Below, piece after piece: positions 1-38,352 of a stretch of 38,352 nucleotides of DNA. Source of the stretch: a virus. A program made the position numbers and the translations under genes. Under the pieces are notes generated by a model. That model was not told the DNA's origin, searched no databases, and worked only from the letters and a program-made list of their open reading frames with translations. Position 1 is the stretch's first letter. Each line of letters starts with the position of its first letter. The stretch lies in the IMG/VR virus record IMGVR_UViG_3300018079_000022, positions 1-38,352 of that record; one strand, 5' to 3'.

Positions 1-72
1 AGCGTTGCCTTTTTGTACGCTATTATCTTTCTTGTAAATGCCATCTTCGCGCTCTTCATAGTTGGTGTTCAT
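1..72 (-). CDS. Partial hypothetical protein (N-terminus only)
   Basis: The ATG at 72-70 overlaps the TGA of the preceding Toprim gene (ATGA arrangement). The frame stays open for 24 codons to the edge of the window, giving a charged N-terminus that begins MNTNYEEREDG. The gene leaves the window at base 1. If the contig is circular it would continue at the right-hand end, where another partial minus-strand gene lies. No function can be read from 24 residues. Confidence 0.6.
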   Translation of the reverse strand, partial: MNTNYEEREDGIYKKDNSVQKGNA

Positions 73-989
73 GATTGTGCCTTATAATTTTTTGCAAATT
101 TCAGCAGGTCACTTTTCATTTTTTCTTCACGCTCAATGACCACACCCCATATTGAGTAATCAATTAGTTCTTTGATTTGATCCTCGACAAGTGATGCTAG
201 TGTTGACGGCTCAACAGCATCCAACTCCCAAGACTCATCCCCAAATTCAATCTGATAGCCTGCAAAACGCGAATCAGTTTCTTTTGCAGGATTGGGCGGC
301 GGATTCCATTGCTCCACCTGGTTGTAATTCAATGCAAGGCGGTGGATTTGCACATACTCTTCGATTTCATCTAACTGACAATATTGAGATATGCGTTCTT
401 TTACGTCACGAGTCATATCCAAGCCCGAGGGATCATGGTCACCAAAATAAATAATGTGTGCGTAATTAGCGCAACCACCTGAATTACTCAATACCTCCCG
501 TATTCGTTGCCCAGCATCAAACATAGCGGTTGATGAGGAGTATCCTTTATTAGCTGTGAAGCGAACGTGATAACGACTGCACACCGGTCGGAGAATTCCG
601 GTCAAGGCGTCTTTTTCAACCATTACTTCAACATAGTTTTCTTGGCCTTTCCAACGGTCAAGTCTGAATTGTTGCGCGGTTGCTTTCATAATTTCAGCAG
701 GGCTTTCCCATGCCGCAGGAAGATAAGGAACACGCCCGCGATCTTCAATTGCCTCCCAATCAATCAAACCAGCATCACGAGCGTCACTGACAATCCCGCC
801 AATTCGTTTGTAGGATTTGACTGAATTTTCAATGTAGTCGCGAGCCACTAATTGATAATAAAGTTGTCTCAAACTGAGCGTGTATCCCTGTTCGGCATAC
901 TCACGCACAATTTGATTCACAATTGAAATTACATTCAGGCTTGATTGACCAAACTTTTTATCTACAAATTTAATCTTAGTCACGCCCAC
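69..989 (-). CDS. Toprim-domain protein resembling TopoVI-A/Spo11 (Mini-A-like)
   Basis: This 306-residue protein has an N-terminal segment with an LRQLYY motif (residues 40-45) like the (T/S)xRxxYY signature of the winged-helix catalytic domain of TopoVI-A and Spo11. A Toprim core follows, with its glutamate in VMVEKDAL (E125) and DHDPSG at 184-189. Families with this layout include small TopoVI-A relatives found on mobile elements without a TopoVI-B ATPase partner, and none is seen here. A DNA cleaving/rejoining or nucleic-acid role is inferred. The start at 989 overlaps the end of the J-domain gene by 10 bases, and the end overlaps the next gene, so it lies in the early operon. A plain Toprim nuclease is the main alternative. 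Confidence 0.7.
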   Translation of the reverse strand: MGVTKIKFVDKKFGQSSLNVISIVNQIVREYAEQGYTLSLRQLYYQLVARDYIENSVKSYKRIGGIVSDARDAGLIDWEAIEDRGRVPYLPAAWESPAEIMKATAQQFRLDRWKGQENYVEVMVEKDALTGILRPVCSRYHVRFTANKGYSSSTAMFDAGQRIREVLSNSGGCANYAHIIYFGDHDPSGLDMTRDVKERISQYCQLDEIEEYVQIHRLALNYNQVEQWNPPPNPAKETDSRFAGYQIEFGDESWELDAVEPSTLASLVEDQIKELIDYSIWGVVIEREEKMKSDLLKFAKNYKAQS

Positions 990-1807
990 ACCTCCTTGAA
1001 AGTCTTAGCATCTTTGGGCCAGCTCACAACCAATACGCGACCGGATGAATCCCGTACATCTTGCCATGCGTAAATCTTTTGCACTTGAAACAGTCCCATT
1101 TGTTCTATGCCCTCACACATAATCAAGCCACATCGCAGCGGGGAACGATAGCCGGATTGTCTATCTAATATTTGTGTAAGTTGTGATTTCGATCCATTGC
1201 GCAGGCTCATTTCAAATGCAAGCCCCGCGTCGTATCGTTCACGATTCTTGGTTAGGACCTCATACGCACGTTGAATAGCTAAGAATTGTTCCTGTGCATT
1301 AGGTTCTTTACATCGATCTGGGTGCCACTGCATGACCATACGTCGATAGCCTGATTTGATTTCTTCGTCAGTCGCAGCACGTGAGACAAGCAATACTGAG
1401 TATAAATTTGGTTGTTCATCAGGCACCGACGGTGCATCAAACCACGCGCGGAGAACGGGCTCAGGGAAAACGACATTCCAGCCATTTTTGAACCAACCAA
1501 AAGCGGATCGTTCGTCACTGCCTCGGTCTTTGGTTGCGCCGATATAGCGAACGTCTAATATCTGTTGTTTGATCGCTGGTTTGATATTTGCCATCGCTGG
1601 TAGCAGTGGGAGTTCGTTAAAATATTTCATACATAAATCTTGTAAAGTTTTCCCATGCGAAAGCGTAACGACCCAGGATTTGTTTTCTGGTTTCCAGCGT
1701 CTATCAGTTGCAGGAATAAGACTTTTCAATTCGGTCACAAATCCCGAATCGTACGGGGATGTTATGGCTATTGCGCCAGAGTCAGAAGTTAATTTACATT
1801 TCACCAT
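980..1807 (-). CDS. J-domain (DnaJ-like) protein with N-terminal HARP-like segment
   Basis: The 275-residue protein has a canonical J domain at about 134-194, with the HPD tripeptide at 162-164 between two helices (EEIKSGYRRMVMQWHPDR). J domains stimulate Hsp70/DnaK ATPase and recruit it to a client. Residues about 10-50 (SPYDSGFVTELK, then RRWKPENKSWVV) resemble a HARP-like DNA-annealing-helicase accessory module, but that match is from memory. The C-terminus is unassigned. The first residues share CxLTSDSGAI with the next upstream gene. Position among recombination and replication genes suggests recruitment of host DnaK to a phage nucleoprotein complex, which is inference. The gene contains an ATACTGAGTAT site at 1393. 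Confidence 0.75.
   Translation of the reverse strand: MVKCKLTSDSGAIAITSPYDSGFVTELKSLIPATDRRWKPENKSWVVTLSHGKTLQDLCMKYFNELPLLPAMANIKPAIKQQILDVRYIGATKDRGSDERSAFGWFKNGWNVVFPEPVLRAWFDAPSVPDEQPNLYSVLLVSRAATDEEIKSGYRRMVMQWHPDRCKEPNAQEQFLAIQRAYEVLTKNRERYDAGLAFEMSLRNGSKSQLTQILDRQSGYRSPLRCGLIMCEGIEQMGLFQVQKIYAWQDVRDSSGRVLVVSWPKDAKTFKEVWA
1393..1403. repeat. Dispersed palindrome ATACTGAGTAT, copy 1
   Basis: Exact copy inside the J-domain gene, read there as the LYSVL codon frame. Confidence 0.9.
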
Positions 1808-2084
1808 TTCGGTTAATTCCTTTCTGCTCTGAAATAGCTTTATAAATCAGAAAAGCACAGTGAGCTAAATCAATACATTCATCTAATGCGGAGTGGTATC
1901 TATCGCGACTTATAGCCGTTGCAACTTCCCCTAGTTCTTCGGTTGCATATCGCAAAGCGGTATCAATTGGCATATTAGTATTAATGCCATCGTATAGCTT
2001 GGCTTTCTGTTCACTGTGTTTTTCTAGGATTTGTAAAAACCCAGTGATCGCGCCACTATCGGAGGTGAGGTTGCATCGGCTCAT
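1794..2084 (-). CDS. MazG-like nucleotide pyrophosphohydrolase family protein
   Basis: This 96-residue protein has the helical MazG pattern EELGE (49-53) followed by DECIDLAH (68-75). Those acidic residues bind Mg2+ in MazG/dUTPase-like NTP pyrophosphatases. Phage MazG-like proteins hydrolyse non-canonical or alarmone nucleotides; substrate cannot be told here. The N-terminus (residues 4-13, CNLTSDSGAI) is nearly the same peptide as the start of the next gene, but it uses different codons. It overlaps both neighbours by a few bases and is probably translationally coupled. Confidence 0.65.
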   Translation of the reverse strand: MSRCNLTSDSGAITGFLQILEKHSEQKAKLYDGINTNMPIDTALRYATEELGEVATAISRDRYHSALDECIDLAHCAFLIYKAISEQKGINRNGEM

Positions 2085-2347
2085 TTTGCCTCCGCATCTC
2101 GCAAGTCAAAAAGAATATCAAGTAAGTAAGTTAATTGTTCGCCGTTATCACCATCGCCACCAAATTCGAAACTAAAAGAATCGCCGCCAAATAGCCAATC
2201 AATAGAACCAATTTCCCTTGCAAGTTCTTTGGCTTTTGGGTGATGCTCAATGCCTTCGCTCCATCGTTTTGTAATGTCAGCCTCAACGAAAGATTTATTG
2301 ATTCGTTCAACAAGTTCTGACTCTGTTTTGGTTACTGGTTTATTCAT
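2081..2347 (-). CDS. Hypothetical acidic protein, 88 aa
   Basis: Small acidic protein with no recognised domain. Residues 50-75 are rich in Gly, Asp, Glu and Phe (GGDSFSFEFGGDGDNGEQ). Start and stop overlap both neighbours by four bases (ATGA), which supports it as a real operon member. No function is proposed. Confidence 0.65.
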   Translation of the reverse strand: MNKPVTKTESELVERINKSFVEADITKRWSEGIEHHPKAKELAREIGSIDWLFGGDSFSFEFGGDGDNGEQLTYLLDILFDLRDAEAK

Positions 2348-2550
2348 GATGTTTTCACCTTACTCAAAAAATATCGTCGCGCCTGTATACCGGCGTTGCG
2401 TTGCATTTGCTCATGGTACTGAGCTTCTTTGAAATACTTCTGCATTGCAACTTGATCGCCACGTGCAATTGCCTTTGTCATATTCGCAATTGCTCTTGCG
2501 TGTGCTTCGCCGTGGTCAACGATAGGTTTGTAAACTTGCGATGTGGTCAT
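2344..2550 (-). CDS. Hypothetical helical protein, 68 aa
   Basis: Predicted largely helical and rich in Ala, Gln and Lys. The start has a good ribosome site (AAAGGA about 8 bases upstream of ATG). It follows a 285-base gap after the RecT gene and overlaps the next gene by ATGA. No family recognised. Confidence 0.65.
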   Translation of the reverse strand: MTTSQVYKPIVDHGEAHARAIANMTKAIARGDQVAMQKYFKEAQYHEQMQRNAGIQARRYFLSKVKTS

Positions 2551-2595
2551 AATAAAAATTCCTTTGCAATGATTGCTTTGCGCCGCTTGTACCGT

Positions 2596-2754
2596 CTAGC
2601 TCGTCCATAAGCCACCAATGGGTTTCACTGGATTTTCTTGCACTTCAATGGACTTTTCGCTTGTGTCACGAATACAGCAGCGCAAAAGATTATTAATGTC
2701 GCCTCGCCGCTCGGACTGCCTTCGCAATTTTGGGCCGATGGTTTCAATTGACAC
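2596..2754 (-). CDS. Possible small ORF with GTG start, 52 aa
   Basis: The 285-base gap between the RecT gene and the 2550 gene has an open minus frame with a GTG start at 2754, beginning MSIETIGPKLRRQ and ending GGLWTS. It is basic in the first half. The ribosome site is weak and no family is recognised, so this may be chance or an untranslated leader. Apart from this frame and the ATACTGAGTAT site at 2826, nothing else is seen in the gap. Confidence 0.25.
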   Translation of the reverse strand: MSIETIGPKLRRQSERRGDINNLLRCCIRDTSEKSIEVQENPVKPIGGLWTS

Positions 2755-2825
2755 GGCGAGGACTTCTGTAACGGGCCTGTGAACTGTTTACGTTGGCTTA
2801 TGCCACAACGCACCCGTAACATTCA

Positions 2826-2836
2826 ATACTGAGTAT
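2826..2836. repeat. Dispersed palindrome ATACTGAGTAT, copy 2
   Basis: Exact copy in the intergenic gap, touching the stop codon of the RecT gene. Confidence 0.9.
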
Positions 2837-3624
2837 CAATCTCTCATTGCGGCTGATATCATTGCCTCTTGTTGTGAGAGTAAATCTTTTCTTACCTTTT
2901 CGATTTCTTCCGGCGTTGCGGGTATCTTATTGTTATTTGCCGACATGATTAATTCAGCAGGGAATTGAGCAAGTAATTCTTCAAGTGGTGTTTTATCTGG
3001 CACTGTCACAGGTGCTACATCAACAACATCTCCACCCTCGGTCAAAGCCACACCATACATTTCTGGGGCCTTCATGAGGGTTGTCATGCCCGCGGTAACA
3101 TCAGGCGCAACTACATCAGCATCAAAACCAATTGATCTATACATGCACATATTTTCTTCATACTTTGTCCAACCTGAATCAGCCTTGATTAATCCAGCCT
3201 TTTTTGCCATGTCCATCGTAAAACGTGAGGTGAACGAAAACCCGTTATCAGTTCGCGTCATGGAGCATTCATAACCGACAAATTTTCCTTCTTTATCGGT
3301 AAGGCGATTTAGTTTTATATCTTTGATTAGTGGGCTACTGTGCAAAAGTGCTAATGCTCCGCGTGGTGAAAGTCCGGGCCTCCCTTGAATGACTTGTATA
3401 AATTCAAAGCTCGCGGTCATGGATAAGCCAAGTTCATACCCCTTGAGCATTATCGCGGCGGCTTGCTCTGTGCTTTGCACACCGAATAAACGCGCCTTGA
3501 ACATTACAGGAGCCATCTTTTCAATCATGCTCCAAATGCCGGGAGTGAGTTCGCGAGTAGCAGCAGTGGGTACGATCATCGTGTTTGCTTTTTCAATTGC
3601 GGTAGTTTTATTTTTGGTTGCCAT
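2836..3624 (-). CDS. recT: RecT-family single-strand annealing recombinase
   Basis: This 262-residue protein has the order of features seen in phage RecT-type annealing proteins. There is an N-terminal helical region with GYELGLSMTASFEF (62-75), a central GRPGLSPRGALALL (81-94), and a C-terminal block with TMDMAKKAGL, GWTKY and MCMYRSIGFDADVVAPDV (about 136-176). Such proteins coat ssDNA and anneal complementary strands during phage replication and recombination. The partner nuclease is probably the ERCC4-type protein directly upstream, whose 3' end overlaps this start by 17 bases. The acidic tail is typical of proteins that interact with SSB or nuclease. Confidence 0.8.
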   Translation of the reverse strand: MATKNKTTAIEKANTMIVPTAATRELTPGIWSMIEKMAPVMFKARLFGVQSTEQAAAIMLKGYELGLSMTASFEFIQVIQGRPGLSPRGALALLHSSPLIKDIKLNRLTDKEGKFVGYECSMTRTDNGFSFTSRFTMDMAKKAGLIKADSGWTKYEENMCMYRSIGFDADVVAPDVTAGMTTLMKAPEMYGVALTEGGDVVDVAPVTVPDKTPLEELLAQFPAELIMSANNNKIPATPEEIEKVRKDLLSQQEAMISAAMRD

Positions 3625-4366
3625 TGGATTTTTCCTTTTTGGTAATTGTTACCTTGTCAAAGTTTTCATCATCTTGCAAGCCAAGTAAGACACGCAAGTT
3701 TTTTCTAATACCGAATGGGACGGGTGCGGCTATTTCTAAATCAACTAATCCAATCAAAGCGTCACCGACATTATGTCCAGACCAATCAAGTATTTTTTGT
3801 GAGTATTCAATCTCTATACCTTTGATGCCTGCTAAAAAATCACACTTGGGACCAAGCACTTTAGCGGGACGTGGTGCAAGTAATCCCTGCTCAGGAATTC
3901 GCTCACGTTTTCCAAGTCGTATAATGCACTTTTCAAAATCTAAATCACCATTGGCAAATACTACGAACACACCCATTTCTTGAATGCTTAGTAGCGTTCC
4001 CATGACCGAGGCGAAACTCCAACCCGTCACGCCTCGGTTTGTTATGATCTTGCCATCATGGTTGGAAGAAAACAGATCGGTAATAATCAAGTACGGCCAA
4101 TTGGTCATTGGTTGCCCGTTGTTGTTTTGTGCATTGCGGATTTCTGCCATGCGTGCGAGTTGAGGAAAGAGACGATCATCTTTCAAGCTGTTGAGAAAAT
4201 CATCATTCGTCTTTCGCTCAATCACGAGTGTATGATTGTCACTGGTTACAGCAAGAATATCTCCTGTCTCAAGCATTGACACAGTAGTTGGCACTCCACC
4301 AAATTTCAAGTTCTGAATCCATGCTGGTTCTCTTGAGTCGATAATGATTGCAGTTATTTCAGGCAT
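3608..4366 (-). CDS. ERCC4 (XPF/Mus81-type) nuclease
   Basis: The N-terminal domain of this 252-residue protein has the complete ERCC4 nuclease signature. It has IIIDSRE at 8-13, GD at 35-36, ERKTNDDF at 50-57 (the GDxnERKxxxD active site) and a following LKDDRLFPQLARM helix. The C-terminal third could hold a helix-hairpin-helix-like part (DFLAGIKGIEIEYSQKILD), but this is uncertain. Family members cut branched or flap DNA. Next to RecT it probably supplies resection or structure cleavage in a phage recombination pair, where Exo or RecE would be more usual. Its start overlaps the stop of the HNH gene. Confidence 0.8.
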   Translation of the reverse strand: MPEITAIIIDSREPAWIQNLKFGGVPTTVSMLETGDILAVTSDNHTLVIERKTNDDFLNSLKDDRLFPQLARMAEIRNAQNNNGQPMTNWPYLIITDLFSSNHDGKIITNRGVTGWSFASVMGTLLSIQEMGVFVVFANGDLDFEKCIIRLGKRERIPEQGLLAPRPAKVLGPKCDFLAGIKGIEIEYSQKILDWSGHNVGDALIGLVDLEIAAPVPFGIRKNLRVLLGLQDDENFDKVTITKKEKSNGNQK

Positions 4367-4833
4367 TAGAAGTTTGTCCTTGCGTACTCACCATATAAAT
4401 TCTTTGCTGCGCTATCGTAGGCACGAGCAGCATCTTCAACATTGGAAAAATGGCCTAAGTGAATTTTCTTGCCTTCAACACATATTCGTGCTTGCCACTT
4501 TTCATTATTCCAGAACACACCTTTATAACCACTGGTATTATTTGTCTGCTTACTTTTGTTAGCTTGGTTTTGTGTGTTGGTGCAAACGCGTAAGTTACGC
4601 CGTTGATTATTCAATCCATTGCCATCACGGTGATCTGTATCCATTTCAACAGGTGTATTCATAATTTCTCGGTGCATCCAAACACGTTTTTGAAATGGTG
4701 ATCTACCTACATTACGAACGGCATAAAATGTAGCTCTGGCTTTGATTGCGTACCACTTCCACTGATTTAGATATTCAAAATCAGCAGTATCAACAATGGC
4801 GTACTTGCCTTGCGTAAGCTCAATTTGTGGCAT
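4366..4833 (-). CDS. HNH homing endonuclease with AP2 DNA-binding domain
   Basis: The 155-residue protein pairs an HNH nuclease region (about 53-95, with MHREIM, DTDHRDGNGLNN and NLRVCTNTQNQ) with an AP2/ERF-type DNA-binding domain at 101-152 (SGYKGVFW, EKWQARI, LGHFSNVEDAARAYD, AAKNLYGEYA). This is the standard layout of free-standing HNH-AP2 homing endonucleases that invade phage genomes. It sits between the nuclease gene and the 5132 gene and could be a later insertion. The ORF appears intact. Confidence 0.88.
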   Translation of the reverse strand: MPQIELTQGKYAIVDTADFEYLNQWKWYAIKARATFYAVRNVGRSPFQKRVWMHREIMNTPVEMDTDHRDGNGLNNQRRNLRVCTNTQNQANKSKQTNNTSGYKGVFWNNEKWQARICVEGKKIHLGHFSNVEDAARAYDSAAKNLYGEYARTNF

Positions 4834-4835
4834 GG

Positions 4836-5132
4836 TTATTTACCTGTGGCCTTTGCAATTGCTGCTTCTAAAGCATTACCTGCTTCTGTTGCAATCAAAT
4901 CAACGCATTCGTCAAGTGCTTTTTGTGCGGCTTGCAAAAGCTCAGGAGCAGTGGCAATCAAACGAGCGTTAGCTTCTGTTTCTCCTAGAAAATTGAAACA
5001 AGAAACAGTCATCTTTTTCCCGAAGCGTTCACAACCTGCAAGTGTTGGTAATGTACCCAATGGAGCAATATAAAAGCCTTCGTAATTTGTAGCTACTCCG
5101 TATTCCCATGGGCCGGGCGTAAATTTTGTCAT
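4836..5132 (-). CDS. PGPW-motif phage protein, 98 aa
   Basis: The start chosen is the ATG at 5132, preceded by AGGA with 9-base spacing. A longer frame from 5345 overlaps the neighbouring gene and has non-protein-like composition. The protein opens MTKFTPGPWEYG, a motif common at the start of small phage proteins of unknown function. A helical ETEANARLIATAPELLQAAQ segment follows, which is also typical of that group. Function unknown. Confidence 0.75.
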   Translation of the reverse strand: MTKFTPGPWEYGVATNYEGFYIAPLGTLPTLAGCERFGKKMTVSCFNFLGETEANARLIATAPELLQAAQKALDECVDLIATEAGNALEAAIAKATGK

Positions 5133-5155
5133 GATAAAAATTCCTAAATAATTCC

Positions 5156-5194
5156 TGGTAGGCCGATCGCAGGAGGTTGACAACCTGCCTACCA
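5156..5194 (-). other. Intergenic nested hairpin
   Basis: An 8-bp perfect inverted repeat (TGGTAGGC at 5156-5163 and GCCTACCA at 5187-5194) encloses a smaller AGGTT-AACCT hairpin. It lies in the leader of the PGPW gene, just after an ATACTGAGTAT site. There is no T-run, so it is not a typical terminator. It may be an RNA stability element or an operator. Confidence 0.5.
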
Positions 5195-5201
5195 CATATT
5201 G

Positions 5202-5212
5202 ATACTGAGTAT
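5202..5212. repeat. Dispersed palindrome ATACTGAGTAT, copy 3
   Basis: Exact copy, intergenic, two bases beyond the stop of the 5215-5958 gene. Confidence 0.9.
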
Positions 5213-5214
5213 CG

Positions 5215-5958
5215 TTACTTGATCGTCTCGTTGATAAGTGCGATGGTTTCGTCACTGTCCACGGTGTAATACTTTGCCACTGTGGGATACCCCAGGAGTG
5301 CAATACCAACAGCGTCTTTTGCTTCGTCAACGTCTTTCTTTCCACGCGCGGCGTTCGTAACGATGACTTTCAGGAAGGCATAATTTGTTGCCTTGTCACC
5401 GTCCTCGGGTGTGACCGTTGGTGCTGTGTGACTATTGGAAGGAATGCCACCATTGGCGAGATACATAGCTCGACATTCGGCTTCGTCTGCGAAGAATTCC
5501 ACAAACTTGAACGTTGTTTCATCGGCATATTCGCCAGTAGGCTGACCGGTAGTCTTGTCTTTCTTTTCGTATTTCTTACCGTTGGGTACACGCGCCACGC
5601 GTGCCCACTTGCTGTTGATCTCGCGAACGTTTTCAAAGCCAGCAGCCTTGATTGAAGGCAATGTAATCTTTGCCCATTCGGGAAATTCTGCAATCCAATG
5701 AGCCTCAAGAGACTTGGTGTATTTCACATCAATTTCAAGCAGGGGTTGAATGAACACATCAATAGCCGTGAAACGTTTGTGATTGGGATTGGTGGAATCA
5801 AACGGTACTTTGCCAGTACCCTTGACGAGGGCACATGCCCAGGCATTAATTTCCACTTGACCGAAGAGGTCAAAGTTTTGTACAGCGGGATCGGAGGCGG
5901 ATTTATACGGATCAAATTCTTCTGTTTCAGTTGGGGTTGGTACATTTATTGTGGTCAT
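5215..5958 (-). CDS. Hypothetical protein, 247 aa, possible ssDNA-binding/recombination partner
   Basis: The start has a good ribosome site (AAAGGA). The protein begins with a proline/threonine-rich tail (MTTINVPTPTETEEF). The middle has conserved-looking blocks (WARVARVPNGKKYEKKD, then FKFVEFFADEAECRAMY) and the end is acidic. I cannot assign a family. Its size and place upstream of the nuclease and RecT would suit a phage ssDNA-binding or recombination-mediator protein, but this rests on context only. Confidence 0.6.
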   Translation of the reverse strand: MTTINVPTPTETEEFDPYKSASDPAVQNFDLFGQVEINAWACALVKGTGKVPFDSTNPNHKRFTAIDVFIQPLLEIDVKYTKSLEAHWIAEFPEWAKITLPSIKAAGFENVREINSKWARVARVPNGKKYEKKDKTTGQPTGEYADETTFKFVEFFADEAECRAMYLANGGIPSNSHTAPTVTPEDGDKATNYAFLKVIVTNAARGKKDVDEAKDAVGIALLGYPTVAKYYTVDSDETIALINETIK

Positions 5959-6027
5959 TGTTTTTTTTCCTTTATATGGTTAGATTGAATGATTAGTTAG
6001 TTAGGTTATTGAATTGAATTATTTGAT

Positions 6028-6210
6028 TTACAACACACCTCCTGAGTCAAATCCAGCCTCGTGTAGTTGTATTTCCATGCTTGTGTCAGAGCCTTCAACT
6101 TCATTTTCAATTGGCTCTATTCGCGCACACCAACATTGCCATTCCTTAGAATTCAACTGACAATGATTGGTATAGGTTTTACATTCGCAGCAGTATAAAA
6201 TTTTTATCAT
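6028..6210 (-). CDS. Small cysteine-rich protein, possible zinc knuckle
   Basis: A 60-residue protein with CCECKTYTNHC and QCWC near its N-terminus (four or more Cys plus His in the first 28 residues), a likely metal-binding knuckle. The C-terminal half is acidic. No family recognised. Confidence 0.55.
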   Translation of the reverse strand: MIKILYCCECKTYTNHCQLNSKEWQCWCARIEPIENEVEGSDTSMEIQLHEAGFDSGGVL

Positions 6211-6216
6211 CGCGGC

Positions 6217-6405
6217 CTATCCTATGTAATCAATATGTGTTTCTTCAACATTACATACGATTAAATTTCCACTAGGCAATTGCTCTTTCTTTTCCGCCTT
6301 CTGTGCCGCTTCAATCACACTACTGGCGCTTACATAGACTTCACACCAAATAGTATCCTTGCTGTTTTTCTCTCTTAATACAACTTTGTAAATAATTTTG
6401 TTCAT
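6217..6405 (-). CDS. Hypothetical protein, about 62 aa
   Basis: Two ATGs are close together (6411 and 6405). The second has AAGGAT at 7-base spacing and is preferred, giving MNKIIYKVVLREK. The segment WCEVYVSASSVIEAAQKAEKKEQ looks like a small beta-alpha fold in which sheet residues are followed by an alanine-rich helix. Function unknown. Confidence 0.6.
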   Translation of the reverse strand: MNKIIYKVVLREKNSKDTIWCEVYVSASSVIEAAQKAEKKEQLPSGNLIVCNVEETHIDYIG

Positions 6406-6503
6406 TGTCATATCCTTTCAGTGATATACTTTTGGACTAGCAGGAAAACTAACCTGCGTATTCTTTCAGGAAGTCGCTCCGTATACGCCGGGGCGATTTC
6501 GTT

Positions 6504-6974
6504 TTATACAGACTTCAAAACTTTTACGATCCCATGTAATCCATTGGTGATACTGAGTAAAAATCCTGCGGTCACTTGGCTATCATTCGCGGCTTGCTCA
6601 ATATCTACAATCATTTTAGAAATATCCATAATTACGTTGTCTCGCATTTGGTTTGCGAAGTTCGGCCACGGCCTTCTTTGTTTGCTGTCGGCTTTCCTTT
6701 TCTCTACAAGCATTTGGTGCCTTATTTGGTAAGTAATAAACATTGGCAAACCACTTGCCGCGAATGAGCCTACGGTTACAGACGGGTTCCAACTCTCTGG
6801 AAAAAACAGCCATTGAATAAAGAGTGTCATGCCATCACCAACTACCACCGAGAAAGCCGTGCTACCCGGCCAAAAGTTTTTCATGCTCACCCAATGCACC
6901 AAACCGGCGTAGAGCAGACCAAAAAGAAATTGAGATAAGTACAGGGCAAGCAGTCGGCTTTCGTGGGGATTCAT
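6504..6974 (-). CDS. Membrane protein, 156 aa
   Basis: The first half has three hydrophobic stretches: about residues 9-28 (LYLSQFLFGLLYAGLVHWV), 37-57 (GSTAFSVVVGDGMTLFIQWLFF) and 66-82 (VGSFAASGLPMFITY). A basic cytoplasmic-looking stretch and a helical C-terminus follow. It may act at the host membrane early in infection, for example in exclusion, but no family is recognised. Confidence 0.65.
   Translation of the reverse strand: MNPHESRLLALYLSQFLFGLLYAGLVHWVSMKNFWPGSTAFSVVVGDGMTLFIQWLFFPESWNPSVTVGSFAASGLPMFITYQIRHQMLVEKRKADSKQRRPWPNFANQMRDNVIMDISKMIVDIEQAANDSQVTAGFLLSITNGLHGIVKVLKSV
6550..6560. repeat. Dispersed palindrome, one mismatch (ATACTGAGTAA), copy 4
   Basis: 10 of 11 match inside the 6504-6974 membrane protein gene. 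Confidence 0.6.
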
Positions 6975-6977
6975 CTT

Positions 6978-7265
6978 TTAGGTTATTCTGTGTTCATGAA
7001 CAAATGCAATCCGCTTTTCAATTCCAGCCAACACATACTGACACTTGCTCCAACAAATATATTGAGGAATGTTTTTGTCGTCGTCGTACCAGGCATTAAA
7101 GTCAGGATCAATTGCTTCGAGTTCTGCAATCAGTTCATCAAAGCGATTCCGGTTCCCGTGGGTATTGCGTTCATTGATCGCCGCAAGGTAAGCGCGCGCA
7201 TCCGCCTCTTCGATTTGTTCTTTCAGGTCAACCGCATAGTTCATGTGTCGAATGGATGTGTGCAT
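6978..7265 (-). CDS. Hypothetical protein, 95 aa
   Basis: Mainly helical, acidic protein with many Asn, Asp and Glu. The start at 7265 has GAGG at 7-base spacing and follows the stop of the 7268 gene by two bases. No family recognised. Confidence 0.6.
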   Translation of the reverse strand: MHTSIRHMNYAVDLKEQIEEADARAYLAAINERNTHGNRNRFDELIAELEAIDPDFNAWYDDDKNIPQYICWSKCQYVLAGIEKRIAFVHEHRIT

Positions 7266-7267
7266 GG

Positions 7268-7420
7268 TTAGGCCTCGCGCGCCGCCGCTTTTGCAGCCAC
7301 GTTTGCTTTCACTTCTTCTATGTGATCATTGACATTCTTCCAGTAGTCCGCGTTTGTGCGTTCAAGTTCTGCGATAAGGCGCTCGGTTTCTGCAATGAGT
7401 TGGGCCGTGGTGGTAGTCAT
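7268..7420 (-). CDS. Small coiled-coil protein, 50 aa
   Basis: Short gene with a single predicted helix: MTTTTAQLIAETERL, then IAELERTNADYWKN, ending in an Ala/Lys-rich tail. It fills the gap between two neighbours, with ATGA overlap at its start (7420) and a two-base gap at its stop, so it is probably real. Function unknown. Confidence 0.65.
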   Translation of the reverse strand: MTTTTAQLIAETERLIAELERTNADYWKNVNDHIEEVKANVAAKAAAREA

Positions 7421-7638
7421 GATTTCACCACCCACGCTGCTTGCCGTGCCTCAAAGGTGACAGGATAGATTTTGTTAGCTTCCTCTTGCTGGTCAGGCGT
7501 CATATCGGTGTAGCGTACAAGAACGCCATTGAGCCGAAAAAAAACTAGGTCGTATCTCGACATCGTATGGCCGAATCTGTTGTCGGTTGACACCGTCAGT
7601 TCGAGTTTTCGGTTTCTGGGTTGGATTTGGTTGCTCAT
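7417..7638 (-). CDS. Hypothetical protein, 73 aa
   Basis: Small protein that begins MSNQIQPRNRKLELTV and contains a beta-rich middle (YDLVFFRLNGVLVRY). It overlaps both neighbours by four bases. No function is proposed. Confidence 0.6.
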   Translation of the reverse strand: MSNQIQPRNRKLELTVSTDNRFGHTMSRYDLVFFRLNGVLVRYTDMTPDQQEEANKIYPVTFEARQAAWVVKS

Positions 7639-7856
7639 GATTTCATTGCCTTCATCTTGCGCACCGTGGAGAGTAATTCAGCCTTGTGTGCTTCTTCACG
7701 TACAAATTCTTCGTATTTCTCGCGCACAAAAAGACGAATGAGACCTGCACGGGACTGTTCTTTCTTTTCCACCATCTCATCCAGCTTTGCGAGCAGTTCG
7801 TCATCCATGGGGGTGGGGACATTTTGAGTTTTTGGTTTGTCCATAATTGCTTCCAT
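7635..7856 (-). CDS. Ribbon-helix-helix DNA-binding protein
   Basis: The start at 7856 is chosen because AAGG lies 9 bases upstream and because the promoter at 7902-7931 would begin the transcript near 7895, at the longer ORF's first ATG. The 73-residue product has an RHH/CopG-like core: a short ribbon (TQNVPTPMDDELLAKLDEM) and two helices (KEQSRAGLIRLFVREKYEEF). RHH proteins bind short palindromic DNA as dimers of dimers and often autoregulate. As the first gene of the leftward operon it is one candidate binder of the dispersed ATACTGAGTAT sites. Confidence 0.7.
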   Translation of the reverse strand: MEAIMDKPKTQNVPTPMDDELLAKLDEMVEKKEQSRAGLIRLFVREKYEEFVREEAHKAELLSTVRKMKAMKS

Positions 7857-7901
7857 TGGTTTGTTCCTTGTCTTTTGCGTAGGATTTCTAAGCATGTGCG
7901 T

Positions 7902-7931
7902 AGTATATCATGCCGTATCATATCTTGTCAA
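7902..7931 (-). promoter_or_regulatory. Leftward early promoter
   Basis: On the minus strand, TTGACA (7931-7926) and TATACT (7907-7902) are separated by 18 bases, a near-consensus sigma70-type promoter driving the early operon. The odd palindrome CTTGTCAAG overlaps the -35 box, and TATCAT is repeated directly (7906-7920 region). Both are possible repressor operators. No full ATACTGAGTAT copy is present. Confidence 0.75.
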
Positions 7932-7978
7932 GTGCCAATATTCCCTACGCCTATGCTAATTGAAGGGGTGTAATAATA

Positions 7979-8323
7979 TTGCAACTAATGAATACATTCA
8001 GTGATTGGTTGGTAGTAACCTTAGAGGGGAGGGGATGGACACAAGCAGATTTAGCGCGTCAAGCAGAAGTAAGCCCAGCGGCAATCAGCGACATTATTTC
8101 AGGGAGGCGTAAGGTAGGAAAAGATGTTGCAACATCAATATCCAAAGCGTTCAAACTTCCCCCAGAGCAGGTATTCCGTGCGGCCGGATTACTACCACCG
8201 TCAATAGAAATCAACGAAGATATAGAAACAATCATTCACGAGGTGGAAAAACTAAACAAGCAGGATCAATCCGAGATACTCGCGTTTATTCGTATGAAGC
8301 AGAACCTAAGAAAGAAAAAATGA
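7979..8323 (+). CDS. XRE-family repressor (CI-like)
   Basis: A TTG start at 7979 has AAGGGG about 10 bases upstream; ATG at 7988 is the alternative but leaves poor spacing. The 114-residue protein has a classic helix-turn-helix at about 21-44 (TQADLARQAEVSPAAISDIISGRR), then a helical C-terminus ending in lysines. It is divergent from the early operon and next to attP and integrase, as lysogeny repressors usually are. It is shorter than CI proteins with a cleavable C-terminal domain, so RecA-driven self-cleavage is unlikely. It could regulate the leftward promoter and possibly the dispersed palindromes. Confidence 0.82.
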   Translation: MQLMNTFSDWLVVTLEGRGWTQADLARQAEVSPAAISDIISGRRKVGKDVATSISKAFKLPPEQVFRAAGLLPPSIEINEDIETIIHEVEKLNKQDQSEILAFIRMKQNLRKKK

Positions 8324-8487
8324 TTGAAGATATTATTACTGCCATCCTGTTAACACATCCCCATGATATGAACACGATCAAGCGGTATATAGCTTTTGTT
8401 AAGTTTCGTCGCATGATGTACGATCAATTTTACGCACCTGTTCATTGGGTCAAATCGGCGCGTCAATATCATTGGGCGGGAAGATAG
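8320..8487 (+). CDS. Small basic protein, 55 aa, coupled to repressor
   Basis: The ATG overlaps the repressor stop (ATGA). The peptide begins MIEDIITAILLTHPHDM and has a basic C-terminus (FVKFRRMMYDQF, then SARQYHWAGR). It could be a small DNA-binding or accessory factor such as an excisionase-like protein, but no motif proves this. Confidence 0.6.
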   Translation: MIEDIITAILLTHPHDMNTIKRYIAFVKFRRMMYDQFYAPVHWVKSARQYHWAGR

Positions 8488-8491
8488 ATTG

Positions 8492-8502
8492 ATACTCAGT
8501 AT
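8492..8502. repeat. Dispersed palindrome ATACTCAGTAT, copy 5
   Basis: Exact copy in the gap between the repressor operon and attP. Confidence 0.9.
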
Positions 8503-8544
8503 GGTTGTTGTTATTCATCTTGGAATAAAAACTGCATCAAACTA

Positions 8545-8697
8545 TGATCGTTATCCTATATCAATATAGGTAGGATTACAACCAGGCTTACCCGTTCGTC
8601 GCTCCCGCGCCCTCCGGAGCCGAAGAGCGCAGTTCGAGTCTGCGCGGGGGTACACTGTGTTCGTAAGCCTACCTGAAAAAGCATAGGATAGCGATCA
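8545..8697 (+). other. attP: attP site containing tRNA(Arg)-like 3' half
   Basis: Bases 8612-8654 read as the 3' half of a tRNA. They give an anticodon loop CTCCGGA (anticodon CCG, an arginine codon reader), a T-arm CGCAG-TTCGAGT-CTGCG (8628-8644), an acceptor strand CGGGGGT, and a discriminator A followed by CA. The 5' half is absent, so it is not a functional tRNA but the core that restores a host tRNA after integration. Flanking arms include AGGCTTAC (8584-8591) versus GTAAGCCT (8663-8670). An outer pair, 8545-8559 and 8683-8697, matches at 14 of 15 positions in inverted orientation. A further TTATCCTAT copy lies at 8730-8738. These are probable integrase core and arm sites. Confidence 0.82.
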
Positions 8698-8736
8698 CAG
8701 TTGCAAAGTTTCAGAAATGCGGAGGCTCGTTATCCT

Positions 8737-9681
8737 ATGTTACTTTCAAAAGCCATCGAAGGATTTATACTATTCGCAAAGGGCGGTAAATACTCACCTG
8801 CATATATTCCCACAATGCACGGGTATCTAAAATACATCTGTAAATATTTCGGTGATCCTGAAATAGAATCGTTGTCGCCTGAACACTGGCAGAGGTACAT
8901 AACACATCTTTATACTGACTACAAGCCTACCCGATTCAATGGAGATACGTCTCCACTTGCACCCGCGTCCATTGATAATCATTGGAAAGCAATCAAGGGA
9001 TTTTATAATTGGGCCAGCGATATACTGAGTATCATTCGACCAGACCTGAAATTACAACGCCCTAAATATGAGTCACCGCAAATTGTGCCATTTACGCAAG
9101 ATGAAGTAAAACGAATGTTGAACGCGTGCCAATTTACGCAAGTTGTAAAGCAATCGGGGAGAAGCTATAAAATCAAACGACCCAACGCGGACCGCGATAG
9201 ATCAATCATTTTGATTTTATTGGATACAGGAATAAGACTTGGTGAGTTGACTCGTCTTAAACTTGGTGACATCAATTTAGAAAACGGTGAGATATATATT
9301 CGACCCTATCACGATGGAAGAAAGTCAAAACCTCGTGTTGTGTTTTTGGGTATTCGCACTCGTCAAACCGTTTGGAAATATATCGCCAAACAGCAGGCGG
9401 GAAATGACCCAGGCGAACCACTTATAGTTTTACAAGGTGCATCCATTAGGATATTGATTAATCGTATCGGGGATAATGCTAAAGTTCCTAACGCACATCC
9501 TCATAGATTTCGTCACACAATGGCAATTACATACCTCCGTAACCATGGGGATATGTTTACACTGCAAAGATTGCTCGGACATTCCACGCTGGATATGACT
9601 TTGAGATATTTGGACATTGCAAAATCAGACGTAGCCGAGGCGCATCGGTACGCAAGTCCTGTGGATAATTGGAAGTTATAA
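8737..9681 (+). CDS. int: Tyrosine recombinase (phage integrase)
   Basis: The ATG at 8737 is preferred, with GGAGG upstream; the frame also allows TTG at 8701. From this start (314 aa) the protein has an N-terminal SAM-like core-binding domain and a C-terminal catalytic domain. It has R167 (GIRLGEL), the HxxR pair H256 and R259 (PHRFRH), H282 (LLGHS) and the nucleophile Y291 (MTLRYLD). It would recombine attP with the host tRNA gene. An arm-type site overlaps the start region, so integrase may be autoregulated. The gene contains an ATACTGAGTAT copy at 9022. Confidence 0.93.
   Translation: MLLSKAIEGFILFAKGGKYSPAYIPTMHGYLKYICKYFGDPEIESLSPEHWQRYITHLYTDYKPTRFNGDTSPLAPASIDNHWKAIKGFYNWASDILSIIRPDLKLQRPKYESPQIVPFTQDEVKRMLNACQFTQVVKQSGRSYKIKRPNADRDRSIILILLDTGIRLGELTRLKLGDINLENGEIYIRPYHDGRKSKPRVVFLGIRTRQTVWKYIAKQQAGNDPGEPLIVLQGASIRILINRIGDNAKVPNAHPHRFRHTMAITYLRNHGDMFTLQRLLGHSTLDMTLRYLDIAKSDVAEAHRYASPVDNWKL
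9022..9032. repeat. Dispersed palindrome ATACTGAGTAT, copy 6
   Basis: Exact copy inside the integrase gene (plus strand), read in the ILSI codon frame. Confidence 0.9.
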
Positions 9682-9686
9682 AACCT

Positions 9687-9697
9687 ATACTGAGTAT
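9687..9697. repeat. Dispersed palindrome ATACTGAGTAT, copy 7 (overlaps promoter)
   Basis: Exact copy just after integrase. Its last base is the first base of the -35 box of the 9697-9726 promoter. Confidence 0.9.
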
Positions 9698-9726
9698 TGA
9701 TGATTTGGTCTTTTTTATCGTATAAT
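9697..9726 (+). promoter_or_regulatory. Promoter of leaderless small membrane gene
   Basis: TTGATG (9697-9702) and TATAAT (9721-9726) are 18 bases apart. The ATG of the next gene begins seven bases after the -10 box, so the mRNA would be leaderless or nearly so. The adjoining palindrome at 9687-9697 would place a bound regulator on the RNA polymerase site. Confidence 0.7.
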
Positions 9727-9732
9727 GTAATT

Positions 9733-9837
9733 ATGGACAGAAAATCACCCAAGATAACCGCAGATGATATTTTTAGAGCTGCCCTGATGTGGATCATTTT
9801 GTATCTGATTGCCGTCTCTGTACTTGGTCATTGGTAA
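9733..9837 (+). CDS. Small single-pass membrane peptide, 34 aa (moron-like)
   Basis: The peptide starts MDRKSPKITADDIFRAALMW and continues with a hydrophobic segment (IILYLIAVSVLGHW). It has its own promoter, is on the strand opposite to the tail genes, and lies at the convergent end of integrase and tail modules. These are typical features of a phage moron. A superinfection-exclusion or other prophage-expressed membrane role is possible but unproven. Confidence 0.6.
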   Translation: MDRKSPKITADDIFRAALMWIILYLIAVSVLGHW

Positions 9838-9847
9838 CTTTTACCAT

Positions 9848-10630
9848 CTAAAACTCATAAGTCAGCATCACAATCGCTCGTTTGCCGCCGCTTGCAGTCC
9901 ACGCTCCATTGGCAGCATCCTTTCGGAATGTCAGCTGGGCTGATCCTGTTGTGATTGTGACACGTCCAGGGGTTGTGAGCAATACCGAATTATCTACCGT
10001 CGCCCCAAGTATTGTCGCCGTTGTTGCTGCACACAATACAGGCCCGGTGGCCGTGAATGTGGTCGCGTTGGATGTGCCGTCGCCTGATTCTGAATAATTC
10101 ATAATGATGGTATTGCCTACCACATTCCATCTATAAATCTGACCACTTGGCACAACGCTGAAGCCCGCGGGCGCGGCGGCGAAATTAAACCAATGCGGGA
10201 AACCTTGCGGCGAGGCTTGATAAGAAATGGCGGTATCGGTAATTGTTCCCGCTGCCATTGCGTAATCTGTATTTGTAATTAGAGTTATGGTTGTATTGGG
10301 TGAACTAAAAACAGAAGAGTAAATTACTCCATATTCAAACGCACCGCCATCTTTATAACGAGCCTTAGCTGACTTTTTGTATTTTGTTGTCAAGTCACCC
10401 ACAACAGTATAAGTATGATTTCCTGTTCGCGTCCACGTTTCGGTTACTATTTGCCAGCCAGTACCGCCGCCGCCAATAGGTTCGTATAATGTGTCAAGAT
10501 AGGTTTTTAGATTGGCGCGTGATAACACTTTGCTGATTGGCGTCCCTGCGAGGTCCGCAACTATGCGTAGAAAGTCTGCGCTGTTTATTGCTGTTGCTTG
10601 TGGGAGGTCATCTTCTTGCGTATCGGCCAT
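9848..10630 (-). CDS. Tail fibre/receptor-binding-type structural protein, 260 aa
   Basis: Last gene of the structural run. A helical N-terminal region with NSADFLRIVADLAG and ISKVLSRANLKTYLDTL may be an attachment module. It is followed by GGGGTG and a long beta-rich, Thr/Ala-rich C-terminus (for example YSESGDGTSNATTFTATG). The composition and position fit a tail fibre or tip protein for host recognition; no specific family is assigned. Confidence 0.6.
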   Translation of the reverse strand: MADTQEDDLPQATAINSADFLRIVADLAGTPISKVLSRANLKTYLDTLYEPIGGGGTGWQIVTETWTRTGNHTYTVVGDLTTKYKKSAKARYKDGGAFEYGVIYSSVFSSPNTTITLITNTDYAMAAGTITDTAISYQASPQGFPHWFNFAAAPAGFSVVPSGQIYRWNVVGNTIIMNYSESGDGTSNATTFTATGPVLCAATTATILGATVDNSVLLTTPGRVTITTGSAQLTFRKDAANGAWTASGGKRAIVMLTYEF

Positions 10631-10638
10631 AATATCCT

Positions 10639-12927
10639 CTAAGGTGCGCGACCTATTGGCGCGGCTGTTCCTGCAATAGTGTTGTAGTTAGGAGTACCAA
10701 CAGCACCGTAAATGTTGTCAATTAGTTTTTGATCTATCGTTAAGACTTCATCCACATACTCAGTATATTCAGACGTTCTAACATTCGGACCTTGAAATAC
10801 TAATCCATCAGTGACAAGAGCATTATTAACCGTGCCAGTATTGTATAGCGTGGTTACTTCTGCCGCTGATAATGCCCTATTATATATTCTTACATCTTTC
10901 ATCTTCCCCCAAAAAGCCTGCTGAAATTCATGATCTGGGAAGGTGTAATTGCCAAGCAAGAAAGAGTTTTCAGCTTCTGAAATTGCACCTGTTGGCGTAA
11001 CGCTTTCTGTAATTGCAACAGATGAACCATTGATATAAAATATTGGGTCATTGCTTGCGCTTGATCCATCGTAAGTAATTGTTATCATTACCCATTGATT
11101 CGCAAGTGCGGTAAGCACATCATTTGTGGTTATCCATTGACCTTTAGCACCATCCGCAAACCTTTGTTCAAAAACCGGCTTCCCTGTTACCGAATAACCA
11201 ATCCATAAAGTAAAGTCTGAGGAGGCTCCTGTCTGGGAGATTAGAGATTGTGTTTGATTTAAACTTGTATAATATACCCTTACTGATATTGTCTTTTGAG
11301 TATTCCCGCGCAGCTGTGGAAGATACCCATAATCAATATAATTTCCATTATTAAATTCAATCGCAACAGGCGACAATCCAGACTGCAAAGATAACGCCTC
11401 TCTCAGCATCCAATCGAAATTTATAATCCCGCCTGTGCTAATGGAGATATTATCCACACCTTGAATATAATAATGCCCGTCAACATTGAGTTTATCAATA
11501 ATGATATTAGTCAAATCGCCAGGATGTAAATTTAGAAACGCAGTCATGAGTGCCGCGGATGTATTCGCACACATGCGAATTGCATTAAGTACAACGCGCG
11601 CGTCTTTATTTCTATTCACTTCTGCCTCCACAAATACCCTTGCCTCGTATAAGTTGTTTTTATACTTCTGCGTCATGGTTGTTGTTTTCGTTCCACGCCG
11701 ATCAATAGAAGTTTGATTTTTTGCCAATGCAGAGATTGGATTGTAGTTATAAACGCCCTTCCCCCGGACATTAAATTTAGTAAGCCAGCCGTTAAAACTT
11801 GTATTAGAGTTTTTTACTCTAACGGTAAACCCTTCTGTTCCAAGTTGTATAGATGAAAATATTAAGTCTGTTGATATATTCGTTCCGCTGCCATCCTCTT
11901 TTGAGTTGACAAGATAATCGGTTGTAAGCACAGGATCAATAATGTTTTGTCCGCTAATTTGTGCGCCGCCCGCGGGGTCTGCATACGTGCCTTTGATTTC
12001 GACCAATGGCCCCGAACCTAACGCGATAGGTGAGTCAAGGTTGAACAATACAACATTGGATGTATCCACGCGCCGAGGATTAGCCCATGCGGTAAAGTGG
12101 TTGACAACATCATTACCATACTCTGAGACAACATCCATTATTACATTGTCAATAACCGCATTACTAACTTGATTAAGAATAATCCTATCATTAGCAGGAG
12201 TGCGAATATAGAATGAATTACCAGCTTGCAATAAAAACCCGCTACTCGCTTGTGAAACAGGAAGGCTAGATAATTTTCTTAGTCCTGTACGTGATCTTGC
12301 ATTTTCAAATCGTAGCGTTTCTCCATACTGCCGATCTTTGATAAGATAGATGTAACCAATTTCAGATAGTGAAACTTTTACCGCCTCGTCATAGGCTTTG
12401 GTTTGCGACGTGATCGTATCAAAAGTCACAGGGAAAACGTTTGTGCCTTCATCAAAATTTATATTTTGCGGTTGTTTCGGCATTAGAGATAACACTTCGT
12501 TCAAAACATCATTACCACGTTTGTTTATCAACGCGCCTGGATTTTCGATGGGATGTTGTGTTGCGTATTTCATCCAATCAACCGCAGTAACTTTTGTTTC
12601 AATATCCTGAAACTTGACAGGAGGCTTTATGCTCTCAACGTAAAAACGATACAGATAAAGATTACCTTCAAATCCTAATTCCAACTCTAACGCTATTCCC
12701 TCATCCCATCCCGATAATGCAGTGAGAGAACCTGGCGTATATTTTCCTGTGGAATTGTTCAATGAAAACTTAAGTTGTCCAGTGGAACCGACGCGGTCAA
12801 GCGCGCCGTTTCCAGAAATTCCCCAATCATTGCCTATAATATCTCCAATAAGATCGGCGCTGATGTTCGTTCGAACGTCATTCAAATACGCATATATTTT
12901 ATGTGTACTCGGATAAACAGGAGCCAT
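10639..12927 (-). CDS. Tail protein with LamG/ConA-like domain, 762 aa
   Basis: The N-terminal half resembles a tail-tip or baseplate structural protein (IYAYLNDVRTNISADLIGD at the start, then repeated beta segments). The C-terminal third has a laminin-G/concanavalin-like jelly-roll pattern: TISVRVYYTSLNQ, FTLWIGYSVTGKP, QWVMITITYDGS, FYINGSSV, ENSFLLGNYTFPDHEF and GKMKDVRIYNRALSAAEV. The last block is the usual end of a LamG domain. Such domains bind carbohydrate, so host surface binding is likely. It lies directly after the tape measure gene. It contains an ATACTCAGTAT copy at 10756 near its 3' end. Confidence 0.75.
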   Translation of the reverse strand: MAPVYPSTHKIYAYLNDVRTNISADLIGDIIGNDWGISGNGALDRVGSTGQLKFSLNNSTGKYTPGSLTALSGWDEGIALELELGFEGNLYLYRFYVESIKPPVKFQDIETKVTAVDWMKYATQHPIENPGALINKRGNDVLNEVLSLMPKQPQNINFDEGTNVFPVTFDTITSQTKAYDEAVKVSLSEIGYIYLIKDRQYGETLRFENARSRTGLRKLSSLPVSQASSGFLLQAGNSFYIRTPANDRIILNQVSNAVIDNVIMDVVSEYGNDVVNHFTAWANPRRVDTSNVVLFNLDSPIALGSGPLVEIKGTYADPAGGAQISGQNIIDPVLTTDYLVNSKEDGSGTNISTDLIFSSIQLGTEGFTVRVKNSNTSFNGWLTKFNVRGKGVYNYNPISALAKNQTSIDRRGTKTTTMTQKYKNNLYEARVFVEAEVNRNKDARVVLNAIRMCANTSAALMTAFLNLHPGDLTNIIIDKLNVDGHYYIQGVDNISISTGGIINFDWMLREALSLQSGLSPVAIEFNNGNYIDYGYLPQLRGNTQKTISVRVYYTSLNQTQSLISQTGASSDFTLWIGYSVTGKPVFEQRFADGAKGQWITTNDVLTALANQWVMITITYDGSSASNDPIFYINGSSVAITESVTPTGAISEAENSFLLGNYTFPDHEFQQAFWGKMKDVRIYNRALSAAEVTTLYNTGTVNNALVTDGLVFQGPNVRTSEYTEYVDEVLTIDQKLIDNIYGAVGTPNYNTIAGTAAPIGRAP
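10756..10766. repeat. Dispersed palindrome ATACTCAGTAT, copy 8
   Basis: Exact copy in the LamG protein gene, read as TEYV. Confidence 0.9.
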
Positions 12928-12928
12928 T

Positions 12929-14710
12929 TCACCCGCCGCCTTGGGCCTGCATGAGCGCCTGTACGATCAATCTTGCTAATCGTCCCTCATCAATTGTTGC
13001 GGTAACAGTTTGCGACTGCATCGGATCAATGCGACCATTAGTATTTGGCGTAAAACCTTCTGGCCTAAAGAATTCCGCGACGCTATAAGATTGACCTGCG
13101 ATCACTGGCCCGCCTGATGCGCGTCTCCTGTTTCCACCTCCGCCAGTAGTGCCTCCACCGCCACCACCTGTCCCTCCGCCCATTGAACCTGAGCCAGCAA
13201 CAGGTTCACTAAACGTGAGCGTCAAATGAAAAGATGTAATAATCTTTCTCAGGATGGAATTTATCTCTCCTACCATATTCGAAATTGAGGAAAATAAACC
13301 GCCCTGACTTCCAACAAATCCAGCAATCATTTGTGAAGCCCATGCCACAGCACGATTAAAGAACGTCTTGGCTATATCTCGAAGTCTGTCTGAAATTCTA
13401 ACTTCCAGTTCGTTCATTTTTGAAACGAATCCGGAGAAGGTTTCCCCAAATCCGTTGGCCAAAGACAAACCCCATTGACGTACATCCTGTGCTGATTTGG
13501 CTCCCAACTCGGCGAAGAAACTTTTTGACGCTATCTGTGCCGGCGACTCCAGACTATTGAACCAGTTACGAACCGCATCGGTACCAGCGACTTCTAATCC
13601 ATTCCAAAAATCTCTTACAGAGTTTTCACCTACGGGTTGATTTGCTGCAAACAGTTCTTGTATCTTTTCTCCCATTGCCGCTTGAACTGCTGACCAATCC
13701 ACCTCACGCAATGCGTTACCCATCGCGGCTACTAAATGCTCCATAGCGATTTGAGTTTTACTTTTTACCGCGTCACTATCCCCGATTCCTTCTATCCATG
13801 ATACAAGAGATTCGGTAAGTGCTTCCGGTCCTCCGCTGGAAACCCAATTATTAATACTATCCCCCAAACCTTTAGTAAATGACCCGATGGCGTTATCCGC
13901 CCATGCAACGATTTTGCCACCGTCAATTCCCGCGGGATCTGCAAGTATTTTTACGAACTCATTGAACTTTGCTACAACCCTTGTAAATGTTGGCAGAAAT
14001 GCAGTCCCAAGAGTCGTTTTTAAATCTTCCCATTGAGCCGCTAGAATTCTTTGTTGGTTTGCTAATCCGTCGGCGGTTCTTGCAAAATCACCCTGCGCCA
14101 AAGTTGTTTGTTCAAGAATAAGAGAATAAGATGCTTGTGCTTTTGCGGCGGCGTCTATTGCGTCTACACCATCCCACAAACCAAGCTCTAAGGCTCTTTC
14201 TTCAATCAATGCTTGATTTAGATTTACGCCCAATGTTCTTAATGGTTCTGTTTCCCCTGATAGTCCCGCCCTCAATTTGTCTAATACCTCCGTAGGATTC
14301 ATGTTATTAAAACTTGCAAGATCACCGGCTAGAATAACTAATTTCTTAGACATCGTTGCAGATGCTTTTTCAGTTATCCCCATCGCCCGAAACAAATTAC
14401 CGTATGTTGCCGCCGCCGCTAATGCCGAATTTTTTGACATTCCCATTGCTGTCGCTGACGTTTTCGCCCAATCCATAAGATCATTAGCACTGTCACCAAA
14501 AACAATGCTGGTTTTACTAACCGTCTCTGCCAAGTCTGAGGCCAGTTTTGTACTATCCACTAAAAACTTACCTACTACAACAGCAGCAGCGGCAACCGCA
14601 ACGGCTGCCACCTTAGCAAAATCAGTAATCATTTTAGTTGCGCTATTCATCCCGCCAGTGAATCCGCCTTTATCAACATTCAATGGAATAATTAATTCTT
14701 CAAGTCTCAA
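12929..14710 (-). CDS. Tail tape measure protein, about 593 aa
   Basis: A TTG start at 14710 is chosen, because GGAG lies 6 bases upstream and the product then begins MRLEELIIPLNVDKGGFTGG, typical of tape measure proteins. A longer frame to 14791 overlaps the T gene and is less plausible. The protein has a hydrophobic Ala/Val-rich stretch (AKVAAVAVAAAAVVVGKF), long helical regions with TMP-type motifs (SKTSIVFGDSANDLMDWAKT, LRAGLSGETEPLRTLGVNLN) and a Gly-rich tail near the C-terminus. It sets tail length and is assembled with the G and GT chaperones. Confidence 0.88.
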   Translation of the reverse strand: MRLEELIIPLNVDKGGFTGGMNSATKMITDFAKVAAVAVAAAAVVVGKFLVDSTKLASDLAETVSKTSIVFGDSANDLMDWAKTSATAMGMSKNSALAAAATYGNLFRAMGITEKASATMSKKLVILAGDLASFNNMNPTEVLDKLRAGLSGETEPLRTLGVNLNQALIEERALELGLWDGVDAIDAAAKAQASYSLILEQTTLAQGDFARTADGLANQQRILAAQWEDLKTTLGTAFLPTFTRVVAKFNEFVKILADPAGIDGGKIVAWADNAIGSFTKGLGDSINNWVSSGGPEALTESLVSWIEGIGDSDAVKSKTQIAMEHLVAAMGNALREVDWSAVQAAMGEKIQELFAANQPVGENSVRDFWNGLEVAGTDAVRNWFNSLESPAQIASKSFFAELGAKSAQDVRQWGLSLANGFGETFSGFVSKMNELEVRISDRLRDIAKTFFNRAVAWASQMIAGFVGSQGGLFSSISNMVGEINSILRKIITSFHLTLTFSEPVAGSGSMGGGTGGGGGGTTGGGGNRRRASGGPVIAGQSYSVAEFFRPEGFTPNTNGRIDPMQSQTVTATIDEGRLARLIVQALMQAQGGG

Positions 14711-14727
14711 AGCAATCTCCAAACACA

Positions 14728-14738
14728 ATACTGAGTAT
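14728..14738. repeat. Dispersed palindrome ATACTGAGTAT, copy 9
   Basis: Exact copy in the 31-base gap between chaperone T and the tape measure TTG start. Confidence 0.9.
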
Positions 14739-14741
14739 AGG

Positions 14742-15083
14742 TTATTGAATCTTTCCTTGCGCGGCTTGTAACTTTTCTTTGAATGCAACAAACTCTAGAT
14801 GTTGTTGCTCTAAACTCTTTTCGATAACAATAGGTTGTTTTCTTTCCTGCAAAAAGTCAGGCAGAAAATCAACCTCTCTCATGGAATGTCTCAAAGTCTT
14901 TCCACTAACATTAGCAATCACCGCGGCAAGCATTGCAAACCGCGCATCCTCACGATCTTGCGTAAATGGGTAAATGTCAAAGTATGCTTGCCATCCGAAA
15001 AACTCACTCGCGGGCATGGCATAAATAGAATCAAGTGTGACGTGTAACTCCTGTGCTAATTTGTAGGCGAAGAAACGCTCACT
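14742..15083 (-). CDS. Tail assembly chaperone T region, made as G-T fusion by -1 frameshift
   Basis: The -1 frame reads SERFFAYKLAQELHVTLDSI and then MPASEFFGWQAYF, a DUF4035/lambda-T-like pattern, directly from the slippery site in the G gene. An ATG at 15017 lies inside this frame, but the conserved-looking sequence starts upstream of it, which argues that the frame is entered by frameshifting. The fusion would be about 248 residues (135 from G plus 113). In lambda and many siphoviruses GT coats the tape measure during tail assembly. Confidence 0.8.
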   Translation of the reverse strand, partial: SERFFAYKLAQELHVTLDSIYAMPASEFFGWQAYFDIYPFTQDREDARFAMLAAVIANVSGKTLRHSMREVDFLPDFLQERKQPIVIEKSLEQQHLEFVAFKEKLQAAQGKIQ

Positions 15084-15487
15084 TTTTTTAGTTGACTTTT
15101 TACCTCATTGGCCGCAACGTTTGCCATACCAGATACTTCCAAAGCCTTAGCACTTAAGATAAGTAATGTTTCTGGATTGTTCCTAATTAATGCTTTTACA
15201 TCTGCCTCAGTAAATAGCAGGTTATCATTTTCATCACAAGCAGACATGGAAATTAGAAGTGCCATGAGCTCAACTGAAGTTGAAAGACTAACATTTTTCT
15301 TGCCTTTCAACTTCATTTTTTTTATACGTTCGTTGAATTCAATTATCTGAATACTAGACAACTCACCAATAAACACCGAACCGCCCAATGCAGGAACGGG
15401 TACAAGTTCACGCTTAAACGATTCAACAAAATCAGCGCGTCCAAGTATCTTTATTTTTTCCGGCTTGCTTCCGTTTTTTCTAGTCAT
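15056..15487 (-). CDS. Tail assembly chaperone G
   Basis: This 143-residue protein lies between the tail tube gene and the tape measure, the usual place of the G chaperone. It contains FIGELSSIQIIEFNERIKKM and LLFTEADVKALIRNN blocks like those in phage tail chaperones. The zero frame ends at 15056 soon after a CTA AAA AAA GTG sequence, at which a fraction of ribosomes would shift to the T frame. Confidence 0.8.
   Translation of the reverse strand: MTRKNGSKPEKIKILGRADFVESFKRELVPVPALGGSVFIGELSSIQIIEFNERIKKMKLKGKKNVSLSTSVELMALLISMSACDENDNLLFTEADVKALIRNNPETLLILSAKALEVSGMANVAANEVKSQLKKVSVSSPTN
15083..15089 (-). promoter_or_regulatory. Slippery heptamer A_AAA_AAA for -1 programmed frameshift
   Basis: On the minus strand, codons CTA AAA AAA GTG give the X XXY YYZ heptamer A AAA AAA. 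A -1 slip continues in the T frame as AGT GAG CGT. The same arrangement is conserved in lambda G/GT and many long-tailed phages. Confidence 0.8.
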
Positions 15488-15885
15488 TAGCTAAGAGTGA
15501 TTCCACCAGTGGAAGCAAGTACAACGGTTGCTTTATTCGCATCAGGTCCCGTTGCGTCCGCGGCTTCCACTTTCACGGACAGGAAATATCCGAGAAATGT
15601 CATTATGTCCACGCCATTAGAAATTACAGTTGTTGCAACGGTTTTATTTACGATCTTGGTATTGATTGCGGCAAGCACGCCCGCGGCAAGAATCACCGAT
15701 AACGTAATGTCACCCAAAGTAATCAATCCGTTGGGGATACTTTCAGCAACACCGCCACCAGCATGATTTGTCGTTACAGCTTTGCCAGTTGCGATTTCAG
15801 GAAAATCAATTACCATACACGCGCCGATTGTAGCGCCGCCATGTGTAAGGGTTGATCCGTAATTTGAGCTTGCAGTAGTAGGCAT
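15487..15885 (-). CDS. Major tail (tube) protein
   Basis: A 132-residue protein rich in Ala, Thr, Gly and Val (SNYGSTLTHGGATIGACMVIDFPEI, then beta segments) that directly precedes the G chaperone gene in transcription order. The position and small beta-rich composition match tail tube proteins of siphoviruses, which polymerise around the tape measure. The start at 15885 has AAGGAAAATAAAAT before it. Confidence 0.75.
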   Translation of the reverse strand: MPTTASSNYGSTLTHGGATIGACMVIDFPEIATGKAVTTNHAGGGVAESIPNGLITLGDITLSVILAAGVLAAINTKIVNKTVATTVISNGVDIMTFLGYFLSVKVEAADATGPDANKATVVLASTGGITLS

Positions 15886-15897
15886 ATTTTATTTTCC

Positions 15898-16284
15898 TTA
15901 TCTTTTCTTCTTCGGTCTACCAGGTATTGATCTATATTCTGCAGGGACCCAGCCACCGGCAACGGCTACTTTCATCTCACCGATCATGGCTTCCGCAACG
16001 GCGTTGAGAATTTCTCTTTGATGCTCAGCTACCGCGGGTCTTAGGTATGGTTGCGCGGCCATTTTGTAAGTACCAAATTCGACATAACCGGCATATTTCG
16101 CGCCTACTTTTACCTGTGAATGTCTTGCAAGGTGTAACGCATAGATACTACTTTGCAGAAATCCAGTTTTCACTTTCACTAACCGGCGCGCAATATCTGC
16201 GATTGTTTCAGCCGATGCGACAGGAGCAATCCACGGAATATTCTCTAACGCTTTGAGCTGTACTTTCAGCTTCGCGTAGGACAT
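15898..16284 (-). CDS. HK97 gp10-like head-tail/tail completion protein
   Basis: The ATG at 16284 is preferred over a start at 16383, which would overlap the upstream gene. The 128-residue product (MSYAKLKVQLKALENIPW) has the pattern of HK97-gp10/tail-component proteins: TGFLQSSIYALHLARHSQVKVGAKYAGYVEFGTYKM and AQPYLRPAVAEHQREIL. The VEFGT and PYLRPA signatures are typical. It functions at head-tail joining or tail completion. Confidence 0.8.
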   Translation of the reverse strand: MSYAKLKVQLKALENIPWIAPVASAETIADIARRLVKVKTGFLQSSIYALHLARHSQVKVGAKYAGYVEFGTYKMAAQPYLRPAVAEHQREILNAVAEAMIGEMKVAVAGGWVPAEYRSIPGRPKKKR

Positions 16285-16286
16285 TA

Positions 16287-16661
16287 TTAGCCAGGATAAC
16301 CCGCGGGCAGTTTCAACACCGCCCACTTTACAGCGGCATTGGAAACAATCACAGACAATAACCCAGTGCTTGTATTCCTCCAACCGGAACTATTAGTCAA
16401 ACCTACACCAAGGACAGCATATTCAAGCGCGTCGAGGTTGTAAGTTGTAATATCCCCGGTACGTAACTTTTCATCTGCAACGCTAGTCACGCCGAATGTG
16501 TAAGCAATTGTTGCGTGACTGTTCCAAACAAGAATAATCTCCCGTCCTGTGAGTGTGATTGTATCGCCACCAACATTGCCAACGGTCCAAACAAAATCTG
16601 CACCATTTGCGGCGATTGCTTCAAATGGGCCTTTGATAGTTTGAGTTGTTATGAGTGCCAT
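16287..16661 (-). CDS. Structural protein, 124 aa, function unknown
   Basis: Beta-rich protein with GREIILVWNSHATIAYTFG and DEKLRTGDITTY. It sits between the gp10-like and DUF3168-like genes. A role in the virion or its assembly is inferred from position alone; decoration or minor tail functions are both possible. Confidence 0.6.
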   Translation of the reverse strand: MALITTQTIKGPFEAIAANGADFVWTVGNVGGDTITLTGREIILVWNSHATIAYTFGVTSVADEKLRTGDITTYNLDALEYAVLGVGLTNSSGWRNTSTGLLSVIVSNAAVKWAVLKLPAGYPG

Positions 16662-16676
16662 TGTTATTTCTCCTGT

Positions 16677-17024
16677 TTATTTCCAAATCTGGAAATCTAG
16701 AATTTTTCTATATAGTTTGCTGCCATCGTCAACGGTTTCTATTTCACTTTCTTTCGTTGACAATTCAAAATCAGTTTGGTTTAGATCAAACGCGGCGCGC
16801 ACAGTATCAGCAAGGCTTAGAACTTCGCTTCTTTCATACGCATAGCAAGACAATTGCCAGCGTGACCGATCTGCGACATATCCTTCATGCGACCTAAGCG
16901 GGAACGTGCTAACCTGTTGGTACACCACGCAAGGCGTAACCGCATCGTGAGGAGCGACAAGAGGGTAGGGAGTTATATCTAAATTCTCCAACAGAGTGAC
17001 AATTGTGTTTTCTAGGATACTCAT
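16677..17024 (-). CDS. DUF3168-like tail completion protein
   Basis: This 115-residue protein has the typical sequence of DUF3168/tail completion proteins: CVVYQQVSTFPLRSHEGY, DRSRWQLSCYAYERSEVLSLAD and VRAAFD. Position after the connector genes fits. It overlaps the next gene by four bases. Confidence 0.72.
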   Translation of the reverse strand: MSILENTIVTLLENLDITPYPLVAPHDAVTPCVVYQQVSTFPLRSHEGYVADRSRWQLSCYAYERSEVLSLADTVRAAFDLNQTDFELSTKESEIETVDDGSKLYRKILDFQIWK

Positions 17025-17233
17025 GCTTTTTCAATCCAATGCCATGTATCAGGAACGTCAGTATCTTCACTGTATGAAACACGGGGAGTTGATTTTTGTA
17101 TAGCATCAAGAGTCCAGAATACATGTAATTCAACAAGCCCCACTTGTTTACTTATAACCTTCGTCACGATAGCGGCACGATGCACTTTGCCACTGCTGTA
17201 ATGAACTATTCGACCTACTGTTAAACCTTCCAT
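17021..17233 (-). CDS. Hypothetical phage protein, 70 aa
   Basis: The ATG at 17233 is chosen: GAGG is 5 bases upstream and the first ATG (17257) is inside the previous gene. The product begins MEGLTVGRIVHYSSGKVHRA and ends VPDTWHWIEKA, a layout common in small phage proteins of head-tail regions. It has two beta-rich blocks. Function unknown. Confidence 0.65.
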   Translation of the reverse strand: MEGLTVGRIVHYSSGKVHRAAIVTKVISKQVGLVELHVFWTLDAIQKSTPRVSYSEDTDVPDTWHWIEKA

Positions 17234-17235
17234 TT

Positions 17236-17634
17236 TTACCTCGCTGTCACTTCCCAATGTTGCATATTGCTACTCCCATAATCGCGAGTGTCAACACTGG
17301 CAATCACTAGCACGTCATCATACTTAGCTTTGAGATTACTCAGTGTAAATGTGCCAGCAACCAATTCGTCAATTACTAGGCCTTTCACAATCGCGTCACC
17401 GATTTGTACAGTCCAGTTATCCGATTTATCAGAGAGCGCTTGCCATTCGCGCGGCTTTAGGTAATCATCACCACGCGCGAAAGGGATATAAACTATCGTA
17501 AAATCATTATCCTGATTACCCTCGCGCGCGTGTCTTTGCTCCCAATGAGTAGCTTCAATCTCTACGCGTTGCCACGTTTCAATACGCCCTACTAAGTATT
17601 TATTGTATACGGTGCAATCTACATTAGTAAGCAT
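17236..17634 (-). CDS. Minor structural/head-tail protein, 132 aa
   Basis: Contains VYNKYLVGRIETWQRVEI and IVYIPFARGDDYLKPREWQAL, then IGDAIVKGLV. It belongs in the connector region, between the gp6-like connector and the tail completion genes. The pattern resembles small structural proteins of phages in Firmicutes and others, but I cannot name the family with certainty. Confidence 0.6.
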   Translation of the reverse strand: MLTNVDCTVYNKYLVGRIETWQRVEIEATHWEQRHAREGNQDNDFTIVYIPFARGDDYLKPREWQALSDKSDNWTVQIGDAIVKGLVIDELVAGTFTLSNLKAKYDDVLVIASVDTRDYGSSNMQHWEVTAR

Positions 17635-17645
17635 CTTATAAAACC

Positions 17646-17656
17646 ATACTCAGTAT
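17646..17656. repeat. Dispersed palindrome ATACTCAGTAT, copy 10
   Basis: Exact copy in the 26-base gap between the gp6-like connector gene and the 17634 gene. Confidence 0.9.
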
Positions 17657-17660
17657 AGGG

Positions 17661-18065
17661 TTAGGGAGTGTCAAGAGTTGCTCCATATTCGCCGGAATTG
17701 AATCCGCCAAACATTAGATAGGTGCCATCAAGCCACAACCGCGCGGCAAGTTCTAATTTATCTTGATTAGTTTTTCCGCGCTGTGAGTTTGCCGAATAGC
17801 TCACCGAATGACTACCAACCGCTTCGGATGTAATCCCATCGGTACCACCAGAGGCATCTTGATTTTTTAATTCTTCCGCAACGGCGCACATTGCCATTTT
17901 GATACTGTTGATATTGGCCACAATTGTTTCATCCTTTGCGCGGTTGAATGTGATTCGATCAATGACCGCGGAAGCTCTAAGCGCCAATTGTGGAAAAGCA
18001 GTTTCGACTATGACAGTACCGAGATAGGTATTTTGATAGTATGTAAAATCTGCGTATACCGTCAT
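17661..18065 (-). CDS. Head-tail connector, gp6-like
   Basis: A 134-residue protein beginning MTVYADFTYYQNTYLG with LALRASAVIDRITFNR, a helix pattern like the HK97 gp6 adaptor. Gene order (capsid, small proteins, this, completion proteins) also fits. gp6-like proteins form the ring that joins portal to tail. Confidence 0.7.
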   Translation of the reverse strand: MTVYADFTYYQNTYLGTVIVETAFPQLALRASAVIDRITFNRAKDETIVANINSIKMAMCAVAEELKNQDASGGTDGITSEAVGSHSVSYSANSQRGKTNQDKLELAARLWLDGTYLMFGGFNSGEYGATLDTP

Positions 18066-18077
18066 AGCCGTTGATCC

Positions 18078-18575
18078 TTATGCAGAGGGAATGCCTTCGA
18101 CGTAGTACAGATAGCCGGTAAGTTTGCCAGTGAGCAAGGCTTGCACCGCAACCGTGCATGTGATTAGGCGTGCGACGGTTGTCTTAACCGCTGTTGATTC
18201 TGGCGTGTTGGCTTTTGGTACGATCGCCTTACGTCCAATGGTGGAATACGGCGCACCTGAAACAGCGGCGGCAGTTTGAATATCATTCGCACCCTCAACA
18301 CTGATTGCAATTGTCGCAGTACCGGCGGCCGACGTAAACAGCGTGTTCACGTCGAAAAAGCCACCAACAACAATTGCATTGGCAGGGAGTGTTACGCCGG
18401 TAGGATGCGCGGCGACGGTGAGATTGGAAACTCCAGCACTATCGAGTCCAGCACCATCGTAGAGGAACCGCGCAACGCGTAAATTACCTAAGCCGTTAAC
18501 TGTTCCTACCGGACTTATTTCGGCAAAGTTATCGTTGACGTCTTTTAGTAAACCATTGGAAGTAACAGCCTTCAT
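18078..18575 (-). CDS. Virion protein, 165 aa, possible decoration/head protein
   Basis: A beta-rich protein with a repeated Gly/Ala/Thr pattern (NLRVARFLYDGAGLDSAG, then GGFFDVNTLFTSAAGTATIAI). It lies after the capsid gene in transcription order. A capsid decoration role is possible, but no family match is visible. Confidence 0.6.
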   Translation of the reverse strand: MKAVTSNGLLKDVNDNFAEISPVGTVNGLGNLRVARFLYDGAGLDSAGVSNLTVAAHPTGVTLPANAIVVGGFFDVNTLFTSAAGTATIAISVEGANDIQTAAAVSGAPYSTIGRKAIVPKANTPESTAVKTTVARLITCTVAVQALLTGKLTGYLYYVEGIPSA

Positions 18576-18769
18576 GATTTACCTACCTTCTTTTTGAGTT
18601 GTATTGCTTCCTCTACGATTGCCTGTTGATCTTCAACAATATTTGCTTTTGCTTCAGGAGCCGCGGGCTTTTCTTCTTTCACTTCCGCGTAGCCCAATCC
18701 TTTTAGCTTGGCAATGTCAACAGGTGAGAACATTTCAACGGTGATTCCATCTTTAGCTAGAAATGTCAT
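18572..18769 (-). CDS. Hypothetical protein, 65 aa
   Basis: Contains a small module (PVDIAKLKGLGYAEVKEE) followed by a low-complexity Glu/Ala/Lys segment, like small proteins found behind major capsid genes. It overlaps the next gene by ATGA. Function unknown. Confidence 0.6.
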   Translation of the reverse strand: MTFLAKDGITVEMFSPVDIAKLKGLGYAEVKEEKPAAPEAKANIVEDQQAIVEEAIQLKKKVGKS

Positions 18770-18779
18770 GTCAACCGCC

Positions 18780-19673
18780 TTAACTTGCCTTGATGTGTGA
18801 GTACACGCCGTCTACGTGGTTTTCGTATACAAACGCATCATGATAGAGGCGATACTGCCACAAGTGACCATCACTGATTTGATTAACTTCAGGAGTGAAG
18901 TACTTAACCTGATTCAACTTGACCGGCTGCAGAACTGCTGTGGGATGAACCATTAGGAAATTGATATCGCGACCAGTTGTAACAGTTTTGACGAAACCGC
19001 CCGCGCTGGAAGTTGCACCCGCATCAAGAGTAATGCCCTTATAGAAGCGGGTTTGTGGAATCATGATTACCTGCATATTGTTGTAATCTTTGATCTGCCG
19101 AACAACCGTAGTCTCGTTACCATACGTGCGGGTAACTGCTTGATCTAGGAAGGTCTGATTTGAATCAGACACGAACAAAACGCGTCCTTCGGGAGGTACT
19201 TCATCAGCATTTAATTGCGCGCTTGCTACATCAACGGCAGCTAAGATGGTTGAATTGGCAAGAGTTGTTGGTGTGCCAACTTCACTAATGCCACTGAAAG
19301 AGGCGTATTTTGAAAACCGATACGCATCCAACTCAGGAGCAACGTGGATACGCATCCATTCGCGGATAAGATTGCCAAGCACGAGACCTAGCATTTCCTC
19401 GTTATCCATGCGGTCAAGCGAAAACGCGCGTCCGCGCTCAGTAGCAAGGGTCATTGTTTCCCATACGGCGGTTAAATCGCCAGCAGGATATCCGGTTGTG
19501 CGGGAATAGTTGCCAAGTCCAACCATTGACAACTTCATAACCTTAACTTGGTTGGCGTCAAGAAAATCAGGAGCCTGGGTCATCGCATCGAGAATCGCGG
19601 TCCTACTTTCCAACTTGTAGACCATATCAATCAATGCGAGAAATTTACTTACAAGTGAAACAGTGTTAGCCAT
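18780..19673 (-). CDS. Major capsid protein (HK97 fold)
   Basis: A 297-residue protein following the scaffold gene. It has features of the short HK97-type capsid proteins: LESRTAILDAMTQAP near the N-terminus, LTAVWETMTLATERGRAFSLDRMDNEE, an N-arm/E-loop-like part, then GRVLFVSDSNQTFLDQA and DINFLMVHPTAVLQPVKL near the end. It would form the icosahedral shell, with the scaffold protein helping assembly. Confidence 0.82.
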   Translation of the reverse strand: MANTVSLVSKFLALIDMVYKLESRTAILDAMTQAPDFLDANQVKVMKLSMVGLGNYSRTTGYPAGDLTAVWETMTLATERGRAFSLDRMDNEEMLGLVLGNLIREWMRIHVAPELDAYRFSKYASFSGISEVGTPTTLANSTILAAVDVASAQLNADEVPPEGRVLFVSDSNQTFLDQAVTRTYGNETTVVRQIKDYNNMQVIMIPQTRFYKGITLDAGATSSAGGFVKTVTTGRDINFLMVHPTAVLQPVKLNQVKYFTPEVNQISDGHLWQYRLYHDAFVYENHVDGVYSHIKAS

Positions 19674-19686
19674 GATAAATTATCCT

Positions 19687-20277
19687 TTATTTTTTTGCTT
19701 CTGGTATTCGCGCTCCCCTCATCAGCGCGGCTTCAAAAGCATCAGTGATTACAGGTTGATTATTGCCTCCCGCTACGATCTTAGGAGGTTCTTTGGTATC
19801 TAAAAACAGGTAATCATTATCTTTCTTGATTGTTTCGAGTTGCTCATTTAGACCAACAATAGAACCATCAGCATCATTGAGCTTAAGTAAATCTTTACTC
19901 AGCAGGGCTTGCACGGCTTTCGGGTTCTTTGCCTTTGCGCCTGCCAGAGCCGATTCCAACGCATGGTCAAACTTTAGCGCGTTGAGTTGTGCAGCGGTAT
20001 CGGCTTGCGCCTGCTCGAATTTAGTTTTGTAGTCATTAGCGGTCTTTTGAATTTCATCAACATTCAATTTCTTGAAGCCTTCGATTGTGGTATTAGCTTC
20101 AGTGAGTTGACTCTTCAACGTTTTTGTTTCCGCGTCCGCCGTGGATAGTTTCGTCTTATGGGATTCAATATCTTTCCCATGTGCGACGATGACCTTATCC
20201 AGCACATCAGCATTCAAGCCGGCTTTTTCAAGTGCTTCGGTTGTCAGTCCTAACTTTTCTAAATCAGCTTTGTTCAT
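19687..20277 (-). CDS. Scaffold protein (GP20-like)
   Basis: A 196-residue, mainly coiled-coil, Lys/Glu/Ala-rich protein (KADLEKLGLTTEALEKAG, then SHKTKLSTADAETKTLKSQL) matching the phage minor structural GP20/scaffold family. It is placed immediately before the capsid gene in transcription. The ATG overlaps the stop of a five-codon reading frame in the leader (TAATG), so translation may be coupled to it. Confidence 0.8.
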   Translation of the reverse strand: MNKADLEKLGLTTEALEKAGLNADVLDKVIVAHGKDIESHKTKLSTADAETKTLKSQLTEANTTIEGFKKLNVDEIQKTANDYKTKFEQAQADTAAQLNALKFDHALESALAGAKAKNPKAVQALLSKDLLKLNDADGSIVGLNEQLETIKKDNDYLFLDTKEPPKIVAGGNNQPVITDAFEAALMRGARIPEAKK

Positions 20278-20370
20278 TACCTGTTACCTTTCATCATGGC
20301 TAGGCTTTTATAAGTGGTTGCCTATCACTTACCGCCCGCACCTTTTACGAATTGCGGATTTCGAGTTAAC

Positions 20371-20416
20371 AAAAAAAGCCACATTTCAACAGATTTTTCA
20401 TCTGCTAAAACGTGAC
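20371..20416 (-). terminator. Intrinsic terminator with 17-bp wobble-containing stem
   Basis: The minus strand has a 17-bp stem (5' arm 20416-20400, 3' arm 20394-20378), a five-base loop and seven Ts (20377-20371). Four pairs are G-U wobbles that pair only in minus-strand RNA, which shows the strand. It lies between the 20475 gene and the scaffold gene, whose leader (20370-20278) carries two overlapping small hairpins (TAAGTG/CACTTA and TAGGC/GCCTA). Confidence 0.85.
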
Positions 20417-20474
20417 TCAATGTCCCGTTTGGGAAGGTGTATCCCGTCGTTAGATGTGATACTGTAAATCTATT

Positions 20475-20723
20475 TTATTCTTTGAACATTTCTGGAGGGC
20501 CATATAGACGCCACTCATTTGCACCATTTGAAAAAGTCACAAAACGACTTTCACCATTTGCAACAATTCTTTTTTGCTTTCTGGTAAGAGGCGTGCCACT
20601 TTCTACATAAGCAGCAGGGTTACCGTTTTTATCAAAGAATACATGGTATCCCTTGTCTCTAACGATTATTCCCGCCTCCTCTAAAACCTTCATGTGATCT
20701 CCAAATAAATCTACCATATCCAC
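20475..20723 (-). CDS. Hypothetical protein, 82 aa
   Basis: Small protein with a helical N-terminus (MDMVDLFGDHMKVLEEAGIIV) then beta-rich segments (YHVFFDKNGNPAAYVES). It ends just before the terminator, so it would be the last gene of its transcript. No family recognised. Confidence 0.6.
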   Translation of the reverse strand: MDMVDLFGDHMKVLEEAGIIVRDKGYHVFFDKNGNPAAYVESGTPLTRKQKRIVANGESRFVTFSNGANEWRLYGPPEMFKE

Positions 20724-20735
20724 ATTATACGCCTT

Positions 20736-20900
20736 TCACTCTGCTTTTACAATAACAGAAAGGTTACTACTCGTGACAAACAACTCAATGCGGCAAATTG
20801 AACAATATAACTTACCGGCTCTTGCAAGTGGTTCATAGATATTTATTTTACAATGATTACACCAAACGGGGTTAGGTAGTTTTATTGTAAAGTACGGCAT
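20736..20900 (-). CDS. Zinc-ribbon-like small protein, 54 aa
   Basis: Not over 60 residues. It has two CxxC pairs (WCNHCKINIY at 13-22 and LYCSICRIEL at 31-40), a small zinc-ribbon pattern. The ATG at 20900 follows the stop of the 20908 gene by seven bases. Function unknown. Confidence 0.65.
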   Translation of the reverse strand: MPYFTIKLPNPVWCNHCKINIYEPLARAGKLYCSICRIELFVTSSNLSVIVKAE

Positions 20901-20907
20901 AGTCTAA

Positions 20908-21030
20908 TCATCCTTCCATCTTCACATTATATCCCACTGGCACGCGCTTGATTTCCTTCTCGTACCAGCTTATATATTGGCGCGCGAGGCTATATAGCAA
21001 ATTCAAAAAGGATTTCATTTCTATGCTCAT
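20908..21030 (-). CDS. Small protein, 40 aa
   Basis: The ATG at 21030 has AGG six bases upstream. The peptide MSIEMKSFLNLLYSLARQYI continues with a basic C-terminal part. It may form an amphipathic helix; function unknown. Confidence 0.5.
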   Translation of the reverse strand: MSIEMKSFLNLLYSLARQYISWYEKEIKRVPVGYNVKMEG

Positions 21031-21047
21031 TGTAACCTACTTACCCG

Positions 21048-21197
21048 TTATCCCGTTTTTCGGAATAGCCCAATCAACTTGACAACGCCAATGATTATCG
21101 CGCTCAAACCAACTAATATTTCGTGGTATTGGAACAGAGCGCCGAACACAAGCAATACCCCAAAACCCAACCAGAAAATAATATCCAGTATGTCCAT
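21048..21197 (-). CDS. Small membrane protein, 49 aa
   Basis: A strong ribosome site (GGAG, six bases before ATG at 21197). The peptide has hydrophobic segments MDILDIIFWLGFGVLLVFGA and VGLSAIIIGVVKLIGLF, enough for two membrane passes, and a basic end. It lies between the head morphogenesis and zinc-ribbon genes. Confidence 0.65.
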   Translation of the reverse strand: MDILDIIFWLGFGVLLVFGALFQYHEILVGLSAIIIGVVKLIGLFRKTG

Positions 21198-21208
21198 GCT
21201 AATCTCCT

Positions 21209-21847
21209 TTATTCGTCACTTGTTATAGTTTCGCCATCTTCAATTTTTCTAAACTCGAATTCGCACCGACAATTAGTTAAACATTCCTCCGCGCCTATCG
21301 GGTCCAACGTTCCTACGGGTTGCCATCCTAACTCTGCCTGCTCTAAACATCCCTGACAATTAGCTCCATCTTTTTCCAATATGCGCCGCTCCTCTTCCAT
21401 GCCGTTGGCAACTTCCAATCGCTGTCTCTGTGCTTCATACGTACCTCGTGCTGCTTGTCCGTACATATCCGCACGTGTGAGGATCTGACCGTTTAGAGCT
21501 TGTTCTCCATTGGCAATCTGATTTGCAAACTTCTCTAAATGCTCATACTGAGTACGGATCAAACGTCCCGCAAATCCCCAGTCGCTTTGAGTCATTTGCG
21601 CCCAACCGCCATTAGCAGAGGCGGCCGCGGCTGTGTGTGCTAACTTAATTTCGCGCATCATCGATGACTGCCAACTAGCAAGAGAAATGTTACCGTCAAT
21701 CAATTGTTGACTAATTGCATTCATGTTTAAAGCAGATTGTTCCATTACACTTTCCAACACATCACGAACATTCGAGGATGATATAAACCTACCTGTGTCA
21801 AGGTTTATATATCTTCCCGCGGCTTCGTTCCATCCGTAATCAGGCAT
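21209..21847 (-). CDS. Head morphogenesis/minor capsid protein (SPP1 gp7/Mu F-like)
   Basis: A 212-residue protein next to portal. It is mostly helical with a C-terminal Cys-containing segment (ANCQGCLEQAELGWQP, then EECLTNCRCEFEFRK) that resembles the C-terminal part of Mu gpF/SPP1 gp7 proteins. Those bind portal and help DNA ejection or head assembly. It contains a one-mismatch ATACTGAGTAC site at 21545. Confidence 0.75.
   Translation of the reverse strand: MPDYGWNEAAGRYINLDTGRFISSSNVRDVLESVMEQSALNMNAISQQLIDGNISLASWQSSMMREIKLAHTAAAASANGGWAQMTQSDWGFAGRLIRTQYEHLEKFANQIANGEQALNGQILTRADMYGQAARGTYEAQRQRLEVANGMEEERRILEKDGANCQGCLEQAELGWQPVGTLDPIGAEECLTNCRCEFEFRKIEDGETITSDE
21545..21555. repeat. 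Dispersed palindrome, one mismatch (ATACTGAGTAC), copy 11
   Basis: 10 of 11 match inside the head morphogenesis gene, read as RTQYE. Confidence 0.6.
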
Positions 21848-22200
21848 TATTCTCCATGTGCCCCAATATTCAAAGCCCGTAAAGCTAAATCTTTTATACG
21901 TTTTAGACTTGGATCGCTGGTTTCTATTTCATTCATGGTGGATAACGCTTCATCGGCAGCCGATTTGTATTTATAAAGCCACTCTACTGTAAGTTTTATT
22001 TGCTCCTGTGGCACAATATAAATAAGATTGTTGATGATTTTGAAACCGTCTTTTTCAACATCGTTTCTAAATTCGGTTGCGGCTTTTTCTAATTCTTCCA
22101 AACTTCCGTTTTCAACCAAATAAGAATTAGCCGTTAGATAAGAATTGCTGCTTGATGGGTACTTTACTTGAAACACAAGAATAATCAACTGCTTAGTCAT
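21847..22200 (-). CDS. Hypothetical protein, 117 aa
   Basis: It begins MTKQLIILVFQVKYPSSSN and is mostly helical. The start overlaps the stop of the next gene upstream (TAATG). No family recognised; placement between portal and head genes suggests a head-related but accessory role. Confidence 0.55.
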   Translation of the reverse strand: MTKQLIILVFQVKYPSSSNSYLTANSYLVENGSLEELEKAATEFRNDVEKDGFKIINNLIYIVPQEQIKLTVEWLYKYKSAADEALSTMNEIETSDPSLKRIKDLALRALNIGAHGE

Positions 22201-22379
22201 TACGGTTCATCCTCTATAAGTTCCGCATCAAGTAAATCAATAAACTTTTCCGGTGCATTCTCGCGCCAGAACTTTCGAGCGTTCTCAATATCTTCCTCAG
22301 TAATTACCGAGGCTTTGGTTAACTCTGTATTGGTAAGCGCAAGAGGTTTACCTAGTGGGACTTTCTTTTTGTCAGGCAT
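22200..22379 (-). CDS. Hypothetical protein, 59 aa
   Basis: A short gene, MPDKKKVPLGKPLALTNTEL, with a helical middle (TEEDIENARKFWREN) and an acidic end (LDAELIEDEP). Stop and start overlap both neighbours, which supports it as an operon member. Function unknown. Confidence 0.65.
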   Translation of the reverse strand: MPDKKKVPLGKPLALTNTELTKASVITEEDIENARKFWRENAPEKFIDLLDAELIEDEP

Positions 22380-22576
22380 TATGTTTCGTTTACCTCTTCG
22401 CGTTCCATTATTTCTCTTGTTTCTTCCAGAAATCTATACAATCCATACGGAATACTTCTATCAAGTCTATACATCATGCCAGCCCATTCATCGTGTTCTT
22501 TTTCTAAGGTTGGCAGTTCTTCCATAAAAGTATGTTTGTGTTTCCCGTCAATATCGAAAGTAATAGTTAGTATCAT
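22379..22576 (-). CDS. Hypothetical protein, 65 aa
   Basis: A small acidic protein (MILTITFDIDGKHKHTFMEE) that overlaps the portal gene stop and the 22200 gene. No known domain. Confidence 0.6.
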   Translation of the reverse strand: MILTITFDIDGKHKHTFMEELPTLEKEHDEWAGMMYRLDRSIPYGLYRFLEETREIMEREEVNET

Positions 22577-24000
22577 TATTGCACCACCTTAGGCACGCGC
22601 TGGTTTTGCGCGTCAGTCACCCATTGTTTAGCAACCTCATCCGTCAGCCCAAAATTGCGTTTGTTGAAAACCCATTTAGGCATAGTTCCCAGCGTAACCG
22701 CTGTACTGTCCTGGGTAAATTGCGCGTCGTAATCCGTGACAATGGAATCATCGAACTGGTAAGTAGTCTCGTACGTGCCCGCGGGCGCGAGACTTCCAAT
22801 GGTTGCCCATACATCCATTGCCCAGACGAGATGCTTCAACGCATCCTCAAGACTTTTTTGAGTATCCGTAATTGTGGCAAAAGTGCGTTGCTTTGTCATT
22901 TTTACTTCTGTTGCTGTGGCATGTTGCAATGCCGCCGGTCTTGGTAAACTTCCTTCTGCCAGCCCACATTGAAATTCAATCAGTCTATAAGTTGTTTCCA
23001 TGCCATTGATATAATTTTGTTCCCGTATGGTGGGTGTCCAATCCTCAAAGAAGCCTTTGCCGTCAATCTTTGAATTCAAATCAAGTAGCCGATATAACCG
23101 CTTATCAGGTAGCAAGGGTTTACCCGCGGCATCTTTTCCAAATGCTAGAACATCCGTATATAATGCCCGCTTTCCAGATTCAAACTCCCAAAGAAAACCA
23201 CTCCATAAACGGTCAAGTTGTTCAAGCAAATCCACCGCACGCGCATAAACAGAAACACCAAGTGGCGATGTAGGATCAATATTGTTTGCAGATGGTGTTT
23301 TGAAGTAAGCAAACAAGGGACGGTTAATGTTTTTAATTATTCTATTTGTTTTAATATCTGCCCACTCAGGAAGAGATGAAAGCGATACCTCCTGCCCCAA
23401 TGTTGCGTCGGCCGTACTACGAAATGCTTTGTTTATGATTAGACAACCATGTACTAAGTTCCCGTCCTCATCATAATGATCTCCCATTGTGTGATATTCC
23501 AGCCGTCTATAGAAATATTGCCCTACCTGCTTTAAATCTACGAATACACAAGCAGTTATATTACCATTGGAATCAAATGCAACGGGATAGAACATATCTG
23601 CTTGAATCATGTCTACACAAATATATTTATCTTTGACATAAGGCTTGAACATCAGGCCGCCTTTGGCAGCACAATACTCAGTATAGGTTCTTAGGCTGTT
23701 CAACACTGGCACCATTTGTTCAGCAAGAAAATCTGCCCGCGGTGATCCTGAAATACTTATTTCCATTTCAATTGTTACAACGCGGGCAATTTCAGCTGCA
23801 ATTGCCGCACCTAAGTTCAGTGACTTGATTTCGGTATTCAGCCAGGGGCTTTGATTCACGTAAATCAAACTCCACTTTTGCAACGCCTCTGCCATGAGGG
23901 GAGTTATAGCGACATCAACGCGCAATGCTGATTTGACATTACTTTGATTTATCATCTTTGACCAAACCTCTCGTATCCATTGAAGAATCCGCTGAAACAT
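22576..24000 (-). CDS. Portal protein
   Basis: A 474-residue protein with a phage portal (SPP1 gp6/A118-like) pattern: SPWLNTEIKSLNLGAAIAAEIARVV near the N-terminus, EYCAAKGGLMFKPYV, a central stem region with DLLEQLDRLWSGFLWEFESGKRALY, and ATATEVKMTKQRTFATITDTQ towards the end. It forms the dodecameric ring for DNA packaging. It contains an ATACTCAGTAT copy at 23674. Confidence 0.85.
   Translation of the reverse strand: MFQRILQWIREVWSKMINQSNVKSALRVDVAITPLMAEALQKWSLIYVNQSPWLNTEIKSLNLGAAIAAEIARVVTIEMEISISGSPRADFLAEQMVPVLNSLRTYTEYCAAKGGLMFKPYVKDKYICVDMIQADMFYPVAFDSNGNITACVFVDLKQVGQYFYRRLEYHTMGDHYDEDGNLVHGCLIINKAFRSTADATLGQEVSLSSLPEWADIKTNRIIKNINRPLFAYFKTPSANNIDPTSPLGVSVYARAVDLLEQLDRLWSGFLWEFESGKRALYTDVLAFGKDAAGKPLLPDKRLYRLLDLNSKIDGKGFFEDWTPTIREQNYINGMETTYRLIEFQCGLAEGSLPRPAALQHATATEVKMTKQRTFATITDTQKSLEDALKHLVWAMDVWATIGSLAPAGTYETTYQFDDSIVTDYDAQFTQDSTAVTLGTMPKWVFNKRNFGLTDEVAKQWVTDAQNQRVPKVVQ
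23674..23684. repeat. Dispersed palindrome ATACTCAGTAT, copy 12
   Basis: Exact copy in the portal gene, read as YTEYC. Confidence 0.9.
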
Positions 24001-24095
24001 TATCTACCTCGAAATATCAAAAACAAAAGAAAAACTATTATCCAAAACGGAGTAACGAACACAACACCATAAAGACAACCCTGAAATAGTTTCAT
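24000..24095 (-). CDS. Small single-pass membrane peptide, 31 aa
   Basis: MKLFQGCLYGVVFVTPFW and a hydrophobic stretch ending in IFRGR. The ATG overlaps the upstream stop, and the stop overlaps the portal start (TAATG). Translation coupling on both sides supports it. Confidence 0.55.
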   Translation of the reverse strand: MKLFQGCLYGVVFVTPFWIIVFLLFLIFRGR

Positions 24096-24421
24096 CTACC
24101 ACCGATAATCAGGCAGGATGTTTCCACCGCGCCCATTGCGACTGTGAAATTTATTTCTGCCCTATACAAACGCCCATCAACAAGAAGTTTCAGCGGCGAG
24201 AATGTGATCACATTGCCAACGACAGACGGCGAATTTACTGGCATAACCGTAGCAGTTACGTTCGTCCAGTTTACTTCGTCAGTAGTATCGGTGATGTCAT
24301 AGATAATAATAGACACACCCGTAGGACTTGCACCCCAGGGAGTAGTAGTCAACGTGTATGTGATGATCTCGCCTGTTCCCTGTGTAATGGGACTTTCCCT
24401 AATTTGTCGTTTGATTGTCAT
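24092..24421 (-). CDS. Structural protein, 109 aa, Ig-like beta-rich
   Basis: The ATG at 24421 is preferred, with AGG about 6 bases upstream, over 24463 inside the next gene. Contains beta-rich segments (TYTLTTTPWGASPTGVSIIIY, and LLVDGRLYRAEINFTV) reminiscent of small Ig-like decoration or tail proteins. The family is uncertain. Confidence 0.55.
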   Translation of the reverse strand: MTIKRQIRESPITQGTGEIITYTLTTTPWGASPTGVSIIIYDITDTTDEVNWTNVTATVMPVNSPSVVGNVITFSPLKLLVDGRLYRAEINFTVAMGAVETSCLIIGGR

Positions 24422-24573
24422 GGCAACCTCACTGCGACCATAAAAACGGCGCAGATAATCCAAACAAATATATGGATAATTTTTGCTGTTTTATCGTAGG
24501 TAAGCCAATAAGAAATAACAGAGACAAACCAAATAACAGCCAGTAAAATAAATATAGTTATGTTTGTTGTCAT
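24418..24573 (-). CDS. Small two-pass membrane protein, 51 aa
   Basis: The peptide has two hydrophobic stretches (NITIFILLAVIWFVSVISYW and IIHIFVWIICAVFMVAV) separated by a basic LTYDKTAK turn. Overlaps both neighbours (ATGA). Membrane role unknown. Confidence 0.6.
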   Translation of the reverse strand: MTTNITIFILLAVIWFVSVISYWLTYDKTAKIIHIFVWIICAVFMVAVRLP

Positions 24574-25559
24574 GCTTCTACCTCTTCTGGTTTTAAAACC
24601 CTACTGCGACTGTGCAAAGTAAAATCGTTGTCGCGTGCGCTCAGTGATAAATTTGCATTGCGCGGGTATAGTGTCCACTCACGGATAACGCCGGTGAAGG
24701 GAGCACTAATAACCTGCGCAAAATCCGTCTCTACAACTTGACCTATAATTATTATTTGCGGACCCGTTTCACTAATACTCTGCGCGAGATCCGTTTCACT
24801 TACCAGGCCAATTAACTTAACCTTTGATCTATTCGCCGCCTGTGACAAATCTGTTTCGTTCGCTTGACCAATAGCCTTAGTCTTTGATCTGCCTACGGCT
24901 TGCGATAAATCAATCTCAACCACCTGTACAACGGCGATACGCTTCGATGGAAATAGAGATTGAGCAAGGTCTGTTTCTGCAACCTGCAACAATATTTTTA
25001 TTTTGACTTTGGAAACTGCTTGCGCGGTATCAGTCTCAGAGACTTGCCCGACAGGAACGATTGTTTGTCCGCTGGCACGGGTAATGACTTGCGCTATATC
25101 AGTTTCAGATACTTGCCCAATAACCCTGATCTTTCTTCTCGTTATTGCTTGTGCAGTGTCAGTCTCAATTACTTGCCCAACCGCACTAGCAGTAACAAAG
25201 GTTATGACTTGTGCCGAATCTGTTTCACTAACAATTGATACTGAGTATCGTTTTTGTGCTGTTATCGGTTGTGCGGAATCAGCCTCACTAATTTGTGCAA
25301 TTGCTTTGTTTTTTATCCTGCTGAAAGACTGCGCGGTATCGGCTTCTGTGTTTTGACTTATTGCAAGTCGTTTTATTTTTGTAATTACTTGCGATAAATC
25401 AGTTTCTAAATTTTGGCCTATCGCTTTAGCTTTACTTTTTCCTATTGGTTGTGATGTATCTATTTCCGTGGTTTGATTAACTACATTAGGAGCCGCGCCA
25501 AGAACTCGTGGACGTTTGATGATTGGGTGTGCAGGATACGAACGACCAAGACGCGCCAT
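24570..25559 (-). CDS. Protein of 13 tandem 20-residue ETDxAQ repeats
   Basis: This 329-residue protein is built of thirteen tandem units, mostly exactly 20 residues, with consensus (E)ETDxAQxIxxxKxxxIGQV. Two units carry small inserts (23 and 22 residues). A C-terminal WTLYPRNANLSLSARDNDF segment is separate. The regular polar/hydrophobic pattern suggests a repetitive beta fibre, perhaps a head fibre or virion surface spike. It sits between terminase and portal among decoration-like genes. One repeat contains an ATACTGAGTAT site. Confidence 0.75.
   Translation of the reverse strand: MARLGRSYPAHPIIKRPRVLGAAPNVVNQTTEIDTSQPIGKSKAKAIGQNLETDLSQVITKIKRLAISQNTEADTAQSFSRIKNKAIAQISEADSAQPITAQKRYSVSIVSETDSAQVITFVTASAVGQVIETDTAQAITRRKIRVIGQVSETDIAQVITRASGQTIVPVGQVSETDTAQAVSKVKIKILLQVAETDLAQSLFPSKRIAVVQVVEIDLSQAVGRSKTKAIGQANETDLSQAANRSKVKLIGLVSETDLAQSISETGPQIIIIGQVVETDFAQVISAPFTGVIREWTLYPRNANLSLSARDNDFTLHSRSRVLKPEEVEA
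24699..25490 (-). repeat. 60-bp coding tandem repeats (13 units)
   Basis: About 60-base units encoding the 20-residue ETDxAQ repeats. Units have diverged at DNA level, so this is an old protein-level repeat. Boundaries are approximate. Confidence 0.7.
25238..25248. repeat. Dispersed palindrome ATACTGAGTAT, copy 13
   Basis: Exact copy in one unit of the repeat protein, read as RYSVS; that unit departs from its consensus at this place. Confidence 0.9.
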
Positions 25560-25565
25560 GTTATC

Positions 25566-26078
25566 TTAGACTTTTACAACCATATAGCAGTAAGCATTTA
25601 CAGCCGTTCCAGCAGTCACACGGATGCGTCCAAACTTATTTATTTGAATGGTAGGCTCGTTGCCCAATGGGAACTGCTTTATAAATTGGTTTGTCGGTGA
25701 GATGAATTGTGGCGCGTCCAGATTGCGGACGGCTGTAATCGTGCCTTCGCCAGACGAAGTGTAACCCGTGGAAGTTGTGCCAACTTGTATCAGGTTGGTA
25801 GTAGGATCGCCGCCCATCAAAGCATCCGAATCAAGTTTCGTGATGTCATTTGCCACCGATGCTGTGACCGTGGCAGCAACATCGGTTTCGATTAACTCAA
25901 CCTTGATCGGCAATGCTGCAACAAAGCCATCGAACGAGATACCCCATTCGATTATTTTTGCTATGATGGTTGCAGACGGTTTGACCTGCAACATTGTCTT
26001 GATTGCCGTACCAGTTGTGACCGCCACAAATGCCGCTGTGGTCTGCATAGGGCCATTTGCTATGAGAAAAATTGCCAT
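25566..26078 (-). CDS. Structural protein, 170 aa
   Basis: Hydrophobic/beta-rich, begins MAIFLIANGPMQTTAAFVAV. Repeats of small residues and a C-terminus with IQINKFGRIRV and YCYMVVKV are seen. It probably is a virion surface or head protein from neighbourhood. Family unknown. Confidence 0.6.
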   Translation of the reverse strand: MAIFLIANGPMQTTAAFVAVTTGTAIKTMLQVKPSATIIAKIIEWGISFDGFVAALPIKVELIETDVAATVTASVANDITKLDSDALMGGDPTTNLIQVGTTSTGYTSSGEGTITAVRNLDAPQFISPTNQFIKQFPLGNEPTIQINKFGRIRVTAGTAVNAYCYMVVKV

Positions 26079-26090
26079 GTTATTTCTCCT

Positions 26091-26801
26091 TTACCATGTG
26101 TATGAACGTTCAATCGAAACGTTCTTCTGAATAATTTTCGGAATGACTGCTACTGCTGCCACTTCTTTGAGTGCTATTGCTATCATTGCTACATCGTCAC
26201 TCGCTGATGTATATCCCACTGTCACGGAACCAGAAGCCGCAGTTGTTTGTCTATCAAACCGTGTAACTCTGGCCCCGTGATCGGTACTGTCTACCGTGGA
26301 CATTGAAGCAACAAGCGTGAGGTCGGTCACATTCGGCAAGCCGCTATTGATGACAAAATAACGCAATGCGCTATCCGCACCAGAGTCCAGCGCAATCTGT
26401 GGATTAGCTGCATCCCCACTAATTTTGTTTGACGTTGCCTCTGTTGTATCCGCCGCCGCGGTGACGGTTATACAGACAGCTTGTTTTGTGCCACCAGGCG
26501 AGGGGTTGTAATTGATTGATACTGGTTGTATGCCTGTTGGAATACCTGATCCCAAATAATAAATGTATGCGCTTCCAGGTTCACCTGCTGTATCTGACGC
26601 GAATCCAGTTGCAACCCGCGCCATAGCTACACTACCATACGAAACAACACCATCAATTTTATCTGCGCCCGCGTCTGCATTGACTGTAATTTCTACAATA
26701 ACTCCACGGGGAGTACCAGAGGGCGTGTGATCGAATGTGAACGGATCAGGGGTAGTCGTCCAAGTCGCAGACTTTGTATGAGCATCATGAGCGACAGTCA
26801 T
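26091..26801 (-). CDS. Structural protein, 236 aa
   Basis: Beta-rich, Thr/Ser/Ala/Gly-heavy protein (WTTTPDPFTFDHTPSGTPRG, then GDAANPQIALDSGADSALR). It is similar in style to phage virion surface proteins. It lies between the neighbouring decoration-like genes; its role is inferred from the context. Confidence 0.6.
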   Translation of the reverse strand: MTVAHDAHTKSATWTTTPDPFTFDHTPSGTPRGVIVEITVNADAGADKIDGVVSYGSVAMARVATGFASDTAGEPGSAYIYYLGSGIPTGIQPVSINYNPSPGGTKQAVCITVTAAADTTEATSNKISGDAANPQIALDSGADSALRYFVINSGLPNVTDLTLVASMSTVDSTDHGARVTRFDRQTTAASGSVTVGYTSASDDVAMIAIALKEVAAVAVIPKIIQKNVSIERSYTW

Positions 26802-26818
26802 CTCTTATTGCCCATTTT

Positions 26819-27283
26819 TTATGACGCTCTAAAGAATCCAGCAGCGGCGATCTGTGCGATTATGTCACTTCCATCCGGGGTCACCGCGAAATCATGCTTA
26901 GTTAACGGGATACCAGTACTATCAGCGCCAGGCGTGACACCGTCAGGGAAATACACCATAACCAGCGCACTAATAGCATTGCCTGTTGCGGCAACCCATG
27001 TAATATCAGCCGAATCAATATCAACTCTTTCATTGGTATCATCAACAGTTATCACAAGGTCCGCCGCCGCCCATGTTTTTCTTCCCATCGTACTTTGCTC
27101 ATTTGATGTTCCTGCGAGCAACGCTGCCAAATCATTGTGATCCTTGAGCGCTGCATCCGCCTCAATTCCCGTTGTTTCAATCGGGACAATTTTTAGACGG
27201 GAATTTGCAGGCGCACCATCCTCGACATTCTGTACATACGATGCAACCCGCCCCTTCGCAATATTGAAAACAAAATCAGCCAT
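26819..27283 (-). CDS. Phage structural protein, 154 aa (MADFVFNIAKGR family)
   Basis: It begins MADFVFNIAKGRVASYVQNV, contains GIEADAALKDHNDLAALLAG, and ends PLTKHDFAVTPDGSDIIAQI. From memory this pattern is common in structural proteins found near terminase in many phages (including actinophages). A head or capsid-associated role is likely. The next gene downstream follows after 17 bases. Confidence 0.65.
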   Translation of the reverse strand: MADFVFNIAKGRVASYVQNVEDGAPANSRLKIVPIETTGIEADAALKDHNDLAALLAGTSNEQSTMGRKTWAAADLVITVDDTNERVDIDSADITWVAATGNAISALVMVYFPDGVTPGADSTGIPLTKHDFAVTPDGSDIIAQIAAAGFFRAS

Positions 27284-27310
27284 TTTATATTCTCCTTTTC
27301 GTTTTTATGT

Positions 27311-27316
27311 TACAAT
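27311..27316 (+). promoter_or_regulatory. -10 element for leaderless plus-strand gene
   Basis: TACAAT begins 14 bases before the ATG at 27325. No good -35 is visible. The spacing to the ATG is short, so the mRNA would have almost no leader. Confidence 0.4.
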
Positions 27317-27324
27317 TATTAATC

Positions 27325-27477
27325 ATGAGCCTTATCGCTAAACCTGCCATCTTATTTGTTTTTGCGGTTTTCGCCTTAGACACTATTCAAACTTTTGGCA
27401 TCCAATCACAAGAGGGAATTTTCTCAATTGTTATCGTTGTTATAGGTTCATTGTTCATAATTCGTCATCCTTCATAA
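27325..27477 (+). CDS. Small two-pass membrane protein, 50 aa (moron-like)
   Basis: Plus-strand ORF inserted between the minus-strand terminase and structural genes. The peptide begins MSLIAKPAILFVFAVFALDT and has a second hydrophobic segment (FSIVIVVIGSLFII). Its stop lies one base before the terminase stop. It has its own -10, like the 9733 gene. It is a second candidate moron, possibly expressed from a prophage. Confidence 0.55.
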   Translation: MSLIAKPAILFVFAVFALDTIQTFGIQSQEGIFSIVIVVIGSLFIIRHPS

Positions 27478-29067
27478 TTATTCTCCTCTTCTTCTCCAAA
27501 TAAGATTAGTCGCATAGCGGGTATCGTCAATTGCGTGATTATTTTTATCTGGATATTCTGAAATAATCTCACCATCCTTTGTTCGTTCATACTCATAACT
27601 GGTAAATTCGTCAGCGTGATATGGGGCGCGGGTATTATCAATAATAATTGCGGTCAACCCTTGCAACCATTTGATTGAATATCTTACCGATTCCGGCCCC
27701 TTTTCCGCACCTCTGCAATTACTACCGTATGCTTTAAAATCACCTACTGATTTAGGTTCTGCGCTATCAGCAATAATTAAATCTGGATATGAAACAACCT
27801 TGTTCCCATGCTCATTAGATTCAATTTTTGAAATCAACCCGCTATCTGCTATTTTTTCAAGCAACTTTTCGTTTGATTGTTTCCACGCTCGAACCTCACC
27901 ATAAATATATAAAGTTCTTCGTGCCGCGTCGTAGTGCATCTTTCCGTAACTTGCAGGATCGGGATAAAAACCCCAATCCAACCCATGTAGAACACGGTCA
28001 AACTGTGAAATCTGTTCATCCGTAATTAACTCAATACGAACATTTGTAAATATCATGCCTCCCTCGTTATTCGCAAGTCCCATATATTCATTTTCGTAAG
28101 CAGTGGGATTTACTGCCTTTAGATGTTCGGCTTCTTCTATCCATGTTTTTCCCAACCATTCAGGAGGCACGGTAAGATAAGTTGACTTATGCTGATACTG
28201 AGTATCTTTGGGGATGAGCAAATATTTGTTAGCCCAATTGTTTTTTGTCTGTGGTGGATTAAAAGTTTTAAAATAAAACGTATCATCACCGCCGCGTATA
28301 GATTGTTCAATTTTTCTTATTGCTTCAGGTCCGTGAAATTGATCAAGCTCTTCGAACCAGACAATACCAATATAACCAAATGTAGGTGTAATACTTTTTA
28401 TTTTTCCTGGATCATCAGCACCACGGAAATAAATCTTTTGACCCGTGGGAAGGTGTTCGATTTCGAGAGGGTTAGTAATACATTTGAATTCATTAGACAA
28501 ACCTAACTCACTTATTGCCCATTGCAACTGTGCATAAACCGAATTGCGTAATGTTGCTGCCACTTGTCGAGTTGCAAGCACATGAATCGCCGGATTGTTT
28601 TTTATGAGATAAATAATAGCGAGGCTTACATATGATGATTTTGTTGAACCGCGGCCACCAGAGAAAATGTACTCAGTATGTTTGTGTTGTGACACATCCC
28701 TGTACGCGTCCAGAAAAGACGGCGCAAGAATATCGGCAGGCAATACAAACGGTTGGTCGTCAACATCATCACGCGTAAAATTTATATCAATCTTCGCGGG
28801 TCCATCTAAATGAGTGGCAACGAACCTAAACAAATCAATGTACTCTTTGGCGTTAAGTTTTATTCTTTGCCTATGTCCCTTGCCAGCTTTAGCAAAATCA
28901 AGATAACCCGTTCTAAGTCCCTCTAATATTCTCCAAATAACATGAGTCTTGTTCTGTATGTCCCATTCTTCACTGATCATAGTTGCGATAGCGCGCCCGT
29001 TTGTTTTGCCTTGTGGGTACGGCGAGGGCATACCTTTATACCAATGAGAATTACCCGGTGCTGCCAT
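27478..29067 (-). CDS. terL: Terminase large subunit
   Basis: This 529-residue protein has the TerL ATPase and nuclease. It shows Walker A SGGRGSTKSS (136-145), Walker B IGIVWFEE (233-240), and a nuclease with D364 (LDWG), D434 (IIADSAEP) and D514-515 (HAIDDTRYA). The N-terminal 110 residues are an extra domain ahead of the motor. No separate small terminase is recognised, so this part may be a fused TerS-like DNA-binding segment. The enzyme translocates DNA into the head through portal. ATACTGAGTAT copies occur at 28195 (exact) and 28669 (one mismatch). Confidence 0.9.
   Translation of the reverse strand: MAAPGNSHWYKGMPSPYPQGKTNGRAIATMISEEWDIQNKTHVIWRILEGLRTGYLDFAKAGKGHRQRIKLNAKEYIDLFRFVATHLDGPAKIDINFTRDDVDDQPFVLPADILAPSFLDAYRDVSQHKHTEYIFSGGRGSTKSSYVSLAIIYLIKNNPAIHVLATRQVAATLRNSVYAQLQWAISELGLSNEFKCITNPLEIEHLPTGQKIYFRGADDPGKIKSITPTFGYIGIVWFEELDQFHGPEAIRKIEQSIRGGDDTFYFKTFNPPQTKNNWANKYLLIPKDTQYQHKSTYLTVPPEWLGKTWIEEAEHLKAVNPTAYENEYMGLANNEGGMIFTNVRIELITDEQISQFDRVLHGLDWGFYPDPASYGKMHYDAARRTLYIYGEVRAWKQSNEKLLEKIADSGLISKIESNEHGNKVVSYPDLIIADSAEPKSVGDFKAYGSNCRGAEKGPESVRYSIKWLQGLTAIIIDNTRAPYHADEFTSYEYERTKDGEIISEYPDKNNHAIDDTRYATNLIWRRRGE
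28195..28205. repeat. Dispersed palindrome ATACTGAGTAT, copy 14
   Basis: Exact copy in the terminase gene, read as DTQYQ. Confidence 0.9.
28669..28679. repeat. Dispersed palindrome, one mismatch (GTACTCAGTAT), copy 15
   Basis: 10 of 11 match in terminase, read as HTEY. Confidence 0.6.
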
Positions 29068-29288
29068 TAGACTTTTACCAACTTACTTGATTTAATTTGT
29101 GCCTTATGCTTGCATAACCGTTTTCGATGATCACACTTAGTAGTAACAGGACATTTGCACCTATCGCACCAAATCCAATTACCAGTAACAGTCCAACCGC
29201 CCATGGTTACATCGACGTGGCTATGAGCGTGTATAGGGTTTGCACTTGTTGATATATGCGCAACGGAAAATGAATAAATTAGTTCCAT
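29067..29288 (-). CDS. Small Cys/His-rich protein, 73 aa
   Basis: It has a C-terminal metal-binding-like run (WCDRCKCPVTTKCDHRKRLC). The gene is flanked by 14-bp direct repeats, which encode the same SKLVKV ending in this and in the adjacent upstream gene. It lies before terminase. A small-terminase-like or zinc-binding role is possible but not shown. Confidence 0.55.
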   Translation of the reverse strand: MELIYSFSVAHISTSANPIHAHSHVDVTMGGWTVTGNWIWCDRCKCPVTTKCDHRKRLCKHKAQIKSSKLVKV

Positions 29289-29309
29289 AAGTCACACTTT
29301 TACCAACTT
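29071..29309. repeat. 14-bp direct repeats flanking the 29067 gene
   Basis: ACTTTTACCAACTT is at 29071-29084 and again at 29296-29309, 225 bases apart (75 codons). Both copies encode the last residues KLVKV of two adjacent genes. Confidence 0.7.
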
Positions 29310-29900
29310 CGACATTTCAATTTTCACCGGGTAACGCGAAACAATAGGCACGCGCTTTACTAAATCCCCGCCGCCTTGTGGCAGGTTATTGATCTCGCCA
29401 TCAGGATTAATGGACACGGCGCGAAACCAGTACCAGGGATGATCTAAAACCCATGTAGCAGTCGGCGGCGGATTGTTCCCGTCCAGCGTTTCCACCCAGA
29501 ACCAGGCACCATCAGGCCTTCCGGTGATGATCGCGCCGCCACACAACAACAGTTCCATTTTGGGCAGTGGTGCGCCGATACCTTGTCCGTTGATGTAATC
29601 GGCGCGGGGATCTCCTGGTTTATCAAATCCTTGATCGTTCGTAAACGCGACGGTATATCCCAACAGCGCACGCCATTTGAGCGGAGGTAGTTCCGGGTTG
29701 ATTCCAAACCACAACATTTGCCAACCTCTATCCAAAGGCATATACCCATTCGGGAAAAGGCTATGTACCTCTGGCAGAGGCACGCCGCGGTCTAACACGA
29801 TTTGCCGCACGGGGTTGTCATGCTTGACCATCATTAGAAGAGATGGCCATTTTATATACTTCGTGCCTTGTGGCATTACCAAACTATCAGGCAGGCTCAT
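29292..29900 (-). CDS. Hypothetical protein, 202 aa
   Basis: Contains GYMPLDRGWQMLWFGINPELPP, and ends with LVKRVPIVSRYPVKIEMSKLVKV. It has many Pro, Trp and aromatic residues. It lies between lysin and terminase. No family recognised. Confidence 0.6.
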   Translation of the reverse strand: MSLPDSLVMPQGTKYIKWPSLLMMVKHDNPVRQIVLDRGVPLPEVHSLFPNGYMPLDRGWQMLWFGINPELPPLKWRALLGYTVAFTNDQGFDKPGDPRADYINGQGIGAPLPKMELLLCGGAIITGRPDGAWFWVETLDGNNPPPTATWVLDHPWYWFRAVSINPDGEINNLPQGGGDLVKRVPIVSRYPVKIEMSKLVKV

Positions 29901-30943
29901 TGCTTGTTGTATCTTCCTAACTCATTCCCAGCCACGTCATGGGCTGTGAAGTAGGCAGGCAGTGACGGCACGGGAACTGGATCAACCGTCTCAATGTTCG
30001 GGCCATACGCCCAGCAGTCTGTCCGCTGAGACACAGGCAAACCACCCAGTGTAACGACCGGTTGACCATTGCGCGTGGCACTTGTGAGATGCAGCCACGT
30101 CACAGAGCCTACCAATTGCGTTCCATCCGATACGACTAAATCACCTGCAAGCAAGTCGCCTATGTCTGTAATGGCAGTAGTGCCGCCTGGGGTGTTTCGG
30201 ATGTTGGTTAGTGTCTTTACTCTTCCATTCATAGTCTCTCCTATCGGCGGCGGGGTTGGCTCCCCACCTATAAAATACTTTGCAAATAATGTCTCATCCC
30301 CGTTGAATTGGTTGTAATCGAGATCCAGACTCTCCACACCGGCCGCCAATCCAATGGCAGGCGTACCCGACTGAAGCATGACACAAGTTGTCCACGGGCG
30401 CGGGCAGCGGATCGCTTCATAGTTAGGCTTGAAAGGGTCTTGTGTATACGATGCAAGCCATAGCGGAAACTGCTTGAACCATTCCCGCTGCGCATCCGTG
30501 GCAGACATCGTAAACTCTTCAAAATAATACAGCCCTGTGTAGATCCATATCCAGTCACTTGATAAGCCCGAAAGAATTTGAAATTCAGTAAGGCAGTCGT
30601 ACCAGGCTTTCCAGACCCACGACCCAGCGGGTCTTTGTTCCAGATCCCATACACACGGCCCCTCCCTTTCACCTTTGATAATGCCCCAATATTTGTTCGC
30701 CTGTTCTTTGGGAGTGGCCGCATCGTTATATGCAAAGTATGTAAACCGTGGAAGGATGCCACGCGAGTTTGTCCAGTTGATCGTAAAGTCCATATCCGCA
30801 AGGCTGCCTATCCCAGCCCGGATGCCCACAGCTCGAAAGCCCCATTCCCGCATCTTGAAATAATCCACATGACCCACAATGAGCGGTGTATCTTGATAGG
30901 TGGATAGGTCGGCAATTTCTATGCCGTTATAGTTGAAGTTCAT
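29897..30943 (-). CDS. Endolysin: GH25 muramidase with SH3-like C-terminus
   Basis: This 348-residue protein has a GH25 fold pattern: GIEIADLSTYQ (D12), KMREWGFRAVGIRAG, PRFTYFAYNDAATPKEQAN and CVWDLEQ (D100 and E102), then a repeated aromatic pattern. GH25 enzymes cleave the glycan backbone of peptidoglycan. The part after about residue 240 (RVKTLTNIRNTPGGTTAITD) looks like an SH3b cell-wall-binding domain. It would be delivered after the holin acts. No signal peptide is seen. Confidence 0.85.
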   Translation of the reverse strand: MNFNYNGIEIADLSTYQDTPLIVGHVDYFKMREWGFRAVGIRAGIGSLADMDFTINWTNSRGILPRFTYFAYNDAATPKEQANKYWGIIKGEREGPCVWDLEQRPAGSWVWKAWYDCLTEFQILSGLSSDWIWIYTGLYYFEEFTMSATDAQREWFKQFPLWLASYTQDPFKPNYEAIRCPRPWTTCVMLQSGTPAIGLAAGVESLDLDYNQFNGDETLFAKYFIGGEPTPPPIGETMNGRVKTLTNIRNTPGGTTAITDIGDLLAGDLVVSDGTQLVGSVTWLHLTSATRNGQPVVTLGGLPVSQRTDCWAYGPNIETVDPVPVPSLPAYFTAHDVAGNELGRYNKQ

Positions 30944-31290
30944 GGCAACTTACCACCGAAAGTCATATACAGAATTGCAAGCGTAATCAACGTAACAATT
31001 TGCGGCAATACCCGATCAATAAACCACGCGCCCCAATCGCGATACCTTGCCCTCTCTCGATTGATCTTTTGGGTAGTGCTTAGGGTTGGATCCTCTCCAC
31101 GTCTGCCTATTCCTGCCAACTCGCCCTGGATAAGCGTTATATCTTTTTTTATGTTGATGTGGTCCAGTGTATCTTTCGCCTGTGCGTTGCTCAGGGATTG
31201 CACCCAATCATACAGCGTCCCTAATTGCTCCATCCTATTCAGGGATGATAGAAACACTTTTTTGGATGTATCAGGCGTGTTGTTTATCAT
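30940..31290 (-). CDS. Coiled-coil protein with C-terminal membrane segment, possible XhlA-like lysis protein
   Basis: The N-terminal helical part (NRMEQLGTLYDWVQSLSN, then DITLIQGELAGIG) precedes a basic segment and a hydrophobic C-terminal segment (FIDRVLPQIVTLITLAILYM). This layout resembles XhlA-type accessory lysis proteins. It overlaps the endolysin gene by four bases. Confidence 0.6.
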   Translation of the reverse strand: MINNTPDTSKKVFLSSLNRMEQLGTLYDWVQSLSNAQAKDTLDHINIKKDITLIQGELAGIGRRGEDPTLSTTQKINRERARYRDWGAWFIDRVLPQIVTLITLAILYMTFGGKLP

Positions 31291-31601
31291 TCTGTCAATG
31301 GCTCGTACTTCAAGCGCTGTATCGGGATGTATTGTCCAGACGGCACCGGCGCAAAAGTATCATGCTCGAAAATGAGATGCACACTCAGCGCCATTGCATC
31401 CGCCACCGCGCCAATGAACTTTGCCCCCTCCGGCAAGCCGATTGTACACTCGTCATGAATGATGTGGCCCGCGGTGAAGCGATGGATATAAAAGGGAATA
31501 TCCAAAATGATAGCCCGCAAACGCCGGTGCCTGCTCGAAGCCTCCATCCCGCTGGCCTGGGGGTTGAAGTAGTTTAGGACGGTTGAGAGCAGATCGTCCA
31601 T
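31287..31601 (-). CDS. Hypothetical protein in lysis cassette, 104 aa
   Basis: The ATG at 31601 (MDDLLSTVLNYFNPQ) is preferred; a longer frame to 31664 overlaps the holin candidate. Contains AGHIIHDECTIG. It may be a lysis accessory, based only on its place between the two membrane proteins. Confidence 0.55.
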   Translation of the reverse strand: MDDLLSTVLNYFNPQASGMEASSRHRRLRAIILDIPFYIHRFTAGHIIHDECTIGLPEGAKFIGAVADAMALSVHLIFEHDTFAPVPSGQYIPIQRLKYEPLTE

Positions 31602-31620
31602 TACTCTTCTGCCTGTGCGT

Positions 31621-31836
31621 TCACGCAGACAGGTCTTGCCGAAAGCCCTTGTATCCCCTTGCAATCAGCGCGGCGCGGGCACGGACTTCGGTTAGTACAA
31701 CACCCAGGACACCCAACAACCAGAGAAACACTTTGAGAAGTTCCTCTTCAGTGATCGGGAAATCAGGAAAGAAGTTTTTGATAATCAGGTATGCAAATCC
31801 AGAAAACGCGGTAGCGATAGCGATGGTTAGTTTCAT
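31621..31836 (-). CDS. Holin candidate, 71 aa
   Basis: Two hydrophobic segments (LTIAIATAFSGFAYLII and LLKVFLWLLGVLGVVLTE) separated by an acidic loop, with a basic C-terminal tail (RARAALIARGYKGFR). Size, topology and location upstream of the GH25 endolysin fit a class II holin. A good ribosome site (AAGGAG) is present. It would form the membrane hole that releases or activates the lysin. Confidence 0.72.
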   Translation of the reverse strand: MKLTIAIATAFSGFAYLIIKNFFPDFPITEEELLKVFLWLLGVLGVVLTEVRARAALIARGYKGFRQDLSA

Positions 31837-31860
31837 TTTTTCTCCTTATGGGTTGACAAC

Positions 31861-31894
31861 AAAAAAACGGGGCAGCAATCAAGCCGCTCCGTTT
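31861..31894 (-). terminator. Intrinsic terminator upstream of holin
   Basis: The minus strand folds into a 12-bp stem (5' arm 31894-31883, 3' arm 31876-31865) with one A-C mismatch and one G-U pair, followed by seven Ts. It lies only about 25 bases before the holin start. Transcription reaching lysis and structural genes from upstream must read through it, unless a new promoter exists in that short gap. Confidence 0.75.
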
Positions 31895-31935
31895 CTTTGT
31901 CTGTCGAACGTGGGGTAAAACAATATTCAGTTGTC

Positions 31936-32070
31936 AGTTTGGGCGGGCCGGGCTGACTGCATTTAGCGAGTGCCTTCCGACTATCCGCCATCCTGCTTCT
32001 TAGGCAGTTAGACTTACGCACGACTTATGACGGTAACTCTATGAGCCGTCTTTTCGCCGCCGCCCAAACT
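31936..32070 (-). ncRNA. Candidate structured leader RNA
   Basis: An 11-bp perfect inverted repeat (AGTTTGGGCGG at 31936-31946 and CCGCCCAAACT at 32060-32070) closes a 135-base region. Inside, GACGG...CCGTC and CTGC...GCAG hairpins are visible on the minus strand. It lies between a TATAAT-like -10 (32087-32082) and a terminator (31894-31861), with no convincing protein frame. It could be an antitermination leader, a riboswitch-like element or an sRNA. No known family is recognised. Together with the terminator, it fills most of the 285-base gap 31837-32121. Confidence 0.5.
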
Positions 32071-32081
32071 TATCAAATCGC

Positions 32082-32087
32082 ATTATA
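32082..32087 (-). promoter_or_regulatory. TATAAT-like -10 element
   Basis: TATAAT on the minus strand at 32087-32082 just upstream of the structured region. The -35 region has no good match, so the promoter is tentative or needs an activator. Confidence 0.4.
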
Positions 32088-32121
32088 CACCTATGCAAGT
32101 CCTAGTAGGATTACGAGTAGG

Positions 32122-32472
32122 TTACAGGCGAGTAAGTAACGCCGCGCGACAAATGGCAAGGGGCGCAGTTTCAGCAGAATAAAATGGCGCGCCATTGAAA
32201 CACATATACCATTTTTTAGAATACGGGTCGTAGTTCAATAGCGGCTTATGTTCTTTTAGCTTTTCAATGACTTGCCACACCGCAGATATATCAGTGCTGT
32301 AATCAGGCAAGTATCCCCACTCATCGTATTTATCTACTAACGATGGAACTCGAAGCCCGCCAAATCCCTCAAACTCATAATCCACTTTCAACCCCAAAAC
32401 TCTTTCGGCTATAAGAGCATCCATCTCTCTACCTGATGACATGTTCTCAATTTCGTCGCGTGTCATATTCAT
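32122..32472 (-). CDS. Phage ABA-sandwich domain protein
   Basis: A 116-residue protein with the common phage ABA sandwich pattern: MTRDEIENMSSGREMDALIAERVLG at the start, WQVIEKLKEHKPLLNYDPYSKKW in the middle and ETAPLAICRAALLTRL at the end. These small phage proteins are widespread and their function is unknown. The start has GGAG six bases upstream. Confidence 0.8.
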   Translation of the reverse strand: MNMTRDEIENMSSGREMDALIAERVLGLKVDYEFEGFGGLRVPSLVDKYDEWGYLPDYSTDISAVWQVIEKLKEHKPLLNYDPYSKKWYMCFNGAPFYSAETAPLAICRAALLTRL

Positions 32473-32475
32473 GTT

Positions 32476-32688
32476 TTACTCCGGTTTATAGTTCGTCGGC
32501 CTCGTAAACTTCTCTGTTTCCGTACGCTCAATAATATCAGGGTGCCCATTGGTAAATATAATTGTCACCCGTCCATAACCCTGTGCTTGCACTTCTGCGA
32601 AGTATAAAAACAATCGCTCTGCTTGCTCAATAGAAAATATACTCAGTATCGTTTGTTCCAATGTCGTCGTTGGGATTGAGTCGCTCAT
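32476..32688 (-). CDS. Hypothetical protein, 70 aa
   Basis: Contains EQTILSIFSIEQAERLFLYF and GYGRVTIIFTNGHPDIIE. It overlaps the next gene upstream by ATGA. Its start-proximal part has an ATACTCAGTAT copy at 32639. Confidence 0.6.
   Translation of the reverse strand: MSDSIPTTTLEQTILSIFSIEQAERLFLYFAEVQAQGYGRVTIIFTNGHPDIIERTETEKFTRPTNYKPE
32639..32649. repeat. Dispersed palindrome ATACTCAGTAT, copy 16
   Basis: Exact copy in the 32476 gene, read as ILSI. Confidence 0.9.
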
Positions 32689-32900
32689 TTTATCTTATCC
32701 AATCCATCAGGATCGCCTAACAAATTTGAATCATCATAAACAATTTTGCTTTTAGGATTCAACGGCAGATTTAAAAGTTCTCTCGCGTCTGCTTCCGTAA
32801 TTATTCCCTGCTTGTAAACATTTGTTATCACGGTAAGTCTCAACCTTCTTGCACCTATCATACTTAAGTAGCTTACATTTTCATCAACTTTCTTTTTCAT
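32685..32900 (-). CDS. Hypothetical protein, 71 aa
   Basis: Contains GARRLRLTVITNVYKQGIITEADARELL, a helix pair that might bind nucleic acid or a partner, and an acidic C-terminus. Overlaps both neighbours. Function unknown. Confidence 0.6.
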   Translation of the reverse strand: MKKKVDENVSYLSMIGARRLRLTVITNVYKQGIITEADARELLNLPLNPKSKIVYDDSNLLGDPDGLDKIK

Positions 32901-33109
32901 GTCTCACCTCTATCCTTCGGCTCGTGACTACTCAGTATTATCGTCTCTATTACATTGCTCCATCGTGCAATTGTATATCCCCACACTTCACTACCAACGA
33001 ATATCAAGCCGATAGCAATAGTCGTCCACGGGCCTGTCTCAATATAAACATTTCTCAATAGTAATGCTGTTATCATCCATCGGGTTATTCGTTGAATTGA
33101 TTTAGCCAT
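32897..33109 (-). CDS. Small membrane protein, 70 aa
   Basis: The protein starts MAKSIQRITRWMITALLLRN, then TTIAIGLIFVGSEVWGY, giving two weak membrane segments. It overlaps both neighbours. A one-mismatch palindrome lies at 32928. Confidence 0.6.
   Translation of the reverse strand: MAKSIQRITRWMITALLLRNVYIETGPWTTIAIGLIFVGSEVWGYTIARWSNVIETIILSSHEPKDRGET
32928..32938. repeat. Dispersed palindrome, one mismatch (CTACTCAGTAT), copy 17
   Basis: 10 of 11 match near the 3' end of the 32897 gene. Confidence 0.6.
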
Positions 33110-33419
33110 ACAACCTCATCACATTCCGTCGCGTATCCTTTGCCATGACTGCGATTTTCTTTTTGATATCTCGCAACCATTCCGGAATCGGTGCCGGCAC
33201 CGGCTTAGGTACACATGGCTTTTTTAAACCGAGGATAACAAGTATCCTTTCATCCCTCGGTAACCATGTACCTTTACCCCTTACAATTCGGGAGAGTGTT
33301 GATTGATCTATTCTGCCTTGATAATCCTCACGGGCAATAGTACGCCAAGAGCGACCGCGCCGATTCTCACGCAGAAGTGCCCTAGCAAGTTTTTTTACCT
33401 TAGTCGGTGAATTGTTCAT
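33102..33419 (-). CDS. HTH DNA-binding regulator, 105 aa
   Basis: The ATG at 33419 is chosen over 33455, with GGAG upstream. The protein has an HTH-like region (GRSWRTIAREDYQGRIDQ, then STLSRIVRGKGTWLP), with Arg-rich N-terminal helices (VKKLARALLRENRR) and a basic C-terminal half. It probably binds DNA as a transcription or replication regulator. The leader carries an attenuator-like structure. Confidence 0.65.
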   Translation of the reverse strand: MNNSPTKVKKLARALLRENRRGRSWRTIAREDYQGRIDQSTLSRIVRGKGTWLPRDERILVILGLKKPCVPKPVPAPIPEWLRDIKKKIAVMAKDTRRNVMRLYG

Positions 33420-33434
33420 ATCTGCTGTTCTCCT

Positions 33435-33503
33435 AAAAAATAGGGGGTGGTACAAGCCGTACCACTAACCCACAATCCTAAGTCGCAACCTGCAAACCAC
33501 CCC
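33435..33503 (-). promoter_or_regulatory. Attenuator-like alternative hairpins
   Basis: On the minus strand GTGGTAC-N5-GTACCAC (33465-33447) is followed by CCCCTA and six Ts (33440-33435), a terminator-like unit. An upstream GGGGTGGT (33503-33496) can pair instead with ACCACCCC (33451-33444), part of that hairpin. The two structures are mutually exclusive. The element stands before the HTH gene and after the methyltransferase gene. Confidence 0.5.
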
Positions 33504-33595
33504 TCCCCCATTTTCAATGTCACTCGCTCGTTTTTTTCGCTCACTTTACGGTACATTTTTCCAGCATACGCGTGAGGGACTCAGCAGGGGAGTGG

Positions 33596-34282
33596 TCATC
33601 TCAGCACCGCCATAAGCTGATTGCCTACCCATTCTGTATATACGGGCGGGACAGCTTGGGTAAGCTCGCGCCGATTCATCCAGTCGATACCCATTGCGCT
33701 CTTCGCCATTTCAAAATTGCCGATGTGACCGGCAACTGTAATAAATGTGCCGTTTTTATATTTGTCTCGATTGACGCCTCTAACACTATTGCGGGAATAA
33801 CCATGATGATTGCAGGTCATTGGCGACATATGGATTGAAGGCTTACAAACAAAAAGCCTGTGCCTGAAAACTCGAAGTCCAAACATCGTTCCGCAAAGCA
33901 TCAAGTAATTTTTCATAGGTGCTCCGGGCACATTCTCTACAACGTAAGGTTTACCCACTCGATCAAGCACGTCTATTGTTGGTTGCAACAAGTCAGGATG
34001 TTTCTCTCTTGCGCCGCTCCAAGGTGTAATTCTCGAATATGCCTGACACGGCGGGCTTGCATGGAAAAAGTCAAAGTCATCAATGCCATACCATCGCCCA
34101 TCACTCGCTAAAAACTTTTCTCCGTTCATCATTCGTGTGAGTACATCAATCGCATCGCCCAAAATAAACGGGAATGGATATCGCGGCTGGGGACGGTTAT
34201 CCACACCAACCATTTCAAAGCCTGCGCGGTGATAACCCATTGAGCATCCACCGCCACCGCAATATAAATCAAACCCTCTCAT
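33596..34282 (-). CDS. Cytosine-C5 DNA methyltransferase
   Basis: A 228-residue protein with motif I FDLYCGGGGCSMGYHRAGF (SAM binding), motif IV ASPPCQAYSR with the catalytic Cys79, motif VI VENVPGAP (116-118 ENV) and motif VIII RHRLF (140-144). It methylates cytosine in a target not deducible here. No restriction partner is seen, so it is an orphan that may protect phage DNA against restriction. Confidence 0.9.
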   Translation of the reverse strand: MRGFDLYCGGGGCSMGYHRAGFEMVGVDNRPQPRYPFPFILGDAIDVLTRMMNGEKFLASDGRWYGIDDFDFFHASPPCQAYSRITPWSGAREKHPDLLQPTIDVLDRVGKPYVVENVPGAPMKNYLMLCGTMFGLRVFRHRLFVCKPSIHMSPMTCNHHGYSRNSVRGVNRDKYKNGTFITVAGHIGNFEMAKSAMGIDWMNRRELTQAVPPVYTEWVGNQLMAVLR

Positions 34283-34836
34283 CTCAGTGTCTCACCTTGC
34301 GCGACCAACTGCACCACCCGCCAATCTGAAACCACGAACGGACTGTTGACGCGTGCATCCTTGCGAGCAAATACCTTTGCTGTCTCAAAGCGTGACCGGA
34401 CTTCGACGTATTTGTCGCGGCCTCCAAAATGTTCCTTCCATCTGTCCTCACGCAAATCCACTTTCTTCTCGCCTTCTTCGAGCATTCGCATCGCCAGCAA
34501 TGTCTTTGCAAACTGGATATCCTTGCGTACTGTGACCTGATGCAGAGTTTGCGTGTACTGATGTAGCTCTCCCATGTTCGGAATACTGCGGGATAACTCC
34601 GTTGGCTTTGGCGTGATGATCTGCGGCGTATCTGTGTCGGTCATGTACGCCTGATACATCAGGCCAGCAATAATCATGCCAACGTAAACAATCACCGCGA
34701 AGAACTGGAAAATTAGAAACAAAGTATCCACATCCCAGGTGCGAAGGTTGCGTTGTTTGTAATATTCAAGGATACGAAATCCAGTAAGAGTTAGCGCCAG
34801 TGGAAAAGACTGGTGCCACCATTTGAAAATATACAT
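34279..34836 (-). CDS. Membrane-anchored protein, 185 aa
   Basis: The ATG at 34836 is preferred, with GGAGG at 8-base spacing; a longer frame to 35055 overlaps the neighbour. The first 60 residues carry a hydrophobic segment (LFLIFQFFAVIVYVGMIIAG), then a soluble, helical and charged part (MRMLEEGEKKVDLREDRWKE). It might place a phage complex at the membrane. Function unknown. Confidence 0.6.
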   Translation of the reverse strand: MYIFKWWHQSFPLALTLTGFRILEYYKQRNLRTWDVDTLFLIFQFFAVIVYVGMIIAGLMYQAYMTDTDTPQIITPKPTELSRSIPNMGELHQYTQTLHQVTVRKDIQFAKTLLAMRMLEEGEKKVDLREDRWKEHFGGRDKYVEVRSRFETAKVFARKDARVNSPFVVSDWRVVQLVAQGETLR

Positions 34837-34840
34837 GGCG

Positions 34841-35071
34841 CTATCCTCCACTCCAAAACTCACCCGCCAATCTATTCTGCTCCGCGTTCTCCCAATCCGC
34901 CAATACCACCGCCCGCGCTTCTTCGGCTGTGAGTTCATCCATCTGTTCGCGGATGTCGTAATCATCATAGTCTTTATTGAGCCGTCGCAACACATACGCA
35001 ATGGCAAACCATAGCCAATTGAAAGTGAAGCGGGGAATATAGACATTAGGGACATTGATAGATACTTTCAT
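34841..35071 (-). CDS. Small protein downstream of CRISPR-like repeat, 76 aa
   Basis: MKVSINVPNVYIPRFTFNWL, followed by an aromatic segment (WFAIAYVLRRLN) and an acidic helix (DYDIREQMDELTAEEARAVV). Its ATG starts three bases after the CRISPR repeat, and no ordinary ribosome site is visible. It is not recognised as any known anti-CRISPR. Its leader makes it a gene of interest. Confidence 0.6.
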   Translation of the reverse strand: MKVSINVPNVYIPRFTFNWLWFAIAYVLRRLNKDYDDYDIREQMDELTAEEARAVVLADWENAEQNRLAGEFWSGG

Positions 35072-35074
35072 AGC

Positions 35075-35107
35075 GTTTCAATCCACGCTCCCTATGAAGA
35101 GAGCGAC
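35075..35107 (-). CRISPR. Solitary type I-C CRISPR repeat
   Basis: The 33-base minus-strand sequence begins GTCGCTC, folds as CGCTCTCT-TCAT-AGGGAGCG (one U-G wobble), and ends GTGGATTGAAAC, the 3' end of type I-C repeats. No second repeat occurs within spacer distance and no cas genes are in the window. A small hairpin (AGCAC/GTGCT, 35112-35128) stands just before it. It lies in the 108-base gap between primase and the 35071 gene. By analogy it may be an RNA-based anti-CRISPR (solitary repeat unit). Confidence 0.8.
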
Positions 35108-35179
35108 TACAAGCACAGGCCTCGTGCTATTTCTTTGCGAGAGTTGCAGGTAGCGGGATCTCATTATGTTTTACCTGTA

Positions 35180-36082
35180 TCAGCCCCAAATCCCAATTTC
35201 ATTTGCTAATGCCGTTACAGCAGCACTATCATTAAGGTTGTGCATACGAGCATATAAGTTGATTACATCAAGGGGTTTGAAATTACAAACATTACAACCA
35301 TATAATTGCCTTCTTGTATCTATCCATGCCGAGGGATTATTGTCATCATGGAATAAACATTTCGTAACAAGCCATCGGCTATCGGCTGAAGTGCGGCGAA
35401 CGTTAGCAAAGAAATTTTCTATCCTCGTAGCGCGCTTTACCTTAGTAATTAGATCCTCGCTATTGTCAAACATAGCCGCTTGATATGGATCGTAACTATA
35501 CTCAGTATTGGTATGTGTGATCTGGGTCGGCTCCATTGCGCCGACTGCAACATCACGTGTCACACGAGGAAACAAATCAAGCGGTAGGATTGATTCGATA
35601 TCATCCACTACTGGAAATATCATCTCACCCACAGCTTGATACTGAGTATTATTCGGATGCACACACCCAGGACCCACAACAAATTTACGTTGTGCCTGCA
35701 CATCAATGCCGCGGCGCTTGTCATTGCACGCCGGCACCGAAGTCATAACGTATACGTGCATGCCTCGTGATGTGCGCACCTTGAAAGCCGTATCACACAC
35801 ATACTCAGTATCGTTACTCTCACTCCACAATTTCCAGATATCGAAAAACTCCATAGAGTCAAAATCAATTACAACTAAATTCCGCCATCCACACACAACA
35901 CCATAGTTCAACCACCCACTACCTAGCCAATTAACCAATTCATACTCAGTATTGACCTGTGTAAAATATTGCGACCATGTTCCACCAGTCAAACTATCCT
36001 CAGGTAGCTTGCTACGATGACCCAACGGGATCAAAGAAATTCCCATTTTTAAGAATTCGAGTGCGTGCTGTAGTTTTGTCAT
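35180..36082 (-). CDS. Prim-Pol type primase with C-terminal CHC2-like zinc motif
   Basis: A 300-residue protein with an archaeo-eukaryotic primase (bifunctional primase-polymerase) domain: IDFDSM (D73, D75), the SRGMHVYV region (R106, H109) and VVGPGCVHPNN. After about 230 residues a zinc finger has CxxH (C242, H245) and CxxC (C263, C266), followed by FKPLDVINLYARM, like CHC2 primase zinc domains. It would make primers at the phage origin with the SF3 helicase. Four ATACTGAGTAT copies lie in this gene. Confidence 0.85.
   Translation of the reverse strand: MTKLQHALEFLKMGISLIPLGHRSKLPEDSLTGGTWSQYFTQVNTEYELVNWLGSGWLNYGVVCGWRNLVVIDFDSMEFFDIWKLWSESNDTEYVCDTAFKVRTSRGMHVYVMTSVPACNDKRRGIDVQAQRKFVVGPGCVHPNNTQYQAVGEMIFPVVDDIESILPLDLFPRVTRDVAVGAMEPTQITHTNTEYSYDPYQAAMFDNSEDLITKVKRATRIENFFANVRRTSADSRWLVTKCLFHDDNNPSAWIDTRRQLYGCNVCNFKPLDVINLYARMHNLNDSAAVTALANEIGIWG
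35498..35508. repeat. Dispersed palindrome ATACTCAGTAT, copy 18
   Basis: Exact copy in the primase gene, read as NTEYS. Confidence 0.9.
35639..35649. repeat. Dispersed palindrome ATACTGAGTAT, copy 19
   Basis: Exact copy in the primase gene, read as NTQYQ, 141 bases from copy 18. Confidence 0.9.
35801..35811. repeat. Dispersed palindrome ATACTCAGTAT, copy 20
   Basis: Exact copy in the primase gene, read as DTEYV, 162 bases from copy 19. Confidence 0.9.
35942..35952. repeat. Dispersed palindrome ATACTCAGTAT, copy 21
   Basis: Exact copy in the primase gene, read as NTEYE, 141 bases from copy 20. Confidence 0.9.
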
Positions 36083-36136
36083 TTGTCTATACCTCGTTGC
36101 TTAGGAATTCACTTATACGAAATATTTATGCTAACT

Positions 36137-36235
36137 ATGACAACTATGACAGGTTGCTTAACTTAAGACACATAAAATATATATTCATTATTCGGGCGCG
36201 TGCTTAAAAGGGATAACCTGTCATACCTGTCATAA
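36137..36235. other. Candidate replication origin with inverted TATGACAGG iterons
   Basis: The 36137-36156 block has two direct TATGACA copies and matches the reverse complement of 36216-36235 in 18 of 20 bases. Between them is an AT-rich sequence. The region lies between primase and SF3 helicase genes and has no good ORF. This layout fits a phage origin bound by a replication protein. A strong-hairpin regulatory element is the alternative. Confidence 0.55.
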
Positions 36236-36256
36236 TTTGTTTCGCATAAATATAAA

Positions 36257-37558
36257 TTACGGTACATTAGATGCACTCGTATATAAAGAAACTTCCACAC
36301 CAATCCAAAAAGTACCATTGAGAGTACGCACACGTTCAAAACCTAGCCGTCTCCATTCATCAGCCATACGGGTACTTGACATTGGTTTATGACCTGTTTT
36401 CCGACACCATTCCGCGTATTGGTCATATAAATACTGTGATGCTGTGCGGCATTGTGGGTCAAGTGGATCAATCAATGCGCCAATGTCCTCGAGGAAAAGT
36501 GCAGGAATATCATTCTTATCTTGAAAATCTTTTGTTGCATCCTGAATAGACTTAGGTACGAGGAACTTGCCGCGTTTGTTGAGTCGGGCTAAACCTTCGA
36601 GTGCCCAATTAAGAATTCCCGCGCCCTCGGTCATAATTTTGTTTTTCAATTCCAAATCCTGCTTATCCTCAGGTAATGGTGGAAACTTGATGACCTTAAC
36701 ACGTCGCATAATGCCATCATTGGAACTGCTCACGCGAGGTAGGTCATTCATGGCCCAAAGTATTTTGGCGCGTGGAATAACTATCACGGCTTCTTTGAAC
36801 TTCTGTTCTACTGTGATCGGTTCACCACTAATAATAGCGTTCAAGATGTGCGTGGTAGACATAAAAGAATCGGGTTGCTCAAAGCTGGTTACAAGTGTTT
36901 TGCCTGGCAGGTTAGCGAGGGCAAATCGGGATCGCTCAATATCAGCAAGCCCTAAAAGCCCATGACGCTTTTTACCTACCATTGTTTGCAAGCCTCCGAT
37001 AATTGTAGATTTGCCAGAACCTTTTGGACCTTGCAGCCATATTGCTATCTCGTGCTTAACTTCCGTTGTAAGTGCATATCCTGCAAACTCTTGGAGGAAG
37101 TCGATAGCATCGGGAATTTGTTGTAACGCGTGCATGAAATTAGGACATGTTGCCGTTAGGCAATAATCAAATTCAAGTTGAGTTGTTGCGTATATATCCG
37201 ATGTATGAGGTAGCAGACTTCTACTCGGTATGTGCAGTACACCATTCTTGCAAGGCACATAATCCGGGTCCGCATCCCATTGATCGGCGGGAATCGCAAT
37301 CTTGATACGTGCAATCTCTGTAACGCTGTTTATTAATCCGTTCGTAACTCTCACACCTTCAGCTTGTGCGCGTTCTAAGATATCTGTGATCTCCTGCTTG
37401 ATAATGTCCTTATCAATTGGCGGCCAAATACCATCTTTATATTTTCTCCACTCACCCACACCCCAGGCTGATTTTCTGTTGTGTGCAATCCAACGATCTG
37501 CAAGTTGCGCATCGTCGGGAGATGGTTTCTTTTGCGGCTTTGCTTTGGTCGGCGGCAT
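36257..37558 (-). CDS. SF3 helicase, phage/plasmid primase (D5/P4-like)
   Basis: A 433-residue protein with a D5-type N-terminal segment (KNGVLHIPSRSLLPHTSD, CPNFMHALQQIPDAIDFLQE) and an SF3 ATPase: Walker A QGPKGSGKST (176-185), a later KTLVTSFEQPDS segment, and AKILWAMNDLPRV. C-terminal DNA-binding helices follow. It unwinds DNA at the origin. It starts two bases after the VWA gene's stop. Confidence 0.88.
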   Translation of the reverse strand: MPPTKAKPQKKPSPDDAQLADRWIAHNRKSAWGVGEWRKYKDGIWPPIDKDIIKQEITDILERAQAEGVRVTNGLINSVTEIARIKIAIPADQWDADPDYVPCKNGVLHIPSRSLLPHTSDIYATTQLEFDYCLTATCPNFMHALQQIPDAIDFLQEFAGYALTTEVKHEIAIWLQGPKGSGKSTIIGGLQTMVGKKRHGLLGLADIERSRFALANLPGKTLVTSFEQPDSFMSTTHILNAIISGEPITVEQKFKEAVIVIPRAKILWAMNDLPRVSSSNDGIMRRVKVIKFPPLPEDKQDLELKNKIMTEGAGILNWALEGLARLNKRGKFLVPKSIQDATKDFQDKNDIPALFLEDIGALIDPLDPQCRTASQYLYDQYAEWCRKTGHKPMSSTRMADEWRRLGFERVRTLNGTFWIGVEVSLYTSASNVP

Positions 37559-37560
37559 GG

Positions 37561-38121
37561 CTACGCCGTTAGTAAAAGTTTCTGAACATTCGCCGCCAGC
37601 TCTTTGACACGATCCGCGGTGACTGTTTGTCCGTGGGATGCTTTGGCGAGGCGCTTCAAAAACTTTTGACCGTCGCCACCCTCGGGACCAATGTACACGG
37701 TATCTATCTTGTTTCTGTACGTCTTGGCAACGGCTAACGTCTCCTCTTCGTCGTTAGGTTCACCATCGCTGATGACAATGAATCGCATACCGCTTGCGAG
37801 GTCGCCCATTTTTGCAAATTTCAAAGCGCGCGCGAGATCGGTCATTAAGCCAAAGTCGAAGGGGATTCCATTGGGGCAAAAAAGCACATCATCGGAAAAT
37901 GAAAGTAAAGCCAGCTTGCCAGGCAATGACGCTTGAAGGGTTTTCAGTTCCTCACACGCAACCTCGTACCGTGACTTACCCCCGCGGCTATCATGTGCGT
38001 GCATTGAACCGCTGGTATCAATTAAAATTATTGCATCAGCGTTTACAAACGATTCCGCAATACTTGTACCGTTTTGTTGTGCGATAGCACCGAGGCTACC
38101 GGCTATGATTTGATTGTTCAT
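37561..38121 (-). CDS. von Willebrand A (VWA) domain protein
   Basis: A 186-residue protein with a VWA fold: ILIDTSGSM (35-40, MIDAS DxSxS), a Thr-containing segment (DLARALKFAK), FIVISDGEPNDEEETL with D119, then YIGPEGGDGQKFLKRLA. The ribosome site AGGAGAG precedes the ATG. VWA domains bind ligands through a metal ion. It lies directly upstream of the SF3 helicase, so a partner role in replication is likely, but its ligand is not known. Confidence 0.8.
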   Translation of the reverse strand: MNNQIIAGSLGAIAQQNGTSIAESFVNADAIILIDTSGSMHAHDSRGGKSRYEVACEELKTLQASLPGKLALLSFSDDVLFCPNGIPFDFGLMTDLARALKFAKMGDLASGMRFIVISDGEPNDEEETLAVAKTYRNKIDTVYIGPEGGDGQKFLKRLAKASHGQTVTADRVKELAANVQKLLLTA

Positions 38122-38136
38122 ATCTCTCCTATATCC

Positions 38137-38147
38137 ATACTGAGTAT
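38137..38147. repeat. Dispersed palindrome ATACTGAGTAT, copy 22
   Basis: Exact copy in the gap upstream of the VWA gene, next to its ribosome site. Confidence 0.9.
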
Positions 38148-38152
38148 CATTC

Positions 38153-38248
38153 TCACGGGTTTATCTCTTCAACCAGCGTAACCAAAACAATCACGATAAA
38201 AGTAAGCAAATGCAAATAATAGATAATCTTATTAGTCAGTGTGTGCAT
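38153..38248 (-). CDS. Small single-pass membrane peptide, 31 aa
   Basis: The ATG at 38248 has GAGGAG seven bases before it. The peptide MHTLTNKIIYYLHLLTFIVI continues hydrophobic (VLVTLVEEINP). It overlaps the 3' end of the preceding partial gene. Function unknown. Confidence 0.55.
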   Translation of the reverse strand: MHTLTNKIIYYLHLLTFIVIVLVTLVEEINP

Positions 38249-38352
38249 GTTTCTCCTCGAGTTCTTTCTGCCAAAGCTTCATGTCTATGCGGCCATCTTT
38301 CAACGGTACGCTTCCAGATCGAACCGGCGGAATAGGACGTGAAAAAAAAAAA
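38232..38352 (-). CDS. Partial hypothetical protein (C-terminus only)
   Basis: A minus-strand frame entering from the window's right edge ends at 38232. It reads SRPIPPVRSGSVPLKDGR and then KLWQKELEEKHAHTD. The protein overlaps the small membrane gene. The last eleven bases of the window are a run of As, so the frame across the edge is unclear. It may be the missing C-terminus of the gene at 1-72 if the genome is circular. Confidence 0.5.
   Translation of the reverse strand, partial: FFFSRPIPPVRSGSVPLKDGRIDMKLWQKELEEKHAHTD

Follow-up and report, generated by a model that had tools for sequence, protein, structure and literature searches.

What does a single CRISPR repeat do in a phage in which no cas genes are recognized? 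The question is raised by the IMG/VR virus record IMGVR_UViG_3300018079_000022, which was analysed over its full length of 38,352 nt (referred to as the window). An initial annotation of this DNA had pointed to a solitary type I-C repeat at positions 35075–35107 and had proposed it as a candidate RNA-based anti-CRISPR, with a degraded mini-array as the alternative. We examined sequence and fold of the repeat, its genomic neighbourhood, its counterparts in bacterial genomes and related phages, and the arrangement of comparable repeats in other viruses.

Sequence and fold of the repeat

The repeat, GTCGCTCTCTTCATAGGGAGCGTGGATTGAAAC, is the minus-strand reading of positions 35075–35107 (33 nt) and occurs once in the 38,352 bases of the record. 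It is divided into 22 nt ending in a stem and an 11-nt UGGAUUGAAAC tail, which is the layout of type I-C repeats. In type I-C systems, cleavage by Cas5d produces a 5′ handle of 11 nt, and one Cas5d remains bound to the hairpin (PMC5965380). By analogy, the stem-loop CGCUCUCU-UCAU-AGGGAGCG (35086–35105, minus strand) is the expected binding site of Cas5d.

Minus-strand RNA of the repeat is predicted to fold into this stem of 8 bp with its 4-nt UCAU loop at −12.0 kcal/mol (z −3.2), a value beaten by only one of 200 shuffled sequences. The plus strand takes up a different fold (−8.1 kcal/mol). Folding both strands confirmed the earlier statement that the single wobble of the stem, U-G, pairs only in minus-strand RNA; on the other strand it becomes an A-C mismatch. 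With flanking sequence included, the hairpin predominated at most of the context lengths tested. Competing structures appeared in some of them, with the pair probability of the hairpin going down to 0.05–0.25, which counts against a function as RNA.

All 33 positions of the repeat are still I-C-like. A covariance model of nine other type I-C repeats (eight from viral contigs and one from Selenomonas), in which the window repeat was left out and the alignment (A2) was restricted to repeats of 33 nt, gave the site 42.8 bits (E = 1e-10 in the window). Under the same model, the next-best site of the window reached 12.3 bits and the best one in 0.96 Mb of related viral DNA no more than 16.4 bits. 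Together with the fold and with 30 of 33 identities to bacterial repeats (see below), this bears out the description of an intact I-C repeat with stem, loop and 3′ end. Rfam returned a match to CRISPR-DR9 only (23.2 bits), which lies below the cut-off of 45, and an assignment to an Rfam family was dropped.

Could the resemblance to a CRISPR repeat be fortuitous? Chance matches of 12 nt such as GTGGATTGAAAC do occur, one of them inside the terminase gene of a related phage (L020). However, over the full length the E-value is 1e-10, and only about 3e-6 33-mers within three mismatches of any of the approximately 17,800 known repeats are expected in a record of this size. A chance match, to which we assign next to no probability, was ruled out on these two grounds.

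A solitary repeat outside coding sequence

Solitary repeat units (SRUs) were surveyed with SRUFinder, which revealed 2,103 candidates in viral sequences (PMC10651486). It requires an identity of 90% or more that covers 90% or more of a known repeat, a bit score of at least 41.1, an intergenic location in a mobile element without cas genes, and the absence of any further copy, complete or partial, within 100 bp. The window repeat shows 90.9% identity over 33 nt (42.1 bits) to a repeat from Selenomonas and 93.8% over 32 nt (48.1 bits) to one from genome G338. Within 100 bp of it there is no further copy, either complete or partial. The location is intergenic in a mobile element, and no Cas protein was found among 20 window proteins compared with PADLOC-DB, nor among those scanned against Pfam and NCBIfam. 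By the published sequence criteria, the repeat is an SRU; in identity, coverage, bit score and position, nothing different in kind separates it from the SRUFinder candidates. It also has the repeat-like sequence and the I-C hairpin expected of a Racr (RNA anti-CRISPR) of subtype I-C. The repeat is non-coding, because a TGA inside GGATTGAAAC closes the upstream frame of the open reading frame (ORF) that follows.

The earlier claim of a solitary repeat in a phage without cas genes thus stands. Its alternative of a degraded mini-array finds no support in the flanks: their similarity to the repeat does not exceed that of shuffled flanks, no direct repeat was found nearby, and no second or partial repeat is present within 150 nt. 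An array or mini-array, the latter being at least two repeats around at least one spacer, was ruled out at this place for want of a second copy. Virus-borne mini-CRISPR arrays share with the window the presence of repeats in viruses without cas genes but have one or two spacers between their repeats, whereas the window has a single repeat and no spacer. A related idea is that the locus borrows Cas proteins of the host against competing phages, with flanking sequence serving as spacer. Such arrays do exist in archaeal viruses (PMC6858448, cited in PMC11656645), but there is only a single repeat here, the 3′ flank is coding sequence of the following ORF, and the 34 nt on each side matched nothing, with up to seven mismatches allowed, in about 1 Mb of related viral DNA. 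We consider this use of the repeat highly improbable.

Gene neighbourhood

The repeat is located in a 108-nt non-coding gap and is co-oriented with both neighbouring genes, all on the minus strand. The upstream gene (35180–36082) encodes a protein of 300 aa with Prim-Pol and CHC2 zinc-finger domains (Pfam PF09250, PF01807). Between its stop codon and the repeat lie 72 nt of non-coding sequence (35108–35179), the candidate RNA for Cas7 assembly in the model described below. An ORF of 76 aa (34841–35071) starts 3 nt after the repeat. For this ORF no homologue and no family match were found, a peptide-pattern search of viral contigs was likewise negative, and the fold model is of low confidence (pLDDT 58), so that we make no claim for it as a possible anti-CRISPR protein (Acr). 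The next gene of the operon (34279–34836, minus strand) is predicted to encode 185 aa with a probable membrane segment. It is followed by an orphan C5-cytosine DNA methyltransferase (33596–34282, minus strand) in the same accessory segment as the repeat. The methyltransferase is probably an anti-restriction enzyme, and this may give the neighbourhood an anti-defence flavour. No Acr homologue was recognized beside the repeat.

The orientation of the repeat agrees with the minus-strand operon. That minus is the strand of local transcription, as had been stated before, is supported by plausible genes on this strand over more than 25 kb around the repeat. No good minus-strand promoter was found directly upstream, and neither a promoter nor a terminator of the repeat's own was convincing; the repeat would therefore depend on transcription of the operon.

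Several other elements were seen elsewhere in the window. Immediately upstream of the gene for the tyrosine integrase (8701–9681), positions 8600–8665 resemble the 3′ end of a tRNA (CGCAGTTCGAGTCTGCG followed by CGGGGGTA) and are a candidate attP. ARAGORN detected no tRNA in the window. The cis-regulatory RNA GP20-b of Rfam (41.2 bits) is found at 20301–20363 on the minus strand, upstream of an ORF at 19687–20277, and is also present in the relatives L012, L017 and L020. A DnaJ-domain protein of the phage is encoded at 980–1807, and a gene resembling AP2/HNH homing endonucleases (4366–4833) adjoins recombination genes, both on the minus strand.

Related repeats in bacterial genomes

The initial annotation had suggested a comparison with CRISPR arrays of candidate hosts. 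In a scan of approximately 85,000 genomes, one per species, a Selenomonas metagenome-assembled genome (L002) has a repeat identical to the window repeat at 30 of 33 positions, the only match in this set to a slightly degenerate repeat pattern. It forms an array of 32 copies adjoining genes for Cas8c/Csd1 (csd1), Cas7/Csd2 (csd2), Cas4 (cas4) and Cas5d (cas5d), and this I-C locus is intact. Among 398 genomes from the phylum of the Selenomonas genome, G338 carries an array of 78 copies, also with 30 of 33 identities. The comparison thus revealed a related I-C repeat but no exact one: the window repeat itself is absent from the approximately 85,000 genomes, where near variants were seen in Selenomonas only, at three differences, and it was not found in viral contigs either. 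When spacers of the two arrays were compared with the window, none matched convincingly. Among prophage SRUs from hosts with at least one cas operon, the published survey found that 83% agree with a subtype of the host (PMC10651486), which gives a fair prior for a host with a type I-C system.

Another feature of the phage might also help to identify the host. The 11-bp near-palindrome ATACTSAGTAT is highly iterated, with 18 occurrences in the window versus 0.03 expected, in coding as well as non-coding DNA (among them positions 1393, 2826, 5202, 8492, 9022, 9687, 35498, 35639, 35801, 35942 and 38137). There are 12 occurrences in 21 kb of the relatives L017 and L026 and eight in L012; in other relatives it is not frequent.

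Syntenic phages lack the repeat

Eighty relatives were collected through the terminase. By tblastn, Prim-Pol was found among these relatives at 33–56% identity to that of the window, and in several (L005, L012, L017, L020; 50–56%) the gene is found at the same place. A peptide-pattern search for Prim-Pol homologues in viral contigs found none. In those inspected in most detail, the gene after Prim-Pol begins at its stop codon or overlaps it, leaving neither gap nor repeat, and the repeat was not found in about 0.96 Mb from relatives with a homologous terminase. The orphan methyltransferase has no match in the syntenic relatives either. Since the next gene of the relatives abuts Prim-Pol, the segment comprising the repeat, the 76-aa ORF, the 185-aa membrane-type ORF and the methyltransferase is probably an accessory insertion. 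The repeat would then be an accessory acquisition that has been kept intact.

Within the group, this phage is the only one found with the repeat, and for this copy there is no conservation that would indicate selection. It could be an inert relic, either a captured fragment of a host array or the last remnant of a mini-array, and the three differences from the nearest known repeats fit this explanation as well. However, neither a partial second repeat nor a spacer-repeat spacing is left within 150 nt, none of the 33 positions has lost its I-C character, the wobble preserves the stem in RNA, and the orientation fits the bias of other viral I-C SRUs described in the next section. We regard a relic as unlikely, while giving it appreciable weight.

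Orientation of solitary I-C repeats in other viruses

Viral contigs were scanned with two patterns for the 3′ part of the I-C repeat, which yielded 36 stretches. Once arrays, duplicates and loci with another copy close by had been removed, 24 solitary repeats were left, 17 of which were located outside ORFs of at least 90 aa. As ORFs were defined by a simple length rule and part of the repeat was fixed exactly, this set should be read as a sample and not as a census. The upstream gene is co-directional with the repeat RNA in all 14 SRUs that have one (p = 6e-5). In a non-redundant intergenic set, which leaves out the redundancy of a homologous pair (L092/L106) and one contig bearing arrays elsewhere, the count is 12 of 12 (p = 2.4e-4). 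Other ORF cut-offs gave 7/7, 9/9, 10/11, 12/13 and 11/12. Downstream genes are co-directional in 9 of 17 cases (6/9 to 9/15 after filtering), which is near random. The window repeat obeys the same rule for its upstream gene.

Such a bias is expected if the repeat is transcribed together with the upstream gene. It favours a function as RNA and is hard to explain for a site acting at the DNA level, for instance an attachment or recombination site for CRISPR arrays that is used by an integrase or by Cas1-Cas2 of the host; a site of this kind should not follow the direction of the upstream gene. Integration of SRUs into arrays has been proposed (PMC10651486), and the phage encodes a tyrosine integrase. 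Yet the integrase gene is approximately 26 kb away, with the tRNA-like candidate att site beside it, and a DNA-level role appears very unlikely to us.

The downstream genes bear on another possibility, namely that the repeat is a cis-regulatory leader of the 76-aa ORF, in which binding or cutting by Cas5d would alter translation and let the phage sense a type I-C host. The end of the repeat is 3 nt from the ATG of this ORF, and the sole purine-rich candidates for a ribosome-binding site (GGGAG, GGA) are inside the repeat. Against this stand the lack of an orientation bias for downstream genes and the lack of a known function of the ORF. We know of no precedent for a CRISPR repeat as a Cas5d-responsive leader and consider this role improbable.

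Two observations from the survey concern other viruses. Contig IMGVR_UViG_3300032156_001598 (L088, L102) carries an identical solitary type I-C repeat twice, at positions apart from each other. In L085 (4800–4900), a short direct repeat (AGATTTGAATGGTGA) and a fuzzy second copy flank a type I-C-like repeat; this is possibly a true degraded mini-array.

A candidate RNA anti-CRISPR

That solitary repeats of phages can act as RNA anti-CRISPRs, as stated in the initial annotation, is documented. RacrIC1 from a Bifidobacterium pseudocatenulatum prophage, located 11 nt downstream of acrIC5 and co-transcribed with it, blocks type I-C immunity, as proven by plaque assay and 5′ RACE (PMC10651486). Like RacrIC1, the window repeat is a solitary, non-coding type I-C repeat of a phage without cas genes just downstream of a co-directional phage gene. 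The two differ in the upstream gene, which is Prim-Pol at 72 nt in the window and acrIC5 at 11 nt for RacrIC1, and in status, the window element being a candidate. A mechanism has been described for RacrIF1 from a Thiocystis prophage: Cas6f binds and cuts the hairpin, and the RNA upstream of the cut, which is the inhibitory part, gathers Cas7 into an aberrant complex (PMC10651486). The mechanism proposed here by analogy is the same, with a crRNA-processing nuclease on the hairpin and Cas7 on the upstream RNA. Whereas RacrIF1 is recognized by Cas6f and has its own promoter, the window repeat is of the Cas5d subtype and has no evident promoter.

According to this model, the repeat would be transcribed by read-through within the mRNA of the Prim-Pol operon. 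The hairpin would be recognized by Cas5d (Cas5c) of the host and cleaved at its 3′ base, between GCG and UGGAUUGAAAC. The fragment upstream of the cut would retain Cas5d, and its phage RNA next to the hairpin, 72 nt or more, could then be occupied by Cas7. The complexes formed in this way would be aberrant and lack a useful guide, and they would divert Cas5d and Cas7 from functional Cascade.

We consider it probable, with moderate confidence, that the window repeat is a candidate RNA anti-CRISPR against a type I-C system of the host. The earlier proposal is upheld in so far as the repeat is intact and solitary, is oriented such that it can act as RNA, conforms to the SRU definition and has a precedent in RacrIC1; it is weakened by the absence of an exact repeat in approximately 85,000 genomes. 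There is a slim chance of a dual element, in which the cut by Cas5d near the start of the 76-aa ORF would, besides diverting Cas5d and Cas7, switch the expression of this ORF. If so, the early operon of the phage would respond to the presence of a type I-C system in the host.

Class and mechanism of such elements are already known, with RacrIC1 as a tested I-C precedent, and the window repeat adds one member. If functional, it adds a type I-C Racr from a metagenomic phage group, with no Acr gene recognized beside this repeat. That solitary I-C repeats of viruses follow a co-directional gene points to a possible general design, in which the repeat is tagged onto a transcript whose 3′ end becomes the decoy.
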